Source of the DNA: a virus | Length of the DNA stretch: 64,000 nucleotides | Direction: 5' to 3' (one strand) | Virus record (IMG/VR): IMGVR_UViG_3300020202_000003 | Location: 1-64,000 of that record | In this document: positions 1 to 64,000 of the stretch, piece after piece | Position numbering within the stretch: position 1 is the stretch's first letter | Layout: every line of letters begins with the position of its first letter | Made by a program: the position numbers and the translations under genes | The notes under the pieces: model-generated | Seen by the model: the letters and a program-made list of their open reading frames with translations, nothing else | Told to the model about the DNA's origin: nothing | The model's database searches: none

Positions 1-423
1 ATAGGCTGCCGGTGGCGCGTCCGCACAGGTGAAGCGCACCCCATCTGTGATAAAGGAGAGGGTACAGTCGCCGTCTTTGACGTGCGCCGGATCTAGTGTA
101 ATCAGAGCTGAATCGGCATCGGTGGCGGCTCCCGTGTCGGAGTCGGCGAGATTGTCCCCGGAGGTTTGCGCAATGGCATTTTGATTGGTCCCGTCATAGC
201 CCCCGATCCAGAGGCCGGCATGATCGACCACCGTGCCGTTGACCGTGCCGAAGCCGCCAAAGACGAACGCGCCCTTGGGCGTCCCGAATCCTGGCGAGGT
301 GCAATTGACCGTGCCACCGTTCGAGGTCGGTAAGTCGGCCTGGCACACTTCAATGGAATTCGCGGCGAGGACCGGCGACGAGAGGCTAAGGAGAAGACTG
401 AGCGCGAGAACGAACCGTTTCAT
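1..423 (-). CDS. Secreted phage protein, C-terminus cut by window edge
   Basis: The first 141 codons of a gene that runs off the left edge. The N-terminus (MKRFVLALSLLLSLSSPVLA, then ANS) is a textbook Sec signal peptide with an AxA-type cleavage site near residue 20. The mature part is rich in Gly, Thr, Asn and Asp with a few Cys, the composition of an extracellular beta-rich protein. Its ATG shares one base with the stop codon of the gene before it (TAATG), so the two are translationally coupled. It is the last of three consecutive genes with signal peptides at the end of the head gene block. I do not recognise the family. Confidence 0.75.
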   Translation of the reverse strand, partial: MKRFVLALSLLLSLSSPVLAANSIEVCQADLPTSNGGTVNCTSPGFGTPKGAFVFGGFGTVNGTVVDHAGLWIGGYDGTNQNAIAQTSGDNLADSDTGAATDADSALITLDPAHVKDGDCTLSFITDGVRFTCADAPPAAY

Positions 424-818
424 TATGGGAGCCCCAATTTGCTGCGCACGAGGGCCGGGGTGTTGTAACCAGGGGCTCGCACTTCCGCTAAGAGGAAAAT
501 GGAATGGACGCCATCGAGATACATGGCCTTGCGCGCGATATCGATAGCCGTGGTGCCCGTAGGAGCCAAGGCGGCCAAGGCGTCGTATTCCGTGACCTCG
601 GCGCCAGTGATGCCGAGAATGGCAATCACCTGGTCCCGCGTGAGCTTGCCCTCGATCCGTTGATGGTTCGCGGCAAAGAATTTATGGACGGAGATATTCG
701 GTCCGGGCGTGACCCCGTCATCCGCCAGCCCCATGAGGCGCTCCACGAGCGCGGCCTGCACGAGGCCGGGAACCATGAAGAAGAGCACGAGCATCACAAG
801 CAGGACGACACGAGGCAT
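423..818 (-). CDS. Secreted or membrane-anchored protein of unknown function
   Basis: A 131-residue protein that begins with a hydrophobic stretch ending in VQA (residues 1-22), a likely Sec signal peptide with cleavage after Ala22, or else an N-terminal anchor. The rest is soluble and helical. It is coupled to the next gene by a TAATG overlap at 423-425 and has a GGAGG-type ribosome site just upstream of 818. I do not recognise a family. Together with its two neighbours it suggests a set of exported proteins made late in infection. Confidence 0.7.
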   Translation of the reverse strand: MPRVVLLVMLVLFFMVPGLVQAALVERLMGLADDGVTPGPNISVHKFFAANHQRIEGKLTRDQVIAILGITGAEVTEYDALAALAPTGTTAIDIARKAMYLDGVHSIFLLAEVRAPGYNTPALVRSKLGLP

Positions 819-831
819 AGGACCCTCCTGG

Positions 832-1896
832 TTAGTCGCTCAAGGAATTGACGAGTAGTTGAATCAACGCCTCGCCGCGGAGAAAGAAATCCGTCAGCTG
901 CACCGACGTAGTCAGCGTGGCGTCCACTTGACAGGCCCCGATGATGATGGCGTTCTCGGCGATGGTCCCGCCGATCGTGATCGCGGCCGACACGCCGGTC
1001 ACTTCCCGGTTCGTCACCGCCGGCGTGAGCGTCACGGCTTGCTCGCCGATGGTTTGGTGCGCTTCGCCGGTATCGGTGCCAGGACGGTAGGATTTCCCGT
1101 TGCAGTGGAGGACGATATTGCCGGAGGGTGAGCCGGCATCGCTCACCCCCCAGAGGCGCACCGTCATGGTCGTGGCGCCTTCCATCCTCTTGGTGACCGG
1201 GAAGTGGAAGCTGAACCCATCGCTATTCGAATCGGTCAGCGTGCCCCAATACGCTTTGGGCTGCCCTGTGACCGGGTTCGTCAACGTCATCGTGGTGGTG
1301 CCGGTGTCCGCCTCGAGCGGCACGTAGAACGACGCGAGCGGTTTATAGCCACTTGCAAATACATAGCGACCGTTCGTGGTCGGGGAGTCCGGATCGAACG
1401 TGAACGCAGCGGCTCCCGCTTCAAGGTCGTACCAACTCCACGTGAAGCCATTGGGCACGAGCGTCCGCACGTTGGAGTCCGTACAGGGCCGAATCACCGG
1501 CCCGAGGGTGACATCGGTGTAGTGGCACATCGGCGTCACGCCGTCGCCGATCCGCACGGCATTCACCAAGCTATTCGCGCCGGTGATCGATTTCCCGACG
1601 GCAAATGCGGCTTGCAGGTCTTGCGCTTCGACAAGGACGTTGACCGGCTGCCATTCATCCTCGTCATCGTTCCAAAAACAGAGACTCCGGGCCGTGCCGC
1701 CGCCCTCCGTGCAATCGCCGATCGATGTTGCGGTGGTCAAAAAGAAGAGTTGGTCGGCAGTGGGGCTGGCCGGGAAGGTCGCGCCGCTGTCGACGCCGCT
1801 GCCGGTGCCGCCTCCACTCCCGCGAATGATCTGCGCGGAGACCTGTGAGGCGAAGAGCAGTGAGAACGCGAGAATCAGCGCCAAGAGTCGTTGCAT
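832..1896 (-). CDS. Secreted structural-like protein with signal peptide
   Basis: 354 residues. Residues 1-22 (MQRLLALILAFSLLFASQVSAQ) form a clear Sec signal peptide. The mature protein is Gly/Thr/Ser rich with several cysteines (CTEGGG, LCFW, MCHYTD, RPCTD), which suggests disulfides and an oxidising, extracytoplasmic location. Its composition resembles virion surface or receptor-binding proteins. The gene sits at the end of the head gene block behind a copy of the 20-bp palindrome at 1912-1931, 15 bases upstream of the ATG. A signal peptide on a virion protein is unusual, because tailed phages assemble in the cytoplasm; it may instead be a protein displayed by the infected cell. Confidence 0.7.
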   Translation of the reverse strand: MQRLLALILAFSLLFASQVSAQIIRGSGGGTGSGVDSGATFPASPTADQLFFLTTATSIGDCTEGGGTARSLCFWNDDEDEWQPVNVLVEAQDLQAAFAVGKSITGANSLVNAVRIGDGVTPMCHYTDVTLGPVIRPCTDSNVRTLVPNGFTWSWYDLEAGAAAFTFDPDSPTTNGRYVFASGYKPLASFYVPLEADTGTTTMTLTNPVTGQPKAYWGTLTDSNSDGFSFHFPVTKRMEGATTMTVRLWGVSDAGSPSGNIVLHCNGKSYRPGTDTGEAHQTIGEQAVTLTPAVTNREVTGVSAAITIGGTIAENAIIIGACQVDATLTTSVQLTDFFLRGEALIQLLVNSLSD

Positions 1897-1911
1897 GTCA
1901 TCACCTCACCA

Positions 1912-1931
1912 GTAACTATCGCGCACGTTAG
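1912..1931. promoter_or_regulatory. 20-bp dispersed palindrome, copy 1
   Basis: Plus strand reads GTAACTATCGCGCACGTTAG. Arms GTAAC/GTTAG, core TATCGCGCAC. It contains the TAA stop of the upstream gene (1928-1930) and lies 15 bases before the start of the 354-residue secreted protein. Confidence 0.6.
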
Positions 1932-2143
1932 TCCGGCAACCGCATGGCTGGCATGCGGACCATCGCCCGCACCTGAAACCGGCAATGCCGATGATGGGCA
2001 GCCGGTTCATCCGTCTCCTGAAGCATCTGCAGCAGCGGAGCCGCTTCCGGAACATCCACATCTGGAGCCGCGACGGGCGTCGTCGATTCGGCCCAGAGGT
2101 CCTTGAACCAGGTCGTGAATTGGGTCGCCCAGGCCTTGACCAT
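1928..2143 (-). CDS. Small hypothetical protein
   Basis: 71 residues. The N-terminus is amphipathic (MVKAWATQFTTWFKDLW), the middle is acidic and proline rich, and the end is His/Arg rich. The gene lies four bases after the stop of the 286-residue structural gene, in the same operon. Its stop falls inside palindrome copy 1. I do not recognise it. Confidence 0.5.
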   Translation of the reverse strand: MVKAWATQFTTWFKDLWAESTTPVAAPDVDVPEAAPLLQMLQETDEPAAHHRHCRFQVRAMVRMPAMRLPD

Positions 2144-2146
2144 GCC

Positions 2147-3007
2147 TTACCCCGAATACCGCCATTTCAGATCGACGCGGTTCTGGGCGTTCGCCACGCT
2201 CGTCGCCGCGCAAATCGCGTCACAGGCCGGCGGCAGATAGATGTCCTGCCCGCCGATGTTCGTCAGCAAATCGCCGCTCGCAATGTTCACCGTGGACATC
2301 ACGATGTGACCGAGGGTGGCGATGGTCGCCTGGCCCCGCGTCGTATCCGGCGCCGTGGTCGACTTCACGACTAGGAGGTACTGCGAGGGGGCCGTATACC
2401 CCAACGCCGTGAGGTTGCTGCGGCCATGCCGGTTCACAATAGCCGTGGCGGGCAAGACGCGATGCCAGTCCGCCGGCGCATCGAACCAAATCACCTGTTC
2501 GCCGGTATTGCCGGCCCCGAAAGACGGCGCGACATAGAAATTCTCGATCTCGGTAAAGTTGTTGGAGAATCCGGTCCCCGCCGTCACCTTGGAGTAATAG
2601 ACCTCCCACGCGGTGTTGGCGTTACTGACTTGGGAGATGTTCAACGACACCATGTTGAACGGCACGTCACAGCCGATCGCGAAGCCGTCGTTGTTCGTCC
2701 CGACCGTATCGAGGTTGAGATCCCCCGCGTCCGCGTCCTGCGCGTCCGCTGTGTCGTCGGTCAGCACACTCCCCGCGGCGTAGTTCGCGTCCGTCCAGCT
2801 ATAAAACTTCCAACAGGAGGCTTGGATGCGGCCGCCAATGCCGAGCACGGCCGCCGAGCCGGCTCGGTTGTGCAAGCTAAACTCGCCGATGACGAACCGC
2901 GTCCCGTAGCTGTGCTGCGGCCGAGTCGCCAGGGTGATCAAGTCCGAATGCGAGTTGAGGAACTTGGTCCCCCAGGCCTTACTGACCGTCTCGTAGGCGT
3001 AGCGCAT
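2147..3007 (-). CDS. Virion-associated structural protein (candidate)
   Basis: 286 residues with no signal peptide or membrane segment. It has many aromatic and Gly/Asn/Thr residues and motifs such as SLHNRAGSAAVLGIGGRIQ, the style of beta-rich head decoration or fibre proteins. It sits in the head block downstream of the capsid gene, and palindrome copy 2 precedes its start by 14 bases. The structural role is inferred from position and composition; no family is recognised. Confidence 0.6.
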   Translation of the reverse strand: MRYAYETVSKAWGTKFLNSHSDLITLATRPQHSYGTRFVIGEFSLHNRAGSAAVLGIGGRIQASCWKFYSWTDANYAAGSVLTDDTADAQDADAGDLNLDTVGTNNDGFAIGCDVPFNMVSLNISQVSNANTAWEVYYSKVTAGTGFSNNFTEIENFYVAPSFGAGNTGEQVIWFDAPADWHRVLPATAIVNRHGRSNLTALGYTAPSQYLLVVKSTTAPDTTRGQATIATLGHIVMSTVNIASGDLLTNIGGQDIYLPPACDAICAATSVANAQNRVDLKWRYSG

Positions 3008-3021
3008 GGTAGGTCCTTTCT

Positions 3022-3041
3022 CTAACTATCGGGAACGTTAT
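3022..3041. promoter_or_regulatory. 20-bp dispersed palindrome, copy 2
   Basis: Plus strand reads CTAACTATCGGGAACGTTAT. It carries the TAA stop of the upstream 267-residue gene and ends 14 bases before the ATG at 3007, with the ribosome site lying between. Confidence 0.65.
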
Positions 3042-3841
3042 CGCCGAGCCCGGCTGGTCCGGCGCCCACTGCCGGCACCGACCAATTGCCGTCCAGGCTT
3101 CTCGTCCTCGTCGTCCTCGTCTTCCGCGCGTTCGGCGTTCTGGGCTTCGAACTTCCGGCGCTCTTCGGCCATTTCAATTTCGATATCGCTTTTTTCGGGA
3201 GCCCGTTCCACGATCGAGTGGAACTGCGGCGTGGGATGCCATTGCCGTGTGGGTTCATCGATGATCTGCCCGTTCGGCAACTTGCGTTTTTCAGTATGCT
3301 TAAAGTCCAGGGTGTAATAGCCCGACTCCGGACGCCCGGGATCGGCCCAGACCGCCCCTTCCGGCAAGCTGAACGGCACCGCGCCCGGGACCGGATTGTG
3401 CTGGTCCTGGCCATAGCCGTCGCCGTGGGAATTCACCGGCCCAGCTTGGTTGATGGAATCGGCCATCGGCTCCAGCGTTTGCTGCATCGCTAAGAGCATC
3501 CGATCCACGATGTTATCGGGGATTCTACTGATCAAACTCACAAGCTGATCGCGCGAGGATTGCCCATCGTTCAAGGCCGGTGCCCCGCCCTGCACAACCG
3601 GCGTGGGTTGAATTTGAAGCGTCTTGATACGATCCAGCCACTTCTGCACGTCGTCCCTCGTCCCTGCATCGAATTCCGCCACTTGCTCGATGCTCGAAAT
3701 AATGACGGCATCCCGGCCCTTGCCGAATTGCCATTGTCCGTTCGGGAGCTCGTATAACTCCTTCACCGTCATGTTCCCCTTCTCTCCGACCGCCACCTGT
3801 ACTGACCGCTTGACCGTGAAATCACCCGCTAACCGTTGCAT
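3038..3841 (-). CDS. Hypothetical head-region protein with acidic coiled C-terminus
   Basis: 267 residues. The N-terminal 60 form a compact segment (ELYELPNGQWQFGKGRD); the middle is Pro/Gln rich; residues 225-255 are a charged run (EEERRK...EDEDDEDEK) followed by a basic tail (SGRRTSRARR). It may be a virion or assembly accessory protein. The ribosome site is GGAGG, eight bases before the ATG. Confidence 0.55.
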   Translation of the reverse strand: MQRLAGDFTVKRSVQVAVGEKGNMTVKELYELPNGQWQFGKGRDAVIISSIEQVAEFDAGTRDDVQKWLDRIKTLQIQPTPVVQGGAPALNDGQSSRDQLVSLISRIPDNIVDRMLLAMQQTLEPMADSINQAGPVNSHGDGYGQDQHNPVPGAVPFSLPEGAVWADPGRPESGYYTLDFKHTEKRKLPNGQIIDEPTRQWHPTPQFHSIVERAPEKSDIEIEMAEERRKFEAQNAERAEDEDDEDEKPGRQLVGAGSGRRTSRARR

Positions 3842-3960
3842 AGGTCCTCCGTTGGGTAAGGGATAAGGTTGATCCGATGCCCAGCCGAGGCGGCCAAGAC
3901 GAGCCGAAGCTCGTCCTGGCGCGTCCCATGCAGCCCGATCGTGAGTGATCGTTCAGGCAT
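3829..3960 (-). CDS. Small hypothetical protein, 43 aa
   Basis: It starts MPERSLTIGLHG and ends CNG, filling the gap between the beta-helix gene and the next gene. The ATG follows the upstream TAA by five bases and the stop overlaps the next start by 13 bases, the spacing expected of a coupled small gene. There is no strong ribosome site of its own. Confidence 0.4.
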   Translation of the reverse strand: MPERSLTIGLHGTRQDELRLVLAASAGHRINLIPYPTEDLCNG

Positions 3961-3965
3961 CGGGG

Positions 3966-4925
3966 TTATGTGATAGCGATCACCAGTGTGCCGCCATCCG
4001 TGGCACCGACCCCGGAATCATAGTTCTCACTGATCTCGGCCTCGCCCGCGTCGAAGTTATCGACGAGCTTGGTCACCAGTGAGCCGGCCCGGTTATCGTG
4101 AATCCAGACACCTGAGGCGAGTGACGCCCCGGTGCCATCGACCCCGACGGTCATCGCCGTGCCGTAGCACATGAACCGGTTCCAGGCGATTTCGAGGCCC
4201 TTGGTCGCGGCTCCGCACAAAACCGCTGCCGCCCAGGTGCCCGCGTTGTTCTGGAACAAGCAGTCGCGAATTACGGAATCGAGCAGGGCCGTCGCCGTAA
4301 TGGCGGGCCCTTGGGCTCCGTCAGAGAAGAAGCGCGAGCCGCGAATCGAGACGTAGCTCGCCGCCCCCGTGGCCGCAATCCCGATGGTCGAGGTATGCGC
4401 GGCTGGGGTGTAGAGATCGAAGTGGCACTTGTCGACCAACAGGCCGTTGGCCACTGCCGAGAAATCGATGCCCTTCGCTTGCGTGATCGGTCGGATGGTC
4501 AAGCCGATCAAGGCGACGTCCGGTGCCGTGATATTGGCGATTTCATCCCCGGCGATGCTGGTCGTGAGAATGGCGCTCGGTGCTTGCGCATCGAGTCCCA
4601 TCCACGCCTCAGGGCCGAAGATCTTCACGCCCGTTTTGTTCAACGCGAGGGACGCCGTGGACACCGTATGGGTACCCGACATACAGAGGATCGCATCCCC
4701 GCGTCCGTCCTGACAGGCATCGTGCGCCAGCTTGACGGAATCAAAGACGTAGGGATGGACGTTGCGCGCCCAGCTCCCAGCGCTGCCAATAGAGAAATCC
4801 GAATCGTAGGCTGTCGTCGGTGCGACGACATGCACCTTCCCCGGGACGGCATATTCCAACCCGGTCCATTTGCCTTCCCGCGACCGATTGAAGAGGTACC
4901 TATCGCGAACGTACATGCCAGACAT
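3966..4925 (-). CDS. Parallel beta-helix virion protein (pectate-lyase-like fold)
   Basis: 319 residues. From about residue 90 to 290 it shows the repeating rungs of a right-handed parallel beta-helix: short segments such as VKIFGPEAW, VALIGLTIRP, GLLVDKCHF, SVIRDCLFQNN, LEIAWNRF and VWIHDNRAG, each ending near an Asn or Asp. Such folds build phage tailspikes and capsid or tail surface proteins. No signal peptide is visible and no catalytic residues can be assigned. It follows the capsid and 221-residue genes, so a surface decoration or fibre role fits. Confidence 0.7.
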   Translation of the reverse strand: MSGMYVRDRYLFNRSREGKWTGLEYAVPGKVHVVAPTTAYDSDFSIGSAGSWARNVHPYVFDSVKLAHDACQDGRGDAILCMSGTHTVSTASLALNKTGVKIFGPEAWMGLDAQAPSAILTTSIAGDEIANITAPDVALIGLTIRPITQAKGIDFSAVANGLLVDKCHFDLYTPAAHTSTIGIAATGAASYVSIRGSRFFSDGAQGPAITATALLDSVIRDCLFQNNAGTWAAAVLCGAATKGLEIAWNRFMCYGTAMTVGVDGTGASLASGVWIHDNRAGSLVTKLVDNFDAGEAEISENYDSGVGATDGGTLVIAIT

Positions 4926-4988
4926 GGAGCCTCCTTCTCATGAATCAGGAGGCGGATAAGCCGCCCCCTGTCATGCCAAGTGAACGGG

Positions 4989-5654
4989 TTAGGACACTTC
5001 GAATCCGGTCGACAGATTCTCGAACTCTTCCGCCTTCGGGAATCCGAGCACGAACGCCAACGCTTCCGTCCCCAACGTGCAGGCCGTGGCGACATCGACA
5101 TCGATGCTGTTGCCCGGGTTGACCTGAATCGGCGAGCTCATCCGCTTCCAATTGACGGCGCCAATGGCTTGCGCCGTGGTCGCATTGGGCGCCGTAATGG
5201 TCCCCTGCGTGCCGTCCAGATTGGCTGCGGTAATGGTTCCCTTGGCGTTGATCGCCGGGTACAGATCGAAGTCAATCTTCGCGGGCGTGGTCGTCCCGGC
5301 CACCCCGAAGGTGAATCCGATGATGTCCACCAAGAAGTAATCGAAGACGTTGAATTGCCCTTCCGAGCCGGTGCCGCTGAAGTCCATGACGCCCGCGATA
5401 TCGGGATGGAGCCAGCGTCGGCTGTCGTCGCCGTAGAGTCCGCCCCTCAAGGCGGGGAGCGGATTGGCAAGAAATTCGAGGCCCAATGCCTGCCGCATCG
5501 TCCGCATCGACGGCGCCCACCATTGGCGGGCTGTCACGCGATAAATGTCGCAGGCCAGGGGAATGTCGCTCTCACGCTGCACGAGCTTGGCGAGCGGTGC
5601 CGCCACCGCCCCTAAGACTCGCCACAGCCCGTTGAAGTTGTACTTCTTAAACAT
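4989..5654 (-). CDS. Virion structural protein of unknown function
   Basis: 221 residues, starting MFKKYNFNGLW. The first half is helical (PLAKLVQRESDIPLACDIYRV); the second half is Gly/Thr/Ala rich with a possible jelly-roll pattern (INAKGTITAANLDGTQGTITAPN). It lies directly after the major capsid gene, where head decoration or head completion proteins are usually found. Its ribosome site is AGGGAGGA. The role is inferred from position only. Confidence 0.6.
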   Translation of the reverse strand: MFKKYNFNGLWRVLGAVAAPLAKLVQRESDIPLACDIYRVTARQWWAPSMRTMRQALGLEFLANPLPALRGGLYGDDSRRWLHPDIAGVMDFSGTGSEGQFNVFDYFLVDIIGFTFGVAGTTTPAKIDFDLYPAINAKGTITAANLDGTQGTITAPNATTAQAIGAVNWKRMSSPIQVNPGNSIDVDVATACTLGTEALAFVLGFPKAEEFENLSTGFEVS

Positions 5655-5700
5655 GATCAGTCCTCCCTCAAGAATGGATGAATGTCCCGCGTCCTCCTGA

Positions 5701-5720
5701 CTTACTTTCCAGACAGTGAA
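5701..5720. promoter_or_regulatory. 20-bp dispersed palindrome, copy 3
   Basis: CTTACTTTCCAGACAGTGAA, directly after the capsid stop codon and 46 bases before the next start. The left arm CTTAC is intact; the right arm is GTGAA. Confidence 0.55.
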
Positions 5721-6677
5721 CTAGGACGACGTGAAATAGACGCTGCGTGCCTCGCCATCGTTGGCGCTATCGCCCCACACGTTGGCAAAGCCCAGGACCC
5801 CGAACCAGGCCACAGCCCGCTGACGGCCGAAGTCCGCAGGAATGCCGGCCAACAGCTCCGGCGCTTCCACCTCGGCCAAGGCCAGGATGTCATCGCCGAA
5901 GAAGATCGCTTCGCCGACGGCGCTGCCCGTGCCGCGTTCCGTCAACACGTTGTCGTGATCGACTTCGATGAAGCGGACCTTCTCGATCTCCCCGATTTCG
6001 GCGTTGTGGAACACTTCGCCGGGCCGGAGATACTGCCGCCAGGAATGAAACTCGGGATCGTCCTTGACGCCGCGACAGGCTTTCGTGGACGCCAAGCACA
6101 TATAGGCCTGGCCCTGATACGGATCGACGTGGAGCGTCTTCCGCATGTAGTCGCGGATCAACTTCACGTGCGCGACCGTCATGTTGTTCGTCCCGGTCAC
6201 AGAAGTCGTGCCGGCATCGGTCGTGAACGTTCCGCCCACGGCGCTCGTGGGGCCGAAGCGGATCTGACAGGACTTCATGGCCGTCCCGGCCACGGTGTCC
6301 AACGTCAGCTTCATCTGCTTCTTGAGCGATTTCTGAATCGCGTTTTCCGGGTCGAACTTATTGAGCAACTGCACGAGCCGCGTGTAGCCCACGCCGCGGC
6401 CAAACTCGGTGACGGTGATCGATCGCGTGGACATGGCCATCTGATCGATCGGAATCTTGCCGGTTTGACTCAGGACCGCCGACGTCGGCTCCGCGATGTT
6501 GCGGATGCGCTGAATCGTCACGGACTCGCCTTGATGGGCCCCAAAGCCCGGTTCTGGCCGCGCAAACTGCAGCACCAGCGTTTCCGCGATGCTGGCGTAG
6601 CGCAGCTCCGAGCTCAGCGCATGATTGCGCGAGACCCCTGAGGTAATGCTGCCACTCCACTCAAAATTCCCTGCCAT
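5721..6677 (-). CDS. Major capsid protein (N4-gp56-like)
   Basis: 318 residues, cytoplasmic, building the icosahedral shell. The segment from about residue 55 (VTIQRIRNIAEPTS) through TGKIPIDQMAM, SITVTEFGRGVGYTR and LVQLLNKFDPEN is characteristic of the N4-gp56 family of major capsid proteins, and the length is close to the family norm. Later segments such as DDPEFHSWRQY and GEIEKVRFIEVD also match the pattern of that family as I know it. It lies between the scaffold-like gene and head decoration genes, the usual podovirus order. Confidence 0.85.
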   Translation of the reverse strand: MAGNFEWSGSITSGVSRNHALSSELRYASIAETLVLQFARPEPGFGAHQGESVTIQRIRNIAEPTSAVLSQTGKIPIDQMAMSTRSITVTEFGRGVGYTRLVQLLNKFDPENAIQKSLKKQMKLTLDTVAGTAMKSCQIRFGPTSAVGGTFTTDAGTTSVTGTNNMTVAHVKLIRDYMRKTLHVDPYQGQAYMCLASTKACRGVKDDPEFHSWRQYLRPGEVFHNAEIGEIEKVRFIEVDHDNVLTERGTGSAVGEAIFFGDDILALAEVEAPELLAGIPADFGRQRAVAWFGVLGFANVWGDSANDGEARSVYFTSS

Positions 6678-6719
6678 GATTCAGTCCCTCCCTGGGTAAG
6701 GCCAGGCCGTGACGAGGGC

Positions 6720-7706
6720 TTAGCGGGTCCGCAACATTCTGGCGCTGTCTCTCAACCGCTCTTTCCTTAAGCGAGCGATGTCAGCCAGAGAGGAGCCAGG
6801 GCCTTCTATGTCGTCCCCGTCGTCCTCCTGTCGGCTGCCGCGCCGTGTCGTGGCGGTTTCGCCAAGTACGCCGTCCTGGTCTTCCCGGTGTCGGCGTTTC
6901 TCGTCCTTGAAGGCTTGGCTTGATCGTTTGCCTCTCATCAGTCGCTCCTTGAATTCCTTCACCAGCTCGGGGATCTGCTCGGCGTCCGGCACCCGCTTGA
7001 ACCAGTCCCGATCGGTCACGAGCTTGCTGGCCGCCATGTCCTGAACGAGGTCAAGGTATTCTTGGGGCAATCCTTGCCGTTCCAGTTCTTTCAGCGTCAG
7101 CCGCTCCGACCGTTCGGCCTGTTCCTCGCGCGTCAACCGTTGCTCGACCACACGGGACGAGCGTTGATCGATCTCCGACATGAGGCGTTCCCGCTCGACC
7201 CTGAATCGCTCTTCGTTGTGCTTTTCGATCAGCGCATACACTTTCTCCGTGCGTTCAGGATCATCGTTCGCAATGGCCCTGACCTTGGCGGCCAGTTCAC
7301 GGGCGCGGGCTTCGGCTTGGGCGTTCGCTTCGTCGGTTTGCCGGTTGACATCCTCGCGGGTCTCCCGTTGCTGTTCGATCCGCGCGAGCCTGGCGTTGAA
7401 GTCTTCAATGAGCTTGTCTTTGCGTGCATTCTCGGCAATGAGCCGATCGCGTTCTGACTTCAGTGCGTCATAGGCTTTCGCCGATTTGTCAGACTGGTCA
7501 GACCGTTTGCCTCTTGGCTGGTCGTCAAGGTCGTCGTCATCCAACCGATCGTCCTCGTCGACTATGTGGGTGTCCTTCTCCTCAAGGTCTTCCTCGTCAT
7601 CGACGGCAGCGGACCCTTTCGGATCATCCCGATCGATGGTCAACAGGTGAGCATGGCGATGGATGTCACCAGCGGCCCACCCTATTTTGCGTAACAACGT
7701 GTCCAT
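6720..7706 (-). CDS. Scaffolding-like protein
   Basis: 328 residues from the ATG at 7706, which has a GAGGA ribosome site. The N-terminus is strongly acidic (EEDLEEKDTHIVDEDDRLDDDD), followed by about 140 residues of highly charged coiled coil (KSERDRLIAENARKDKL, QQRETREDVNRQT) and a basic C-terminus (RLRKERLRDSARMLRTR). A long coiled coil with a basic end between portal and capsid genes is the hallmark of phage scaffolding proteins. No protease domain is visible. The assignment rests on composition and position. Confidence 0.7.
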   Translation of the reverse strand: MDTLLRKIGWAAGDIHRHAHLLTIDRDDPKGSAAVDDEEDLEEKDTHIVDEDDRLDDDDLDDQPRGKRSDQSDKSAKAYDALKSERDRLIAENARKDKLIEDFNARLARIEQQRETREDVNRQTDEANAQAEARARELAAKVRAIANDDPERTEKVYALIEKHNEERFRVERERLMSEIDQRSSRVVEQRLTREEQAERSERLTLKELERQGLPQEYLDLVQDMAASKLVTDRDWFKRVPDAEQIPELVKEFKERLMRGKRSSQAFKDEKRRHREDQDGVLGETATTRRGSRQEDDGDDIEGPGSSLADIARLRKERLRDSARMLRTR

Positions 7707-7734
7707 GCAGTCCTCACGTACTCCGTGGAAGCGG

Positions 7735-7754
7735 CTTACTTTCTGGAAAGTAAG
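7735..7754. promoter_or_regulatory. 20-bp dispersed palindrome, copy 4 (most symmetric)
   Basis: CTTACTTTCTGGAAAGTAAG: arms of nine bases (CTTACTTTC/GAAAGTAAG) are perfectly complementary around a two-base centre. It lies in the gap upstream of the scaffold-like gene, 28 bases before its ATG. Confidence 0.7.
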
Positions 7755-7775
7755 CAATCGACACGGGTGAAAAAG

Positions 7776-7934
7776 TTAGCAGTCGCCTTTCATCTTCTTC
7801 TGCTTCCAAAACGGGCTCTTGAGCGGATGCTTCTCGAGCCGTTTAGTGCCCGGATCATGTCCGCCGTTCGTGTTCATCGATCCACTCGGGGCTGCGGCTT
7901 TGCTCATCTTCATGTTGTCGCCGTAGTCGGCCAT
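7776..7934 (-). CDS. Small basic hypothetical protein, 52 aa
   Basis: It starts MADYGDNMKMSK with a strong AAAGGAG ribosome site and ends in a lysine-rich segment (SPFWKQKKMKGDC). It sits between the 98-residue gene and the scaffold-like gene. Small basic proteins at this spot occur in many podoviruses, but I do not know its function. Confidence 0.6.
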   Translation of the reverse strand: MADYGDNMKMSKAAAPSGSMNTNGGHDPGTKRLEKHPLKSPFWKQKKMKGDC

Positions 7935-7959
7935 GGCGCACTCTCCTTTCTTGGTCCGC

Positions 7960-8256
7960 TTAGGACCAGGGTTGGGTATCGCCCACCGCTTCCCGCACTT
8001 TCTTGTGCGCGGCTCTGCGAATGGTCGATTCGATAGACCCCAGATCACCAGCCATGTCGGTTATCGCCCTCAAGACACCCAAGGCCTGATAGCGAATGGC
8101 GAGGGCTTCCACTTCGGTTTTGTCCGGATTCATGAGTTCACTCATGAGGCCGATTACGGTTCGCTCAAACTGCCGGACAACGAGCACCTTCGTGCCCTCA
8201 TCGAGCATGGCCGACTGCAACTGGAGCGCTTCGCGTTTTTCTTCGACGGAGTTCAT
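7960..8256 (-). CDS. Small helical head-region protein
   Basis: 98 residues, all helical in appearance (VEEKREALQLQSAMLDEGTKVLVV, ALAIRYQALGVLRAITD). Its ATG overlaps the portal stop by four bases (ATGA), so it is coupled to the portal. It could be an accessory head assembly factor; no family is recognised. Confidence 0.6.
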   Translation of the reverse strand: MNSVEEKREALQLQSAMLDEGTKVLVVRQFERTVIGLMSELMNPDKTEVEALAIRYQALGVLRAITDMAGDLGSIESTIRRAAHKKVREAVGDTQPWS

Positions 8257-10154
8257 AGGCCTCCTGCTTGGGGCTGGCTCGGGGCCGCGCCCGGTTGTGG
8301 TGCTGGCTTCTGAGCCGGTGCGGCCGTCGGCTGCCCGGTCGGGGTTGCGGTGCCCGGATTGTTCTGTCCGCCCAGCAACAGACTATTGAGCAGCATTTCC
8401 TGCTGTTGCTGTTGCTGCATGAGCTGCATTTCGTCTTCGCTCCGGATCGTTTCACTGGCGTCCAGCGCGTCCGCCATCTTCCGGATCAACACGTCGTCCT
8501 TCGAATACGGCGCGAAGCGTGGGCTCTCGGTGAGCTTCACCATGTTGATCAGGCGATCGATCAGCTCGGACTTCTGGAACATGATCGACACGCCGCGGAT
8601 TTCGATATCGGTCTCCTGTTTCAACGCTTCGATGCGATCTTCCGGAGACATCATCGCGATGAAGCCCAACAGCCGTTCGTGCTTGCGCCCCAAGACTTGG
8701 ATGTAGCTGGGGGAATCCCACGGGTCCCAGTACGTCGTCAGAATGTCCTGAAACATTTCGATGCACTGCTCGCCGCCGTACTCCACGTCCCGGCCAATGC
8801 CTTCGAACACGCCCATGGCTTGCTGCGTTTTGATCTGCACTTCGCCTTTGGTGATGTCCTTCCGCTCGCCGGTTTCGCCCTTGAGCAGTTCGGTGACGAA
8901 GACCCCGTTTTGGTACAGGTTCCCGGTCAAGGCCATGAGCTGTTCGACGATCGGGAGAAAGTCCTTGTCGGTGGGAATCAGCCGGTAGGCGTCCCGCATG
9001 CCGAACTTCATGGGCTTGGTGCAGCCGGGAAAGAGTTCCTTGTCGGCAGGATTCAGGAGCTTCCCTTCATCGACTTCGTAGGCACCGTTCAGCACGAACG
9101 ACAGCTTGTCCGCCGTCATCGAGAGCAGGTTGCAGCGGAATTTCCACATCTTGAGCATGCCCTCGTTGAGCGAGTAGCCGTGGAAGTTCCGCAGGTGTGG
9201 GATCGCGGCGAATTGGTGGATCGGCCATTTGATCCGTGGAAACTTGACGGGCTTCGGCTTGGCAATGACGGTGCGGTTGGCCACGGTGAAGCGGCACTTC
9301 GGAAAGCGCATCTCGCCGTTGTGATCGAGCACCCCGCCCCAAAACTCTCGGACGAAGACTTGCGGCCGGAACCGGTTGGAGTAATCGACCAAGCCCCGCT
9401 GCCGGCGTTCTTTCTGCCGGGTCCATGTGCCTTCATCGCCCTTGTCGCGGAGACAATTCCTGACGTTCTGGTAGTAGCCCTTCTCTTCGCCATCGAGCAG
9501 GGTGTAGTAATCCACCCAATCTTGATGCACCAAAAAGAGGCCGGATTGCGGCTCTCGGGACATGGCGTCGACGTCGCGGCGAATCTTCCAGGGTTCGATT
9601 TTGATGGTTTTCAGACCCTCGATCCCGTTCTCGTCGACGCTCCATATCCCTTTGAGCGCCATACTCGTGCCGACCGAAAAGGCCATTTCGGTCAGGTCCG
9701 GAAAGGTGTGCGTGAGCTTGACGCGCTTGGCCCACCAGCGGAGCGCGTCCTGCCAGAAGTCAACCTTCGCCATCACCATCGGGTCCTCTTCGAGTTCCGT
9801 GGTGACGTTGATCCAGTCGGGCCGATCGACGATCGCCTTGCGGACGAGCATCTTGGCTTGAATGGCGGTCTGGAAGGGTTCGTTCGTGGTGATCTTGGCT
9901 TGCCAGTCTTCCTTGAGTTGCAGCTCGCGCATCTTGCCTTCGTGCGCGTCCCACAGTTGTTCCTCAAGCTTGATGCGATCTTTGTAGACGGATTCGGTGT
10001 GGCGGACGCACTCCTCGACATATTCGACGAGGTGGCCATCGGGGATGTCGTCGGTCTGGTCCGCAAAGAGTTCTTCCAACTCTTCGTCGGGGAGATCCTG
10101 CAGCTCTTCGATGGCAGCGGCGAGCGCGGCGTCGGTTTGTCCAAACGCAGCCAT
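8253..10154 (-). CDS. Portal protein (P22-like head-to-tail connector)
   Basis: 633 residues, forming the dodecameric DNA channel at one capsid vertex. It shows the layout of podovirus portals: an acidic helical start, a long core (NEPFQTAIQAKMLVRKAIVDRPDW, FWGGVLDHNGEMRF, NEGMLKMWKFRCNLLSMTADK), and a helical end with a Q-rich stretch (about residues 585-595) and a disordered Pro/Ala/Gln tail (TPTGQPTAAPAQKPAPQPG). It follows the terminator at 10443-10497 and heads the scaffold and capsid block. The length fits P22-type portals, which carry long C-terminal barrels. Confidence 0.8.
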   Translation of the reverse strand: MAAFGQTDAALAAAIEELQDLPDEELEELFADQTDDIPDGHLVEYVEECVRHTESVYKDRIKLEEQLWDAHEGKMRELQLKEDWQAKITTNEPFQTAIQAKMLVRKAIVDRPDWINVTTELEEDPMVMAKVDFWQDALRWWAKRVKLTHTFPDLTEMAFSVGTSMALKGIWSVDENGIEGLKTIKIEPWKIRRDVDAMSREPQSGLFLVHQDWVDYYTLLDGEEKGYYQNVRNCLRDKGDEGTWTRQKERRQRGLVDYSNRFRPQVFVREFWGGVLDHNGEMRFPKCRFTVANRTVIAKPKPVKFPRIKWPIHQFAAIPHLRNFHGYSLNEGMLKMWKFRCNLLSMTADKLSFVLNGAYEVDEGKLLNPADKELFPGCTKPMKFGMRDAYRLIPTDKDFLPIVEQLMALTGNLYQNGVFVTELLKGETGERKDITKGEVQIKTQQAMGVFEGIGRDVEYGGEQCIEMFQDILTTYWDPWDSPSYIQVLGRKHERLLGFIAMMSPEDRIEALKQETDIEIRGVSIMFQKSELIDRLINMVKLTESPRFAPYSKDDVLIRKMADALDASETIRSEDEMQLMQQQQQQEMLLNSLLLGGQNNPGTATPTGQPTAAPAQKPAPQPGAAPSQPQAGGL

Positions 10155-10163
10155 TAGTGCTCC

Positions 10164-10412
10164 CTACCCACGGTGATAGAGTCCTCCGCGTAAATCCCGC
10201 TCCAGCTGATCCGCTTGCATGGCATGCCCCAGGTTGCGGAGCTTGATGTCACTGATACAGCCAGTCACGGGAGGATCGCCTTGGGCCGCGTACCAGACCT
10301 TCGTGCAGTTCCCGCACTTCAGGACTTCCTTCTTGCCGTCCTTGATCGCCCGAATTTCCTGATAGCCTTGAACCCAATCGTGCCGGCCGAGTTCGCGTCT
10401 GATATTCGCCAC
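10164..10412 (-). CDS. Small zinc-ribbon-like protein
   Basis: 82 residues. It has a CGNC pair near residue 33 and a third cysteine in VTGCISD, around a basic segment (IKDGKKEVLK). It probably binds zinc. It is the first gene after the terminator and lies nine bases upstream of the portal gene. Function unknown. Confidence 0.6.
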   Translation of the reverse strand: MANIRRELGRHDWVQGYQEIRAIKDGKKEVLKCGNCTKVWYAAQGDPPVTGCISDIKLRNLGHAMQADQLERDLRGGLYHRG

Positions 10413-10442
10413 TGGGATTTCCTCTAGAGGCTCGTTTTGGGC

Positions 10443-10497
10443 AAAAAAAAGGAACGGCCCGCCAGATCCCCCGAAGAGGACCCAACGAGCCGTTCCT
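10443..10497 (-). terminator. Rho-independent terminator with UUCG loop
   Basis: On the minus strand AGGAACGGC (10497-10489) pairs perfectly with GCCGTTCCT (10458-10450) and is followed at once by a run of T. Inside the loop a second hairpin, GGGTCCTC-TTCG-GGGGATCT, carries a stabilising UUCG tetraloop. It separates the packaging and small-gene operon from the portal and head genes. Confidence 0.8.
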
Positions 10498-10556
10498 AGA
10501 ACAATACGTCTGGATTAGGCTAAACTAGTATTTTTTCTTACCGCTCTTTTTTGTCT

Positions 10557-10718
10557 TCATCGCTCCTCATCTTCGCTAAACTTCTTCACACGAAATTTAT
10601 TGATACTTCCTCCAGTACCACAGTCCATTTCAAACGTCAAGAACATCTTGCCTTGAATCATTGGCAGATTCGAAAACTCATGAATCACCCGCTTCATGAA
10701 CTTCTCAGGCAGTTTCAT
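10557..10718 (-). CDS. Small hypothetical protein, 53 aa
   Basis: It starts MKLPEKFMKRVIHEF and ends in a charged tail (KKFSEDEER). The ATG follows the stop of the zinc-ribbon gene by two bases, which suggests reinitiation rather than a strong ribosome site. An 11-codon lysine-rich frame overlaps its stop (ATGA) and ends just before the terminator; I do not call that a gene. Confidence 0.5.
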   Translation of the reverse strand: MKLPEKFMKRVIHEFSNLPMIQGKMFLTFEMDCGTGGSINKFRVKKFSEDEER

Positions 10719-10720
10719 GG

Positions 10721-11008
10721 TTATAGTTTGAGATCGCTCTTCCAGTGACCACAGTTCGGACAGTAGGCCCCGTCCGCATGGATGTGAAACAAATCGTTCC
10801 CGCACGAGCAGGTGAAATGCGGCCCAGGGATTTCCAAGCGATAGGAATACGTACCCATCATGCTCTGGCAGTTCGGACACTCCAGCCAGGTGGTACCGAC
10901 CGGCGCCACTGCGACCCACTTATGCTGACACCGCACGCAATGCGCCTTCCCGCTGACATGCGGTGTCCGGTTCTCGCGTTCGGCTTGGAGGTCAATCACG
11001 TCGCCCAT
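10721..11008 (-). CDS. Zinc-ribbon protein with three CxxC pairs
   Basis: 95 residues. Three CxxC-type pairs are visible (CVRC, CPNC, CPNC) plus a CSC, enough for two zinc ribbons. The start (IDLQAERENRTPHVSGKAHC, then WVAVAPVGTTWLECP) matches a phage small-protein family I know only as hypothetical. It is encoded among other coupled small genes and overlaps its upstream neighbour by one base. Confidence 0.7.
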   Translation of the reverse strand: MGDVIDLQAERENRTPHVSGKAHCVRCQHKWVAVAPVGTTWLECPNCQSMMGTYSYRLEIPGPHFTCSCGNDLFHIHADGAYCPNCGHWKSDLKL

Positions 11009-11208
11009 TATCGAAAGTCCACCTTGCTCGCATCTTCAGCCTCTACTGCCACCATGAACTTATGAATCTGTATCTGCGTGTCGATCGGCACCTTGGCGTG
11101 CATCATGGCATCAGAGAACACACCGAGCGCATAGTATCGCCCACGAAGGAAGCCCTCTCGGTACCGATCCGTGATGCCAAACAGCCGCATGAGCAAGCGT
11201 TTCATCAT
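11008..11208 (-). CDS. Small hypothetical protein, 66 aa
   Basis: It begins MMKRLLMRLFGITDRYREGF, an amphipathic basic helix, followed by a helical rest. The start overlaps the upstream stop by four bases (ATGA) and the stop abuts the next gene. Similar short proteins occur in phage late regions, but I can give no function. Confidence 0.55.
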   Translation of the reverse strand: MMKRLLMRLFGITDRYREGFLRGRYYALGVFSDAMMHAKVPIDTQIQIHKFMVAVEAEDASKVDFR

Positions 11209-11648
11209 CGACCCTTGATCTCGACAGTGATAGACCGACCGTAATCCTTCACGGTCAGATTTTCGGGCAGGCTCTTATCGACCTTCTTTCGGTCGGGCGC
11301 ATCGCCAAACCAAAACTCGGTCGCCTGCCCCTTGTGATGCACCGCAATGGTGACCGTGGCTTTCCAATCATCGAGGTTCCGCCCTTGCATCTTTAATTGC
11401 CGACGGGCTTCCTTCACGATCCGATTGACCATCGCTGTCACTTCGTCCCGTAACTCGGCGTCCATTTGGTCCTGGCTTATGCAGACATTCTTGAGATTCC
11501 CGCCCGGCGTGAGATCGCGTTGCACACCATCCGTGATAATGGGATAGCGGCCAGGCAGATGCACCTGTCCGCCAATCACTTCACGGCGATCTTCTGACGG
11601 CAGACCGCCGACCGTGAGGGCTTGCTCTGGGCTGGGGAGTTCTTTCAT
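11205..11648 (-). CDS. Hypothetical protein, 147 aa
   Basis: Soluble alpha/beta protein starting MKELPSPEQALTVGG at the ATGA overlap with the upstream gene. Residues 60-90 form a helix (QMDAELRDEVTAMVNRIVKEARRQ), followed by strands (ATVTIAVHHKGQATEFWFG). No known motif. Start chosen for the four-base overlap instead of the longer in-frame option. Confidence 0.6.
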   Translation of the reverse strand: MKELPSPEQALTVGGLPSEDRREVIGGQVHLPGRYPIITDGVQRDLTPGGNLKNVCISQDQMDAELRDEVTAMVNRIVKEARRQLKMQGRNLDDWKATVTIAVHHKGQATEFWFGDAPDRKKVDKSLPENLTVKDYGRSITVEIKGR

Positions 11649-11956
11649 CGCGTCTTCGCCGTGTGTCGATTGAAAAAGTCCCACAGCGGTTTATTGTCCT
11701 CGGTCCACGTGAGCGAGACTAAGCGGGCCAGCCATTTGCGCCACCCGCTGTTGGCTGACACCACATAGATCTCAATCGGTTCGTCTTTATGAAAGACATA
11801 TGTGGTGGAGAGCACGCGATAGTCCTCAATGGCATGCTTGGATTCTTGAATCGATGTCCGCACAGAATCATAGAGAAACGGACTGACCCGTATCCTTCTG
11901 AACGTCTCCTTGTCGTCTGGAAACACCCCTGCTGTCGCTCGACCATAGAGTTTCAT
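11645..11956 (-). CDS. Hypothetical protein, 103 aa
   Basis: It starts MKLYGRATAGVFPDDKETF at an ATGA overlap. A beta-rich middle (VLSTTYVFHKDEPIEIYVVS) is followed by a tryptophan-rich end (GWRKWLARLVSLTW). No family recognised. Confidence 0.55.
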   Translation of the reverse strand: MKLYGRATAGVFPDDKETFRRIRVSPFLYDSVRTSIQESKHAIEDYRVLSTTYVFHKDEPIEIYVVSANSGWRKWLARLVSLTWTEDNKPLWDFFNRHTAKTR

Positions 11957-12408
11957 AGATCCCCCACCCTCGGCGTCGGTTGCCGGTTATCCGCGACCCA
12001 GACTAATTTTCCTTTGTGCATAATCGTCATGACTGTTCGCCTGTTCGTCGGCACGCCATTCTCGAATTCTTCCAGATAAAATGTGCCATCGTTGTTGAGG
12101 CCATAGGCGTAGACCGTCCCGTTCGGCGCGGTCATCATGACGTACTCGACGGTGCCATACGCCACATTCATCGTCCTGGCAAACAGGCCAAAAGCCGGGC
12201 TGAAAAACTCCCACCGCTTGGCTACAGATCGGTTCGGCGATACGAAGACCGGCTCTTGAATGATTCCGTTTTTGTCCACATGAGACGGCAAGGCATTGAG
12301 GTCGTGATGCGAACTCAGCGTTGGTACATTGTTCGCGATGTAGAGGTAGTAATAATCGAATGGCACACTTAATGAGGAGGTCCGGTATGCCCGCATGCGA
12401 AACGCCAT
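11953..12408 (-). CDS. Hypothetical protein, 151 aa
   Basis: Beta-rich, with many Tyr, Phe and Asn (FDYYYLYIANNVPTL, TAPNGTVYAYGLNNDGTFYL). Coupled to the next gene by an ATGA overlap. No signal peptide or motif is visible. Confidence 0.55.
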   Translation of the reverse strand: MAFRMRAYRTSSLSVPFDYYYLYIANNVPTLSSHHDLNALPSHVDKNGIIQEPVFVSPNRSVAKRWEFFSPAFGLFARTMNVAYGTVEYVMMTAPNGTVYAYGLNNDGTFYLEEFENGVPTNRRTVMTIMHKGKLVWVADNRQPTPRVGDL

Positions 12409-12411
12409 GGC

Positions 12412-12624
12412 TTACCTCTTCTGTTTGACCGGCTTCACTTCACCGCAATACTTGCACTGGATCGACACTTCCTTCCCGTCAAAACTTCTCCATCGTCCAT
12501 GGACCTGTTTCCAGCATGCGAGCCGTCGCCCCCGACCTTTCTGCTTCCACTTGCCATGGAGTGGCTCTTCCACGAATCGTATGTTCTTAATGATGCCGAT
12601 TTCTCTAACCACCTGCATCGCCAT
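12412..12624 (-). CDS. Small zinc-binding-like protein, module paralogue B
   Basis: 70 residues. Order of elements: REIGIIKNIRFVEE, then HGKWKQKGRG, a cysteine (LACW), then CKYCGE. The same elements occur in the gene just upstream but in rotated order, so the two look like products of a tandem module duplication. Two to four cysteines may hold zinc. Function unknown. Confidence 0.6.
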   Translation of the reverse strand: MAMQVVREIGIIKNIRFVEEPLHGKWKQKGRGRRLACWKQVHGRWRSFDGKEVSIQCKYCGEVKPVKQKR

Positions 12625-12628
12625 TGGC

Positions 12629-12838
12629 TCACCTCATGTCGTCAATGAATCGAACCCGCTCAATGACTCCAATTTCTACCCCAGGTCGTCCGTCCGGTGT
12701 CGTCCATCGAAACCCACAGATCCGGCATTGCTTGAAATAGCCATGATACGCTTTGAAGAACGGCCGGCCCCGATGACAGAGCAGCGTGCCGCCGCGCCCC
12801 TTCAACCGCCATTTGCCGTGGCCTGGAGCAGCGTTCAT
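12629..12838 (-). CDS. Small zinc-binding-like protein, module paralogue A
   Basis: 69 residues. Elements in order: HGKWRLKGRG, a cysteine (LLCH), CRICGF, then EIGVIERVRFIDD at the end. Its ATG overlaps the upstream stop by four bases. It is clearly related to the following gene (12412-12624). Confidence 0.6.
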   Translation of the reverse strand: MNAAPGHGKWRLKGRGGTLLCHRGRPFFKAYHGYFKQCRICGFRWTTPDGRPGVEIGVIERVRFIDDMR

Positions 12839-13005
12839 GCAAGCACCAGCTGATGAAAGGCCTCGCGGAACCGGCTTATCGGAATCTGCGGGTTGGCGAA
12901 GGCAATGCGATCGGCCAGTCTGATATCCCCACATCGCATCGCCCGCTCGAACTCCCACAGGATCATGCGATTGTTCAGCTCCGTCAGGTTCGGGCCGGTG
13001 CGCAT
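12835..13005 (-). CDS. Small helical hypothetical protein, 56 aa
   Basis: It starts MRTGPNLTELNNRMILWEFERAM, with two predicted helices and no membrane segment. The start lies inside the end of the JAMM-domain gene (about 22 bases overlap); its stop overlaps the next start (ATGA). Unrecognised. Confidence 0.5.
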   Translation of the reverse strand: MRTGPNLTELNNRMILWEFERAMRCGDIRLADRIAFANPQIPISRFREAFHQLVLA

Positions 13006-13394
13006 AGCGTCTCCGCTCCCTGGAAATAGATCATCTGGTAGATCCGGTCGTGCTTCTCGTAAATCCGGATCTCTTTCGGGTTCAGCCCGACAATGACCAT
13101 GAGCAACGGCACGCGCGCGATCGACAGGGCGTCCATGAGCCGGTAATCCTTCACCGAGCCGTGCGCCCCCTTCGTCGGATGGGAATGGACAATGGCCCAT
13201 GGATCCTCCCCGCACTGCTTCAGCGCCGACAGGAATTCTGCATGGGTCATTTCAAAGTCGTGCTCCGGGTTCGCCGCCACGTTCGTCGCGCGATAGAACC
13301 CCTTCCCACGAAACAGCAGCCCGCACATTTCATGCGGAACGGCGTCCGTCGCGGCCTGCAGCATGTCGGCGATGTCGGTGTCGGTCAGCATCAT
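12984..13394 (-). CDS. JAMM/MPN-domain metalloprotease-like protein
   Basis: 136 residues. The JAMM zinc site is complete: Glu22 (HEMCGLL), His70-Ser-His72 (VHSHP) and Ser80-x-x-Asp83 (SVKD). JAMM proteins cleave isopeptide or peptide bonds; in tailed phages the domain occurs in tail assembly proteins of the lambda gpK type, usually fused to an NlpC/P60 domain that is absent here. The ATG overlaps the previous stop by four bases. A role in processing a virion or host protein is inference. Confidence 0.75.
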   Translation of the reverse strand: MMLTDTDIADMLQAATDAVPHEMCGLLFRGKGFYRATNVAANPEHDFEMTHAEFLSALKQCGEDPWAIVHSHPTKGAHGSVKDYRLMDALSIARVPLLMVIVGLNPKEIRIYEKHDRIYQMIYFQGAETLCAPART

Positions 13395-13576
13395 TTCTTG
13401 GGATCGAATGGAACGCAATCGTAGATGCGCTTCTGGCCCTCTTGCACGGCACCTTGCGCCAAGCTCTGCGCGGCTTGATTGCACGCCGTCTGCGTGGAGA
13501 ACCGTTGTGGAATGCTCGATTGCACCGTGTTCGGACTGGTCGCAAATAACGTGATCAAAATCCAGATTGTCTCCAT
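13391..13576 (-). CDS. Small protein with N-terminal signal or membrane segment
   Basis: 61 residues from METIWILITLFATSP. The first 15 residues are hydrophobic; the rest is polar with two cysteines (ACNQ, YDCVP) that could form a disulfide. It is probably exported or anchored in the inner membrane. A 6-bp hairpin and a copy of AAACTAGTA lie in the gap upstream. Confidence 0.5.
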   Translation of the reverse strand: METIWILITLFATSPNTVQSSIPQRFSTQTACNQAAQSLAQGAVQEGQKRIYDCVPFDPKK

Positions 13577-13592
13577 GAAGCCTCCGTGTTGT

Positions 13593-13610
13593 GAAGGCAT
13601 TGCCGCCTTC
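13593..13610 (-). other. Leader hairpin
   Basis: GAAGGC and GCCTTC are complementary around a six-base loop in the 68-base gap upstream of the small exported protein. There is no T-run, so it is not a typical terminator. Confidence 0.35.
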
Positions 13611-13644
13611 TACTAAAATGTACTAATTCTGCCGAAACTAGTAG

Positions 13645-14496
13645 TTACCGTCTCCCCTTCACATTGACGGCCTGATTCGCAATGTTGACCGCTGTGGCTG
13701 ATCCGGTCGCCGTCGCCTTGGCACCTCCACTGGCGGCCACACCCGCGCCAATCGAGCCCCCGACAATCGCTGCGCCGACAATCTCCGGTCCGGCCCCGCG
13801 GGACTGATCGCCTTCCCACTCGGCTTGTTCTGCCGCCGTCAGCAACCGGCAGTTCTTGAAGTCCCTCTCGAACCAGAAGAACCACGGCTCCTTCTCCACG
13901 TCGCACCGCTCAAGGCGCGCAAACCCGTGATTGGTCCCGAACACGGACCGCTCCTCCGTCTTGGCCGGCTTGGTGTATTGGCCGTTCACTTCCTTGTGAG
14001 GGGTGATGCAGCCGGATAAGAGAACGGTAATCGCAGCGATTGACGCGGTTTGCGCTACGACTTGAGCGGTCAGCGATGTCCTTGCTTTTGTCACAGCCCA
14101 TCCGAGTATGGCTAAGGCAATTCCTCCAAAGATAAAGCCATCACCGATACTTAATCCCCAGTATTGAACATGATCAGCAAGTGCGAGAAAGACGTGCGCT
14201 TCCGTAGCGGGTACCCATATGCTGTGAGCGTCGTCCGTCATCCCCACGACCGGCATAAGCCCGCCGTTCGCAATCGTCACGGTAGCATTGAGCGGAAGCC
14301 CTATAGCCACGGTCCATCGAGACAGCAAGCTCCACGGTGACGATGCGGATGCTATAAACGCATAGAGCCAGAGTGCAGATAACGCCCAGACGATGACACA
14401 TGGAAGGAGACCAGGCATTGTCTCCCACCATGCAAACCTAACAAGTATCGCGAACCAGGCACTCAGTCCACCAATGACAATCATTGTCTGTTTCAT
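13645..14496 (-). CDS. Polytopic membrane protein (DUF5317-like) with lipoprotein-like C-terminal half
   Basis: 283 residues. The first 140 contain about four membrane segments and the sequence GLPLNATVTIANGGLMPVVG, typical of DUF5317 membrane proteins as I remember that family. From about residue 135 the sequence reads like a second protein: a basic start (TKARTSLTAQ), a hydrophobic stretch and LLSGC, a perfect lipobox, then a soluble domain with cysteines and a Gly/Ala-rich tail. A GTG codon lies at the right place for an internal start but has no ribosome site near it. It is either a natural fusion or two overlapping products. Confidence 0.6.
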   Translation of the reverse strand: MKQTMIVIGGLSAWFAILVRFAWWETMPGLLPCVIVWALSALWLYAFIASASSPWSLLSRWTVAIGLPLNATVTIANGGLMPVVGMTDDAHSIWVPATEAHVFLALADHVQYWGLSIGDGFIFGGIALAILGWAVTKARTSLTAQVVAQTASIAAITVLLSGCITPHKEVNGQYTKPAKTEERSVFGTNHGFARLERCDVEKEPWFFWFERDFKNCRLLTAAEQAEWEGDQSRGAGPEIVGAAIVGGSIGAGVAASGGAKATATGSATAVNIANQAVNVKGRR

Positions 14497-14534
14497 CTTC
14501 TTTCCTTCTCCTTGGTTAAAGGGTCACTGCACTC

Positions 14535-14792
14535 TCACACTCCCTCGTCATACGTCTCCATCCCTGCCTGCTCGATCTTCACGCGATACCGGCTGTGGCC
14601 ACAGAGCGGCTTCGTGATGTCGATCTCGATCCCCTGCGCTCGGTTGAAGTAGATCTCCCGGTTGCAGTCACACGAATAGTTGCCTTCTTCCCAGATAAAT
14701 GGGGGCCATCCGTTGTCTTCGTCAATCTTTTCGTCCGGTTCCGTGAGCTGGACGGTCTGCCCGGTCCTCATGTCTTTGATCGTGATGATCAT
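14535..14792 (-). CDS. Hypothetical phage protein, 85 aa, cysteine containing
   Basis: It starts MIITIKDMRTGQTVQL; the middle contains YSCDCNREIYFNRA and the end LCGHSRYRV, so three cysteines and a histidine could bind a metal. The pattern is familiar from phage small genes of unknown function. It follows the HNH-like gene by one base. Confidence 0.6.
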   Translation of the reverse strand: MIITIKDMRTGQTVQLTEPDEKIDEDNGWPPFIWEEGNYSCDCNREIYFNRAQGIEIDITKPLCGHSRYRVKIEQAGMETYDEGV

Positions 14793-14793
14793 G

Positions 14794-15090
14794 TCACTTC
14801 ACTCCTACGATACCCTGATTAAACCATCGCGCCACCGTCTTGAGATACGCCCAGGTCCACAGCTCAAAGGCATCTCGGTACGGCAGTTCGACTTTCCGCC
14901 GACCGTCAATCATGTCGTGATGGATCTGACAGACATGGACGGTGTAATAATCCGGCGCTTTGATCCCGGTTCCTTTGCCGAGCGCGACACTGTTCGCATG
15001 CGCGGCCACGGTCGTCCCAATCGACTCACAAATCACGCAGGCCTGGCCTTCAGCGGACGCGAGCAGCTTCTTGTTGCGGTAGTGGCTCAT
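14794..15090 (-). CDS. HNH-like nuclease-fold protein (DUF1364-like)
   Basis: 98 residues. CVIC, then AHANSVALGKGTGIKAPDYY, then CQIHHDMIDGR: a treble-clef zinc finger with a histidine-bearing beta hairpin, as in the phage DUF1364 group. Family members are treated as possible DNA nucleases or DNA-binding proteins. It overlaps the upstream gene by one base. Whether it cuts DNA cannot be told from sequence. Confidence 0.65.
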   Translation of the reverse strand: MSHYRNKKLLASAEGQACVICESIGTTVAAHANSVALGKGTGIKAPDYYTVHVCQIHHDMIDGRRKVELPYRDAFELWTWAYLKTVARWFNQGIVGVK

Positions 15091-15545
15091 TACGCCAACG
15101 CCTTCACGGCCCGAATCGCCGCCTCGATCTCGGCCAATTGCTGGTTCAGCCAGTCGCGCCGATCGCTCAGTTTGAGGATCGTTTTGACCCGCCAGCTTGG
15201 CCCGTCCTCTTCCTTAGGTGCCGGCAAGATTGTGATTCCTCCTGGCGTCGGAGGCTTCGCATCTTTCAGCGCCTCAATGCCATCATCCATGGTAACAACC
15301 GGCTCATTCTCCTTCTTCCGCTTCGCTGCCCGTGCGGCCTTTTGTGACGCGATCCACTTCGCCCGATGCTCTTCACTCTGAAACTTCGGCATGTCCACCC
15401 CCTTGGCTTTCGACGCTTGCCGGTTTTGATACGTTAACCAATCGAGCACGCACCCACATTGCAGACAGCGATAGACGTTGCACGGGACAAAGAAATCATA
15501 GACCGTCTCGGCGACCATCAATCCGCTGCACTTCAGGCATACCAC
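15090..15545 (-). CDS. Zinc-ribbon protein with helical C-terminus
   Basis: 151 residues. Residues 1-35 form a zinc ribbon (CLKCSG ... CLQCGC). The rest is helical and charged (QSEEHRAKWIASQKAARAAKRKK) and ends in a coiled segment (WLNQQLAEIEAAIRAVKALA). It may bind nucleic acid. Function unknown. Confidence 0.6.
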   Translation of the reverse strand: MVCLKCSGLMVAETVYDFFVPCNVYRCLQCGCVLDWLTYQNRQASKAKGVDMPKFQSEEHRAKWIASQKAARAAKRKKENEPVVTMDDGIEALKDAKPPTPGGITILPAPKEEDGPSWRVKTILKLSDRRDWLNQQLAEIEAAIRAVKALA

Positions 15546-15734
15546 TCAGGGCTCCCTCTTCTTGATCTCCCAGGTAATCGTAATGTCATAGTCTTCAATG
15601 AAGGCCAATTTCGATTCGTTCACCGCTTCAGGAATCCGGCGTTTCAGGTAGCCCAAGCCCACCTCGGGATTAGATAGAAACATGACAAGGCTTTCCTTCA
15701 GCCGACCTCGAAGGCGTTCCTCATTGGACGGCAT
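15546..15734 (-). CDS. Small hypothetical protein, 62 aa
   Basis: It starts MPSNEERLRGRLKESLVMF within the end of the upstream gene (14-base overlap). A helical first half is followed by a beta end (DYDITITWEIKKREP). Its stop abuts the next gene. Unrecognised. Confidence 0.5.
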   Translation of the reverse strand: MPSNEERLRGRLKESLVMFLSNPEVGLGYLKRRIPEAVNESKLAFIEDYDITITWEIKKREP

Positions 15735-15912
15735 AACTCTTCGCCCTCCGCTTCTCATCAATCTCAAACCCCGGAATATCCCCTTGCGGCGTCCCGCACA
15801 CGTGCGTTTCGAGGTTGTGCTTGATTACCCCACAGTGCGGACAGAGCTCCATGCGGCCCTGTTGGGTCATCGGCTCCAAGGCGTAGGCAATGGCTTGTTC
15901 GAGATCGCCCAT
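15721..15912 (-). CDS. Small zinc-finger-like protein
   Basis: 63 residues. CPHC, then a His pair and VCG (CPHCGVIKHNLETHVCG), form a C2-HC zinc site in the middle of the protein. It starts MGDLEQAIAYALE, just after the stop of the next small gene upstream. Possible nucleic-acid or protein adaptor. Confidence 0.6.
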   Translation of the reverse strand: MGDLEQAIAYALEPMTQQGRMELCPHCGVIKHNLETHVCGTPQGDIPGFEIDEKRRAKSYAVQ

Positions 15913-15915
15913 GGT

Positions 15916-16077
15916 TCACCACACCCCAAACTCTTCCCAGCGGTCATGGCATTCCAAGCTCAACCGATGCACCTCCAAATGCTGCGTCACGTCGCTCGCT
16001 CCGTAGAGGATGGCCGGGATAAACCCGATGGCCTCGCCCAACTCCATCCGTTCAAAGAGTCGTTGCTCCTTGCTCAT
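15916..16077 (-). CDS. Small hypothetical protein, 53 aa
   Basis: It starts MSKEQRLFERMELGEAIGF, helical throughout, and ends EECGVW-like (RWEEFGVW). The ATG follows the upstream stop by five bases and has a GGAGAGG ribosome site. Unrecognised. Confidence 0.5.
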   Translation of the reverse strand: MSKEQRLFERMELGEAIGFIPAILYGASDVTQHLEVHRLSLECHDRWEEFGVW

Positions 16078-16082
16078 CACCG

Positions 16083-16469
16083 TTACCCTCTCCCCTCCGG
16101 CCCCTTCCACTCGGGAAGCGTGGTCCCTGGCGGGACCTGGACAATAGGCGACTTCTTCAGCAACTCCTGTTGAATATGCAGCACCGCCCGATATGAGGCG
16201 AAGTCGAGCGCCAACGTGGCCAGTCGCAACGCCAGATGCGGCTGATTCGTCGGCGCGTTGGTGAAGTGTTGCCCCTCTTTGTTCATGGCCGTAATGATGA
16301 ACGCGGCCGGGTCAAAGCTCGGTGGACACACGAAGGTGAGGGTGACTTGCTTGTAGGCTTGATCCACGGGAACTTCCGGTTGCCCGGCTTCATCGGTCTT
16401 GTTCATGGTCTCCTCCACGAGGCGTAAGTGTTGATGATAGGCTCTTGGTTTCTTGCGGATCTTAAACAT
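16083..16469 (-). CDS. Hypothetical protein, 128 aa (or 107 aa)
   Basis: It starts MFKIRKKPRAYHQHLR. A second in-frame ATG at 16406 (MNKTDE) has a better GGAGGA ribosome site, so the shorter form may be the main product. The middle is alpha/beta (QVTLTFVCPPSFDPAAFIITAM, LALRLATLALDFASY). No motif is recognised. Confidence 0.55.
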   Translation of the reverse strand: MFKIRKKPRAYHQHLRLVEETMNKTDEAGQPEVPVDQAYKQVTLTFVCPPSFDPAAFIITAMNKEGQHFTNAPTNQPHLALRLATLALDFASYRAVLHIQQELLKKSPIVQVPPGTTLPEWKGPEGRG

Positions 16470-16662
16470 GGGACGAATTCCTCACGGGTTCATTCCCTGC
16501 GCCAAAGACTTTCGATCGCAGGACGCACAGCACCCGTATCACTTCGTTATCGTCATAGGTGTTGCCGCCAAGACACTTCGATAGATCATGCTTGGCAATT
16601 TCTCGATCGAGCAGGGCCAGGATGATATCCTTGTCGCGGTGCGTGATGCCTTCGATGTTCAT
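16462..16662 (-). CDS. Small hypothetical protein, 66 aa
   Basis: It starts MNIEGITHRDKDIILALLD with a clear AAAGGAG ribosome site. A helical, charged protein with no motif. It overlaps the next gene by eight bases. Confidence 0.55.
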   Translation of the reverse strand: MNIEGITHRDKDIILALLDREIAKHDLSKCLGGNTYDDNEVIRVLCVLRSKVFGAGNEPVRNSSHV

Positions 16663-16680
16663 GGACTCCTTTCTACGTCG

Positions 16681-16791
16681 TTAGGGAAGCCGCAGGCCGA
16701 TGCATCGCGGCTTACCGCCACGGTCTGTTCCACCCAGAAGGCTGACCGTGAACTCTCCCTCACAAGGATCAACAAGACGCCAAGTCACCAT
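16681..16791 (-). CDS. Very small hypothetical protein, 36 aa
   Basis: It starts MVTWRLVDPCEGEF, with a start overlapping the upstream stop by seven bases, and ends GLRLP. Placement fits the chain of coupled small genes, but there is no independent support. Confidence 0.35.
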   Translation of the reverse strand: MVTWRLVDPCEGEFTVSLLGGTDRGGKPRCIGLRLP

Positions 16792-16988
16792 CTCAACGCC
16801 TCTCCCCTCTCGGCTCTGGAAGAATTGGAGGGGGCCCCCACAGTTACCCGGTTAGGCGACATAGCCGACCATTGCTGGCTGTGGCTTACCCGTCCCTCAT
16901 GCCTGGACGCCGGGGATTCCGATTGCTCGGAACGGACGGACTCGCTCATTTCAGGCCCCCCGGGCTTGCGCCCGCGCTCAGTAGTCAT
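16785..16988 (-). CDS. Small hypothetical protein, 67 aa, low complexity
   Basis: It starts MTTERGRKPGGPEMSESVRS at an ATGA overlap with a good AAAGGAG ribosome site. It is rich in Ser, Arg, Glu and Gly and probably disordered. The start signal is better evidence for a gene than the sequence itself. Confidence 0.4.
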   Translation of the reverse strand: MTTERGRKPGGPEMSESVRSEQSESPASRHEGRVSHSQQWSAMSPNRVTVGAPSNSSRAERGEALRW

Positions 16989-17149
16989 GGACTCCTTTCA
17001 AACCCGCGTTTCTGCCACTCGAAGTTGTAGAGTTTTTGCAACGTCTTCTGAAGCTTCAGCCCTTTTCGATAGCTCTCCTCGTCCTTCGTCCACTGGATGT
17101 ATTCCAGAACATCACTCATCGACGCCGGCCGAAGACAGGGGTTCTGCAT
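16985..17149 (-). CDS. Small hypothetical protein, 54 aa
   Basis: It starts MQNPCLRPASMSDVLEYIQW; a charged helix follows (DEESYRKGLKLQKTLQKLY). The start shares one base with the previous stop (TGATG). Unrecognised. Confidence 0.5.
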   Translation of the reverse strand: MQNPCLRPASMSDVLEYIQWTKDEESYRKGLKLQKTLQKLYNFEWQKRGFERSP

Positions 17150-17343
17150 CACATCACCCTCCGCTTCCTCGCCGCCTCGGCCCGTCGCGCGTGCCGGTTC
17201 GGCACAGCCGTCTTCGGTTTCAGGTCCACCTCCGGCACATCGACCACCACGCCTTGTGTGGCAAAGGCGGCGATATATTGCTGCGCCTTATCCGGGACCC
17301 GCTGATACAACCGAGGATCGTCGACGTAAATCACTGTGCGCAT
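17149..17343 (-). CDS. Small hypothetical protein, 64 aa
   Basis: It starts MRTVIYVDDPRLYQRVP, followed by a helix-strand pattern and a very basic end (RHARRAEAARKRRVM). Palindrome copy 5 sits only three bases upstream of its ATG and overlaps the place where a ribosome would bind. Unrecognised. Confidence 0.55.
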   Translation of the reverse strand: MRTVIYVDDPRLYQRVPDKAQQYIAAFATQGVVVDVPEVDLKPKTAVPNRHARRAEAARKRRVM

Positions 17344-17346
17344 AGG

Positions 17347-17366
17347 CTCACGTTCCCGATAGTTAG
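17347..17366. promoter_or_regulatory. 20-bp dispersed palindrome, copy 5
   Basis: CTCACGTTCCCGATAGTTAG on the plus strand; the minus strand core reads TATCGGGAAC, identical to copy 2. It contains the TAA stop of the upstream gene (17363-17365) and ends three bases before the next ATG. Confidence 0.65.
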
Positions 17367-17599
17367 TGCTGAAACACCATGGCCAACAACAGATTGACGA
17401 ACACCGCGAACATCATCCCAAAGACAAAAATCACGAACGGCGGCGGCTCCTCGATCGGCAAGCGAATCTCGTCTTCGCCGTCGTACTGCGCTTGGCCCAT
17501 GACCCCGAGGCGATATTCCGCCTGCTCTTTGGTGTCGGCCTGAATCGGGATTTCGTGCCGTTCCCCATGCCAATGGTAGGAGAAGAGAAAGGTTTTCAT
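17363..17599 (-). CDS. Small protein with C-terminal membrane segment
   Basis: 78 residues. A soluble N-terminal part (SYHWHGERHEIPIQADTKEQ) is followed by one membrane helix at residues 54-75 (FVIFVFGMMFAVFVNLLLAM). A tail-anchored protein of the inner membrane is likely. It starts at an ATGA overlap. Function unknown. Confidence 0.6.
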   Translation of the reverse strand: MKTFLFSYHWHGERHEIPIQADTKEQAEYRLGVMGQAQYDGEDEIRLPIEEPPPFVIFVFGMMFAVFVNLLLAMVFQH

Positions 17600-18408
17600 G
17601 AGACACCTCCGCTGAAGAGGTTGAACGCCAGTCGGTCGGCAGTTCGTCTCCCAGCCTCCCGTCCAGCCTGCTTCGCAAACTCTCGCCGCAGATGCTCGCT
17701 GTAGCGATCGGTGTCATGGACCTTCCGTCCGCAGACTATACGTTTGACGCCCTGTTCATCGGGTATCCATCGGCAAGACTGACAGTGATATTGCATGGCG
17801 TTTTTGAGGTTGTACGCTTCATACCCAATCTTCACGACTCCCATCGTGCGCCCTAGAATTTCTCCGTCATCGTCATGTACAAATCCACAAGATACGCCCG
17901 ACAGATCCACTCGACGCGCGAGCACCTTGCGCGTCCCATCCTTCAACCGCACGACGCGCTTGGCGTAGACTGCTTTTGGTTCACGAGGTAGCAACGGCCT
18001 CCATCCAGGATATGCGTCGGGCTCCTCATCCGCCAACGGCCGATTGCCCCACTCCAGGAGGCGTTGACGCACACGCTGGATTGTGTCGATCGTGAGGGGA
18101 GGACCCGGCTCGAATGCACGGGATTGGGCTGGGACTTCGTTGATTCGACCATCAGAACCGACGAACATCACACTCGTACCAACCGTGGCGACCTCGCCCG
18201 GCGCCGGAGGGCCGTAGACAAACGATAGGGTTCTTTGGCGAATCTCTTCATTGACCCGTTGAGCAACCCGCGCCATTTCTTGCCGTAACGCTTCGGTCAT
18301 CGGCACCGGCTCACCGAACGCGCGAGAGAGTTGCGTGATGACCACACGGCTCGGCTCATTGCCGGCTGGATCGATACTCACCTGAGGGCGCTCCTCATCC
18401 CGCGACAT
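17596..18408 (-). CDS. Hypothetical protein with zinc-site cysteines, 270 aa
   Basis: It starts MSRDEERPQVSIDPAGNEP inside the end of the FN3-like gene. The C-terminal half has CQSCRW and a further cysteine in RIVCGRKV, a possible zinc site, followed by a helical basic end (HLRREFAKQAGREAGRR). The N-terminal half (EALRQEMARVAQRVNEEIRQ) is helical. No family recognised. Confidence 0.55.
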   Translation of the reverse strand: MSRDEERPQVSIDPAGNEPSRVVITQLSRAFGEPVPMTEALRQEMARVAQRVNEEIRQRTLSFVYGPPAPGEVATVGTSVMFVGSDGRINEVPAQSRAFEPGPPLTIDTIQRVRQRLLEWGNRPLADEEPDAYPGWRPLLPREPKAVYAKRVVRLKDGTRKVLARRVDLSGVSCGFVHDDDGEILGRTMGVVKIGYEAYNLKNAMQYHCQSCRWIPDEQGVKRIVCGRKVHDTDRYSEHLRREFAKQAGREAGRRTADRLAFNLFSGGVS

Positions 18409-18637
18409 ACGCTGTGGCCACCGTTTTCTTGGTCTGCGACAGGTTCGCCGCCGCATCATACGGCTGCATCATGAAATGCACGGGCTTGCCGGGTGGAATC
18501 TCCACGTTGAGCGAGAGCGCCAGCGTGTCCTTCGGCAGGTACAGCGCACGCTCCTCGGACTCGCCCGTGCTCCAACTGATCCGATACCCCGACGCCCCTG
18601 TCACCGCTGCCCATTTGATCTCCACTGTCATCCGCAT
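18395..18637 (-). CDS. Fibronectin type III-like domain protein, 80 aa
   Basis: The sequence IKWAAVTGASGYRISWSTG and a later VEIPPGKPVHFMMQPYDAAANLS fit one FN3 domain: the tryptophan, the GYRI strand and a Y-D-A end. FN3 domains are common on phage virions. Here it is a stand-alone domain between the terminase and a small gene, which is unusual. The start has a GGAGGC ribosome site. Confidence 0.65.
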   Translation of the reverse strand: MRMTVEIKWAAVTGASGYRISWSTGESEERALYLPKDTLALSLNVEIPPGKPVHFMMQPYDAAANLSQTKKTVATAYVAG

Positions 18638-18655
18638 AGCGCCTCCTTGGTTAGT

Positions 18656-18922
18656 TCACTGACCCGCAGCGTTCCTCAGTGCGCGAAGCGTTTCTTCGAG
18701 GTCTGTCTCCAAGACCCGCTCCACCGAGATCCATTGACCATCACCAAACGCCATGATCCACTCCGTCATACTCCCTGGCCCCGACAGCATGAACACGAGG
18801 GCGCCGTTCTGAATCTCCCAGTAGGTGGCTCGCACGTCCACGACTGGGTGTCGAAAATCCGTGAGGCGCACACGGAAGGTGTTCCTGACGTACCCATCCG
18901 CATCAAAGGTGTCAGATCGCAT
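18656..18922 (-). CDS. Small hypothetical protein, 88 aa
   Basis: It starts MRSDTFDADGYVRNTFRVR; the start lies inside the last codons of the large terminase gene (11-base overlap). Beta-rich with a helical end (LEETLRALRNAAGQ). Unrecognised. Confidence 0.55.
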   Translation of the reverse strand: MRSDTFDADGYVRNTFRVRLTDFRHPVVDVRATYWEIQNGALVFMLSGPGSMTEWIMAFGDGQWISVERVLETDLEETLRALRNAAGQ

Positions 18923-21083
18923 ACTGATTCGCTCGCTTCGTTTGCGGCTGCTTGTTCTTCGCCGGCGGATTCACTTTTCTCGCAAACACCCGCGACAACC
19001 CATGCCCGATGGCTTCCCCCACCGACGTCAAGGGATGAAACTTGCGCGGCTCACTCTTCGAAATCACCCCGCTCTGATCCTTCCGATACGCATAGCCCCC
19101 GCTCAACGCTTCGTGAATCCAGTTCTTCTCCTCGCCCGGCGTGCGAGCCGCATTGACCGTGAGCCGATCGGTTTGGCTCAACAAGCCGACAATCGCATTG
19201 AGGCGCGTGAAGAAGTTGACTTCCCCCGGCTCGGGGCTGCCGTCCAACAACGATTGGATGATCTGATCCAAGTGATGCTCGCTCGGATCGCTGTTCGCCG
19301 ACTTCGGCCCGTGGTTCGTGATGTCCCGCCAGTTCGTACAGCCGCGGTAGTCGGCGGACATGAGCGGAATGACCTTCTGCTGAATCAATTGCTCGATCGT
19401 CGTCGATTGCTCGCCGAGCACGCAATCCAAGAGCACAATGCGCCCGGTCGACCACTGTTGCCCCACGACGCAACAGGGATAGACGCCCTGATACCAGAAC
19501 CGGAAGCATTGCAGATCGCCTTGCACGGGTTTCATGGCGCGTGGCGATTGGTGGAAGCGTGCGGAGTATTGGGGCGTGATGGCAATGCCGGGATCTTCTG
19601 GTTTGTAGAGCACATCCATAGCTTGACTCCAGGTATCCACTTGATCGTCATGGGAGGCGTTCGGGAAGGTCGCGCACTCGTCAATGAACCCGTTGACCCA
19701 CGGCGCAATGGCCGGATGCGGCAGATAACAATTCCCCGCACTCGGCAAATGCGAGTACGCCGCCGCGCGCGCTTGCTTCTCGCCCTGGACACCCTCGGCG
19801 CGCAGCCCAGGCAATTCGCGCTTGAGTACGGACACGATGGCGGGCCCGTTGGCCGTATCCTCGACCACTTTCTCACTCGGGAGCGGCCACGTCTTGTTGA
19901 ACGCCCGTACTGCGTTGAGCGTCATCGTGAAATCCATCTGTCCGCGGACCTGATCCAAGAGAAACGCATCCGGCCCTTTCTTGCCCCACTGCTGGCCGAC
20001 CACGTAATCGTTCGTCGTCAGATCCTTAAACGTCATATCCCAGGACTGGGCTTGCCGATCGAAGGCATACGGCAACGGTATCGGCTTGATCTCGAGGAAC
20101 GTCCCATCGGCGAGTTTCATCCGGACCGGCGGTAAGGTGTCTTCTTGACCGGGATAACACCAGTATTTCCACCAATGCCGCTTGAGAATGCCGCCCTCGG
20201 CTGGTGCGGGCCGCTGTTGCAACTGCGCCGCGGCCCCGTACTCTTTCAAATCCTTCTTGAGCTGTTGGATTTCCTCTTTGCCGTACCGATCCTTCCACAA
20301 CGGCTCGCCGTCGACCGTGCGCGGATCCTTGTCCCAGTGAAAGACACAGCCCGTCACAATGCACTTTCCACCCTCGTACTCAGCCGGCAGATTCAAGTGA
20401 TGCCAGCCGCCTTGCTCCAACAGATGCCCGGCTAAATCGTGTTCATGGACGCGCTGCATCACGACAATCCGCCGCCGCTTCTTGGGATTGTTGATGCGCG
20501 TGCTCATGACGTTCGACCACCAATCGATCGCGCCCTCGCGCATGACGTCACTCTCACGCTCTTCAACATTGTGCGGATCGTCGACGACGATGATATCGCC
20601 GCCTTCGCCGGTATTGGACCCGCCGACCGACGTGGCCATGCGATAACCGCTCTTGTCGTTCTCAAACTTCAGCTTTTGGTTTTGATCCGAGGTCAGAGAG
20701 AACACATGGCCCCACCGCTCGCGATACCAGGGCGACTCGATCAAGCGCCGCATCTTCACACTGTCCCGGATCGACAGGCTTTGCGCATAGGAGGAATACA
20801 GCCAGCGCAACGAGGGTTCTTGCGTCCACACGAACGCGGGGAACATCACCGCCACTTCGATACTCTTCATGTGCCGCGGTGGCATGTTGATCAGGAGATC
20901 ATTGATTTCACACTGCCAGACCGCTTCAAGGAATTCCGCGAGAACGTCCAGGTGCCAATTGGGAATGAAGGGGGTGGCGGGTTCGAGGATCGGCCAGGCG
21001 AGCTCCGTGAACGCGGCAAGGCCCCAGCGACGGACTGCCTCGACATCCTCCTCAACGTCGGTGAACTGTTCAGCCGTTAACAT
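18912..21083 (-). CDS. Terminase large subunit, with extended C-terminus
   Basis: 723 residues. It packages DNA: ATPase motor plus nuclease. Walker A-like NMPPRHMKS lies near residue 66-74, Walker B IIVVDDPHN near 165, and the first RNase H-type nuclease has an acidic residue in SWDMTFKD near 340 and DDQVD near 480. Most relatives end about there. Here about 200 further residues follow and look like another RNase H-type domain (VGQQWSTGRIVLLDCVLGEQ ... EKNWIHEALSGGYAY). The downstream gene overlaps its stop; the small subunit gene precedes it. Confidence 0.85.
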   Translation of the reverse strand: MLTAEQFTDVEEDVEAVRRWGLAAFTELAWPILEPATPFIPNWHLDVLAEFLEAVWQCEINDLLINMPPRHMKSIEVAVMFPAFVWTQEPSLRWLYSSYAQSLSIRDSVKMRRLIESPWYRERWGHVFSLTSDQNQKLKFENDKSGYRMATSVGGSNTGEGGDIIVVDDPHNVEERESDVMREGAIDWWSNVMSTRINNPKKRRRIVVMQRVHEHDLAGHLLEQGGWHHLNLPAEYEGGKCIVTGCVFHWDKDPRTVDGEPLWKDRYGKEEIQQLKKDLKEYGAAAQLQQRPAPAEGGILKRHWWKYWCYPGQEDTLPPVRMKLADGTFLEIKPIPLPYAFDRQAQSWDMTFKDLTTNDYVVGQQWGKKGPDAFLLDQVRGQMDFTMTLNAVRAFNKTWPLPSEKVVEDTANGPAIVSVLKRELPGLRAEGVQGEKQARAAAYSHLPSAGNCYLPHPAIAPWVNGFIDECATFPNASHDDQVDTWSQAMDVLYKPEDPGIAITPQYSARFHQSPRAMKPVQGDLQCFRFWYQGVYPCCVVGQQWSTGRIVLLDCVLGEQSTTIEQLIQQKVIPLMSADYRGCTNWRDITNHGPKSANSDPSEHHLDQIIQSLLDGSPEPGEVNFFTRLNAIVGLLSQTDRLTVNAARTPGEEKNWIHEALSGGYAYRKDQSGVISKSEPRKFHPLTSVGEAIGHGLSRVFARKVNPPAKNKQPQTKRANQYAI

Positions 21084-21702
21084 TCTGCTCCTGAATCATG
21101 GCCTTCTTCCGCAGCCGCATATGCTCTTTGAATTCCTCGTCCGTCAGCTTCGACAGATCGTAGCGCGGCCGCGTCGGCCCATTGCCCGCCGCCTTGTCCT
21201 TCGGCGTCGGGATATCCCCGGCCAGCTTCGAATAATTCATGATCGCGGTTTGTTTATCGTGAACCTTGACCTCCAACACGAAACTGACGGGATCGACTTT
21301 GAACGACTGAATACAGCGCCGAATATGCTCCGGCATGTCACGAATCGATTTGAAGTGATTGAGGTCGTCAAACATTTCGAGCGGGTCCAGTAAGGCCATA
21401 TTGCCGAGCTCTTCCATGCGACGTTGCAAACTAATCAGCGTGGGTGGTGAGGGTTCAGGCAGGACGGCAGGAGCCGTGACCGATTTCGTGGCTAGGGTGA
21501 TGGCTAGGGTAATGCGCTTATCTCGCAGGAGTTTGGCGGCTTCGACGGAGATCGCTTTCTTGCTCATCCCTTTCGCATCGAACGCTTTCTTGTAGGCGTC
21601 CGAGGGATGAAACCCGGCGAGAATGGCGTCACGAAAGGCAGCTTGTTTCTGGGTGAGTGGTTTTGACCGAGGGGTTTGCCTAGTTGACTTTTCGTCAGGC
21701 AT
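21070..21702 (-). CDS. Terminase small subunit
   Basis: 210 residues from the ATG at 21702. It recognises viral DNA and recruits the large subunit. LTQKQAAFRDAILAGFHPSD, then AYKKAF and a helix-turn-helix (KKAISVEAAKLLRDKRI), match the Terminase_2-type N-terminal DNA-binding domain. The C-terminal part is helical. It overlaps the large subunit start by 14 bases. Palindrome copy 6 lies 13 bases upstream. Confidence 0.8.
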   Translation of the reverse strand: MPDEKSTRQTPRSKPLTQKQAAFRDAILAGFHPSDAYKKAFDAKGMSKKAISVEAAKLLRDKRITLAITLATKSVTAPAVLPEPSPPTLISLQRRMEELGNMALLDPLEMFDDLNHFKSIRDMPEHIRRCIQSFKVDPVSFVLEVKVHDKQTAIMNYSKLAGDIPTPKDKAAGNGPTRPRYDLSKLTDEEFKEHMRLRKKAMIQEQNVNG

Positions 21703-21715
21703 GTTGGCCGATCCT

Positions 21716-21735
21716 ATCACTTTCTGGAAAGTAAG
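21716..21735. promoter_or_regulatory. 20-bp dispersed palindrome, copy 6
   Basis: ATCACTTTCTGGAAAGTAAG, the same core as copy 4 (TTTCTGGAAA). It lies between the replication gene stop and the small terminase start, 13 bases before the ATG. Confidence 0.65.
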
Positions 21736-21741
21736 TCACTA

Positions 21742-22641
21742 TCACTGCACCATTCGCATGCTGCCCCTCAACCGGTCCAGCTTCGCCGCGACTTCCGGCG
21801 GACAGGGGTCGACTTTGGATTCATCGATTTTGGGGGCAGGTTGGAATGCCTTGGGGACCGGATCTCTCGGTTTCTTAGGTTCTGACGCCGACGAAGGTTG
21901 CACTGGGTCAATCCAGTCGCGCCACGGTTCATGGCCCTTCCCGTCACGGAGAAACCGCTTGGGATCTTTCGCACTGATGCCCTGGTCTTTCAGCGCCTCG
22001 GCATAGTTTCGAGCGGCTTGCACCGCAAGGGCCTGGTCTTGGATGGAAAGCTTGCGAAAGAGGGCTTCTGTTGCTGCCTTCTCAAGCTTTTTCCCATTCC
22101 GTGCTGGATAGGCCTGCCAGAACTCCTGAAAGCGTGAGCCGGTGCCGTCGTCTTCAGGCACCGGTTTAAAAGCGGGATTCGAGGATCGGGATTCGGGATT
22201 CGGGATTCGGAGATCGAGAGAATCTGTGCGCATCTGTGCGCATGTGTGCGCATCCTTTGTTTCTCGCGTAGTTAGTAGATGGGGTACTCCCGACACAGGG
22301 TCGGGGTACTTCGACTCCTTGGCGCGTCGGTAGATATGGATGTCAGCGGTGTTTATCTGAAGGTAAGACTTGGATCCGACTTGATAGATCTTAATCATAG
22401 GTTCTTGGTCTTTCGCGCGGAGCGTCGCCAACTCATGAAGACATCGACTCACCTTAAAGATGTTCCACCCCTTCGGCACTCGCTGAAAACAGGTCGTAAA
22501 CACCACTTCAGGATCAGCCTCCATCCGGCCAAAGTCATCGACGGAAGTAATCAACCGGTACCACAATCTCTCGGCAGCATCGGAGACAATCTGCAAACTA
22601 GCGCTGCGTCGATTACATTCTTTTAAGTCTCTGTTTGGCAC
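21742..22641 (-). CDS. Replication initiator / replisome organiser (lambda O or DnaD-like)
   Basis: 299 residues. The N-terminal winged-helix-like part has VDDFGRMEADPEVVFTTCF and WNIFKVSRCLHELATL, seen in phage replication initiation proteins. The C-terminal part has FWQAYPARNGKK, a helical stretch, then AKDPKRFLRDGKGHEPWRDW, the pattern of phage initiator C-termini that contact helicase loaders. Between them lies a disordered linker whose DNA carries tandem 7-mers and 10-mers that could be origin iterons, as in lambda, where the origin lies inside O. Confidence 0.75.
   Translation of the reverse strand: MPNRDLKECNRRSASLQIVSDAAERLWYRLITSVDDFGRMEADPEVVFTTCFQRVPKGWNIFKVSRCLHELATLRAKDQEPMIKIYQVGSKSYLQINTADIHIYRRAKESKYPDPVSGVPHLLTTRETKDAHTCAQMRTDSLDLRIPNPESRSSNPAFKPVPEDDGTGSRFQEFWQAYPARNGKKLEKAATEALFRKLSIQDQALAVQAARNYAEALKDQGISAKDPKRFLRDGKGHEPWRDWIDPVQPSSASEPKKPRDPVPKAFQPAPKIDESKVDPCPPEVAAKLDRLRGSMRMVQ
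22174..22208. repeat. Tandem 7-bp repeats (possible origin element)
   Basis: Plus strand GGGATTC at 22174, 22188, 22195 and 22202, with a degenerate copy (GAGGATC) at 22181: five adjacent heptamers inside the linker of the replication gene. Confidence 0.6.
22223..22252. repeat. Three tandem 10-bp iteron-like repeats
   Basis: TCTGTGCGCA, TCTGTGCGCA, TGTGTGCGCA in direct tandem with a one-turn period, 15 bases from the heptamer array. The position within an O-like gene suggests initiator binding sites. Confidence 0.6.
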
Positions 22642-22643
22642 AG

Positions 22644-23210
22644 CTAGACCTCTTGCATAAAAGGTTGAACGCTTGCGAGAAGCGTCTCAGTGGAATAATC
22701 AGTCAGGTAGGAACATACCTCTGCGGCTGGCTGGAATGGCTCATCTTTAATCTCTTTTCCTGTGAATCGAAAGGTGTGAAGCCCAAGCCTGGCTAAGTCC
22801 CGATCCCGCCTCTTCTCATATCGGCGCTCTTGCTCGGTCCGTTCATGCCATTGCTGGGAATCACACTCGACAATGACGCTTTTCGGCTCAGGCGTACCGT
22901 TTGGGTTGTAGCCGAACCAACGAATATAAAAATCAACTCTGTATGTCTGGATCGAAAACTGTGGCTGAATGAGCATCCCGAAAACTCGGTCACGCCCATC
23001 GATCACGAAGCAATCATGTGTTGGAATGTAATTCAGCTCTAAAATCGTCTTGAAGGCAGAATAGAATAACTGCTCAATCGGAGACTGGATTTCACAACTT
23101 TCATATTCACACAACACATCTTGGGTGAAGGCATCCCGTGCACGAACAGCCACGGACAGGGCACAGCGATCCAAATGAGCAACAACCTCTTTTGAGTACT
23201 CAGTTCCCAT
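22644..23210 (-). CDS. PD-(D/E)XK nuclease-like protein (DUF559/Vsr-type)
   Basis: 188 residues. The core reads SPIEQLFYSAF (Glu in the first helix), then YRVDFYIRWF (Asp), then VIVECDSQQWHE (E-x-D on a strand) and RDRDLARLGLHTFRFTGKEI. This is the order found in DUF559/Vsr-like endonuclease folds. Substrate unknown; repair, recombination or attack on competing DNA are all possible. Its position beside the replication initiator suggests a DNA metabolism role. Confidence 0.7.
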   Translation of the reverse strand: MGTEYSKEVVAHLDRCALSVAVRARDAFTQDVLCEYESCEIQSPIEQLFYSAFKTILELNYIPTHDCFVIDGRDRVFGMLIQPQFSIQTYRVDFYIRWFGYNPNGTPEPKSVIVECDSQQWHERTEQERRYEKRRDRDLARLGLHTFRFTGKEIKDEPFQPAAEVCSYLTDYSTETLLASVQPFMQEV

Positions 23211-23257
23211 ATAGCCTCCAAGCTAGGGGTTTCCCGGGTCCCTGTGGACAAATTTTT

Positions 23258-23665
23258 TTAGACTGACTTTCTCGATAGTGAGCGGTTCTTACCGGCCTTC
23301 TTTTTTGCTGGCTTTGCTGATACCTTGGCCTTCGTCGACGCCCGATCGCGGGCCTTGAGGGCGTTCTGTGCGGCCGTCAGGGCGTCTTGTAACTCATCAA
23401 CTCTTCTGCAGACCCTAATACGAAATTGTTCATCAAACAAACTGGCCTCCCCACCACCAAAAAGAATCAACTGGCCCATGCTTCTCCAGGCATGGTATTC
23501 AATCGCCACAGCTTTAAATCGCGAAAGCACTGCCTCTCGAGACTGAACCGCCACATCGATCGCCTGTCGGAGCGAGACAGCATTGAATTGCGCATCCTGC
23601 AGCTCTTTGAGCACCGTGTCATAGTCCTTCTTCCGCACAAACCCCGGCATTTCTCCGTCCATCAC
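23258..23665 (-). CDS. Coiled-coil protein with basic C-terminus, 135 aa
   Basis: Starts MMDGEMPGFVRKKDYDTVL at an ATGA overlap. A helical middle (LQDAQFNAVSLRQAIDVAVQ) is followed by a Lys/Ala-rich tail (RASTKAKVSAKPAKKKAGKN) like those of DNA-binding accessory proteins. The last codons are encoded by palindrome copy 7. Function unknown. Confidence 0.55.
   Translation of the reverse strand: MMDGEMPGFVRKKDYDTVLKELQDAQFNAVSLRQAIDVAVQSREAVLSRFKAVAIEYHAWRSMGQLILFGGGEASLFDEQFRIRVCRRVDELQDALTAAQNALKARDRASTKAKVSAKPAKKKAGKNRSLSRKSV
23263..23282. promoter_or_regulatory. 20-bp dispersed palindrome, copy 7
   Basis: CTGACTTTCTCGATAGTGAG, core identical to copies 8 and 9. It overlaps the last codons of the coiled-coil gene and lies 52 bases upstream of the nuclease gene start. 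Confidence 0.6.
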
Positions 23666-23820
23666 GACTCCTTTCGTTCGGCCACAATCCGATAATAGGC
23701 ACCATGCTCGGCACTTTCTTGAAACACCCAGCGCACGACATACCCTTGTGCCACGATCTCATTCAACCGCTTATCCAGACTATACGGAGCACACGGGTCC
23801 GCGACCCATTGTTCGCTCAT
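23662..23820 (-). CDS. Small hypothetical protein, 52 aa
   Basis: It starts MSEQWVADPCAPYSLDKRLN at an ATGA overlap. The rest (VAQGYVVRWVFQESAEHGAYYRIVAER) suggests a small alpha/beta fold of the kind seen in stand-alone DUF-type phage proteins. Unrecognised. Confidence 0.55.
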   Translation of the reverse strand: MSEQWVADPCAPYSLDKRLNEIVAQGYVVRWVFQESAEHGAYYRIVAERKES

Positions 23821-24245
23821 TGGACGCACTCCTGCATGACTTTCCGCCAATACTCCGCTAGCTCTTTATCCTCTTGCGGAGGCAGCTTCGCTGTAATGCG
23901 TGCACCGCTCGGCTGATAATTCGGCACGTATCCATTTGCTCGACGCATCGCCTCCCGCATCTTGGCGAGACACACGGCCATTGGGTCATCCTTCGCAATA
24001 TGGGCCCCAGCCGGGCACATAGATCCGGCAGCATGTACGCTCGGCTTCACCGTATATTCATTTTCCCCAGTTTCGATCAGGTCGGCACGGTACGCTCCAC
24101 ATTCATCGCCACGAAGGAAGCTTGAATTTGCGCTTTGCACCCGGTGTTTCGTCTGCACGTAGTACCATTGCCAATCTTTAAGATCCCCCGCCCCCACCAC
24201 ACCTGGCAGGAGGATGGCTAGCATTACCAACGTATAGATTCGCAT
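23817..24245 (-). CDS. Exported protein with Sec signal peptide, 142 aa
   Basis: Residues 1-20 (MRIYTLVMLAILLPGVVGAG) form a signal peptide. The mature part has cysteines (DECGAY, SMCPAG, AVCLAK, QECVQ) that could form two disulfides, fitting the periplasm. It follows a small lipoprotein gene whose end overlaps its start by 22 bases. Sited in the early/replication region, so an effect on the host envelope early in infection is possible; that is inference. Confidence 0.65.
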   Translation of the reverse strand: MRIYTLVMLAILLPGVVGAGDLKDWQWYYVQTKHRVQSANSSFLRGDECGAYRADLIETGENEYTVKPSVHAAGSMCPAGAHIAKDDPMAVCLAKMREAMRRANGYVPNYQPSGARITAKLPPQEDKELAEYWRKVMQECVQ

Positions 24246-24391
24246 GCCTCTCCTTGCCTCCATGAATATCGATGGATATGCCCGTCGGGCTCGCTCACCT
24301 CGCACCAATGCTCGCCGGTCCTCCAATCGTGATACGTGTGGGCCTTTGCACATCCGACTGATACGATAATGGCGACTAGCAAGAGGATCAT
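24224..24391 (-). CDS. Small lipoprotein, 55 aa
   Basis: MILLLVAIIVSVGC gives a short signal ending in a lipobox (S-V-G-C, Cys14). The mature 42 residues are rich in His and Trp with two cysteines (EHWCEV, EACES). Outer or inner membrane anchoring is expected. A 15-codon frame (24388-24435) ends at its start by ATGA overlap and may only provide coupling. Confidence 0.6.
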   Translation of the reverse strand: MILLLVAIIVSVGCAKAHTYHDWRTGEHWCEVSEPDGHIHRYSWRQGEACESIRW

Positions 24392-24418
24392 TGGCTACGC
24401 TCCTCTCGTTCCCACCGA

Positions 24419-24601
24419 TCAGGCTTCTTGGTCATGGCGCTCCTCTTTCTCCTTGTAGAACACCTGCCCCCACATTGTTTCAACGCGCATGACCCAACGT
24501 AGCCACGCTCGTTTCCCGGTGTATTCCCAACGGACACCATCAAAGTCGAACTCAGCAATCTTGACTGGCCACCAAGCAAAGTACGGTTTATGTGGGATCA
24601 T
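24419..24601 (-). CDS. Small hypothetical protein, 60 aa
   Basis: It starts MIPHKPYFAWWPVKIAEFDF with a GAGGAG ribosome site five bases before the ATG. Tryptophan rich (WWP, VRWEY, AWLRWV), the style of small proteins with an SH3-like or beta-barrel fold. A longer start at 24637 is possible. Unrecognised. Confidence 0.55.
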   Translation of the reverse strand: MIPHKPYFAWWPVKIAEFDFDGVRWEYTGKRAWLRWVMRVETMWGQVFYKEKEERHDQEA

Positions 24602-24621
24602 GGGCGCTCCTCGCGTGGGTT

Positions 24622-24747
24622 TCACCACCGTTTCCATATGACCTTCGCGTTGCAATAGCATTGCACGCACCAAAATAATCCCCGGCCAATCCGTTCACAG
24701 ATCGTTCCACAGCCTTGATGATGCGGATATTTCTTAGGCAATCTCAT
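24622..24747 (-). CDS. Zinc-ribbon microprotein, 41 aa
   Basis: It starts MRLPKKYPHHQGCGTIC and continues to WCVQCYC: two cysteine pairs (CGTIC and CVQCYC) around a short hairpin. The ATG overlaps the upstream stop by four bases. A minimal zinc ribbon of unknown role. Confidence 0.55.
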   Translation of the reverse strand: MRLPKKYPHHQGCGTICERIGRGLFWCVQCYCNAKVIWKRW

Positions 24748-24962
24748 GACTTCCCCTCGGCCCTCTGCTGATCGAGCCATTCCCTAAACTCAAGCACCAC
24801 ATTCAGTACGGATCGCTCGTCGTTAGCCAATCGAACCTCTAGATTGTCCTTTGCATCAGCCAGCGCGGCCTGGTAGCCTGCCTTGATAAGCCCTCGGTCA
24901 TCGGTCAACGGCGTAGCATCGATAATCTCGCTGATTTTCTTATCAAACTCTTCAGGCGTCAT
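24744..24962 (-). CDS. Small hypothetical protein, 72 aa
   Basis: It starts MTPEEFDKKISEIIDATPL at an ATGA overlap. Entirely helical and acidic (NLEVRLANDERSVLNVVLEF). Unrecognised. Confidence 0.55.
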   Translation of the reverse strand: MTPEEFDKKISEIIDATPLTDDRGLIKAGYQAALADAKDNLEVRLANDERSVLNVVLEFREWLDQQRAEGKS

Positions 24963-25567
24963 GATGGCTGCTCCTCGTTGAGGGCTAGTTTGACCACTCT
25001 CACGACGGCTAAACACACGTCGCATTGACACCCATCAAGCGCACCAGACTCAAGATGCTTGGCTACCTCCAATTCTTTCTGCTTGAGTAAATCAGCCTCT
25101 CGCTGCTTCGCCTCGTCTCGTTGTTTCCGCATGAGGACATTGGCTATTATCACCTTTGCCATTACGGTTCCCGGCTCGGGCATATCTACCATCAGTTCAC
25201 CTGCTGCATCTTTAAGATCCTGCCTCGCCTGCGCCAGGTCTTTCTTGACGGCATCCAGCTCAACGCCTTGCTTGTTGAAGTCTAGGAACTTCGCCGTAAA
25301 TTTACCGTGCCACTCATCCCGCTCCGCCTTCAGCGCCTCGACTTCCTGTTGATGCCGGATCTGTTCACAAGGCGTCCCGTTCTGCTTGTCATACCAGGCT
25401 GTTAATGTTCTAACCTTGTCCTTCAGCGTGGCGTTCTCTTCCTGGACAGCGCGATACGCCCCGATGACCTCGTCCCTGAATTTATTGTGATGCCGTATGT
25501 CACATTCAGGGTGATTCATCAGGTTCAGGGTATCAACAAATAGGTTCACGTCTAGAGCACGATCCAT
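24959..25567 (-). CDS. Coiled-coil protein with C-terminal cysteine cluster
   Basis: 202 residues from the ATG at 25567, with a GGAGGGGG ribosome site. Residues 40-150 are heptad-rich coiled coil (ENATLKDKVRTLTAWYDKQN, VKKDLAQARQDLKDAAGEL). Near the end, CQCDVC suggests a metal site. Possibly a structural or scaffold role in DNA metabolism; no family recognised. Confidence 0.55.
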   Translation of the reverse strand: MDRALDVNLFVDTLNLMNHPECDIRHHNKFRDEVIGAYRAVQEENATLKDKVRTLTAWYDKQNGTPCEQIRHQQEVEALKAERDEWHGKFTAKFLDFNKQGVELDAVKKDLAQARQDLKDAAGELMVDMPEPGTVMAKVIIANVLMRKQRDEAKQREADLLKQKELEVAKHLESGALDGCQCDVCLAVVRVVKLALNEEQPS

Positions 25568-25656
25568 CACAACCCCCTCCTTCACGGCTCCCGCTAACAA
25601 TCATCTAAGTCCCATCCCATCACCTTCTCCACCTTCAACCGATTGATCGCGGGCGC

Positions 25657-25887
25657 TCATGGCTTCCCTTTTCGCCGTGACTCAACTTTCTTGATGAGGC
25701 TCTTGGCGTCCGTCTGACCACTGAACACAAAATCCGAGATATGCCCATACTCCTCTTCCTCACCCAGCGCCAGCATGAGCTTTCGCTCAACTTCCCTAAG
25801 GTGGTCGTAGTAGTGCCTGGCCAGCATTAGCCACGCGGTCACTTCAAGCTCCACTTTGCTTAAGCCAATTAAGTCACTTTGTTTCAT
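25657..25887 (-). CDS. Small helical protein, 76 aa
   Basis: It starts MKQSDLIGLSKVELEVTAW inside the last codons of the upstream gene (14-base overlap). Helical first half, basic end (KVESRRKGKP). Unrecognised. Confidence 0.5.
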   Translation of the reverse strand: MKQSDLIGLSKVELEVTAWLMLARHYYDHLREVERKLMLALGEEEEYGHISDFVFSGQTDAKSLIKKVESRRKGKP

Positions 25888-26098
25888 GCTCCACCTCCCC
25901 GAGTTCCTTCAGGATTGCCCTCGCTTTCAGACAATGATTGCATTCATCAGCCGTCAATGGATGTTCACAGTACCGTTCTGTTTCTTCAGCGAGAGACCGC
26001 GCCAGGGTGGCGAGCTTCTGATAGTCGCTATGGAATATATAAACCCCGTTTTGGCGCTGCCGAAGTACGCCGCCCACATTGTCAAATCGCCTCACCAT
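25874..26098 (-). CDS. Small protein with CxxC-type site, 74 aa
   Basis: It starts MVRRFDNVGGVLRQRQNGVY. The segment YCEHPLTADECNHCLKA holds three cysteines and two histidines, a possible zinc site. Stop overlaps the next start. Unrecognised. Confidence 0.5.
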   Translation of the reverse strand: MVRRFDNVGGVLRQRQNGVYIFHSDYQKLATLARSLAEETERYCEHPLTADECNHCLKARAILKELGEVEHETK

Positions 26099-26116
26099 GC
26101 CGCCCTCCGTTCACTG

Positions 26117-26377
26117 CTAAACAGGTTCCTCTTGCTGCTTTACCTCTCCGGCTTCAGGCCCCATTAGCGCCTTGATGTAATCTGGAGACAGCAACTTAAA
26201 CTCAAACAACCGTGCGTCCAGCTTAAACTTTAAGCGAAACCCGCGCATTTCCTCACAGGCATAGAACGGCCAGTCAATAGCATTGCATCTCAGAATGTCT
26301 CCCTGCCATGAACGATCGGTAGGTATCCTGAGATTGTTCACGATCGTAAAATATGACCCTACTTGAATTTCATCCAT
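26117..26377 (-). CDS. Hypothetical protein, 86 aa
   Basis: It starts MDEIQVGSYFTIVNNLRIP; beta-rich (FRLKFKLDARLFEFKLLSP) with an acidic tail (GPEAGEVKQQEEPV). GGAGGCGG ribosome site. Unrecognised. Confidence 0.5.
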   Translation of the reverse strand: MDEIQVGSYFTIVNNLRIPTDRSWQGDILRCNAIDWPFYACEEMRGFRLKFKLDARLFEFKLLSPDYIKALMGPEAGEVKQQEEPV

Positions 26378-26402
26378 CCCCCGCCTCCTGTTCGTGGCCC
26401 GG

Positions 26403-26552
26403 TTACCGCTTCATCACGTCCCGAATCGCCTTTTCAATACACGTCGTCGTACAGCCCTTCCATTCTGCAATCGCCGCAACCGACCATCCACGGCTAAAGG
26501 CCCTCGCTACAGACAGCTTCGTCACCCCTCGTGGGAGCTTCGTTCTCAGCAT
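26403..26552 (-). CDS. Small helix-turn-helix-like protein, 49 aa
   Basis: It starts MLRTKLPRGVTKLSVARAF; then SRGWSVAAIAEWKGCTTTCIEKAIRDV looks like a helix-turn-helix of the homeodomain-like type (S-V-A-A-I-A as helix 2). A minimal DNA-binding protein or truncated regulator. Ribosome site weak. Confidence 0.5.
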   Translation of the reverse strand: MLRTKLPRGVTKLSVARAFSRGWSVAAIAEWKGCTTTCIEKAIRDVMKR

Positions 26553-26572
26553 AGTTCGTGGCCCACTGCGCG

Positions 26573-26746
26573 TTAGCGCTGATCCGCCATGGCAGCCATG
26601 CACTGGCCAACTCCATCTAGAAACGCTTTCATTTTCTCCGGCTCCCACCTTACTAGCTCCGCCATCTCCACCCTTACGCCAACATGTACTTGCACGGAAC
26701 CGGCTGGCCTGTGAGATAGCAAAGCGGATTTTACTCTCGTTTTCAT
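26573..26746 (-). CDS. Small hypothetical protein, 57 aa
   Basis: It starts MKTRVKSALLSHRPAGSVQV with an excellent AAGGAGGG ribosome site. A beta strand (VQVHVGVRVEMAELVRW) and an amphipathic helix (MKAFLDGVGQCMAAMADQ) follow. Unrecognised; called on start signal and codon pattern. Confidence 0.5.
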   Translation of the reverse strand: MKTRVKSALLSHRPAGSVQVHVGVRVEMAELVRWEPEKMKAFLDGVGQCMAAMADQR

Positions 26747-26793
26747 TTTCCCTCCTTCCGTAACATCCTCCCCGCCTGCCGTGTCGCGTGCGG

Positions 26794-26916
26794 CTATGAT
26801 CGACGCTTCTTAGTGCGAATCTGACGAGCCTCTGAAAGCTCTTCCCAATGCGCACCAGACTCATTTCCTTGTTTGGCTATAAGCTGTCGCTTGAGTTTTC
26901 TTGCGCCGTAGATCAT
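26794..26916 (-). CDS. Very small basic protein, 40 aa
   Basis: It starts MIYGARKLKRQLIAKQGNES at an ATGA overlap with the upstream gene and ends in RTKKRRS. Basic throughout; it may bind nucleic acid. Confidence 0.45.
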   Translation of the reverse strand: MIYGARKLKRQLIAKQGNESGAHWEELSEARQIRTKKRRS

Positions 26917-27212
26917 GGCTGCTTTCGCTCTCGGATTAAGCTTCGATCTGGGCGGCGATAGTTGCGCAGCTCGTCCTTGATAAAGGCCCCGTTCTTTCTT
27001 GCATGGACCGTATAGTGCGGCTCGTCGTACTCTAGGCGATCGTGCAATTCTCCTAGCATCAGCACGAACCTCGATTGCCACTCACGCGGCATGCGCTCCA
27101 ACACCGAGCGCGGGTAGACGAGATACGAGGCATAGGTTAGCCCGAACGAGTCATGCACCGGCGTTTCCGATTTCGCAAACATCTCGAATATATTTAGATC
27201 ATCTTCCATCAT
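26913..27212 (-). CDS. Hypothetical phage protein, 99 aa
   Basis: It starts MMEDDLNIFEMFAKSETPV with a GGAGG ribosome site; a longer version could start at 27272. The core (GLTYASYLVYPRSVLERMP, QSRFVLMLGELHDRLEY) is familiar from early genes of temperate phages but has no known function. The end is basic (YRRPDRSLIRERKQP). Confidence 0.6.
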   Translation of the reverse strand: MMEDDLNIFEMFAKSETPVHDSFGLTYASYLVYPRSVLERMPREWQSRFVLMLGELHDRLEYDEPHYTVHARKNGAFIKDELRNYRRPDRSLIRERKQP

Positions 27213-27268
27213 TGCCCCCGCCTCCCCGGCACGTCCCGCCCCCGGCACGGTCAGGGCCAGGGTGCGCA

Positions 27269-27454
27269 TCATGAATGCACTCGTTTCACTCCAAAGCCTG
27301 TCCGCATCTCTTCATCTGTTCTGGCTGTGATAAAGTACGCCGTCTTCCCTTTGTATCGATCCTTACGACGTAAATGCTTGACCCTCACTCTGGCCTTTGA
27401 AGCATTCTTGACTCGTATCAATGGCCCGTTATCAAACCGTATGGCGAATACCAT
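27269..27454 (-). CDS. Small basic protein, 61 aa
   Basis: It starts MVFAIRFDNGPLIRVKNASK; a beta-rich, strongly basic small protein (RVKHLRRKDRYKGKTAYF). Possible RNA or DNA binding. Good AAAGGAG ribosome site. Confidence 0.5.
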   Translation of the reverse strand: MVFAIRFDNGPLIRVKNASKARVRVKHLRRKDRYKGKTAYFITARTDEEMRTGFGVKRVHS

Positions 27455-27470
27455 CGATTAAACTCCTTTC

Positions 27471-27677
27471 CTACTCGCACCCCAGCGTTAACGCCTCCCA
27501 CCGCAGCACCGTCGCCTCATTGGGAAATTTGCCGGCTGCCGCAATCATGTCAGACTCGGCAATGACGGTTGCCTTGGCCGCCGAGCACCGCGCTTCCATT
27601 TCATGATCCGTACACCCCACGAGCGCCCAGACCGACGCGATCACTAAAAATAAGGTCCACGTTTGGATCAGCTTCAT
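27471..27677 (-). CDS. Small lipoprotein, 68 aa
   Basis: MKLIQTWTLFLVIASVWALVGC is a lipoprotein signal with lipobox L-V-G-C (Cys22); Asp at +3 and Thr at +2 give no inner-membrane retention signal. The mature part has two more cysteines (EARCSA, TLGCE). Its ATG overlaps the upstream stop by four bases. A role in blocking superinfection is typical of such phage lipoproteins but not shown here. Confidence 0.65.
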   Translation of the reverse strand: MKLIQTWTLFLVIASVWALVGCTDHEMEARCSAAKATVIAESDMIAAAGKFPNEATVLRWEALTLGCE

Positions 27678-28555
27678 GATGTCCCTCCTTCATGTGGGAA
27701 TTGCCGCACCCGGAGATCCGCCGGCCACTCGTCCGGATCGCCGCCTTTCTTGTCTTTCAGTTGCAGCGGAAATTTGATGTTCATTGGTTCTGGATACCGA
27801 CGTTCTCTCCCTTCATACGGTTTCGCGCCGAGCTGCTTCACAAACACCGGCACGCCCGCCGCTTTGCACTGCTCCACGATCGCGCGAATGTGCGCGAGGT
27901 CCGTCGGCCGCGCCTTCGGTCCGGACTCGCCACCGACGACCACCCAGTCGAGCATGCGTAGTCCGTCGTACTCATTGACGAACGGACGTCGGCCACCGTC
28001 TTTATCTTTCCATCCGTCCCACGCCGCCCATCTGAGCGACACCGGCCCGAGCAACGGCTCCGCGCTGATCCACCGCACCGCCGCCGGCGTCTGCAAGAGA
28101 ATCGGAATTCGCTCGTCCGCCGTCTTTTGGTCTTCGACGGAGACCCCGAGCCAGACATGTGTATAGAAACCATTGGCCCACCCCATGAGTTCCTTGCTTC
28201 GAATGAGGTTCATGACTTCCAGCATCCGCGCCGGGCGCTTGGTCAAAATCTGATAGGTATGCTGTGGCGTCTGCCTAATCGTGGAGAAAACCCAATGAAT
28301 GAAATCAAACGGCACATCCTCGTGAAACAGATCCGAGAGCGAATTGACGAACACCCGGCGCGGCTTTTTCCAGTGGAGAGGGATATCGAGGCGATCATGA
28401 TGCAACTGCACCGGATCGCCGAGCTTGCGCCCTTCCATCCGGAAGGGTGGCGTCCGCTCGATGTAGCATGACCTACAGCCCTCAGAGACTCTTGAGCATC
28501 CAGTCGTTGGATTCCATGTGGTGTCCGTCCACTGAATAGATGTTTTATCTGCCAT
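27674..28555 (-). CDS. Phage Gp37/Gp68 family protein (DUF5131)
   Basis: 293 residues. The start (IQWTDTTWNPTTGCSRVSEGC, then RSCY) carries three cysteines spaced C-x6-C-x2-C, typical of the Gp37/Gp68 or DUF5131 family, whose members resemble radical SAM enzymes. Later conserved parts include RVFVNSLSDLFHEDVP, ILTKRPARM, WLGVSVEDQKTADERIP and WVVVGGESGPKARP. The substrate is unknown; an RNA or protein modification is often suggested. The homing endonuclease gene just upstream overlaps its start by 11 bases. Confidence 0.8.
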   Translation of the reverse strand: MADKTSIQWTDTTWNPTTGCSRVSEGCRSCYIERTPPFRMEGRKLGDPVQLHHDRLDIPLHWKKPRRVFVNSLSDLFHEDVPFDFIHWVFSTIRQTPQHTYQILTKRPARMLEVMNLIRSKELMGWANGFYTHVWLGVSVEDQKTADERIPILLQTPAAVRWISAEPLLGPVSLRWAAWDGWKDKDGGRRPFVNEYDGLRMLDWVVVGGESGPKARPTDLAHIRAIVEQCKAAGVPVFVKQLGAKPYEGRERRYPEPMNIKFPLQLKDKKGGDPDEWPADLRVRQFPHEGGTS

Positions 28556-28979
28556 GTCGGGCCCTCATGTTATGACCGGAGATGAACTTTCTCGGACGAC
28601 CGCTACCGTCGTATTTCGGCAGTTGAACTCCACAGCCACACGCGCATGCCACAGTGGGATTCTCCTCACCGGGAAGTCGGCGCATACAGGAGTGATCTCT
28701 GTGCTGGAAAAGATGGTCTGCTATGCTGGCAGTTACTTCTATATTTGAAGGATCGTTGTTTTGTTTGTTGTGATCTAGATGATGAACAATCTCACCATCC
28801 CGAAGACGACGACCTAATTTTTCTTCAGCAACAAGTCTGTGCTCATAGGCGTACCCTCGAATATCGGCAAGGTGATGCTGCTTGCCGACAAAAATCAGGA
28901 CATATCCATTAGAGGATATAGATTTTCCTCCACGCCAAGCGTTCCCGCGCTTTTCATCCGTCCATTGGATCGTGGTCAT
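28545..28979 (-). CDS. HNH homing endonuclease
   Basis: 144 residues. The HNH core is YAYEHRLVAEEKLGRRLRDG, then EIVHHLDHNKQNNDPSNIEV: His-His-Leu-Asp-His and Asn of the metal finger are all present. The C-terminus (CACGCGVQLPKY ... RKFISGHN) is a small cysteine module seen in other phage HNH proteins. The N-terminus TTIQWTDE mimics the first residues of the next gene (TSIQWTDT), so this free-standing intron-less homing gene seems to have inserted at that gene's start and kept a copy of it. Confidence 0.75.
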   Translation of the reverse strand: MTTIQWTDEKRGNAWRGGKSISSNGYVLIFVGKQHHLADIRGYAYEHRLVAEEKLGRRLRDGEIVHHLDHNKQNNDPSNIEVTASIADHLFQHRDHSCMRRLPGEENPTVACACGCGVQLPKYDGSGRPRKFISGHNMRARHGR

Positions 28980-28980
28980 A

Positions 28981-29316
28981 TCAGGACCCTCCAAACTCCA
29001 ACCGCATTTGCGTCATAAACTGTTCAATCCCCGCTGCCCCCTGAGTCGCCTTGATCAGCGAGAATAACGCCCGGATCCTGGCGCGATAGTTCATTAGGGT
29101 GGCGTCTATTTCCTCCTGCGTTTCCGGCAGGAAGTAGCCCGGATTCGTCGCATCGCACGAGGACCCGATCAGCATCTCGTCCGCCAATTCCCGCTTCAGC
29201 CGCCGCACCTGGCGCGGGTCCGTCCCCAGGAGCTCGGCCAACGTCTGCACCCGAATGGCGTTCTTCAGGCCTCGATGCCGGCTCAGAATCTCGCGGAGTT
29301 GGTCCGTGGTCGCCAT
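28981..29316 (-). CDS. Winged-helix DNA-binding protein, 111 aa
   Basis: IRVQTLAELLGTDPRQVRRLKREL is a helix-turn-helix (T-L-A-E-L-L-G then R-Q-V-R-R-L-K), followed by a wing-like segment (ADEMLIGSSCDATNPGYFLP). Similar proteins act as replication or regulatory accessory factors in phages. Palindrome copy 8 ends two bases before its ATG and must cover the ribosome site, so its translation or transcription may be directly controlled there. Confidence 0.65.
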   Translation of the reverse strand: MATTDQLREILSRHRGLKNAIRVQTLAELLGTDPRQVRRLKRELADEMLIGSSCDATNPGYFLPETQEEIDATLMNYRARIRALFSLIKATQGAAGIEQFMTQMRLEFGGS

Positions 29317-29318
29317 GG

Positions 29319-29338
29319 GTTACTTTCTCGATAGTGAC
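29319..29338. promoter_or_regulatory. 20-bp dispersed palindrome, copy 8
   Basis: GTTACTTTCTCGATAGTGAC. Both outer bases are changed relative to copy 9 (C to G on the left, G to C on the right), which keeps the arms complementary. It lies two bases before the ATG at 29316 and touches the upstream stop. Confidence 0.65.
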
Positions 29339-29586
29339 TAATCGGCATACGGCTGACGGTGTACTTGCACCACCTGCTTCGCTAACGTCGCTTCGACCGC
29401 CTTCACGGCTTGCCGGATCACGTGTTGATGGGACGGCCCGTTTCGTGCGACTCGATGGTAATGATGCACTTCCCGTTGCAGATGCCTACTCACGAGGCCC
29501 CAATGTGGCAGACACATCAGCTTGCTATTGGGCACCATCGATTGACAGCCCGCGACCGGACACCGATGGTAGGCAGATGACATCAT
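29338..29586 (-). CDS. Small zinc-site phage protein, 82 aa
   Basis: It starts MMSSAYHRCPVAGC; with LMCLPHW this gives C-x4-C and C-x3-H, a likely zinc site. The phrase VPNSKLMCLPHW recurs in phage small genes of unknown function. The C-terminal half is helical (VIRQAVKAVEATLAKQV). A longer in-frame start exists upstream but would run through the hairpin in the leader. Confidence 0.6.
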   Translation of the reverse strand: MMSSAYHRCPVAGCQSMVPNSKLMCLPHWGLVSRHLQREVHHYHRVARNGPSHQHVIRQAVKAVEATLAKQVVQVHRQPYAD

Positions 29587-29612
29587 TGGTGTAGCCTTTC
29601 CCGGTAGCAGAT

Positions 29613-29653
29613 CGGTCCCTCCCGCTTGTCGGAACATCCTCCGAGAGGGACCG
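29613..29653 (-). other. Leader hairpin, 9-bp perfect stem
   Basis: CGGTCCCTC (29613-29621) and GAGGGACCG (29645-29653) are perfectly complementary. The hairpin lies in the 136-base gap between the cytosine methyltransferase gene and the next gene. No T-run follows, so a control element or mRNA stabiliser is more likely than a terminator. Confidence 0.5.
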
Positions 29654-29722
29654 AACGCCATCATCGCGGGCGATCCAGGGCTCAGCCCGCGGCCCTCTGC
29701 CCATGGCACCGCATGGGCATAC

Positions 29723-30898
29723 TCAGAACTTCGACACCGCCACAATCATTCGCCCGAGATATTCGATCACCGGCACCGTGACGGCGTTCCCCATCATCCG
29801 GTACCGCGGCCCATCGGGACACTTACACCGGTTCGAGTCATAGGCTTTGATTGGCTGGCAGAGACACGTCCAGCCATCGGGGAAGCCCTGAAGTCTTTCT
29901 GTTTCTGTCGGTGTCAAGCGACGAACGCCAACCGCATGTTGCTTCCCAGCTTGCAGCGTGAACATTGGATCGCCTTCTTGACCAATCCCGCAGCCATTCC
30001 GACCACCGCCCATTTGGGTCTTAGCTCCCACCTCGCTGATCGGTACCAACGGCGTCCCTCGGCCGGTTCCATCCTCGCTCGCGTCGAAGCCTTCCGCTCG
30101 GAGGGTATGCGTCACCAGATGTTCACCGGGTTCAGTCCTGAACCCGCCACTATTGCCACCGCTGTTGAGACAGGCCGCAATCACCAGCTTAGATTCATCG
30201 CCAACTTGATCGCCGCGACTATGACCGCATATAACCGGCGCACATACGAGGTTCATATCGTCTTCCCCGCTTCGGCCTGGCGGGCTGACGCCAGGTCTCT
30301 TAGAGCGGCTTCTAAGACTGGCGGCAAGGTGCGCCCCCGTTTCTGTGCTCGCCGCAAAATCCCGGCCGCCGCCTTGGGACTCAAAGAGTATTTGCTCAAC
30401 ACATTCGACTGTAGGACCGCCGACAAGGAACACGCGCCGACGACGTTGCGGGACTCCGAAATACTGGCTGTCCAGCACTGCGTAGCCGACCACAGGCCAG
30501 CATTCCCGAAGTCCTTCAAGGACCGCGGCCATATCCCGTCCGCCGTGAGAGCTAAACAACCCTGGAACATTCTCGAAGAGTCCATAGGTCGGCTTGAGCG
30601 CCTTGGCGATTCGGACGATTTCATAGAAGAGGCCGGAGCGTTCGCCGGCGAGGCCAGCGCGTCGTCCGGCAACGCTGAGGTCTTGGCAGGGGAATCCGCC
30701 GACGAGGAGATCAACAGGTTGAAGCCCGTCGCTCTGCCACTCCCGCACGTCAGTTGTGCGGGTAACGTGTGGCCATCGAGCGGCGAGGACTCGGCTTGCG
30801 TCTCGGTCTCGTTCAACTTGCCAGATGATTTCACAGCCAACCCTTTCTAGCGCCAAATCAAACCCACCCACCCCCGAAAACAACGAACCCACCCTCAT
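29723..30898 (-). CDS. dcm: DNA (cytosine-5) methyltransferase
   Basis: 391 residues from MRVGSLFSGVGGFDLALE. Transfers a methyl group from SAM to cytosine C5. Motif I FSGVGGFD, motif IV GGFPCQDLS with catalytic Cys, motif VI FENVPG, motif VIII QRRRRVFLVG, then after a variable target-recognition region motif IX RRLTPTETERLQGFPDGW and motif X YRMMGNAVTVPVI are all present, so it should be active. No partner restriction gene is seen, fitting a solitary phage enzyme that shields DNA from host restriction. A second long frame runs through its middle (30253-30834). Confidence 0.9.
   Translation of the reverse strand: MRVGSLFSGVGGFDLALERVGCEIIWQVERDRDASRVLAARWPHVTRTTDVREWQSDGLQPVDLLVGGFPCQDLSVAGRRAGLAGERSGLFYEIVRIAKALKPTYGLFENVPGLFSSHGGRDMAAVLEGLRECWPVVGYAVLDSQYFGVPQRRRRVFLVGGPTVECVEQILFESQGGGRDFAASTETGAHLAASLRSRSKRPGVSPPGRSGEDDMNLVCAPVICGHSRGDQVGDESKLVIAACLNSGGNSGGFRTEPGEHLVTHTLRAEGFDASEDGTGRGTPLVPISEVGAKTQMGGGRNGCGIGQEGDPMFTLQAGKQHAVGVRRLTPTETERLQGFPDGWTCLCQPIKAYDSNRCKCPDGPRYRMMGNAVTVPVIEYLGRMIVAVSKF
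30253..30834 (-). CDS. Overlapping frame inside the C5 methyltransferase gene
   Basis: A 193-codon open frame in another reading frame of the same strand, starting at a GTG with AAAGGG six bases upstream. The product ends with ACSLSAVLQ ... YSLSPKAAAGILRRAQKRG and TLPPVLEAALRDLA. I recall a widespread group of short phage proteins with this same ending (LSPKACAGILRRAEKRGKELP type) and with an N-terminal PAKTSA segment, as here; these may generally come from this overlap. Either both frames are used, or a family of annotated proteins is a shadow of methyltransferase genes. Confidence 0.45.
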   Translation of the reverse strand: MKSSGKLNETETQAESSPLDGHTLPAQLTCGSGRATGFNLLISSSADSPAKTSALPDDALASPANAPASSMKSSESPRRSSRPMDSSRMFQGCLALTADGIWPRSLKDFGNAGLWSATQCWTASISESRNVVGACSLSAVLQSNVLSKYSLSPKAAAGILRRAQKRGRTLPPVLEAALRDLASARQAEAGKTI

Positions 30899-30956
30899 CG
30901 CATCGCCACCAGTAAGCCGTTCCCACACACCAGCATGATCATGCGGACGAGTTCCA

Positions 30957-31559
30957 TTAACCGAGCTCCTTCTCGGCCTCACCCATCGCCCAGTTCAATT
31001 CCTGCATCTTAGCTTCCGATCCGCCATGGTCCGGATGATGTTTTTTACACAGCTCTCGGTAGTCGGCCTTCAACCGCTCTGGAGAAATCACAGCATTCTC
31101 GATGTACCCAAACACAGACCGCCAGGTGTTCGGCGCCGGCAATGCCGTGAACCCGATGAACGCCCGCTCTAAGATCATCGCGCCACCATGCCGCTCGATC
31201 GCGCGCATGGCCTCGAGCGTTGCCGCGACGGCCGCCAGGTTGTCAGCGACCTTCGTATAACGATCAACGGCCAGGACCTTATGGATCTTGTCGTTCTTCC
31301 CCTTCCAGTACACAGCTACCCCGGGATCACTCGGCTCGGCCTGCGACGAGCGTGGCCGACCGCTCAACGTCGGTTGCACATTCGTACTGATAATCACGTC
31401 AGTCTCTCGGACCCCCATCATGCCCAGAGAGTGCAGAACCCGCTCAGCCCCATCCGCCACACTTAGACGCTCCCGAAAACTTTTGAAGTTGGCGTCTTTG
31501 CGGGCATAGCTCTGCGTGCGCTTCCATCCACTCGGCCAGCTCAACGGATAATTTGTCAT
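30957..31559 (-). CDS. J-domain (DnaJ-like) protein
   Basis: 200 residues from MTNYPLSWPSGWKRT. The last 45 residues form a short J domain: SPERLKADYRELCKKHHPDHGG with the His-Pro-Asp signature that stimulates Hsp70 ATPase. The first 150 residues (FRERLSVADGAERVLHSLGM and following) form another fold also seen beside J domains in phages. A role in recruiting host DnaK to replication or assembly complexes is plausible. A leader hairpin precedes it. Confidence 0.8.
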   Translation of the reverse strand: MTNYPLSWPSGWKRTQSYARKDANFKSFRERLSVADGAERVLHSLGMMGVRETDVIISTNVQPTLSGRPRSSQAEPSDPGVAVYWKGKNDKIHKVLAVDRYTKVADNLAAVAATLEAMRAIERHGGAMILERAFIGFTALPAPNTWRSVFGYIENAVISPERLKADYRELCKKHHPDHGGSEAKMQELNWAMGEAEKELG

Positions 31560-31577
31560 GATTCCCTTCTCATTCGA

Positions 31578-31609
31578 TGTGGCGACCGCTGAGAAAGCCG
31601 ATCGCCACA
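31578..31609 (-). other. Leader hairpin upstream of J-domain gene
   Basis: TGTGGCGA (31578-31585) pairs with TCGCCACA (31602-31609) around a 16-base loop. It ends 18 bases before the ATG. No T-run. Confidence 0.4.
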
Positions 31610-31642
31610 CCGGGATGTCACGTGCGAGTACAGCCAGGAGAC

Positions 31643-31738
31643 TTAACCGGCCAACGGCTCAGCAGGAACGCTCGGCTTGGCTGAAGATTTCGCCTTGGGC
31701 GCCTTGCGCTTGACCGCTTTCTTTTTGGTCGCTGCCAT
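31643..31738 (-). CDS. Lysine/alanine-rich microprotein, 31 aa
   Basis: It starts MAATKKKAVKRKAPKAKSSA, a histone-tail-like composition, with a GGGGGTGAG ribosome site. Nearly all of it overlaps the C-terminus of the RusA gene in another frame. Such tiny basic proteins are common in phages, but this call rests on composition and start signal. Confidence 0.4.
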   Translation of the reverse strand: MAATKKKAVKRKAPKAKSSAKPSVPAEPLAG

Positions 31739-32198
31739 ATCGCTCACCCCCTTTCAGGTTTAAATGCCGCTCGGTAAACTCGCTTGCCCTCTCCACGGTC
31801 AGTTCATCGATCCGCACGATCATGCTCGGAATATCGGCATAGTATTTCTTCACGTTCACATGGACCACTTGCGAATCGTCGACATAGAAGATGCCCGTGA
31901 GGGCATCCTTCAGGGTTCGCAGAAGCTTATCGGTATCGGGCTTTTTCAAGTGAAACGAATACCGGCGCTTCGGGAGGCTGGTCGGCTTGGGCATTTGAAA
32001 CCAGACCGTCATGGCGACCGGCCCGCACCACAGCGGATCTCGCCGAAACTCTAAGACCGTATTCGTAATTTGTTGCGCCCATGGCTTGGTCTTCTTGTTC
32101 GCCGCCGTGATGATGGGACGATTCCAGCCCTTGGGCGTAAACATCCGACTGCTCCCCTTCGGGATCGGCACCCCAAACACTTCAAACTCGATGGGCAT
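31659..32198 (-). CDS. rusA: RusA-family Holliday junction resolvase
   Basis: 179 residues. It cuts four-way DNA junctions made during recombination and replication. The family pattern is clear: FEVFGVPIPKGSSRMF at the start, KKPDTDKLLRTLKDALTGIF with catalytic Asp residues, then YVDDSQVVHVNVKKYY. RusA proteins average about 120-140 residues; the extra C-terminus is low complexity and overlaps another frame. It is coupled to the upstream gene (TAATG). Confidence 0.85.
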   Translation of the reverse strand: MPIEFEVFGVPIPKGSSRMFTPKGWNRPIITAANKKTKPWAQQITNTVLEFRRDPLWCGPVAMTVWFQMPKPTSLPKRRYSFHLKKPDTDKLLRTLKDALTGIFYVDDSQVVHVNVKKYYADIPSMIVRIDELTVERASEFTERHLNLKGGERYGSDQKESGQAQGAQGEIFSQAERSC

Positions 32199-32380
32199 TA
32201 CGCCTCCTCGGCTTTAGACTTGTAGGGTGAGAGGAGACGTGTGCCCTCTGCTTGACCAGGCCGAGCATGTGACAGATCAGTTGCCCTCCACGGCTTGCGC
32301 CCTTCAGGTCTGCTATCCACGCCGCCCCTCACCCATTCGTCTGAAATCTCAATGGTTCGACCGCCAGTCCGCACCTTCAC
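32198..32380 (-). CDS. Small hypothetical protein, 60 aa
   Basis: GTG start overlapping the upstream stop (GTGA). It begins with a beta-rich part (VRTGGRTIEISDEWVRGG) and ends polar and basic. Unrecognised. Confidence 0.45.
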   Translation of the reverse strand: MKVRTGGRTIEISDEWVRGGVDSRPEGRKPWRATDLSHARPGQAEGTRLLSPYKSKAEEA

Positions 32381-32580
32381 GCTGCCGATTCCTTCTGTCC
32401 GCCACACTCCCCGCATCGCACAATCTTGGTCAGGCGATATCCACCCGGGCTGACATAAGATTCCTGTTCATGTCTTCCCAGCCAGAACGCCAGTTTGCGC
32501 GCGAGCGCCTCCTTGCGAAGCGTCACCGGATCAACGGGTTCCAACGCAGGCTGTTCGAGTATTCGGTTTTTCTTAGGCAT
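32377..32580 (-). CDS. Small hypothetical protein with CxxC, 67 aa
   Basis: It starts MPKKNRILEQPALEPVDPV; helical middle (LRKEALARKLAFWLGRHEQ) and CGECGGQ near the end. One CxxC alone cannot make a full zinc site, so it may dimerise. Unrecognised. Confidence 0.5.
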   Translation of the reverse strand: MPKKNRILEQPALEPVDPVTLRKEALARKLAFWLGRHEQESYVSPGGYRLTKIVRCGECGGQKESAA

Positions 32581-32693
32581 TCTGACTCCCTATCGGAAAC
32601 CCTAGCTGTCGAAAAAGGTAAAAAAATATATGGGCTCGTTGTGCTCCGTTCTGTGATTCCGCTTCGGCTCCCTCACTACACACGGCAAAATTT

Positions 32694-33053
32694 TTAGCGC
32701 CGACTCCGCAAATGCACCTTGCGCTCTTCGCCGTCCATCGCCCGTTCTTCGATCATCTCCCCAGTATCCATGCGATAGACGCGAATGGCGTTCTTGGTGA
32801 TGTCGACTTCTTCCCGGCAGGCTACTTCCACCATTTCGACGCCTTGGCTAATCGCCGTCGCACAGATGTTGACCTGCCGGACATGCCGCTTGATTTCCTC
32901 TTTCAGGGATTCCTGCACCCGTTTCATGTGGTCTTCGATCTTCTTCGCCTCGAGCTGACTCGTGGCCATCTGATCGGCCAACGCATTCTTGCGATAGCTG
33001 TCCACCGTCACCGGCAGAAACCGCTTGACCACGAGTCCCTTTTCCTCCGACAT
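32694..33053 (-). CDS. Hypothetical protein, 119 aa
   Basis: It starts MSEEKGLVVKRFLPVTVDS; a long helix (ADQMATSQLEAKKIEDHMKR ... LKEEIKRHVRQ) is followed by strands (VEMVEVACREEVDITKNAIR). It lies between the annealing protein and RusA genes, so a DNA recombination accessory role is possible. The 113-base gap upstream of the next gene holds no convincing signal. Confidence 0.55.
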   Translation of the reverse strand: MSEEKGLVVKRFLPVTVDSYRKNALADQMATSQLEAKKIEDHMKRVQESLKEEIKRHVRQVNICATAISQGVEMVEVACREEVDITKNAIRVYRMDTGEMIEERAMDGEERKVHLRSRR

Positions 33054-33063
33054 GCCACCCTCC

Positions 33064-34119
33064 TTACAGCTTCGCCCAGTCCAGCGTCACGCCCTGCTTC
33101 TTCGCCTCGTCTTGCAAATTCGTCACAAACGCCGCGCGATGGTGCGGAGCAAGGGTACTGACGTTCTTCAGCCCGCCGTTAAAGATCGCCTTTACGGCCA
33201 TCATTACCTTCATCCGGCCATTGTCGTTGCTCATGTAGAGCACCACCTTTTTCCAGGTGTCGTTGTCCTGCACATTAAACGGTACCGACGTGCCGCCTGG
33301 ATCTGCGTGTGCGGCTTCCTGGGCCGGTTGCGGGTCCTGTGCGTCTCGCTCGGTGTTCTCCTCTGACGCTGCTTCGCGCTCCGTCGTCTTCGTGGGTACA
33401 TCGACGGTCGTTGTCGTGGGCGCAGCCAGTGACGCCATCCGCTCCCGGACTTCCTGCACTTTCTCTTTCCCTTGTTCAATCGAAACGCTATAGGCCCCAT
33501 CGGGCCCCTGCTCCGTCTCGATATCCATCTGCTCCTCGTAGAACTTGAAGCCTTTCAAGATGTCGCCGAAGTTGTCGCGGAGGTTCCAGCTCCGAGGCCG
33601 AAACATCATCATGCGTTGAGGGACGGTGCACCAGGGCGTCGGGAACCCGTTGGCCCCCTTCTTCTCCCACAGCCCAGCCCGCTTCGCGTCTTCGATGGAG
33701 TAGTTCGTGATCCTCAGTTTACAGCCCTTCCGCTTGGACATGCAGAACGACACCACGGCCTTCCCGTCGTCCGCCAACTTGAAAATTGGGAAAGAATTTC
33801 CATCAATGCGCTTCCCATCAATTTCAAACCACTCGTCGAAGTCTTCGAGCAAACCAGACGAGCGAACCAAGGCGAGCGCGGCATCCCCATAGATCGACGG
33901 CACGCCATTGACGACGGCAATCGATTGCAAGGCCTGAAGCGGCTGAAAGCCCAGCTCCATGCCGTGCATGATCGCGACAAGGATATCGTCCGGTTTCCCT
34001 TTGTAGGCCTTGGGGATCATGTCCGTCGCTGCCAGGACCTTACAGTAGGCTTGAATGTCCGGCAGGGTGTTGAGCTGGAGCGAAATGGAAACGGTTCGTG
34101 TAGCGACTTCTGTACTCAT
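33064..34119 (-). CDS. RecT-like single-strand annealing protein
   Basis: 351 residues. The N-terminal 190 residues resemble the RecT superfamily: DDILVAIMHGMELGFQPLQA, LQSIAVVNGVPSIYGDAALA, LVRSSGLLEDFDEWFE and later WNLRDNFGDILKGF. The middle is disordered (TTTTVDVPTKTTEREAASEEN), and the end is a small helical domain. It would anneal ssDNA in phage recombination. Palindrome copy 9 and an AAGGAG site precede the start. Flanked by two nuclease genes, which complete a RecE/RecT-type module. Confidence 0.65.
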   Translation of the reverse strand: MSTEVATRTVSISLQLNTLPDIQAYCKVLAATDMIPKAYKGKPDDILVAIMHGMELGFQPLQALQSIAVVNGVPSIYGDAALALVRSSGLLEDFDEWFEIDGKRIDGNSFPIFKLADDGKAVVSFCMSKRKGCKLRITNYSIEDAKRAGLWEKKGANGFPTPWCTVPQRMMMFRPRSWNLRDNFGDILKGFKFYEEQMDIETEQGPDGAYSVSIEQGKEKVQEVRERMASLAAPTTTTVDVPTKTTEREAASEENTERDAQDPQPAQEAAHADPGGTSVPFNVQDNDTWKKVVLYMSNDNGRMKVMMAVKAIFNGGLKNVSTLAPHHRAAFVTNLQDEAKKQGVTLDWAKL

Positions 34120-34132
34120 GATGATTCTCCTT

Positions 34133-34152
34133 CTTACTTTCTCGATAGTGAG
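34133..34152. promoter_or_regulatory. 20-bp dispersed palindrome, copy 9
   Basis: CTTACTTTCTCGATAGTGAG in the gap between the Cas4-like gene and the annealing protein gene, 13 bases before the ATG and directly upstream of its AAGGAG site. Confidence 0.7.
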
Positions 34153-34896
34153 CTATATGGATAACAACGCTTGCGTCGTGGCTGGCTGGGCAATGACGCT
34201 CAACGCAGCCTCCACTCTGACTTGTGCAATACGGCAAAACTCACATTGCGGGTTATGGTCGGGCTGGGCACCGGTCATACAGGCCACCGCCCGTTCGATC
34301 GTATCGAGGGCTCGGTTCGAATCGGCCTTGAGCCCATAGACTTTACAGCCCATGTTGAGACGTGTGCCGACAGACTCCACCGGGTAATAGTAGGCCAGGT
34401 AACCAGTGTCCGACATCTTCCAATCATTCAACAGCCCGGCCAAATTATAGATATCGATCTGTGTCCCGTAGTACTTCGCCCCGTCGTCCTTCGGTTCATC
34501 CCCCTTGCTCTTGGCATCGAGGTTGGCAATTCGCCCATCCGGCAGGACGAGCAGATCATCGTAGGCCATGATCAAGCTGACCGTGTAGCCCGACTTGGTT
34601 TTCACGGTCGGCTTATGCGGATTCGACTTCCAGTGTCGAAACTTCTTCATCTGCTCGTTGGTACCGTACAGCTTCGTGCCATCGGGTAATTTCCCAATCA
34701 GCTCCATCGGGAGAATGCCCTGTTGTCGACAGGTGTCGTAATGCTCCTTGATCACCCGATCCAATCCACCCATCAACGTCGCCATGATGCCCCGGTAGTT
34801 GATATCCTTGTTGACCATATCCCAGAAGCAGCGCGGACAGTCGTTGAACTTATTCAGCTTGCTTGGTGACAGACTGATATCCCAGCGTTCACCCAT
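34153..34896 (-). CDS. Cas4/RecB-type PD-(D/E)XK nuclease with cysteine cluster
   Basis: 247 residues. SPSKLNKFNDCPRCFW (Cys20, Cys23) at the start and CEFC near residue 218 form the four-cysteine pattern that holds an iron-sulfur cluster in Cas4 and AddB-type nucleases. IANLDAKSKGDEP carries the D-x-K of the nuclease core, with GTQIDIYNLAGLL after it. Probable DNA end-processing exonuclease for recombination. Not linked to any CRISPR array here. Confidence 0.75.
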   Translation of the reverse strand: MGERWDISLSPSKLNKFNDCPRCFWDMVNKDINYRGIMATLMGGLDRVIKEHYDTCRQQGILPMELIGKLPDGTKLYGTNEQMKKFRHWKSNPHKPTVKTKSGYTVSLIMAYDDLLVLPDGRIANLDAKSKGDEPKDDGAKYYGTQIDIYNLAGLLNDWKMSDTGYLAYYYPVESVGTRLNMGCKVYGLKADSNRALDTIERAVACMTGAQPDHNPQCEFCRIAQVRVEAALSVIAQPATTQALLSI

Positions 34897-35242
34897 TGGC
34901 GTTCTCCTTCATGTGGTTAAAGAGTGCATCGACGGTCGCAAATGGCGAGGTATCGTGCTTCCACTCAAAACTACAAAAACCAAACCGCCCGGTCTTGATG
35001 TAGCCGGTGTCGTCAGGTGCCGAGATCCCGTATGCCGACACCTGGATACAGGTCGGCTGCCACCGTTCGCCAAGCATCTTCATTGCCTCGCGGCGATTGA
35101 TCGCCCAGCGAATCCCATCAAGAATGGCTTGCCTTTCACTCGGCGATTCAAAGAGGATGCGCATGCTCTTCTCATAGATCCGTTTGTCATGCTCATCGTA
35201 ATAGTTATGCGTAAACATCACTTCCCATACGTTCGTCGTCAT
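34889..35242 (-). CDS. Hypothetical protein, 117 aa
   Basis: It starts MTTNVWEVMFTHNYYDEHDK at an ATGA overlap. Alpha/beta composition with a cysteine pair (PTCIQVS, GFCSFEW). Placed between two nuclease genes. Unrecognised. Confidence 0.5.
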   Translation of the reverse strand: MTTNVWEVMFTHNYYDEHDKRIYEKSMRILFESPSERQAILDGIRWAINRREAMKMLGERWQPTCIQVSAYGISAPDDTGYIKTGRFGFCSFEWKHDTSPFATVDALFNHMKENANG

Positions 35243-35847
35243 CGTCCCGCCCTCCACTTCAGGACTTGCAGTGCATTCATGAAACAAGCTTCATCGGCTA
35301 GGTGCTTGATTGGATTGATCGGACGCAGTTCATAGGTCCCGTCCGCTCGCACGTACAAATCAAACAGCCGATCGCACAATTCGCATCCTTCCATCTTGGA
35401 GTAGGTGATGATCTGGATCGGATCGGTCGGCGTCTCCTCGCCGGTCTTCAGATCCACGATGTCAAACTTGCCCGGCCGTGTATCGGGGAAGCGGAGATCC
35501 GCGTCCCGTGTCCCCGCGACACCCAGCTTGCGATTGAACGACGAGGTTTCGACGCTCACCGGCCACGGGCGTTTCTCGGCCATGAACGTATCGATCGCCA
35601 AACAGTAGCCACGATATTGCGGTAGATGTTCTGGGGCTTCACAGATGCCGCGCAGCGCACCCAGCTTCAGCGAGAAATAGATATGCAACAGTTCCCCGCG
35701 AACTCTCGCCGCTTCCAACGTGTCATACGGGACCCGTCGCAACCCGTCCCACATGACGTCTCGTACCTGGCTCACCGAGAAGAAACACTCTCCCGTCTCA
35801 GGATGCCGGTACTCGTAGCGTTGGCCGCGCTCGCAGATCAGTTTCAC
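35239..35847 (-). CDS. PD-(D/E)XK (RecB-like) nuclease
   Basis: 202 residues. The core is GTRDADLRFPDTRPGKFDIV, then DLKTGEETPTDPIQIITYS, giving the D...D-x-K and Gln of RecB-type exonucleases; two more cysteines (EGCELCDRLF) lie near the end. Likely exonuclease partner of the RecT-like protein. Coupled to the upstream gene by a short gap and to the next by ATGA. Confidence 0.7.
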   Translation of the reverse strand: MKLICERGQRYEYRHPETGECFFSVSQVRDVMWDGLRRVPYDTLEAARVRGELLHIYFSLKLGALRGICEAPEHLPQYRGYCLAIDTFMAEKRPWPVSVETSSFNRKLGVAGTRDADLRFPDTRPGKFDIVDLKTGEETPTDPIQIITYSKMEGCELCDRLFDLYVRADGTYELRPINPIKHLADEACFMNALQVLKWRAGR

Positions 35848-35849
35848 CG

Positions 35850-36932
35850 TTACCGCTTGCCTCCCCGGCGTGACACTTCTTCCTCGGTCGTCTCCACCCC
35901 TTCGAACTTCTGCCCATCCTTCACCCGCTTTTTCAGTCGGGCCATGTCCAACACAAAGAGATCATCGGGTAAGGCCTTGAGCCGCGCATCGTCGCGGTAG
36001 TATTCCCCCTCAAGCGACAGCCCACCGGGCAGACAGACCGGAACCGTCACGGTCGTATAGGTCATCTTCTTGCCGGTCGGCAGGGTCACGGTGCGTTGCA
36101 CCTGTTGCACGACGGTGGGCGCAATGGTCGCTGCGACCAGTTCCGCCTGTTGGGCCTTGGCTTCCAGTTCGACCGCGCTGACCTCGTTCGAGAGTCCCGC
36201 AATCCGCTCGGTCAATTGCCGCTCCAAATCTTCCAGCACGAGCACGTCATCGTCTTCGCCCTTCGCTCGGGCAATCGCCTTCCGCTGTTGCACGCCCGTG
36301 AGCTCGGCTTGCAATTCCTCTTTGGTCTGTGCCACTGGGGACGCGCCGACCAATTGCTTGATTTCCGTGGCGCGTTGCGCCAGGACCAGTGCAGTGTCTT
36401 CATCGCCGTTCTGTGCCGCCGCCGCCTGCTGCCGCTCAATCTCGGCAAGGCGGTTGCGTTCTTGTTCCTCCTCGGCCTCTCGCTTCGCCTTCTCCTCGGC
36501 CTGCCGGCGCAATTCCGCCGCCTCGGCTTCGGCTTTCGCTTTCGCAATCCGGACGCGCTCGATCTCTTTCCGCTGGGCCTCTTCCCGCTCGAGCTGTTGC
36601 TTTCTCCGGAGATCCTTCACGAGTTGATCAACGCGCGAGCCAAGCGCCTTACAAAGCGTGGTGTACGGTCGATAGTCGTCATTGATTTGCTTGACCTCGG
36701 TGTTTAATGGACGCACTTCGCTATCCCGGAACTGCTCCAAGAGGTCATGCAGATCCCGCATCCCCTGAACAAAGACCAGGCCCACACTGGCCGAATGATC
36801 ATCGTGGACGAGTATTGATTGAGCCTGGATCTCAGCGTCACGGACCTTCTCAAATAAGGCTATTCGCTCAGCCCGAATCTGATCCTTCGACTTCGTTGCA
36901 ACCGATTCAACAAGAGCTAGATTTCCGTTCAT
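35850..36932 (-). CDS. Coiled-coil protein of the recombination operon, 360 aa
   Basis: Residues 90-180 are a very charged coiled coil (REEAQRKEIERVRIAKAKAE, EEKAKREAEEEQERNRLAEI). The C-terminal 90 residues form a compact domain (TVVQQVQRTVTLPTGKKMTY, GLSLEGEYYRDDARLKALPD). Similar proteins sit beside recombination genes in other temperate phages. Role unknown. Confidence 0.6.
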   Translation of the reverse strand: MNGNLALVESVATKSKDQIRAERIALFEKVRDAEIQAQSILVHDDHSASVGLVFVQGMRDLHDLLEQFRDSEVRPLNTEVKQINDDYRPYTTLCKALGSRVDQLVKDLRRKQQLEREEAQRKEIERVRIAKAKAEAEAAELRRQAEEKAKREAEEEQERNRLAEIERQQAAAAQNGDEDTALVLAQRATEIKQLVGASPVAQTKEELQAELTGVQQRKAIARAKGEDDDVLVLEDLERQLTERIAGLSNEVSAVELEAKAQQAELVAATIAPTVVQQVQRTVTLPTGKKMTYTTVTVPVCLPGGLSLEGEYYRDDARLKALPDDLFVLDMARLKKRVKDGQKFEGVETTEEEVSRRGGKR

Positions 36933-36935
36933 GAT

Positions 36936-37205
36936 TTACTCCATCCCCTTCAGTTGTTTGCGCCGATCCGCCCACTCGTTGAACACCTGATTCCGGTCAT
37001 ACTTTTTCTTGGTTTTCCGGATCTCCTCAATGATCGTGTCTCTTAATTCGAGGTACGTCTGCCGCAGCGTCCACCCGAACACGGTGGCCAGGAACGCCTG
37101 GAACACATAGCCGGCCCACACCAGCCCACCCGTCAGAAACGCCGCCAACCCCGACAGGAAGAAGGCCACCAGCACCAGGCATTCAAACCACCCGAGTCGG
37201 GTCAT
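36936..37205 (-). CDS. Small membrane protein with two segments, 89 aa
   Basis: It starts MTRLGWFECLVLVAFFLSG; two hydrophobic segments (residues 5-28 and 31-53) are followed by a cytoplasmic basic helical tail (IIEEIRKTKKKYDRNQV). ATGA overlap with the upstream gene. Unrecognised. Confidence 0.6.
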   Translation of the reverse strand: MTRLGWFECLVLVAFFLSGLAAFLTGGLVWAGYVFQAFLATVFGWTLRQTYLELRDTIIEEIRKTKKKYDRNQVFNEWADRRKQLKGME

Positions 37206-37465
37206 GACTTTCTCCGCTCGATGATCAGTGCATCGCCTTTCCATGCCCAGCGATAGCCATTTGGCAAAGCACTTGAATGAAAAACGTCCTTTACGTTCAG
37301 CGCATAGCGAGTACTATAACTAACTATCGGGCATGTGATGTACGCCAACTGTCGCGTACACTCTTCCCATTCCTCAGGAGGAGGCTCCAGACGTTTGGGC
37401 TTCAGCAGGTCGAGGATTTCGACTAAGAGCTGCTCAATCTTTTGTTCCATCACGTGTTGGTCCAT
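37202..37465 (-). CDS. Hypothetical protein, 87 aa
   Basis: It starts MDQHVMEQKIEQLLVEILDL, a helix, then a beta-rich part (YITCPIVSYSTRYALNVKDV, GYRWAWKGDALIIE). The DNA of codons 42-49 contains a near copy of the dispersed palindrome. Unrecognised. Confidence 0.55.
   Translation of the reverse strand: MDQHVMEQKIEQLLVEILDLLKPKRLEPPPEEWEECTRQLAYITCPIVSYSTRYALNVKDVFHSSALPNGYRWAWKGDALIIERRKS
37320..37339. promoter_or_regulatory. Near copy of the 20-bp palindrome inside a gene
   Basis: CTAACTATCGGGCATGTGAT; its first 12 bases equal copy 2. It lies within the 87-residue gene rather than between genes. Confidence 0.35.
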
Positions 37466-37474
37466 GACTTCCTC

Positions 37475-37603
37475 CTATCGTTCCGCAACGATCCAATCTG
37501 CCCGCTCGTCTTCCACATCGATCAGGCACTCGCGGCAGGGCAGATTGCGCTCGTGCTCTTCACACACGGTCGGTTCATCTTGTTCGTGATTCGCGACACT
37601 CAT
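37475..37603 (-). CDS. Cysteine-containing microprotein, 42 aa
   Basis: It starts MSVANHEQDEPTVCEEHERN and continues LPCREC: Cys-x2-His and Cys-x2-Cys, enough for one zinc site. Acidic tail. Unrecognised. Confidence 0.5.
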   Translation of the reverse strand: MSVANHEQDEPTVCEEHERNLPCRECLIDVEDERADWIVAER

Positions 37604-37605
37604 GG

Positions 37606-37797
37606 TTATGCGGCCACACAGAGCCGAGCCGCCTCCTGCTTCGCTTTGTTGCGCGCAATGATTGGATCGGCGTAGGTGCCACACAGCAAACAATGGTAGG
37701 TGGCCGAGCGTTCCGTTTCGCTCATGTCGACGAACGAGGCATGAAACTGGAGCGGGACATCGAGCAGCATGTGAGCGGCACACTTTGGACAGGTCAT
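37606..37797 (-). CDS. Zinc-ribbon protein, 63 aa
   Basis: It starts MTCPKCAAHMLLDVPLQF; CPKC and CLLC form a four-cysteine ribbon. AAAGGAG ribosome site. The frame stays open 50 codons further up to an ATG at 37947, which also has an AAAGGAG site, so a longer form of 113 residues is possible. Apart from that, the stretch from 37798 to 37976 holds no gene I can support. Confidence 0.6.
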   Translation of the reverse strand: MTCPKCAAHMLLDVPLQFHASFVDMSETERSATYHCLLCGTYADPIIARNKAKQEAARLCVAA

Positions 37798-37976
37798 GGA
37801 AGACTCCTTTGAAAATCGCCCGGTGTGCGAGTGAGGAGTCGGCTTCCATTCCAACGCCTCGGCCTTAGTTCCGCACCAAAATGATGCGGCGAGTGGGGCA
37901 CGCTCGAACACCGAGCCTAGTGGTGAATAAAGAAGGGGGAGCAACATGGAAGTAACTCCTTTACTGACAACCGACG

Positions 37977-38156
37977 TCAGCACAGGCCCGGTTTCACCGG
38001 GCCCATCTTGGTCGCAAGACCCGCTTGGGCTTGCGCGTACCGTTGCACACAGGTTTCGACAATCTCGCCGATGGGTTGCTTGGCCAGGTCCGCCAAGAAC
38101 TTCAGGACGAACGCGCAATCAGGACTCACGGCAATGGTCAGCTCGACCTTCGGCAT
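37977..38156 (-). CDS. Small RHH-like protein, 59 aa
   Basis: It starts MPKVELTIAVSPDCAFVLKF; a strand followed by two helices (LADLAKQPIGEIVETCVQRY) fits a ribbon-helix-helix or related fold. The start shares one base with the stop of the RHH regulator before it (TAATG), so the two are made together. The message for its last codons folds into the hairpin at 37985-38003. Confidence 0.55.
   Translation of the reverse strand: MPKVELTIAVSPDCAFVLKFLADLAKQPIGEIVETCVQRYAQAQAGLATKMGPVKPGLC
37985..38003 (-). other. GC-rich hairpin at end of regulator operon
   Basis: GGCCCGG (37985-37991) and CCGGGCC (37997-38003) pair around a five-base loop. No T-run follows, so it may slow or stabilise the message rather than end it. 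Confidence 0.45.
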
Positions 38157-38296
38157 TAGGCGGCCCCTTGCATCTCGCGCTCGATAAGCCGCTTGATGAC
38201 CCTGGTGATCTTGTTATGCTTCTGCGCTTTCGCGATCTGGCGCAGAAACGTCTTCTCCTCTTTCGTCAACCTGATGCTGGTGGGATGTCCGGCCAT
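38156..38296 (-). CDS. Ribbon-helix-helix regulator, 46 aa
   Basis: MAGHPTSIRLTKEEKTFLRQ: the strand T-S-I-R-L, then two helices (EEKTFLRQIAKAQ and ITRVIKRLIEREMQ), is a complete Arc/CopG-type DNA-binding fold. It starts 4 bases after a GGAGG site. Its promoter (38328-38356) carries operator-like repeats in the spacer, so it probably represses itself and the divergent promoter. Confidence 0.75.
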   Translation of the reverse strand: MAGHPTSIRLTKEEKTFLRQIAKAQKHNKITRVIKRLIEREMQGAA

Positions 38297-38327
38297 CTCG
38301 CCTCCGTGTAGTGATTCTGTAGTGCGA

Positions 38328-38356
38328 GTTGTAGCACTAGTACTAGCACTTGTCAA
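38328..38356 (-). promoter_or_regulatory. Leftward sigma70-type promoter
   Basis: Minus strand TTGACA (38356-38351), 17-base spacer, TACAAC (38333-38328). It drives the RHH regulator and probably the whole leftward early operon. The spacer holds an operator half-site and the CTAGTACTAG palindrome. Confidence 0.75.
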
Positions 38357-38409
38357 GAGGGATACTTACATTGTGCGTAAAAGAACAACACTCTCTTTCG
38401 TAGGGGGGC

Positions 38410-38438
38410 TAGACAAGCACCGGGACTAGCACTACAAT
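38410..38438 (+). promoter_or_regulatory. Rightward sigma70-type promoter
   Basis: TAGACA (38410-38415), 17-base spacer, TACAAT (38433-38438). It drives the rightward RHH-like gene and perhaps the integrase. The spacer end and -10 read ACTAGCACTACAAT, nearly the same as the leftward promoter's ACTAGTGCTACAAC. Confidence 0.75.
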
Positions 38439-38510
38439 TGCGCTACATGGCCGCACGCATACGGCCAAATGCACTGGGTCTTGATCGTGAAGGAAGGGGG
38501 GTGAGGCGCA

Positions 38511-38711
38511 GTGATCAGTAGAGAGAATGCTCAGGTGTTCGGCATCGTGCCCAACGATGTGAAGATGCGGATCAAGCGGATTACCAAACGCAGCCGCGAG
38601 TGGAGCGAGAGCAAGATTATCAAGGAGGCGTTATTGCGAATCTTGCCGGAGATCGAGGGGCAGAATAGCCCGAATCATGACAGCCCCCGCCGCAAGAATT
38701 CTGCGGCCTGA
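38511..38711 (+). CDS. Second ribbon-helix-helix-like protein, 66 aa
   Basis: GTG start with a GGGGGGTGAGG ribosome site. VFGIVPNDVKMRIKRITKRS, then SESKIIKEALLRILPEIEG, has the strand and two helices of the CopG/RHH fold. The C-terminus is a short polar basic tail (NSPNHDSPRRKNSAA). It is the first rightward gene of the switch and may oppose the leftward RHH regulator, like a Cro. Confidence 0.65.
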   Translation: MISRENAQVFGIVPNDVKMRIKRITKRSREWSESKIIKEALLRILPEIEGQNSPNHDSPRRKNSAA

Positions 38712-38807
38712 TTCGGGCAGCACGTGGGGCAGCTCGGTAGTGTGACTGCGGAGAATTGATGATGCGGGATGAACGGATGGACACACTCAGCTTCACGTCT
38801 CGACGGA

Positions 38808-38857
38808 TGGTCGGGGCGAGAGGATTTGAACCTCCGATCTCCTGCTCCCAAAGCAGG
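38808..38857 (-). other. attP-like site: 3' half of a tRNA-Pro(UGG) gene
   Basis: Fifty bases identical in layout to the 3' part of a bacterial tRNA-Pro: anticodon stem and loop with TGG anticodon, variable region, T-arm with GGTTCAAATCC, acceptor strand and encoded CCA. The 5' half is missing, so it is not a working tRNA gene. It sits 153 bases before the integrase start, where an attP core is expected. Integration would rebuild the host tRNA. The remaining bases between 38712 and 39009 hold no gene I can support. Confidence 0.8.
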
Positions 38858-39009
38858 TGCGAGAGGGAAGACATGAACCGGTCATATGTACTAGGGGGGT
38901 TCGGCATAGCTCGGATGGGTCCGTCTAGCCTCAATAAGTCCTCACTGCCTCTAGTGAGTTCACGTCTGGTTTCGGTACAACGATCCCTCCCATCACCAAG
39001 GAGGGTTCG

Positions 39010-40092
39010 ATGTACACCAACTCATTTGATCTCACCGTCGCGTATCTAGAGAGCATGAAAGATCGTGCTGGCTATGACCGTGCGGTGCGAGTCGCAATGC
39101 AATGGATCTTGCAACAGCGGACGACTCCGACGCGAGCACAGATCCTTGCGCGACATATCAGCAAGGGCCAGGGGGACTATCAGCCAGGAAGCGAGCAGGC
39201 GAACAAAGAGCTGGCGCTTCAACGGGCGGCGTTCCGCTGGGGCATTTATCACGGAGTCTGGGAGGGCGGCGACCCCACACTCGGCATCAAGCGGTTCAAA
39301 AAGAAGAAGCGCAAACGGATCGCCAAGTTTTTAGAAGTGCGGGCGCTCCTCACCCTGTTTGAGTTCTCACCGTTCGACAAGCTCCTCGCCTACCGGCGTT
39401 ATCTTGATGACGGGTACACCAAACATCGGGCGCGAGAGAAGGCCGATTTTCACTGTACGATTGATGTGCGGCAGGCCGTGACGGAGGTTAGGAATCGCGC
39501 GTTCTTCGGCATCTGTCTGTTGACCGGATGCCGCCCAAGCGAATTCCGGCTGGCACGGCTGGGGTCCATTACGCCCTACGGGGAGATGGGCTGTTGGAAG
39601 AAAGGTCCCCTGAAGAATGGCGAAGACGGCGTTGAAATTCCGGTGCCGAAGCAAGCGATGCAGTGGTTGACTATGTGGCTGCGCGTGCGCGACATGCACT
39701 GCAACGCCCCCGAGAACCCGTACATTTTCCCCGGCTATACGCCTCGCGGGTTCCTGTGCGATGATGCGCTCCGCAAGGAATGGCGGAAGCTCCGGGCTGA
39801 ATTGGGGATCTCCGGACTCTGGAACTATGATCTTCGCCGCACCCTGGCCAGCTATCTCAGTAATGAGCTGAACGTCCCGGATAAAAAGATTCAGGCGATC
39901 CTGAACCATTATGACGGACGCGCCCTAAGCCATTATTGCCACGTCTCGTTTGACGCGCTCGTGCCGATCGTGCAGCAGTATGCCGACTGGCTCTGGCAAC
40001 TCAAGCCAGCGGATGACGCGCAAACCACCATGCCGTTCCTTAAGCAGATAAGTAATTCCCCCAATTTGAATCTCGTAAGGGATGCGTCTTAA
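39010..40092 (+). CDS. int: Tyrosine integrase
   Basis: 360 residues. Joins attP and attB through a 3'-phosphotyrosine. Arg175 lies in LTGCRPSEFR (box I), Arg276 in YDLRRT (box II), His300 in ILNHYDG and the nucleophile is Tyr309 in SHYCHV. The box II histidine, usual in H-D-L-R-R-T, is Tyr273 here. N-terminal 110 residues are the arm- and core-binding domains, with a basic patch (KRFKKKKRKRIAKF). A GGAGGG ribosome site precedes the ATG. Expressed rightward from the switch or its own promoter. Confidence 0.85.
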   Translation: MYTNSFDLTVAYLESMKDRAGYDRAVRVAMQWILQQRTTPTRAQILARHISKGQGDYQPGSEQANKELALQRAAFRWGIYHGVWEGGDPTLGIKRFKKKKRKRIAKFLEVRALLTLFEFSPFDKLLAYRRYLDDGYTKHRAREKADFHCTIDVRQAVTEVRNRAFFGICLLTGCRPSEFRLARLGSITPYGEMGCWKKGPLKNGEDGVEIPVPKQAMQWLTMWLRVRDMHCNAPENPYIFPGYTPRGFLCDDALRKEWRKLRAELGISGLWNYDLRRTLASYLSNELNVPDKKIQAILNHYDGRALSHYCHVSFDALVPIVQQYADWLWQLKPADDAQTTMPFLKQISNSPNLNLVRDAS

Positions 40093-40117
40093 CATGGACG
40101 CCCACCAAGGAGCTACT

Positions 40118-40312
40118 ATGAATATCTTTCTACTCGCTTCCCTATTAGGCGTGCTTGCCATTCCACTCGTCGCGATCTTCTGTTGGCATCACCATTCCCT
40201 GTCGTACCCTGTGCGGCTCTCCATTTGCATCCAGGCTGCGGTCATGCTCGTCTGTCTGGCGTGCATCTATGCAACCGGGCTCTTCGGTGAGACCGTCATT
40301 CTTGATCCATAG
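40118..40312 (+). CDS. Small two-segment membrane protein, 64 aa
   Basis: It starts MNIFLLASLLGVLAIPLVAI with an AAGGAG site; a second hydrophobic segment (LSICIQAAVMLVCLACIYAT) follows a His-rich loop (CWHHHSLS). First of four tiny membrane proteins between integrase and repressor. Unrecognised. Confidence 0.6.
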   Translation: MNIFLLASLLGVLAIPLVAIFCWHHHSLSYPVRLSICIQAAVMLVCLACIYATGLFGETVILDP

Positions 40313-40322
40313 GAGGAGCACC

Positions 40323-40409
40323 ATGTATTACCTTATTGCAATTCCGTCAGCCATTGCGATCACGGTCGCGCTGTGGTGCAGAAAGCTCATGATGCGAGGT
40401 ACGAAATGA
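40323..40409 (+). CDS. Single-pass microprotein, 28 aa
   Basis: MYYLIAIPSAIAITVALWC, then a basic tail (RKLMMRGTK). A GGAGGAG site lies 5 bases before the ATG. Its stop overlaps the next start (ATGA). Confidence 0.55.
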   Translation: MYYLIAIPSAIAITVALWCRKLMMRGTK

Positions 40410-40543
40410 TGTGTGAACTACCTGGTCTCATTTACAACTGGACCCTCGCCGTGCTCATCGTGGTCTGGACTGCCTGCATGACAGTCCTGGCGGTCTATGC
40501 CTGGAGGAGCCTGATAAGAGAGCCGCGCTATGGACGGAACTAA
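40406..40543 (+). CDS. Single-pass microprotein, 45 aa
   Basis: MMCELPGLIYNWTLAVLIVV, one membrane helix (WTLAVLIVVWTACMTVLAVY) and a basic end (WRSLIREPRYGRN). Coupled to both neighbours: ATGA upstream, 14-base overlap downstream. Confidence 0.55.
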   Translation: MMCELPGLIYNWTLAVLIVVWTACMTVLAVYAWRSLIREPRYGRN

Positions 40544-40655
40544 ACTGTTCTGGACCATTGCGGCGCTGGTGTTCGGAGCCTTCAGCCTCATCCTTCTCGT
40601 GGCGGGCATCTGTCACGAACTGCCGCGAGGGACAGCGAGCACCTGTTTTCAATAA
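40530..40655 (+). CDS. Single-pass microprotein, 41 aa
   Basis: MDGTKLFWTIAALVFGAFSL with one membrane helix extending to LILLVAGIC, then a polar tail with a terminal cysteine. Starts inside the previous gene. Last of the four-gene set. Confidence 0.5.
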   Translation: MDGTKLFWTIAALVFGAFSLILLVAGICHELPRGTASTCFQ

Positions 40656-40743
40656 TGCCGTTCACCGTGCTAGGCTTCTCACGGTCTGTATACTTTCGTG
40701 GCGAATCCGTCGCTGCGCGTTCTCAACTCGGAGAGGATCGTCG

Positions 40744-41022
40744 ATGCTCAAACACCGTTCTAAACATGCCGACCTGATTGAGGCTGCGCTCAAGAAAAAG
40801 AATATGGAGCAGCAAGAACTGGCCGACGCCATCCAGATCACGCCGGCCAGTATTTCAAAATGGCTCACCCATCACCGACCGGATCCGGTGTCGCCGCTCT
40901 TGTGGAAAGCTGTCTGTGCCGCGCTCGATATCCCCCTTGAGAAGTGGATTCGCGTGGCGAAGGAAGAGCGTCCGAAGGATGTCCAGAAATTTCAGCGGTT
41001 GGTGCGCTTACTGTCGAGATAG
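40744..41022 (+). CDS. XRE-type helix-turn-helix repressor, 92 aa
   Basis: It starts MLKHRSKHADLIEAALKKKN with a GGAGAGG site. NMEQQELADAIQITPASISKW is the XRE/Cro helix-turn-helix; HRPDPVSPLLWKAVCAALDI and LEKWIRVAKEE complete the five-helix fold. No peptidase domain is present, so SOS-type self-cleavage is not expected. It is the best candidate for the protein that reads the dispersed 20-bp palindromes. A possible extended -10 (TGTATACT) lies about 55 bases upstream. Confidence 0.7.
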   Translation: MLKHRSKHADLIEAALKKKNMEQQELADAIQITPASISKWLTHHRPDPVSPLLWKAVCAALDIPLEKWIRVAKEERPKDVQKFQRLVRLLSR

Positions 41023-41038
41023 TTCATGATGGGAGGTT

Positions 41039-41224
41039 ATGGAGGTGGCTGTGGCTCAATTTGTATGTCCCCAATGTCCCAATCAGACATGGGTGATGCG
41101 TCAATCTCTGGAAAACCAAGAGTTTCTTAGCAGTCCAGAACCAGTGTACGTGATGGAGTGTACGGAATGCCGTTATAGTCTGTTGCTGAGAATCGCATGT
41201 ATCCAGTCTATTGCCAGGCATTAG
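41039..41224 (+). CDS. Zinc-ribbon protein, 61 aa
   Basis: FVCPQCPNQTWVMR ... MECTECRY: two CxxC pairs make a zinc ribbon. The ATG at 41039 lies very close to its GGGAGG; a GTG at 41051 with GGAGG five bases upstream may be the real start. Converges tail to tail with the giant gene; no terminator is evident in the 14-base gap. Confidence 0.6.
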   Translation: MEVAVAQFVCPQCPNQTWVMRQSLENQEFLSSPEPVYVMECTECRYSLLLRIACIQSIARH

Positions 41225-41238
41225 GATGGAAACGCTAA

Positions 41239-44200
41239 TCAAAAAGCCAGCTCGGGCGTATAGTCGTGGTCTGGGGTGAGCCAGCCTTGATCTTCAAGAC
41301 GATGCTCGAACCGGTGCCGACGTTCGACGGGGAGCACTTGCATGATCACATCACGGTAGTATTGCTCGGCCTTCTTGAGCGTCTGCCGTTCTTTGGTGTC
41401 CAGCTGCGCGACAATCGCCGCCCGTTCGGCTTTGTTCACTCCGGCCAGGGGAGCCTTCGCCCGCAACGATTGCTCCATGTCGTGCCACATCTTGGCGCGG
41501 CTGAACTTCTTCCCGTGCTTCTCGCGTTCCAGCCGTTCATATTCCGCTGCCCAGGTGGCTTGCGCGTTGGCGTCTTTGTCGGCCATGGCCCGGCCCCAGT
41601 TCGCCAGCGCCTCGCCGCGGGGAGAGCGCCAGAAGACCGCCGAGGAATCCTTGCCCATGCGTTCCAGATATTTCCGCTCAATGCCGTTCCACGTGGAATA
41701 GGCGGCCCCTTTGGGGTCCGATCGCTGCACAAGCAGGCCCGTCAGATCCTCGACCCCATAGAGCGGCTTCCCGGGTTTCCCGCGTAAGGCGCCCAGTTCC
41801 GGTCCCAGCGTGACTTGATGGCCGAGGTAGTCCACGCGATCGTTGATCGGACGCGGGTTGAACACATCGGGATAGGTACTCTCGCGGACAGCCATCTCAA
41901 GCGGCATTTTCACAGCCGGCGTGAGTCCTTGCCAGATCTTATTGACCGGTGCCTTGACCGTGTTCTTGATCGCCTCGCCGATGGTCATCCGGTCGTGCAT
42001 GATATCGCCGACCAGGCCCGGGAAGGCATCCAGCCCGAACCAGGAGAGAAGATCGCCGAGCGCCCCAACGCCTGACAAGTATTGAATCTTGCCGTTGTCG
42101 TCCCGGCCAAAGAGAATATGGGGGCGGTTGGCCACGGTCGGGTTCGCCAATCGCAGTTCTTCCTCGTCATCCCCGAACATGAGATAGTTCCAGGCTTGCA
42201 GCATCCCCCAAAAGGCTGACAAGCGAATCATGAACCCGGCTGCTTGCACCGTCGACACCACCGCGCCCCGTCGCAAGGCACCCGCGTTTCCTCCATCGAG
42301 GGCGTTCTTGACCAGCCGGAAGTAGCGCGTACTGTTCACTTCCATCCAGCTATAGAACGGAATCCAGAAATTCCGAATGGTCTGGCCAGCCACACTCACC
42401 CGGTCATACGCCCCCAGCAATTCATTCGACAGCTTGAACGCCCGATCGCGGATGTCCGGTAAGGCCATTACGGTTTCCGGTCGTGAAGCGCCGAAGTTCT
42501 TGGGCCGTCCGTTGTTCGCCTGCATCTGCTTCAGGTAATCGAGATAGGCGGCGTACCGCATCATGGCTTCGCGATAGTCGGTCGCGAGCCGGGCCGTCTT
42601 CCAATAGGCGTTCCAGGTCTTGGCCGGAATCGACAGCACCCCACCCTTACTCGATTGATCCAGCGTCTTTTGAAACGCCTTGAGGTCGTTGAGGTCGCCG
42701 AGTTCTTGGAACTGTAACGTCGTCCCGTACCCGCCCCGTTCCGCCCATTCCTTCGCTTCGCCGGTCAGCTGCGCCTCTTTGAAGATCACCGGGATCAGTT
42801 CTTTCGCGGCTTGCGGGAGTCGCTTGAACGCCGAGGGATTGCCGACGAAGAGGGCGTCGGCGTCACCCGTCAGGTTGCGGACGTTGTAGCGAATCACCTT
42901 TCTCGGCGCGATGAGCATGAGCTGTTTCCAATGCCCTAAGAGCTGCCGGTTCATTTCCACGAACCAGCTCGGCGCGGGCTTCGCCAGCCCGTCGAGCGTG
43001 GCCGCGGCTTCCTTCGGGATCACATATTCCTCGCGGGCGCCTCCTTGGGCCAGCACCTTGCGCAACTTCTCGATCGGAAAGCCCGCCTCTTCCAGCATCC
43101 CTTCTTGGAGCGCCTTCATCAGGTTGGCCGGGATGGAGTCCGCCATGTAGAAGACATTCCCCTCGCGCGGCTGCCAGATTTCATGCGTGTCTGGGACGAG
43201 CCGATCCCACGTCATGAACTTGGGACCGAGGAGGTCCTTCGTGTAGGCCTTCCGTTCACTGATCGCCTTCAGGACGCCGCGCGCGGAGAGATTTCCCGGA
43301 CTCTCTAGGTCGTCGGCAATCTCGGCAATCTGTTCCATGGACAGCTCGTCGTCTTTGTCGAGCTCGAGCGCCTTCTTGAGCATCGCCATGTGCATGCCGA
43401 TCCGCTTCTTGAATTCCTTCATCTGGATGTCGATGAGGGCGCCGGCTTCTTCGTTCTCGGCAATCAGATCGGCCAAGGCTTGCCGGTTGAGACTCTTCGC
43501 CTCCTGCTCGAGGCTCTTCCGGATATTGTGGTGCCGATCGACGTTCTTGATCACCTTGGCGAGCTGGGTGTCATAGACCATCTGCGCCATGACTTCGAAT
43601 TCCGCTTGCACGTAGTTCGCATTGATATCGTAGGTGGAGCCTTTGCGCGACTTCAGAAACCCGCGCCCGGTCGGCGTCCGGACCTTCGAGCCTGTCCCCG
43701 AGACGGCGCGTTGCTTCGCATGCTCCAACACTTGATGCCGGAAGTAGTCTTGCTTGGTCAGCTTCTTCGACACATCGAAGCCGATCGCCTCCATCGACGC
43801 TTTGTAATTCGCCTTGAGCCGGTCCCAGAGTTGTTGACGCTTGGTCCAGGCCTCTTGCACCTTCGGGTCTTGCGCGATCAGTTCATCCAATCGCGCGAGG
43901 TCGGTGTCGACTTTCTCCGGCGTGTAGCCAAAGGGGAGCGCATGCCCTTGCTCGGCTTCGCGTTGGAGGTCCGCCAGGAGCGCCTTCCATTCCAGCTGAT
44001 CGTATTGCTTGCGGGAGAGCGGTTTGATGATGTCCGCCAGGTCGCGCTGGATCTTGTCGGCGGCAATACCCTTGTACTTGTTGAGGCGTAGCAGATCGTT
44101 CCGCAATACCGAGAATTCCGCCGTATCGGGCAGTTCTTCAAACTCCCGCGACACCAGTTTCCAGACCCGCGCCGTGTGGTTCTTCAGTCGCGCATAGAGG

Positions 44201-47200
44201 GATTCCGGTCTGATGCCCTTCTTGGCTTCCCGTACTCGCTGCTCAATTTCCTGATCCGCCGACTGAAAGCCAATCAAGTCTTCCTGGGCGCGTTGCTGCC
44301 GGTAGCGTGCGGCTTCGCCGGCATAGGTCGGTTTGGTCGACACCGGCACCGATCCGCGTTCCTCTTTCAGAATCTCGGCCCCACGACGGATCACCTCGAT
44401 GATCGGCTTGAACTTGAGGATCTTCTCCAAGACCCGTTCCCCGAGTGTCTTGTCGGTCGGAATGAAATAGCGTGTCGCGTATTGCACTCGTTCCGCAAAG
44501 GCCCCGTACTGTTTCAATTGCTCGGCCGACCGGTACACGTCGGACCCTTCAATCTCAATGCGTGGTTCGTTGTTCAACCGGACGCGCTTGATCTTCCACT
44601 CATTCGCAAGCTGTAAGGTCGCGCCGTCGTCCAGCACCGCGTCAAACGATTCTGCCGGCGTGAGTTTCGGGACGGTCTTCGACCCCTTGCCGAGCTTCAC
44701 CTTAAAGCTCGCCGCCTGCTCTTCCCGCAACATCCGGCCTAAGAGCCGTTCCCCATCGGTGGTTTGCAGCCGGCGGATCTTGGCGAAGTCTTTGGGCAGT
44801 CGATCCCACACACTGAGAATGGAGCCGGTCGCCATGTAAAACTTTTCCGACGTGTGCGACGGTTCGCTTTCAATCTGTTTCTCCCAGGCCTTTCGCCCCT
44901 CGATCTTCTCGAGGTCGGTATAGAGCCGTTTTAGGTCGGCCTTCTCCACGTACTGATACCGATCGGCGTTCGGCGCTTGGAGCATCGTGACATGAACGAC
45001 TTCCCCAGAATCTTTGGTGCGCGTATGATCGTACAGCACCGCCCAGATCTTCCCGCTATTGGTGTTTCGCACGTACCGCTTAAAGTCTTGGTGCTTCTCG
45101 ATCGACTCGGCCGGCGTGAACCGGACACTATGCTTCGCTTCCAGATGCACGAGTTCGACCTTGGCTTTCGTGGTCGGATCTTCGTGAATCACGCCCCGAT
45201 CCAGCACGGTAATGCCGCCGTCGGCGCGGTAGGTTTCCATCCCGACATCGAGCGTGCCTTGCGCTTGGGCGTACTCCACGGCCCGCTCCAGCCGGTTCGC
45301 AAAGTGGTCAAAGAGCCGGTTCTGAAACGCTAGATCCACCGACAAGAGCCGGTTCAGGAATTGCGGGACGGACGGAATCCGCTCCTCGAGCAAGTTCCCA
45401 TCCTTATCGATCAGGTTGTTCAGCCCGAGCTTGCTGGTGATGTCCTTAAACGCCATCCCCTCCACTTGCCCGCGGAACAGATCCCGGAAGAAGGATTTCA
45501 CGCTGCTCACGGCATAGCCGTTTTCCAGGTTGTCCTTTGCGTCGATCAGGCCCGAGCTGCCCGCCTGCCGTTGGCCCTTCGTCAATGCCCCGAGCTGGTT
45601 CAAGCGCCGGGCAATCGTCGAGATAAACCGCTTGTGGCCTTTGATATCCGTCGTCGACAACACCCATTCCGGCGCACTCGCTTGATTGGTACGATGGGAT
45701 CGGCCTAGCCCCTGCACCGCTTTGTCCGCCCGCCAGCCGGGTTGAATGAGATAATGTACGCGCTGCTGTTGATTCTTCTTGGTCTTGTCGGCGTGATAGC
45801 TTTCCCCCGTGCCGCCCTTGTCGGAGAAGACGAGAATCCGTTTCTTTCCCTCCATGTAGGCGGCCACATCCTCGCGCACCGCGGCCGGACTGCGCTTCTG
45901 CCGCTTCACGGTTTCGGTGCCGTCGTCGTCGTTCTTGAGCCGCACGACGCGCTCTGACCGGCCCGTGACTTCCGCCACCAGATCCGGACCGAAGGTATTG
46001 AGAATAATTTCTAACGGCCCTTCCGGAACCCGCATGGCCCCGAGCTTCTCTAACAGCTCATCGCGCATCTTCACCGCTTCGGCGTTCAGGACCGGCACAC
46101 CTTTGGAGTCCGTCACGATGCGGGAGCGGACGTTCTTATTCTCGTCGGTGTACTCCTCGAACTGCGCCACGGGAAACGACTTCTCGATGTACTGCATGAG
46201 GTTTTGCCGGGGCGTCATGTCGAGGCTTTCGAGGTCGGCGCCCGACTGATCGGCGGATTGGAGTTGCCGATCCATGATCGCCTCGTTCGTATTGACGAGC
46301 TGCACGAGGAGCGATTTCCCGTTTTCAAGCTGCTGCTTCATGTCCTCGATCACCGAGGGCATTTGCATGGACGTAAGGATCTGATTGAAGAACCGTTGAT
46401 TCGCGCCCCAGAATTTGCCATACGCGGCGGACTTCGCCATCGCGTTCTTGGTCTTCATCTGGCCGGTCTTCCCGGCCCCCATCACGCCGGTTTCTTCCAG
46501 CGCCTTTTCCAGATTGGACAAGACGAGCTGCCAGCCCTTCGCCATTTCGTCATAGATCTCGCGTTGCACCGGTGTGAGCTTGTGCTCCACGCGCCGACAG
46601 CGCACGTCGGAATAGTCGAGGCTCCGGGAGATATAGGACCCCATCCCCTTCATGTTCTGCGCGACGATCTCCATCGCGCCCAAGCCGCTTGCTTCGATCG
46701 CTTGAATGAAGTCGGTCTTCGTCGGGAACGGCGTCCCTTCGCCCCACAACCCCAGCCGATCGGCATAGGCCAGCCCATCGACGCGCGTGGCGGCCGTCGC
46801 CGAGGCATAGACAATCCGCGCCTTCGGGAGGCGCTGCTGCAGGGTGACGGACGCCAACGCCTTCGCCGCGGGTTTGCTCTCCCCGCGTTCCGATTCTTGC
46901 TCCAGGCTGTTCTGCATGTTGTGCGCTTCATCGAAGACGATCAGGCCATCGAAGTCTTTGCCGAGCCAGTCAATGACTTGATCCAAGCGGGTCTTAACCG
47001 ACACCCCGATCTTCTCGCCTTTGGCCTGTTTCGCTTTGAGCTGCCCCCCTGCCAGGACGTCCAGTCCGCTTGCCATCGTCGTGTAGGTCGTGTAGAGAAT
47101 GCCCTGTGGCCGATCGATCGGTTGATCCCGTTTGAATTTATCGAGGCCCACGATATCGGCGGCTTTCCCGCCGAGGTCCTGCCAGTCACGGACCGCCGAG

Positions 47201-50200
47201 TTCACGAGGTTTTGTGTCTCGCTGATCCAGACTGTTTTCTTGCGGCCCTGCTGCCAGTTGTCGAGAATGATCGCGGCAATCTGCCGGCCCTTCCCCACGC
47301 CCGGCCCATCGCCCAGGAAGAACCCGCGCCGTTCCCCATTGGGTAACGTACTTGTGTGCGCTTGCCCGGCATACACGACGGATTCCAGTTGGGCGTCAGA
47401 GAGCTTGCCGTGGTCAATGACCGACTTCGGCAGGTGCGGTTTGTAGGTGGCGTCCGGTGGATCGCTGGAGGAGAGCGCGGCACTTTCGACGAGCTTGCCC
47501 GGATGCCGCTTGGCTCCGGCAATCTTCACTTTGCGCGGCGTGTAGGATTCGTAGACGGAATCGGTCAGCGCGTCGGTGTTCGATTTCTTCTCAGCCGTGA
47601 CCGTTTCGACGGCTAACGGTTGGGATACTTCGTCGGCGGGTAATCCAGCGTCTCGTCCACCGTCATGCGCAGATCCAGTGCGTTCAGCACCACGCGCGCG
47701 GCCTGCTTCGCGGACATCGCTTTGCGGAGTTGCCGCTTGGTCAGGAGTGGACTCTGCTTGTCGTCCGGATTGTCGCGGAGATACGTCAGCGCCTTTTCTG
47801 GATCCCACGTCAACAGGTTCTCCAGGGACGCCTGCACGGTCGCCCGCCACTCGTCGCTCGGGAGTTTGAGCTTGCCGTGGTCCAGGCCCCACTGCGCCAA
47901 CTGGATCAGATAGAGGCTGCTCGGATCGGGTACCTGTTGCTCGAGCCGCAGGTACTTCTTCGCGAGCTGGTTCAGCGGATCGTAATTCGTGTGGAGCTCT
48001 TCCGGACTCAACGCGGGTTGGGCTGTGGCGAGCATCGCGCACCTCCTTGAGGAGCGGCACGGCGTCCAGCACATCGGAGACATTGGCAATGACCGGTGCC
48101 TTGCCGTCTGGCTCTATCTTATCAAAGATTATAATCTGATTATCGTACGTCGTCCCATATTTTTTATAGCCCTCTCCCGACAATCCCACCCGCGCCCGAT
48201 ACGCCCAGGATTTCGCCATCTTCGAGAGCCAGTCTTCCAACACTTTCGGGTCCGCCCACAGCTTCCATTTGCCGATCAAGGCGACCAAGCGGCCTCCCGG
48301 CTGCAAGCGTTTGAAGGCCTGCTCCAAATGCGGAATGACGTTGGCCGTACTGCGCGAGCCCTGCATCCGGCCCGCCGTCGAGGAGAAGGGCGGATTCATG
48401 ATGACGACGGTAGGTTGAATCTCTTGCCGTAAGATATTGTGGAGCTGTTCGGCGTTCTCCTCGTAGACACTCCCGATCTTCATGCTCCGCAAGAGTTCCG
48501 CACGACGAGGGCTGAATTCATTCATTACGACATAGGCCCCGGCATTCTTCGCAAACACGGCCAGTCCGCCAAGGCCTGCCGAGGGTTCGAGCACGACATC
48601 GGACGGAGAAAGATTCGCCGCCCAATTCATCGCGTAAGCCAGATCTGGGGGCGTGGAGAATTGCTGAAATTCCTCTTGTTCTTCCGTCCGTCGATTCTGC
48701 TGAGAGGGAACGCGATCGAGCAATCTTCGGATATCGGCGATGGTCGGCTGTGGTTTATACCGAGGATCAAATGATGATCCGTACTCGAGCATGTACTGGT
48801 TGATCCCCAGTTCCATCGCATCGTGCACATCCTTCGGTGTGTACTTGCCTTGCGCCTGGGTCCCGCCGAAATCGTAATCCCCTCGCTTCGTGAGGTCTGC
48901 CGTACTGAAGGCCAGCACACCCGGCGCCGTCTTCTTGTTCAACTGATCGGTCACAAACTTCGCGAGCGCGAGGGCGCCGTCTGTCGTCTCACGAACCGGT
49001 GCCTTCGGTTCAGGTGTCGCGGCAATCGCCTCCGGAGTGGCAGGAAGTTCCGTCTGCTCCGCATCCTTCTCTTGTGCCGCCTTCGAGAACAACGGCGCTT
49101 CTTCGGGTTGCGCTTCCCGGCCAATGATAGGACGTGAGCCGATCGTCTCCGGTGGGATCTCGATTGACATCTGTGAGGCTTTGGGCGTATCCTTAGACTT
49201 CTGTGCCTGACCGCCTGATTGAGGCGCCGTCAACACCAAATCCGGAGTTGGCGGCGTTTCTTTTTGTGCTGGCCTCTCAATCCAACTCGGCCATTCCCCG
49301 CGCGCAATCGCGTCCGCATCCTCTCCCCACGGTGTCTTGTTGAATTCCCGGTCTCGCAGTAACGCTTCCTTGACTCGCTCAACGGCTGCTCCAACATCCA
49401 CGCCATGATTCTTGATGATCTTCTGAATGGCCGTCTCGATCTGCTGGCGCTTGAGGGGACGCGGCCCGGTGGTCAGTTCGGTGTACCAGTCCGGTGCGGC
49501 CGACTGCAGGCTGGTGACCTCCGGTGTGCCGCCTTGGCCTGGCACATCGTAGTCGAGAATCTTCCGCCGACCTGTCTCCTTCCCGGCAATCTCCAAGTCG
49601 GCTTGCGCCTTCTCGGCCCGGAGCTGCATCTCCATGTTTTGCTCGATCGGCAATTCAGAACGTGGCTTTTCAATGAGCGGGTTCGTGACCTGATCCGGTG
49701 TGGGGTCTGCCTCCCGGGGCGCGTTGTAAGCCTTGATGGGGTTCTGTGTCGCCTTTGGATCTGAAGCCCATCGCTTGAAGGCCTCAAGCGATAAGATCCG
49801 CATGCCATCATAGCCCTTCCAATCGTCGGCGTAGTTTTCGCTATAAAGCTGTTTTGCCTCACTGCTCGATGAAGCCCCAAGAATCACCTTATGCTCATCA
49901 AAGCGTCCGGTCTTGGGGTCCATCTGATCAATGACATACACGCTGCCTGAATAGTCTTCCGGCGTCCCTGGCTTTACGAACACATCGATATGATCCTTAT
50001 CCTTCCCCTTGGTCCCGCGAATGTACCCGTAGTGCGACTGCATTTCGACGGACCACGGCTTCCCCTTCTTGTCGACGCCGGTGCGCACGGAGCCTTGCGG
50101 GTTTTCGATGGAGATATCGAGTCCGGCAATGCGCACATGCCCCTTCGTGTAGTTCCCGGCTTTCTTCTGTGCCTCGGTCGGTTCTGGCAGTGGATTGGTC

Positions 50201-52764
50201 GGGGAGGTCGCGGCTTGGTGCGCGGAGGACTCTACGACAGATTCGGGCGTGGGGGATGAAGTCTTCTGCTTGATGAACGATCGCGGGTCAGGCGCAGTGG
50301 CAGTTTCTCCCTTCCCCTTCGCCCGGCCAGCTTCGATCACAGCATTCCGGTAATCTTGGGCTAACGAGCCGACGTTGTAATCGTGCGGCAGATTCAGAAC
50401 ATGCCGGATCCGGCTCACCGCGTGCTCGACGTCAAACTCGCGATCGCCCTTCGCCGCCTTCTGTAAGCGGCTGGTAAAGTCAAACAGTTCGGCATGGAGG
50501 GGATCGGCAAATTCAATCCGGCGCTGCCCATGCTTCCCGAGGAAGATTGATCGGCTTCGGTCGGGCGTGGCCTTCTTAGGTTCAGATAGCTCCGGCGTCG
50601 GCGCGACTTCGGCGCGACTTGGCGCAACTTCCGGTTTTTCGACTGAAGGTGAGGCGAGTTCAGGAGTGGGCGTGCGCTCGGGCATCCACTCAGAAACAAT
50701 GCTGCGTATCAAAGATTGCCGTGCATGACCTTTCAACCCAGAGTCCAACGCACGTTGGATGTCCTCACCAAAAGCCCGCATGTCATCCACGCTCTTGATC
50801 CCGCCAGCGTCATAGACGAGCTTGGCCGATTGCAGATACGCCGATGGCTTCCCGCCTTCAGTGGTGTCACCTTTTTGCACCTTGTCCCACACGGCTTGGT
50901 AATAGTTGTCAGCCATGGCCTTTCCTGCGCCTCCGAGGAGTTGACCCATTTCCTCGGGCGTATTGGCTAAAGTGGTCGCTTCCGGTGTTGCGGCCAAAGA
51001 AGGCGGTGGCTCAATGGGAACAGGTCTCGTCGGAATCGTCGGCGTCTGCACGATGTTCGGCGTGCGGCCTTCCGGCCCGGTCGGCACCTGTACCGGCGTC
51101 ATCGGGATCGCCTGCGTCTGCGTAATCGTAGGAGCCAACGGGACCGCTTCCGGTGTTGCGGGGATGGGTGGTGCCACAACAGCGGGTTGAGCTGGCGCCG
51201 TTGGCTGTCCCGCAACCGGCATGGACTTCTTCACGAGGAACGGCTGCCGCTGCGTAATGTTCAGGTTGTCGGGAATGCCAGCGACGAGATCCGGCGTCGC
51301 GGGCTGTTGAGGCGGCTGTGAGGGAGCCGGTGGTTCGCCTGCAAACGGCGATTCACTCGCCGGCGCCTCTTTCGCCTGCTGCTGCTTCCGGACCTTCCGA
51401 CCCTGCAGAATGCCGGTGACCAATCCCGTCACCGCGCCAACAACCCCGCCGGCTTCTGCCGAAATGCCCGCGTTCTCAAAGAGGCTGCGATGTTCGTCGT
51501 AGAGCTGTTGCGCAATCGCGTTGCTGCCGACCTGCTGACTCCATTCCTGAATCGCTTCCTGTGCGGCTGTCACGCCGCCTTCCTTCAGGACCTTCATGAT
51601 GCCGCCGCCCGTCGCAGCATTGAACCGCTTGAAGAGCGCGGCGACCGGCAATCCCTCAGTGGCGCCCACGGCACTGCCGAAGAGGAAGGCTTTCCGCTTC
51701 GTGGCGTCGTCAGCTTTGAACTGTGCGGCTTCTTCGTACTGATCGGCGCCTTGCACACCCGCCCCGAGCACGGCGGCCGCGGTACCCGGCGCTTTCACGG
51801 CGGCCCCCGCGACTCCACCAAAGAGAAACCCGGTCATGCTGCCAAAGGCACGCGGGAGCACGTTGAGCACAAAATCTTTCTGTCGCGCCGGATCGGTCGG
51901 AAAGGTTTTCTTGGCGAGCTGTTCAATCGCGTTCCCGAGCTTATAGGTGAAGCGATCTTCGACCGCCTTGGGATCTTTGAGCATGTCCGGCAAGAGCGCA
52001 TCGAGCTCTTTCGACGCAATGGCGACCGACTTCAACGCGCCGGCGGGAATATCGGCCAGGCCTTGGAAATAGTTGTTCTTCGCTTCATGGAAGGCCTGGG
52101 CAAAACTAAGCGGCTTCGGTGGAGCGGCTGGGACCGGTGGCACGGCGGCGTCTGGTGTGAGCCGGCTGGCTGTCACTCGTACCTCTGGGACTTCAAGTAC
52201 CGGCTCATCATCCGGCGCGTCGATCAGATGTCCGCTGCTCTTCAACTGCCGCTCAATGAGGTCCTTTTCTTCCGGCGTCGAGAGGGAGTTGAATTGATCC
52301 GGCGACACAATCTCGCGGTTCTTGGTGTCGATGATTTCGCCGTCTTCCACCTGGAAGCGGGCGCCCGGCACGGTCAACGGCTTCGTTGGCTTCATGACCG
52401 TGGGTCGCGGCGGCACCACGGATTCAGGGGTATAACCAGGCTGGGGGACGTCGGGTTTGACGTCGGGACTGAGGAACGACGGGACACGTCCGATCGTCCG
52501 ATCAAAGAAGCGTTCGACCTTCGGATAGGGATGGAGTTCCGCTTCTTTCGCACGGGCCTGCTTCACCTGATCGGTCAAGGCCAGCCGGTCGGTCTTAAGC
52601 TTCGAAAACTCCTGCCGACCGGATTTCAGAAAGGCGTCGGGATTATCGCCCGGCCACTTCCCGACTTCTCCCTCGGCCATGACTTGCTCGCGCTCTTCCG
52701 TCCGGACTTCATACGGCGCGAGCTTCGAGCGAAAGGCTTCTAAGCGTTCTTCCAGTGTCGCCAT
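41239..52764 (-). CDS. Giant polyvalent protein: pyrophosphatase-like, DNA methyltransferase and helicase domains
   Basis: 3841 residues. Approximate layout: 1-300 helical and Pro-rich; 305-460 two Gly/Ala-rich hydrophobic stretches (GFLFGGVAGAAV, GGVVGAVTGLVTGI); 870-1015 a domain like the polyvalent-protein InPase family (KGHVRIAGLDISIEN, DHIDVF); 1320-1560 N6-type methyltransferase (VLEPSAGLGG near 1391, NPPFS near 1456); 1730-2450 strawberry-notch SF2 helicase (DGPGVGKGRQ near 1820, DEAH near 1945, SAT near 1988, GRSHRTNQ near 2355); the rest is helical with hydrophobic segments near 3500. Family knowledge: phage P1 DarB pairs the same two enzymes, is packaged and protects DNA from restriction. 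Ejection with the genome is inferred. Confidence 0.8.
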   Translation of the reverse strand: MATLEERLEAFRSKLAPYEVRTEEREQVMAEGEVGKWPGDNPDAFLKSGRQEFSKLKTDRLALTDQVKQARAKEAELHPYPKVERFFDRTIGRVPSFLSPDVKPDVPQPGYTPESVVPPRPTVMKPTKPLTVPGARFQVEDGEIIDTKNREIVSPDQFNSLSTPEEKDLIERQLKSSGHLIDAPDDEPVLEVPEVRVTASRLTPDAAVPPVPAAPPKPLSFAQAFHEAKNNYFQGLADIPAGALKSVAIASKELDALLPDMLKDPKAVEDRFTYKLGNAIEQLAKKTFPTDPARQKDFVLNVLPRAFGSMTGFLFGGVAGAAVKAPGTAAAVLGAGVQGADQYEEAAQFKADDATKRKAFLFGSAVGATEGLPVAALFKRFNAATGGGIMKVLKEGGVTAAQEAIQEWSQQVGSNAIAQQLYDEHRSLFENAGISAEAGGVVGAVTGLVTGILQGRKVRKQQQAKEAPASESPFAGEPPAPSQPPQQPATPDLVAGIPDNLNITQRQPFLVKKSMPVAGQPTAPAQPAVVAPPIPATPEAVPLAPTITQTQAIPMTPVQVPTGPEGRTPNIVQTPTIPTRPVPIEPPPSLAATPEATTLANTPEEMGQLLGGAGKAMADNYYQAVWDKVQKGDTTEGGKPSAYLQSAKLVYDAGGIKSVDDMRAFGEDIQRALDSGLKGHARQSLIRSIVSEWMPERTPTPELASPSVEKPEVAPSRAEVAPTPELSEPKKATPDRSRSIFLGKHGQRRIEFADPLHAELFDFTSRLQKAAKGDREFDVEHAVSRIRHVLNLPHDYNVGSLAQDYRNAVIEAGRAKGKGETATAPDPRSFIKQKTSSPTPESVVESSAHQAATSPTNPLPEPTEAQKKAGNYTKGHVRIAGLDISIENPQGSVRTGVDKKGKPWSVEMQSHYGYIRGTKGKDKDHIDVFVKPGTPEDYSGSVYVIDQMDPKTGRFDEHKVILGASSSSEAKQLYSENYADDWKGYDGMRILSLEAFKRWASDPKATQNPIKAYNAPREADPTPDQVTNPLIEKPRSELPIEQNMEMQLRAEKAQADLEIAGKETGRRKILDYDVPGQGGTPEVTSLQSAAPDWYTELTTGPRPLKRQQIETAIQKIIKNHGVDVGAAVERVKEALLRDREFNKTPWGEDADAIARGEWPSWIERPAQKETPPTPDLVLTAPQSGGQAQKSKDTPKASQMSIEIPPETIGSRPIIGREAQPEEAPLFSKAAQEKDAEQTELPATPEAIAATPEPKAPVRETTDGALALAKFVTDQLNKKTAPGVLAFSTADLTKRGDYDFGGTQAQGKYTPKDVHDAMELGINQYMLEYGSSFDPRYKPQPTIADIRRLLDRVPSQQNRRTEEQEEFQQFSTPPDLAYAMNWAANLSPSDVVLEPSAGLGGLAVFAKNAGAYVVMNEFSPRRAELLRSMKIGSVYEENAEQLHNILRQEIQPTVVIMNPPFSSTAGRMQGSRSTANVIPHLEQAFKRLQPGGRLVALIGKWKLWADPKVLEDWLSKMAKSWAYRARVGLSGEGYKKYGTTYDNQIIIFDKIEPDGKAPVIANVSDVLDAVPLLKEVRDARHSPTRVESGRAPHELRSAEPAREEVPAARATGTRSEQPLSDPVGAVGPGPRQAQTPERRVAGDRAGVPGEPVDVGSRKGADVSPRQSGRQAESTPDQAATPQSDVREAGRARGAERTGSAHDGGRDAGLPADEVSQPLAVETVTAEKKSNTDALTDSVYESYTPRKVKIAGAKRHPGKLVESAALSSSDPPDATYKPHLPKSVIDHGKLSDAQLESVVYAGQAHTSTLPNGERRGFFLGDGPGVGKGRQIAAIILDNWQQGRKKTVWISETQNLVNSAVRDWQDLGGKAADIVGLDKFKRDQPIDRPQGILYTTYTTMASGLDVLAGGQLKAKQAKGEKIGVSVKTRLDQVIDWLGKDFDGLIVFDEAHNMQNSLEQESERGESKPAAKALASVTLQQRLPKARIVYASATAATRVDGLAYADRLGLWGEGTPFPTKTDFIQAIEASGLGAMEIVAQNMKGMGSYISRSLDYSDVRCRRVEHKLTPVQREIYDEMAKGWQLVLSNLEKALEETGVMGAGKTGQMKTKNAMAKSAAYGKFWGANQRFFNQILTSMQMPSVIEDMKQQLENGKSLLVQLVNTNEAIMDRQLQSADQSGADLESLDMTPRQNLMQYIEKSFPVAQFEEYTDENKNVRSRIVTDSKGVPVLNAEAVKMRDELLEKLGAMRVPEGPLEIILNTFGPDLVAEVTGRSERVVRLKNDDDGTETVKRQKRSPAAVREDVAAYMEGKKRILVFSDKGGTGESYHADKTKKNQQQRVHYLIQPGWRADKAVQGLGRSHRTNQASAPEWVLSTTDIKGHKRFISTIARRLNQLGALTKGQRQAGSSGLIDAKDNLENGYAVSSVKSFFRDLFRGQVEGMAFKDITSKLGLNNLIDKDGNLLEERIPSVPQFLNRLLSVDLAFQNRLFDHFANRLERAVEYAQAQGTLDVGMETYRADGGITVLDRGVIHEDPTTKAKVELVHLEAKHSVRFTPAESIEKHQDFKRYVRNTNSGKIWAVLYDHTRTKDSGEVVHVTMLQAPNADRYQYVEKADLKRLYTDLEKIEGRKAWEKQIESEPSHTSEKFYMATGSILSVWDRLPKDFAKIRRLQTTDGERLLGRMLREEQAASFKVKLGKGSKTVPKLTPAESFDAVLDDGATLQLANEWKIKRVRLNNEPRIEIEGSDVYRSAEQLKQYGAFAERVQYATRYFIPTDKTLGERVLEKILKFKPIIEVIRRGAEILKEERGSVPVSTKPTYAGEAARYRQQRAQEDLIGFQSADQEIEQRVREAKKGIRPESLYARLKNHTARVWKLVSREFEELPDTAEFSVLRNDLLRLNKYKGIAADKIQRDLADIIKPLSRKQYDQLEWKALLADLQREAEQGHALPFGYTPEKVDTDLARLDELIAQDPKVQEAWTKRQQLWDRLKANYKASMEAIGFDVSKKLTKQDYFRHQVLEHAKQRAVSGTGSKVRTPTGRGFLKSRKGSTYDINANYVQAEFEVMAQMVYDTQLAKVIKNVDRHHNIRKSLEQEAKSLNRQALADLIAENEEAGALIDIQMKEFKKRIGMHMAMLKKALELDKDDELSMEQIAEIADDLESPGNLSARGVLKAISERKAYTKDLLGPKFMTWDRLVPDTHEIWQPREGNVFYMADSIPANLMKALQEGMLEEAGFPIEKLRKVLAQGGAREEYVIPKEAAATLDGLAKPAPSWFVEMNRQLLGHWKQLMLIAPRKVIRYNVRNLTGDADALFVGNPSAFKRLPQAAKELIPVIFKEAQLTGEAKEWAERGGYGTTLQFQELGDLNDLKAFQKTLDQSSKGGVLSIPAKTWNAYWKTARLATDYREAMMRYAAYLDYLKQMQANNGRPKNFGASRPETVMALPDIRDRAFKLSNELLGAYDRVSVAGQTIRNFWIPFYSWMEVNSTRYFRLVKNALDGGNAGALRRGAVVSTVQAAGFMIRLSAFWGMLQAWNYLMFGDDEEELRLANPTVANRPHILFGRDDNGKIQYLSGVGALGDLLSWFGLDAFPGLVGDIMHDRMTIGEAIKNTVKAPVNKIWQGLTPAVKMPLEMAVRESTYPDVFNPRPINDRVDYLGHQVTLGPELGALRGKPGKPLYGVEDLTGLLVQRSDPKGAAYSTWNGIERKYLERMGKDSSAVFWRSPRGEALANWGRAMADKDANAQATWAAEYERLEREKHGKKFSRAKMWHDMEQSLRAKAPLAGVNKAERAAIVAQLDTKERQTLKKAEQYYRDVIMQVLPVERRHRFEHRLEDQGWLTPDHDYTPELAF
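47613..48035 (-). CDS. Nested gene inside the giant gene, 140 aa
   Basis: A second frame of the same strand, starting MLATAQPALSPEELHTNYDP. The sequence AAGGAGGT, a full Shine-Dalgarno, sits five bases before its ATG. The product looks like a normal globular helical protein (NQLAKKYLRLEQQVPDPSSL, YLIQLAQWGLDHG, LTKRQLRKAMSAKQAARVVL). Over the same bases the giant frame encodes low-complexity Arg/Gly/Ala/Pro/Ser linker between methyltransferase and helicase, as expected when the nested frame is the constrained one. No family recognised; a frameshift product joined to the methyltransferase is an alternative. Confidence 0.65.
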   Translation of the reverse strand: MLATAQPALSPEELHTNYDPLNQLAKKYLRLEQQVPDPSSLYLIQLAQWGLDHGKLKLPSDEWRATVQASLENLLTWDPEKALTYLRDNPDDKQSPLLTKRQLRKAMSAKQAARVVLNALDLRMTVDETLDYPPTKYPNR

Positions 52765-52766
52765 GG

Positions 52767-53507
52767 TTAGTAGGGCGTCGTGAGCGCGTCCATAAACCCG
52801 CTCTGAATGAACCGGTCAAACTGCTCGTCGCCATCATCGCCCCCCCACGGATCTTCAGGGAGGGGATCTTTCGGCCCAATCTTCACCCCATACTTCTGGA
52901 GACGAGAACGCAATTCATTCTTGGCGCGTTCGGCCTGCTCAAAGCGTTTGGCCTGTTCCCGCACGAGCGCCAGCGTGCGCGGATCGTCGGGTGGATAGAG
53001 TTCGGGATAGGTCTTCTGCAAGTTCTCCAGGTCCTCCATGGCGCCGACGTGGCGGTTGAGGTCGTTGTAGAGCTTGCTATATTCCCGCGCCTGCTTCCGC
53101 CGCATCCGCCGCGAATCGACGGCTTTGCGATAATTCTGCGCGGCACGCTTGGTCTTCTCGTACATGGCGCGGCGTTCCGGCGTCATCCAGTCCGGTCCCC
53201 CGGCGCGTGGCTTCGTTGGCTGTCCCATCATCTGATCCGGTCGAGCGGCGACCGAATGCACCATCGACGGATCCGGCCCGGACTCCCGGTCCATCGGCAT
53301 CGCCTCCGGCATCGCGCCCGGCATCGGTTCCGCACCTCCACCGCGCATCGCGAGCGCTTCGGCTGGCGACATCCCGCCGCCTGCGGGTGGCCCCTCGCTT
53401 ACTGTCGGGATCGTGAGTCCCGGTTGTGGCGGCATTGCCGATCCGCCATATTCCTCGCCCGGGTTGATCTCGTAGCGTTCCCCACGCAGTAGTTGTAACG
53501 CGCCCAT
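52767..53507 (-). CDS. Virion-region protein with coiled-coil half, 246 aa
   Basis: From the ATG at 53507 (GGAG seven bases upstream): MGALQLLRGERYEIN, then a Pro/Gly/Met-rich disordered part (EPMPGAMPEAMPMDRESGPD), then about 110 residues of charged helix (ERRAMYEKTKRAAQNYRKAV, ALVREQAKRFEQAERAKNEL). Its stop is two bases before the giant gene's ATG. Possibly an internal virion protein accompanying it. Confidence 0.6.
   Translation of the reverse strand: MGALQLLRGERYEINPGEEYGGSAMPPQPGLTIPTVSEGPPAGGGMSPAEALAMRGGGAEPMPGAMPEAMPMDRESGPDPSMVHSVAARPDQMMGQPTKPRAGGPDWMTPERRAMYEKTKRAAQNYRKAVDSRRMRRKQAREYSKLYNDLNRHVGAMEDLENLQKTYPELYPPDDPRTLALVREQAKRFEQAERAKNELRSRLQKYGVKIGPKDPLPEDPWGGDDGDEQFDRFIQSGFMDALTTPY
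53398..53417. promoter_or_regulatory. Possible palindrome copy inside a coding region
   Basis: CTTACTGTCGGGATCGTGAG: both arms fit CTNAC/GTNAG and the core resembles copies 2 and 5, but it lies within the 246-residue gene, so chance is a real possibility. Confidence 0.3.
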
Positions 53508-53522
53508 GGTCACACTCCTTTC

Positions 53523-54071
53523 TTAGAACGGTCGACGAAAGCCACTCCGCATCATCGACATCGGCGGCAGTGGGGTGTTGGGACGAACCACGTTCGGCTG
53601 ACGAACGCCTGGGCTGGCCGGTGGTGCGGCCGGTCTGGCGGCCATGGGTCCGGCTGGTGCCGGTTCCGTCGGTGAGGGAAAACTGCGTCCTCGTCCCGGT
53701 TCCGTCGGACTCCCCATTGTCCGCCCTAAGGCGAGCGTTTCGCCGGGCGTCATTCCGCCACCGCGCGTGGTATAGGTCGGTTCCTGCTTTCCGAAAATGC
53801 GATCCATGAACCCCTGCTTGGGGGCCGGACGGGTCACTTGATACGGCTGCCCGCTGCCATCGGTAGTCACGCTCGCATTCGGGTCGCCTGGCGCGGAGGC
53901 TTCCCCCTCGAGCGGAGATGGGCCACCGTAGAACCCGTCCTTCCAGGCCTGATCGAGCGCCAACCGATCGTAGAAATGCTTGTCCTCCTGCTTCATCCGC
54001 ATGACCGGTAACGCAAACCCGGCGATCTGCTGCACGCCCTGTGCTAACCCTTGTCCGACTCCGTATGCCAT
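53523..54071 (-). CDS. Virion-region protein, disordered, 182 aa
   Basis: A short helical start (MAYGVGQGLAQGVQQIAGFA, then LPVMRMKQEDKHFYDRLALD) is followed by 130 residues rich in Pro, Gly, Thr and Ala. Similar composition to the next gene. Likely an internal or minor virion protein, judged only by position. Good GAGGAGG site. Confidence 0.55.
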   Translation of the reverse strand: MAYGVGQGLAQGVQQIAGFALPVMRMKQEDKHFYDRLALDQAWKDGFYGGPSPLEGEASAPGDPNASVTTDGSGQPYQVTRPAPKQGFMDRIFGKQEPTYTTRGGGMTPGETLALGRTMGSPTEPGRGRSFPSPTEPAPAGPMAARPAAPPASPGVRQPNVVRPNTPLPPMSMMRSGFRRPF

Positions 54072-54085
54072 GATGTCCTCCTCTC

Positions 54086-54114
54086 TTGACGAAACGCCCC
54101 TGTGGGCCTACTGT
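54086..54114 (+). promoter_or_regulatory. Promoter of the plus-strand lipoprotein gene
   Basis: TTGACG (54086-54091), 17-base spacer, TACTGT (54109-54114). Transcription should begin near 54121, right at an in-frame ATG, which would make the message leaderless. Confidence 0.5.
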
Positions 54115-54378
54115 ATGAGTATGTGGCTCATCCTCTCACTGGCTCTCACGTTGACTGGCTGCGCCTCGTATGGCTTCGACGAGGCCTATCGTCAGTACAA
54201 TGTCCGGCCCTGTACCCATAACTGCTGGGATGTCCTCCCACTCTCGGACATGCGCCCTCGCCGCTTTTACGATCCGTCACGTTCATGGCAGATGCTTCGG
54301 ACTCCCTCCGGTGCGCTGTATCATCGCTACGGCAACATGATCGTCGGTCCTTCCGGGGACCTCACCACCGTCTACTAA
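54115..54378 (+). CDS. Moron-type lipoprotein, 87 aa
   Basis: The only plus-strand gene within the tail block. MSMWLILSLALTLTGCASYG is a lipoprotein signal with lipobox L-T-G-C (Cys16; +2 Ala fits outer membrane sorting). The mature part has two cysteines (RPCTHNC) and a repeated aromatic pattern (RRFYDPSRSWQML, ALYHRYGNMIVGPSGDL). A promoter lies directly upstream and no ribosome site is seen. It ends overlapping the opposing gene's stop by four bases. Typical of prophage-expressed genes that alter the host surface or block reinfection; that function is inferred. Confidence 0.65.
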   Translation: MSMWLILSLALTLTGCASYGFDEAYRQYNVRPCTHNCWDVLPLSDMRPRRFYDPSRSWQMLRTPSGALYHRYGNMIVGPSGDLTTVY

Positions 54379-55436
54379 AGTGCCAGCGCCATCGCGGGCG
54401 TCAGTGGCTCCTCGTCCAACACCCAATAGTCGGCATCGACGTCTCGGCCTTTCACGAGCCGATCCAGCTCGCGAATGCTTCCCGTGAGCAAACCTAAATA
54501 CGACACCAGATCCACGGCCTTTCCATTCGACACGGTGCGCGGCATCTTGTCGGCCATGGCGCCGATATGCTTCGTGCCGTCGTGCTTATACTTCCATTTC
54601 TTGACCGGCATCCGTCGCAGCGCGGCCAACAGTTCCGCGTCACTCACCGGCTCAATGTCCGTTTTCGCGTCGGGATCGGACAGGAACGCCATCCCGGCCA
54701 TCCCAGCGAGGCCCAGCCCCGCACTGATATACCCCGCGCGATCCTGGCCGGCCGCCACGTTGCTTTGATATTGCATGCCGCGCGTGTAGTTGTCCTGATC
54801 CCGCGCCGACGACAGGGATTGCTGCGCCGGGATCAACATGCGGGCCTGTGCGGCAAACGGGTTTTCGATCTGGCTCGCTTCGACGGAGCGGCTATTCTGG
54901 CGGTTCAAGGCCAACGCTTCCGCCGTTGTGAGCATGTCGCGCTGCTCGGCTTCCTGCAGCGCAATCCGGTTCCGATCGAACGCCTCTTGCTTTAAGGTGC
55001 CGGCCGTGGAGTGTTTGTGGCCCGGCCCCCCCTTCCGATACAGTTCTTCATCGAGGCGTTGCTGCCCCAATTGAAATTCCCGCTGCAGCGTCTTACTGAC
55101 GGGTAGTTCCCCCTTGAGCGCCTTCTGACTGCGCTCCAACTGCATGCGCTCAATATCGCGCTTCATTTGCGTCAGGCTCGGGTCCACATCCTCATAGGTC
55201 TTCGTGTCCGGGTTGTATCGGAGCCCAGCCCGCTCCAAAAGAATGGGCTCCAACTTTTTGCTTCGGTTGGCGTTCTGAGTCTGCAGATCCAACAGCATAT
55301 TCTGCTTTCTGACCAAGTTCGGATCTGCCGCGGGGACCTCCGGTCCATCCCCACCCTTCAAGACAGGGAACAAGCGCCCGTCGTCGAGCACGACAAATTC
55401 GAGCCCGTTCTGCCACACCCGGTTATGCTGCGCCAT
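54375..55436 (-). CDS. Virion protein with intramolecular chaperone-like (peptidase S74) end
   Basis: 353 residues from the ATG at 55436 (GGAGGG eight bases upstream). Residues 1-240 are helical and polar. From 251: FLSDPDAKTDIEPVSDAELL, then LRRMPVKKWKYKHDGTKHIG, AMADKMP, the pattern of the S74 self-cleaving chaperone domain; Ser253 and Lys258 sit at the spacing of its catalytic pair. Such domains trimerise tailspikes or fibres and then cut themselves off at the serine. Here the preceding part is not fibre-like, so it may be a neck or internal protein. Confidence 0.65.
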   Translation of the reverse strand: MAQHNRVWQNGLEFVVLDDGRLFPVLKGGDGPEVPAADPNLVRKQNMLLDLQTQNANRSKKLEPILLERAGLRYNPDTKTYEDVDPSLTQMKRDIERMQLERSQKALKGELPVSKTLQREFQLGQQRLDEELYRKGGPGHKHSTAGTLKQEAFDRNRIALQEAEQRDMLTTAEALALNRQNSRSVEASQIENPFAAQARMLIPAQQSLSSARDQDNYTRGMQYQSNVAAGQDRAGYISAGLGLAGMAGMAFLSDPDAKTDIEPVSDAELLAALRRMPVKKWKYKHDGTKHIGAMADKMPRTVSNGKAVDLVSYLGLLTGSIRELDRLVKGRDVDADYWVLDEEPLTPAMALAL

Positions 55437-55842
55437 GATGATGCCCTCCATATCGACTCACAAGATCCTTCACGGTCTTCGGCAGGTGCGCGCGGTCGGC
55501 TACTTTGCGGAAATGCCAATGGTCTGCCGTCTCGGCGTACAGTTCCGCGCCGACCATCTCCGTCCATTGCCGCATCGCCCAATTCCCTTTCCGAATCACT
55601 TGTAACCAGCCGACAATGCCCTCGGCTTCCAAGTGATGTTCCAGCCGGTTGATTTCCCCCAGGAGTCGGCGAATCCCGTCCCGATGCCCGTCGAGTGGTG
55701 GCAAGCTATCCAACTGCACCCATACCTGATTCGCCTGGGAAATTCGCTTTTGCACCCCAAACAATGGCCACTCCTCATGATCCTGGAGCCCACAGCGTTC
55801 GAGCCACGCGAGCTTGCGCTGCTGGTACCAACAGGCCCTCAT
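55423..55842 (-). CDS. Hypothetical tail-region protein, 139 aa
   Basis: It starts MRACWYQQRKLAWLERCGLQ at an ATGA overlap with a GGAGGAAG site. Helical, with many Trp and His; it ends in a histidine run (YGGHHHGAA). Position between tail nozzle and the S74-like protein suggests a tail accessory factor. Unrecognised. Confidence 0.6.
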   Translation of the reverse strand: MRACWYQQRKLAWLERCGLQDHEEWPLFGVQKRISQANQVWVQLDSLPPLDGHRDGIRRLLGEINRLEHHLEAEGIVGWLQVIRKGNWAMRQWTEMVGAELYAETADHWHFRKVADRAHLPKTVKDLVSRYGGHHHGAA

Positions 55843-57689
55843 GAATGCTTCCTCCAATTCCCCGGCGTATACCGCACCGTGATTTTCGAGACCGAAAATG
55901 AGGAATTGAGCGTATTGTTCTCGCCCACGATATAGAATTTTAGGCAATCGCCAGTGAGCCGCATCCACCGATTCGAGTCGGTCAAGGTCTTCGTTTTCGC
56001 GAGCGTGCCGTTTTGATAGACCTTGATTACGATGCTGTTGTTCGAACTGCCTGGCGCGAAGGTCACTTCCAACTCTTTCATGTTCGCGTTCTGCTCGCCG
56101 CCGTAGGGATAGAACTCTTTGGTCGTGAAGCTGCCCATGTACCCCGCACTGTCCTTGGAGCGCGCTGTCTGATCCAGCTTGTAGATAAAGCCGTTCGAGG
56201 CCCCGGCGAGCAGCACCGGCTCGCCCGTCGAAGGATCTCGGTAGATCGCTAGCGATTCACACTCGTCGCGCGTTGAGACACCGACTTGCACATCGCGAAT
56301 GCCAGCCTGGGCGTCGGAACGATGCAGGTCCAAGCTGATCAGTACCTTATTGACGGGAAAGCCTTGGGCCGATGTGACGTTGGGTTTAGCCGAGAACGCA
56401 AAGAGCACCTTTTTCTTGGTGGCGTAATAGACGCTTTGTGGTTGCGGATATTGCGACCAGGTACTGAAGGCGGCTGTGCCTAGTTTGGAGAAGTCGGTAT
56501 TCTGACGGATGTACGCACCGAGCTCCATGGGCTTGATTGCAGAGGAGCGGACGTCGCCTTGTTCCTGAACGGAAGACAGGGCATGGATGTAGCCGTCCGG
56601 CGAGACGAAATACACCTCGTCATCCGCCTCGACAATCGATCCCGGCCCCACGGCCCCCACATAGCGCGACACCCGTTTCCATCCCCACTCGGCCGTATCG
56701 ACGCTCGAATCATCCAGGACGTAAATCCCTTTGGGGTACTTGAAGACATAGGCCTTCTGCCGGAAGGAAATGCCTCCCACGATGAGATCGCCCTCACCGG
56801 GATAGACCGGAAAGTACAGCGCCCCAGAATTCTTGAAGTCCTGATGCAGATTGAGCTTGGACGTATACACATCATGCGGATGATCGGACGATCCTCCGGC
56901 GAACATGCGTCCGCCATGCTGAAACCCCCAGATCGGGTTGCCGAGTCCAGTCCCGACCCCACTATCCCAGTCCACCGGGATCGTGGACCGATGCACGGAA
57001 TGTGTGCCGGTGCCATTCGTGGTGAAGTTGATAATCCCTGCCCCTCCAGCCAAGGACGAGAGCTGAAAGGTATTCGCCGCAGTATTCGCCACGAAATACA
57101 GGCTGTCCGCAGAGAGGCCAGCGGGGAGCGCCCCCCCACTATTGGTCACAAATACCCGCTCGTCATTCGCGAGTCCGTGCGCATTGCAGGTGAGCACATC
57201 CGTTCCGGCGTTGGCTGTAAAGGTCCCGACTCCCAGGCCGAACTGATACGCCGTCGAGTCGCCGGTATACACCCGTGGCCGGATTCCCGCCGAGCCGTTG
57301 AAGTGGTAGAGTCCCTTCCCCGATCCGGTCGAGCCTTCGACGAGTGGCGAATGGCGAAAGGCCGCCCCAGCGATATCGGCTACCGTCTTCGTGACGCCCG
57401 CCGCACCCACGATCACTATGCGATCTTGTTTGGTAACACACACCAGCTCATGCACCCCGGCATCCGTGCGGAAATGGAACATGGCGCGAATCTCGGGATC
57501 GTTGTCCGCCGAAACCGGCACGGCCACGCTATTGAACTTGACGGCCCCGCCCTCTTTCTGCCAGGTGTCCTGCTCCAGCGTGATCGATTCCATCGCCGTC
57601 AGATCCGTGTCTCGCAAGAGATCCGGACTTTTCGACGCATTGAGCCCGCCGACGCCACAGATAATGTCGGTCTTGTCCAAGACGCGCAT
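55839..57689 (-). CDS. Podoviral tail nozzle / hub protein, beta-propeller-like
   Basis: 616 residues starting MRVLDKTDIICGVGGLNASK at a TAATG overlap. A series of repeated strands (RIVIVGAAGVTKTVADIAG, AYVFKYPKGIYVLDDSS, GSIVEADDEVYFVSPDGYIH, GEPVLLAGASNGFIYKLDQ) suggests a beta-propeller. Position after the adaptor gene and length fit the P22 gp10 / T7 gp12 type nozzle that closes the portal channel and carries tail fibres. Family assignment is by fold and context. Confidence 0.65.
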   Translation of the reverse strand: MRVLDKTDIICGVGGLNASKSPDLLRDTDLTAMESITLEQDTWQKEGGAVKFNSVAVPVSADNDPEIRAMFHFRTDAGVHELVCVTKQDRIVIVGAAGVTKTVADIAGAAFRHSPLVEGSTGSGKGLYHFNGSAGIRPRVYTGDSTAYQFGLGVGTFTANAGTDVLTCNAHGLANDERVFVTNSGGALPAGLSADSLYFVANTAANTFQLSSLAGGAGIINFTTNGTGTHSVHRSTIPVDWDSGVGTGLGNPIWGFQHGGRMFAGGSSDHPHDVYTSKLNLHQDFKNSGALYFPVYPGEGDLIVGGISFRQKAYVFKYPKGIYVLDDSSVDTAEWGWKRVSRYVGAVGPGSIVEADDEVYFVSPDGYIHALSSVQEQGDVRSSAIKPMELGAYIRQNTDFSKLGTAAFSTWSQYPQPQSVYYATKKKVLFAFSAKPNVTSAQGFPVNKVLISLDLHRSDAQAGIRDVQVGVSTRDECESLAIYRDPSTGEPVLLAGASNGFIYKLDQTARSKDSAGYMGSFTTKEFYPYGGEQNANMKELEVTFAPGSSNNSIVIKVYQNGTLAKTKTLTDSNRWMRLTGDCLKFYIVGENNTLNSSFSVSKITVRYTPGNWRKHS

Positions 57690-58618
57690 TACGTGAGCCC
57701 CAACGTCGCCGAGTGTTGCGGCCTGACCCACACCCGTCCGCTTTGCGACGGGATGTACTGATTCACCATTTCTTGTAACTTGCCTCCACCCATCGTGGCG
57801 TAGTCCTTGGACTTGGTGTCGTCCTTATTGAGCAGCAGCAACGACGCGGCAAAGTTCGCTATGATCACCCGATGTTCTCGCGGGATTTTGGGGGTATCGG
57901 TGGCTTCCGCCCCCGAAAAGTCCAAGTCATGGAAGACGGTGTAATCGTGCTCGATGTTGAGGGCATCCTCACTCCACGGCGCAAATCGGACCTGCCGCAG
58001 CATGTTGGTCGATGTGCCGTTTGCGTCATAGCCTTGCGGATGCACTTCACAGGCGGCTTCGATGAAGCCTGCACCAAATGCCCAGGCCGACCCTCGCCCA
58101 TAGCGCTCTTCAAAGAGCGTTTTATCGAGCAACGGAATGGGATTATTGCGCCAGCCCCGGAGCCACATCGGATCCCAGACGCGCAAGACATCGGGCGGTA
58201 GGGTGTATTCATCTTGGAAAATGACTGCGGGCCCGGTCTCCTCCGTCTCCACATAGGTCGCGTCCAGAACGAGCGTCGGCGTATTGTTCGTGTGCGCCAG
58301 AATGCGGTAGACGGCTTGCGTCGATTCGAGATACACCTTGCAAAACTCCGCGCTCGGCGTAAGGTTGGCGCTCAACGTCACGGTCGCACCTGTCACCCCC
58401 GAAAATGTCACCCGCTGCGAGGCCCTAGTGGTAATGACGTTCGGGTTCGGCGACATCGCCCATGGCCAACGCGCATGCGAGAGGACCGACCAATACGCTT
58501 GTCGCACGGCGCGCGCTGCATCGCTGGCATAGTCGCCAGACCCCGAGTCGGATTCCCCCGCATCCAGCAAAGCGGCTTTATAAATATCGAGGCCCGTTTT
58601 CAGATCTTCCGTGGCCAT
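57689..58618 (-). CDS. Head-to-tail adaptor / tail protein of podovirus type
   Basis: 309 residues. The N-terminal helical part (DAARAVRQAYWSVLSHARWP) resembles adaptor (T7 gp11 / P22 gp4) proteins; a beta insertion (ASQRVTFSGVTGATVTLSAN) follows, then a second helical part (HRVIIANFAASLLLLNKDDT). It precedes the nozzle gene in the usual order. It would bridge portal and tail. No single diagnostic motif. Confidence 0.6.
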   Translation of the reverse strand: MATEDLKTGLDIYKAALLDAGESDSGSGDYASDAARAVRQAYWSVLSHARWPWAMSPNPNVITTRASQRVTFSGVTGATVTLSANLTPSAEFCKVYLESTQAVYRILAHTNNTPTLVLDATYVETEETGPAVIFQDEYTLPPDVLRVWDPMWLRGWRNNPIPLLDKTLFEERYGRGSAWAFGAGFIEAACEVHPQGYDANGTSTNMLRQVRFAPWSEDALNIEHDYTVFHDLDFSGAEATDTPKIPREHRVIIANFAASLLLLNKDDTKSKDYATMGGGKLQEMVNQYIPSQSGRVWVRPQHSATLGLT

Positions 58619-58628
58619 ACGCTCCTCG

Positions 58629-58733
58629 CTATTTCCAGATCACCGCCATCCAGAACAACAGGATCATCGTCAGCCCAATGAGTCCCGCCGCAATAACAGC
58701 GGCTAAAATTGGTGGCGCGTTGCGGTTACTCAT
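58629..58733 (-). CDS. Single-pass membrane microprotein, 34 aa
   Basis: MSNRNAPPILAAVIAAGLIG, one membrane helix (ILAAVIAAGLIGLTMILLFW) and a short end. Starts inside the Rz-like gene's last codons (8-base overlap). It may be a small holin or regulator of one. Confidence 0.5.
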   Translation of the reverse strand: MSNRNAPPILAAVIAAGLIGLTMILLFWMAVIWK

Positions 58734-59334
58734 CGTCACCCCCGGCCTGCCTTTTGGTGTAAAACTCCTGTTCGGCCCGATGCTTGTCTACGGCCCACTC
58801 AGAGAGTCCGCGGTGTTGGATCTCGCACTCTCCCCATCCTTCGGTGAGTTCCTGGAGTCGTTCGAAGGCATCCAGCGTGGTAGGGCTTTCTTTGGCTTCC
58901 ACAACAGGCTCGACGGCGGCTCCACCGGCATCGGGCACACGCTCGTCGGCGGTCGCGTCGTTGAGCACGCGAGCAAACTCATTAACAATCCGAATAGCGT
59001 CATTGTCGATACGACGAACCTGATTGAATTTCGCATAGCGTTGAATCTCCTGATGGGCGTTCGCCAGTTGCGCTTGAAACGCTTCCTTTTCCTGGGTCAC
59101 GGCTTCGACCTGTTTCAGTGCGTCGGCCGCTTGCTTGGCGTAGGCCTGCGCGGCTTCCTGGGCTTGCTGTCGCAGTTCCCGCTCCTGGGAGGCTTCCGCC
59201 TGGAGTCGCCCTTGCCACTCGTGATATTCCCGCTGCGCGGCGTACCAGCCCCAGGCCACGACGATGAGCGCGACAATCGCGCCGTACTTAATCAACGGGG
59301 ACGCGGCTTTCCAGGCTGTCCACACGGGAATCAT
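58726..59334 (-). CDS. Inner-membrane spanin (Rz-like)
   Basis: 202 residues. One N-terminal membrane helix (residues 16-32, KYGAIVALIVVAWGWYA), then about 80 residues of periplasmic coiled coil (QAEASQERELRQQAQEAAQA, AVTQEKEAFQAQLANAHQEI). It would span the periplasm and fuse inner and outer membranes at the end of lysis with the lipoprotein encoded within it. Located in a lysis cassette with endolysin and holin candidates. Confidence 0.75.
   Translation of the reverse strand: MIPVWTAWKAASPLIKYGAIVALIVVAWGWYAAQREYHEWQGRLQAEASQERELRQQAQEAAQAYAKQAADALKQVEAVTQEKEAFQAQLANAHQEIQRYAKFNQVRRIDNDAIRIVNEFARVLNDATADERVPDAGGAAVEPVVEAKESPTTLDAFERLQELTEGWGECEIQHRGLSEWAVDKHRAEQEFYTKRQAGGDDE
58788..59036 (-). 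CDS. Outer-membrane spanin lipoprotein (Rz1-like), embedded
   Basis: 82 residues wholly inside the Rz-like gene in another frame, as in lambda. MRNSIRFVVSTMTLFGLLMS, then LLAC gives a lipobox (Cys24). The mature part is proline rich (STTRPPTSVCPMPVEPPSSL), the hallmark of Rz1. AGGAG lies 10 bases before the ATG. It would anchor in the outer membrane and bind the Rz-like partner. Confidence 0.8.
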   Translation of the reverse strand: MRNSIRFVVSTMTLFGLLMSLLACSTTRPPTSVCPMPVEPPSSLLWKPKKALPRWMPSNDSRNSPKDGESARSNTADSLSGP

Positions 59335-59343
59335 AAGGGCTCC

Positions 59344-59658
59344 TTAATGCGGGTCCACCGGCCCGGACTTCGCGATAATTTCAGTCTTCCGGTCTCCGCT
59401 TTTCGTGGTCCCGTAGATCCACATCACAAACATCATCAGGGCATCGCGCAGCGTCGTGGTCAGTTCATGGATCGCCGACTCAGATCCCTTCTGAATATTG
59501 ACAAAGATCATGAGCAAGGCCGTGCCGAAGTAGATCGACAGAATGATGCTGCCGACGACATACGGTCCCTTCTCCGATTTCGTCTTGCGGTTCGGAATGA
59601 CCGTCGCCGACTTCTGCTCCACCACCGTGCCGCCGACTGGTTCCTGGTCGTTACCCAT
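59344..59658 (-). CDS. Small membrane protein, holin candidate
   Basis: 104 residues starting MGNDQEPVGGTVVEQ. One clear membrane segment (VVGSIILSIYFGTALLMIFV) and a second weaker one (LRDALMMFVMWIYGT). Next to spanins and endolysin, so a holin role is plausible. Overlaps the upstream gene by eight bases; a GGGGGTGG site precedes the ATG. Confidence 0.55.
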   Translation of the reverse strand: MGNDQEPVGGTVVEQKSATVIPNRKTKSEKGPYVVGSIILSIYFGTALLMIFVNIQKGSESAIHELTTTLRDALMMFVMWIYGTTKSGDRKTEIIAKSGPVDPH

Positions 59659-59911
59659 GTCCACCCCCTACCGCATCCCACAGAGCCGCAATATTCCTCT
59701 TGTTTTCTTCGTGTCGTTCATTCTGAAGGCGCTCTTGCAGTTTTGCCCACATTTCCATGGAACCCAGGCGCTCGCTGATCGTGGTCAAGGTGCGGTTCAT
59801 TTGATCTTGCCCATCGATAAACCGCTTGAGGAAATAGCCCAAGGCCAAGACTAGCAGCGCAAACAGAAATGCCGCGAAGGGATAGACAATGATGGTAAGA
59901 ACCTCGTTCAT
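59651..59911 (-). CDS. Single-pass membrane protein, holin or antiholin candidate
   Basis: 86 residues: MNEVLTIIVYPFAAFLFALL, membrane helix up to residue 28, then an amphipathic helical domain (QMNRTLTTISERLGSMEMWA). ATGA overlap with the zinc-finger gene. Shape and place fit the lysis cassette. Confidence 0.55.
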   Translation of the reverse strand: MNEVLTIIVYPFAAFLFALLVLALGYFLKRFIDGQDQMNRTLTTISERLGSMEMWAKLQERLQNERHEENKRNIAALWDAVGGGHG

Positions 59912-60012
59912 CGTTTCTTCCTCTTCGGACACGTATGCTGCATGTGGTTATGGACATCTTTGTGTTGCAGCATCGCCCCACAGAGCCCACATTGGTACAG
60001 TTTCGGTTTCAT
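59908..60012 (-). CDS. Zinc-finger microprotein, 34 aa
   Basis: MKPKLYQCGLCGAMLQHKDV, then HNHMQHTC: C-x2-C followed by clustered histidines, like a single C2H2-type finger, with a basic end (PKRKKR). ATGA overlaps on both sides tie it to the endolysin and the holin-like gene. Confidence 0.6.
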   Translation of the reverse strand: MKPKLYQCGLCGAMLQHKDVHNHMQHTCPKRKKR

Positions 60013-60533
60013 ACCGGCACACTCACGGGTTGCGCCTTGAACTGCGCGTGAATCACCTTGAGCTTCCCCTCCTGATCCGTCACCCAGTCCAACGGAATGC
60101 CGTGCTGCGGCAGGCTGCGGATGGTAGACATGATCCGGTCCGCTGTCGGCTTGTCGAACAGCCCGTTCTTGAGTCGGGGATACTGGATATCGAAGGCATC
60201 CCCGCGTACATGCGCCATCTTGTTGAAGTCCTCCGCGAAGTGCTCTTGCAGCTGATCGTAAAATCCCCGCGTGAGGACTTTGTAATCCGAGCACGCCTCC
60301 CGGTGTTCCTCCATGTAGGTCATGAGTACCGCGACCATGCGCCGATTGCGATAGGTGTCGCTGATCCAGCTGGGTCCGTATTGAATCGCGTTCTGGGCCA
60401 TCACCCGCGCCTGATCCATGAGATCGCGCCTGCCTGAGGTAAAGACCGCATCCGGATGCGCCTGCTTCACAAGCAATGCTGCCTTCTCGGCCGTCGGTGA
60501 CAACCGCAGTTCTTGGATCGTGAGACCAGCCAT
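60009..60533 (-). CDS. Endolysin candidate, M15-type peptidase
   Basis: 174 residues starting MAGLTIQELRLSPTAEKAAL. His108-x2-Gly-x3-Asp115 (HVRGDAFD) and His162 (VIHAQF) are the zinc ligands of M15 (VanY / L-Ala-D-Glu) peptidases, and TSGRRDLMDQARVM matches the family's SGYR segment. No signal peptide, so release needs a holin. Start shares one base with the previous stop (TGATG). It cuts peptidoglycan peptides at lysis. Confidence 0.7.
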   Translation of the reverse strand: MAGLTIQELRLSPTAEKAALLVKQAHPDAVFTSGRRDLMDQARVMAQNAIQYGPSWISDTYRNRRMVAVLMTYMEEHREACSDYKVLTRGFYDQLQEHFAEDFNKMAHVRGDAFDIQYPRLKNGLFDKPTADRIMSTIRSLPQHGIPLDWVTDQEGKLKVIHAQFKAQPVSVPV

Positions 60534-63286
60534 CAGAACCCTCCTCCTGCAACGGTCGGGATCACATCCATATGAGCGGGAACATCGCCCGCCGCGTTCA
60601 GCTCTTCGCCGTTGTCTTTGAAGACCTTGCAATCAATCGCGTCGTTCTGCGCCGCGTTGAGCCGGAGCACCGTCCTTAGTTCATAGTGCTGGCCCACTGT
60701 CAGGGGCGGGACAACGATCACCGTCGCCTCGTCGCGCAACACTTTCCCGCCGACGTAGCTCCCTGCATTCAATCGTTGCGTAAGGTCCGAGAACGAGGCC
60801 GGGACTTGTTCGTCGGTCGCTTCCGCGCCGGCTCCGTAAAACCGAAAGACGTTGGAGCCGAACGTATTCATCACGCGCGCGTAGTCGCCGCCGTTCAAGC
60901 GGCAGTACAGGTGCGCGCCAAACGAGGCCGTCGTCTCGACGCTCCCCGTGAGCTCGACCTGAAACCCGACCATCGCCGTGGGCATGACGGGCCGCGCGGT
61001 ATTCACGGTGCCAGAAATCGGCGCACCATCTTCCGAGCCGATGGGATAGATAAACTGGTACTGCGTTTGGGTCACGACCCCGCTCCCTGGTGGATCCGGG
61101 GATTCGGGCAGGACCGGTACGACCACATAGGTCCAGAGGTTATTGCCGCCCATCGACCCGCCATCACCGAAGACGCCGCCGTTATTCCCTGACTGCGATA
61201 CGCTTGCGAGCCGTAAATCTCCGGCCGTCGCGGTGTCGTTGAGCAACGTCTCGTTCGCTCCGACGGCGAAACTCGTTCCGCACTCGCCGTCCGAGGGATT
61301 GCACTTGGCCCCTAAGAATCCGTAGAGCGTCTGCCCGCTTGCAGTGCTAACCGTCACGCTCGGCGTCGAGCTCGCCGTGGCCGTGCCAGCCGCCACGGGC
61401 GTGCCGAACGATCCCATCTCCGCAATGTAGATCGACTCCGCCGCCATGAAATCCGTACCCGCTGCGCCACTCACGGAAATGGTGCATGTGCCGGTATTCG
61501 GGCCGGTGATGCCGAACACTTTCGTCCGTCGGTACGGAGGACTCGTGACGGCTTCGCCACCGGACAACGCCGTGACGCTCTGCCCACTACAGGCCGTTGG
61601 CGTCCCGATCGCGCCGACGCTACCCTGCGTGTCGTAGGCCGTGACCGCCACAAGAAGCCCCTGCGTCAAGGCTGGAATCGTTTGATTGATGGACACGCTT
61701 GTCGTGCCGATGCCGGTTGCATGGTTGGCCGGTCCGCTTGGCGTGCCCGCGACGCCATACCCAGATGGGAAGGTGCACCCGCCCGTGTTCACATTGAGCC
61801 GCGTATGCACGTCGTACAGAGAGGTGCCTGCTACCCGATTGAGTCCATCCGCCGTCGCCGCGCCATGAGGAAAAGCACCCGTGGTTGGATCCCATAAAGG
61901 CGTGGACGTTAACACGCCATCCACGTACCGATAGAGAATCGTCGCGTTGATGTCACTCCCACCCGTGCCCGCGCCTTTGACCGCTGCCCCAACAGGAGCC
62001 CAGAGCTTGCACGTTCCCATGCCATGTGCGGACGTCGACGTATTCGTCAGATTGGGGGACGAGGAAGGACTAAACGCGGTCGTGTTCCCTACTGAAAACA
62101 CTTCATTCGCGGTCCACGTGTTAAAGCCCGTGACATTAAGTCCAATATCCCCGGCATTTGCCAGTAAAAGATTAGTCATGGTCACGGAATTATCCGCAGC
62201 CGTGACTCCATCCGGATCATCGTCTAACGTGATGCCCCGCGCCCCTACTCCGGTGCCCAGCACCGTGAAATGATCGACCCGGCAATTCCCATAACAGTCG
62301 CTCAACCGCAGGGCGTTGGCCGTGCTCGCCCAATCCACCACGGCGATATCGCGGATGAGAATGTCTTGCACAGTTCCATTGATGCCAGGACGGCGAGAGC
62401 TGGGGAACACCGCATTGCCATAACTGCACACCCGGCAGATCGAGCCGAGGATCTTGTTGTTGATGTTCGGCATGGGGCTGGAAAGGATTGGAGTACCCGT
62501 GTATTCAGCATTGACTTCGATCAGATAGGTCGGCCCTTCCGCAATCACATTCTCCACCACGCTGTCTCGTGCGGGGTACAAGCTAATACAGGCATCGCCA
62601 CGCCCCGCGCCATTTTGCGACGTCCCCTGCCCGCCAGGGATGCGCCCGGTGCGAGGATGACAATAGAGCCGGCGGATAATGACATCGGACGACCATTTGA
62701 CGTTCACTCCGTGGCGGTGGTAGTCGTAAATTTCGTTATCCTCAAACAGCACATGCGTGGAATAGTAGATCCCGTTGCCGGAACTCGAGTACTTGTTAGG
62801 ATTGTGATACACGCCATTTCGAGCTGTGACGTGGTGGCTTTCACGGATATAGAGCGGCACCCCGATTTGAGAGGTCGTAAAACTAGAGTTGTTGGTCGAT
62901 TTCGCAACCAGCCCGTCGAGGACGATATACTCGCTCTGAAACACCCGGATGGCGTTACTTGATCCATCGTCGACAATCTTCGCCTGTCGTTGATTTTCCG
63001 CACGAATCGTCAGTTCGTTGCCGAGGGTGCACACCAATCCATTGACATCGATCCGCGAGGTTCCCGACGCGCCTCCGGCCGACGTCGGTCCGTAGATGCC
63101 ATTTTTGACAAGGAGGATGTCGCCGCACGACGCGCGTGCTGGATTGATGGCATGGCTGAACGTTTTCCAGGGGCTCGCGCTAGATCCGGTGCCAGTCGAG
63201 TCGTTCCCCGTGTCATCGACGTAAAACGTCGCGCTGAACACGGCAGACGGCAGACTGAGCATGAGCAGGAACGCCAGGATAATCAT
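60533..63286 (-). CDS. Secreted parallel beta-helix protein, 917 aa
   Basis: MIILAFLLMLSLPSAVFSA is a clear Sec signal peptide. Then FYVDDTGNDSTGTGSSASPW and KTFSHAINPA begin a right-handed beta-helix to about residue 380 (LVCTLGNELTIRAENQRQAK, YIVLDGLVAKSTNNSS, GNGIYYSTHVLFEDNEIYDY). Middle and C-terminal parts are Gly/Thr-rich beta domains. Beta-helices of this kind act as tailspikes or polysaccharide-binding proteins. A signal peptide on a 917-residue phage protein is odd; the infected cell may export it. ATGA overlap with the gene before. Confidence 0.7.
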   Translation of the reverse strand: MIILAFLLMLSLPSAVFSATFYVDDTGNDSTGTGSSASPWKTFSHAINPARASCGDILLVKNGIYGPTSAGGASGTSRIDVNGLVCTLGNELTIRAENQRQAKIVDDGSSNAIRVFQSEYIVLDGLVAKSTNNSSFTTSQIGVPLYIRESHHVTARNGVYHNPNKYSSSGNGIYYSTHVLFEDNEIYDYHRHGVNVKWSSDVIIRRLYCHPRTGRIPGGQGTSQNGAGRGDACISLYPARDSVVENVIAEGPTYLIEVNAEYTGTPILSSPMPNINNKILGSICRVCSYGNAVFPSSRRPGINGTVQDILIRDIAVVDWASTANALRLSDCYGNCRVDHFTVLGTGVGARGITLDDDPDGVTAADNSVTMTNLLLANAGDIGLNVTGFNTWTANEVFSVGNTTAFSPSSSPNLTNTSTSAHGMGTCKLWAPVGAAVKGAGTGGSDINATILYRYVDGVLTSTPLWDPTTGAFPHGAATADGLNRVAGTSLYDVHTRLNVNTGGCTFPSGYGVAGTPSGPANHATGIGTTSVSINQTIPALTQGLLVAVTAYDTQGSVGAIGTPTACSGQSVTALSGGEAVTSPPYRRTKVFGITGPNTGTCTISVSGAAGTDFMAAESIYIAEMGSFGTPVAAGTATASSTPSVTVSTASGQTLYGFLGAKCNPSDGECGTSFAVGANETLLNDTATAGDLRLASVSQSGNNGGVFGDGGSMGGNNLWTYVVVPVLPESPDPPGSGVVTQTQYQFIYPIGSEDGAPISGTVNTARPVMPTAMVGFQVELTGSVETTASFGAHLYCRLNGGDYARVMNTFGSNVFRFYGAGAEATDEQVPASFSDLTQRLNAGSYVGGKVLRDEATVIVVPPLTVGQHYELRTVLRLNAAQNDAIDCKVFKDNGEELNAAGDVPAHMDVIPTVAGGGF

Positions 63287-64000
63287 TCCGGAAACACCAT
63301 GGGCGAATAGGTTCGCCGCGCTGAAGCCGGCGCTTGCACAAAGAGGAGCGCGCGCTGTTTGGCGCCGCCGACGTTGACGGTGTAGTTCAAATCGCCGCCA
63401 TCACTGGTCCATTGTGTGAACGTGCACGTGGCATAGTCGTCGTTGGGCGTGCCTTTGCGGGTCCGGCACACTTTGTTATCGGTCACGCTTTCGGTGTTGC
63501 TCGTGCCGTCGCTGTCTTCGTTGTAGGCCGCTGTACTGGCCGACGCCGAGGCAGTAAAGGCACTCAAGCCGAAGACTTCTCCATCGTCCACACCGTAGGT
63601 GGTATCGACGGCGGTAAACTCGCCTTGGAGCATCAGGCCGAATTGAGGCCGGAAGCCGACGCCCGTAATCGACTCCGAACCCGTGCCGGCCGGCGCCGGA
63701 TCGGTCATGAGCTTGACGGACAGACCGGACAACTTGACGGCGATGTATCCGAACGTCGGCACGCCCGAGGTGGAATCCCGCGTCGTGACGGTAAAGCCGT
63801 TCGCGTCGAAGGATGTGAGTTCCAGCGTGGAGATTGCGACGGGGTTCGTGATCAATCTGTCCGTCGCCAGGCGCGAGGCGACGGTCATGCTTGCTGAATT
63901 GTCCGAATCGTTGCTGCCAATCGACCGTTGCACGATCGTCGGGCCCGCCTCTCTCGTCGCCAACCCCACGCTCATCCGCCAATGCCCGGTTCCGTATGTG
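63283..64000 (-). CDS. Virion surface protein, start beyond window edge
   Basis: The frame is open to the right edge, with TYGTGHWR before the first Met at 63975, so the N-terminus is probably missing. Visible part: about 239 residues, rich in Thr, Ser, Gly and Asp (FDANGFTVTTRDSTSGVPTF, GYIAVKLSGLSVKLM, ITGVGFRPQFGLMLQG). The GVGFRPQ segment and a C-terminal QRALLFVQ resemble phage receptor-binding or fibre-tip proteins. Coupled to the beta-helix gene by ATGA. Confidence 0.6.
   Translation of the reverse strand, partial: TYGTGHWRMSVGLATREAGPTIVQRSIGSNDSDNSASMTVASRLATDRLITNPVAISTLELTSFDANGFTVTTRDSTSGVPTFGYIAVKLSGLSVKLMTDPAPAGTGSESITGVGFRPQFGLMLQGEFTAVDTTYGVDDGEVFGLSAFTASASASTAAYNEDSDGTSNTESVTDNKVCRTRKGTPNDDYATCTFTQWTSDGGDLNYTVNVGGAKQRALLFVQAPASARRTYSPMVFPE

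Follow-up and report, generated by a model that had tools for sequence, protein, structure and literature searches.

A conserved small protein appears to be encoded out of frame inside the methylase-helicase gene of phages and conjugative plasmids

Introduction

Can one stretch of a large phage gene specify, in a second reading frame, a protein of its own? The question arises from a gene for a giant protein in the IMG/VR virus record IMGVR_UViG_3300020202_000003, of which positions 1 to 64,000 (here called the window, the whole stretch of DNA that was analyzed) were examined. The complete record comprises 64,264 bases, and its gene products include RecT, a DNA methyltransferase, terminase and virion proteins. 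Outside the small-genome viruses, long genes that overlap on the same strand and are firmly supported by evolutionary evidence are, to our knowledge, rare.

Polyvalent proteins carrying a DNA methylase-helicase dyad, either P1 DarB-like or in a Strawberry-notch variant, were described by Iyer et al. 2017 (PMC5512222). They are predicted to enter the recipient cell with the DNA, DarB being a virion protein, and have been assigned to conflict systems (PMC5512222). That report nowhere mentions overlapping genes, frameshifts or internal starts. The original prediction, made from the letters of the window alone, suggested that a second product is translated from inside such a gene, between the methyltransferase and the helicase. 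We report here the analysis that followed up this proposal.

Results

A second open frame overlies the methyltransferase-helicase linker

The giant gene (41239..52764, minus strand) specifies 3841 aa with Pfam matches to InPase, AAA_34 and Helicase_C_4, and a PHROGs search also matched it to DarB-like and DNA methyltransferase entries. All of its domains are given here by minus strand coordinates. The InPase domain (giant residues 864-1000; 49765..50175; PF18823, E 9e-54) is followed by an adenine-methyltransferase domain with an NPPF motif (residues 1356-1551; 48112..48699; phrog_9133 and phrog_6263), which is kept in relatives, and then by the Strawberry-notch N-terminal NTPase domain, AAA_34 (residues 1753-2073; 46546..47508; PF13872, E 2e-112) and the Strawberry-notch C-terminal helicase domain (residues 2251-2510; 45235..46014; PF13871, E 6e-82). 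The giant is thus a polyvalent protein with a methylase-helicase dyad, in which a methyltransferase is fused to a SWI2/SNF2-type helicase and to disparate domains. By analogy with the polyvalent-protein literature (PMC5512222), it is predicted to be packaged. Elsewhere in the window, at 8253-10157, two long open frames (633 and 629 aa) lie on opposite strands in almost full overlap; the minus-strand frame matches a head-tail adaptor family and the plus-strand frame is probably a side effect of codon bias.

The nested gene (47613..48035, minus strand) lies between the adenine methyltransferase and the Strawberry-notch helicase, and by open-frame reading consists of 140 codons plus TAG in the +1 frame relative to the giant (start ATG 48035..48033, stop TAG 47615..47613). 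It matches the profile of its family with E 3e-31, the window's own copy being a member of that profile. Five nucleotides before the ATG is the Shine-Dalgarno (SD) sequence AAGGAGGT (48041..48048, minus strand), which in the giant frame falls in the codons of KEV (conserved form LLEGIRN). Both the open frame and its SD sequence were borne out exactly where they had been described, and the giant frame stays open across the whole nested gene. The further claim, that a natural-looking protein overlies a linker-like stretch of the giant, agrees with composition. G+C by codon position in the giant frame is.82/.66/.39 over the nested stretch and about.62/.42/.75 elsewhere in the giant, while the nested frame reads.66/.39/.82 over the same stretch, so that the pattern flips. 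The residues VILMFWY make up 10% of the stretch in the giant frame versus 31% in the nested frame. This codon bias would favour the nested frame as the ancestral one, although bias would come to follow the more constrained frame in any case.

The arrangement is shared by loci collected without reference to the nested frame

Relatives were gathered by the helicase alone and not by the nested protein, and presence of the nested frame was therefore not selected for. A helicase search first yielded 36 viral loci, and a helicase alignment search then added 80 loci from bacterial and archaeal genomes and 80 from viral contigs. Four loci of a short-linker clade with chance open frames (L093, L110, L113 and L114) were left out by hand, and L085, for which the start was wrongly picked, was excluded from counts but still appears on the tree among the carriers.

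The same arrangement was found in about 117 distinct loci of phages, prophages or bacterial genomes and conjugative plasmids, from several phyla. In carriers the linker is roughly 330-470 nt long, with the giant and +1 frames open and the +2 frame mostly closed. Longer linkers (720-909 nt) in L064, L147, L162, L165 and L168 consist of the nested frame plus several hundred more bases before the helicase. Carriers include Methylococcales, Chromatiaceae, Nitrosomonas, Clostridia, Sporomusa, Desulfobacterota, Magnetococcales, Treponema and one Bacteroidota MAG, and among the plasmids MEALZ_p of Methylotuvimicrobium alcaliphilum 20Z, pTHIMO01 (MPF_T, MOBP) and one from Methylomonas on which tra genes adjoin the locus. 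On MEALZ_p the giant is MEALZ_RS20390 and the nested gene occupies 8627-8968 of locus L182; in Sporomusa ovata DSM 2662 the carrier is the prophage-like locus L042.

Because, of the two frames, the nested one makes the better protein here, it might be thought a part of the giant, separated from it artificially by two sequencing or assembly indels, a doubt that the original prediction had itself raised. About 117 relatives, each assembled independently and among them isolate genomes and complete plasmids, nevertheless show the same two open frames in identical arrangement, and the openness of the giant frame is under selection (see below). The relatives thus rule out an artefact of this kind. 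The apparent break in L045 is masked sequence. L041 does look broken, in its giant frame upstream of the helicase Walker A region; this region (about 6000-6250) reads ...FFIGDGCVAAGTRIYNPV... and looks like an intein in the P-loop.

In the annotated plasmid records examined the giant alone is listed, with no separate coding gene over the nested stretch, a hint, from an incomplete plasmid gene table, that the nested gene is unannotated there. In Thioflavicoccus mobilis pTHIMO01 (L185, 3195-7574) a nested homolog is present and the gene table has only the C-terminal part of the helicase; this giant may be broken or left unannotated.

Both frames are under selection

Codons were redrawn synonymously in 115 loci, following each locus's own codon usage. 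With the nested protein held fixed, 701 stops were expected in the giant frame and none was seen; with the giant linker held fixed, 203 were expected in the nested frame and again none was seen. As a control, windows matched in length and taken elsewhere in the giants had an open +1 frame at a rate of 3.2% and an open +2 frame at 9.4%, so that 3.6 of 115 loci would have an open +1 window by chance. The absence of stops, together with these controls, argues that the giant is read through and that the nested frame is read too.

Substitutions point the same way. In 18 independent close pairs, changes synonymous in the nested frame and replacing in the giant numbered 489 versus 301 expected, and those replacing in the nested frame and synonymous in the giant 201 versus 320 expected. 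Pairwise identity of the nested proteins was 24% versus 15% for shuffled copies, and that of the giant linkers 20% versus 20%, so that the giant linker keeps its composition only. Distances in the nested protein covary with those in the helicase (r.55; 0/999 permutations).

The window is G+C-rich and contains many spurious ORFs, including other +1 ORFs in the giant, as might be expected if the nested frame were a chance opening in coding DNA of this composition. The frame is however conserved in loci with G+C contents of 36-70%, the matched controls are open in so few cases (in the window's own giant, 0 matched-length +1 windows), and the protein-level constraint and SD statistics likewise speak against chance, to which we give almost no weight. 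With selection on both frames, purifying selection on the nested protein and start signals of its own, the frame has, as judged from sequence, the properties of an overlapping (overprinted) gene, and almost certainly is a translated one.

The start signal is maintained by silent codon choice in the giant

The nested start lies directly behind the methyltransferase motif LLEGIRN, at offset 0 in 99 of 129 loci. It is an ATG in 125 of 129, a count with some circularity, since the start closest to the anchor was taken and ATG was preferred. Of the 115 nested starts, 93% are preceded by an SD match of at least 4 nt, compared with 24% of 6422 other ATGs; for matches of at least 5 nt the figures are 70% and 6%. 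Where the giant's codon over the ATG specifies Asn, Asp, His or Tyr, its third base is T in 112/112 loci (47.6 expected), again partly circular through the ATG preference. Free of this circularity are the Glu codon that forms the SD sequence, which is GAG in 62/77 loci (37 expected), and the Leu codon before it, which ends in G in 59/71 (33 expected). These patterns indicate that the ATG and SD sequence are maintained by silent codon choice in the giant, and that the start signal is selected as RNA.

A start signal of this kind bears on whether the nested sequence is instead expressed by a programmed +1 frameshift near the methyltransferase end, giving a methyltransferase-nested fusion, as the original prediction had also entertained. 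Such shifts can be promoted by SD-like sequences, and the nested frame is indeed +1. The ATG position is however nearly invariant, the SD spacing suits initiation, and a stop in the nested frame lies no more than 3 codons before the ATG in 23 loci and no more than 20 before it in 102/115, so that there is little room for a fusion. We regard frameshifting as very unlikely. Conservation of frame, start, SD sequence and protein supports instead the claim of a second, separately initiated product from inside the giant gene. We also considered whether the helicase is re-initiated on its own once the nested frame has ended, and rejected this; a giant-frame start codon is nearby in only 19/115 loci.

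The nested protein is a helical family confined to this linker

Members of the nested family are about 110-140 aa long (median 123 aa) and mostly acidic (median pI 4.8), although the window's copy is near neutral (pI 6.7). Their consensus is N-x-x-P-L-N-x-x-A ... L-x-x-L-Q-L-x-x-W-x-L-E-x-G ... P-x-x-A-x-x-x-L ... A-A-x-x-L-L-x-x-L. An AlphaFold2 model from 85 members is all-helical with seven helices (pLDDT 90.3, pTM 0.82). No family match was obtained in Pfam, PHROGs, NCBIfam or PADLOC, where matches were to single members and at chance level, and a fold search of PDB and BFVD gave no match (best E 1.3 and 0.43). The predicted fold is like nothing known and therefore offers no functional clue. 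A profile search of PDB returned a sigma-70 region (E 0.039 over 28 residues), which was not taken as homology.

No copy was found outside the linker in the 27 viral records or 20 bacterial genomes searched, and each giant has one; the one genome with two nested copies holds two giant loci, L066 and L077. Searched by tblastn against 'phages', the nested protein gave no match, and in a first viral scan with it four loci matched by chance, via the seed RLEQQVPDP only.

Clostridial linkers in nine loci (L049, L072, L075, L078, L080, L137, L145, L153 and L019) keep the nested start, SD sequence and frame. The proteins of this subgroup are acidic and helical and have no relation to the main family detectable by profile comparison, and a fold model of the divergent clostridial set, also helical, is too weak for use (pLDDT 59.5). 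Profile comparison does connect an intermediate clostridial set with the main family, and some members of that set are also rows of the main alignment. The subgroup would reflect either fast divergence or replacement.

Some relatives lack the nested gene

Relatives without the frame, which the original prediction had counted against itself, do exist, but only as one short-linker clade and three further viral contigs (L033, L034 and L166). The clade, with alphaproteobacterial, Nostoc and Azospirillum members, has a short Pro/Ala-rich linker and the same methylase-helicase; the nested gene is therefore dispensable in some settings and not essential for the enzyme everywhere. On the helicase tree, the root of which is not fixed, the lacking clade lies inside the carriers and presence and absence require at least two changes, consistent with an old gene lost twice. 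In Serratia phage Parlo, a +1 ORF after the methyltransferase of DarB is unrelated to the nested family and has no SD sequence. A short-linker Strawberry-notch methylase-helicase gene on Azospirillum argentinense plasmid p7 (L183, 1-8048) has type I-E cas genes on one side and a phosphorothioated-DNA-binding restriction endonuclease on the other, a setting that resembles defence rather than transfer.

Discussion

We propose that the giant mRNA carries a second start site, an SD sequence with an ATG, in the +1 frame of the stretch that codes for the methyltransferase-helicase linker. Ribosomes translating the giant would read this stretch as a flexible, low-complexity linker, and those initiating at the internal SD sequence would make a separate, mostly acidic, seven-helix protein. 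Produced beside the giant, this product might serve it as a cognate small subunit or chaperone, and perhaps be delivered with it to protect the incoming DNA. Taken as a whole, a separately initiated nested protein with a probable subunit or chaperone role is the explanation that we favour, with reasonable though incomplete confidence. Its functional part is less secure: that the nested protein is a partner or chaperone of the giant has somewhat better than an even chance, judged from location. The partner role is suggested because the protein is found only in the linker, with one copy to each giant, whether the carrier is a phage or a conjugative plasmid. Besides a chaperone, the original prediction named an inhibitor that would silence the methyltransferase or helicase until injection, and either role may apply. 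The most specific form of the proposal, a new-fold small subunit or dedicated chaperone of an injected methylase-helicase, encoded out of frame in the enzyme's gene, we hold to be evenly poised.

The nested protein might instead act on the host, as a small protein for anti-restriction or host takeover whose expression simply accompanies that of the giant. The acidity of the family recalls DNA mimics and many inhibitors, and the conflict-system assignment of polyvalent proteins (PMC5512222) would accord with such a role. So would the small proteins of huge phages whose ORFs, as an excerpt of PMC8297831 has it, are conserved, overlap large composite ATPase genes and are suspected or suggested to be inhibitors of host enzymes. 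Host-directed genes however usually wander between loci, and this family occurs in one linker only; its hosts come from several phyla, and the near-neutral pI of the window's copy fits poorly. A subunit or chaperone agrees better than a host-directed effector with the strict location, the vertical inheritance with the helicase and the lack of free copies, and we consider a host-acting protein unlikely, although it is the one alternative of substance.

Neither the giant's family nor out-of-frame nested genes as a kind are new. The giant has the InPase, methyltransferase and Strawberry-notch helicase of the polyvalent methylase-helicase proteins, and like them occurs in phages and conjugative plasmids (PMC5512222), from which our system differs in that the nested product is a separate protein. 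The closest functional analogy for the nested protein may be Cas11, which is translated internally from cas8 or cas10, joins the large complex and is important for its activity (PMC11899642). Both would be small proteins made by internal initiation within the gene for a large nucleic-acid enzyme subunit. Cas11, however, is in frame and a C-terminal piece of the large subunit, whereas the nested gene is +1 and its sequence unrelated, so that it is not an in-frame internal product of the Cas11 type.

Precedents for the out-of-frame arrangement differ in other respects. The same-strand Rz1 gene of phage lambda is nested out of frame within another. The two products, the Rz/Rz1 spanins, work together according to an excerpt of PMC5295617; they are lysis membrane proteins, with no relation in sequence or context to the nested gene. 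A phage DNA methylase gene contains out of frame a second protein, an HNH endonuclease (PMC12613952), which is reported in one phage, whereas the nested gene represents a new helical family across phyla. The small ORFs of huge phages are adjacent genes that overlap the ATPase gene, and the excerpt of PMC8297831 describes none fully inside it and out of frame. In the open-access literature, the scope of our search, we found no report of the nested family, its fold or its place, and PMC5512222 alone combines the terms 'strawberry notch', 'methyltransferase' and 'bacteriophage'.

With 24% mean pairwise identity, several host phyla and two kinds of mobile element, the nested gene appears to be old. 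The overlap also permits a clean test, since a change that is silent in the giant, such as AAT to AAC in the Asn codon, abolishes the nested ATG. The nested protein is a candidate for a missing partner of the methylase-helicase polyvalent proteins, apparently overlooked so far. If this is true, an enzyme and its partner would be made from one stretch of mRNA and sent in with the phage or plasmid DNA.
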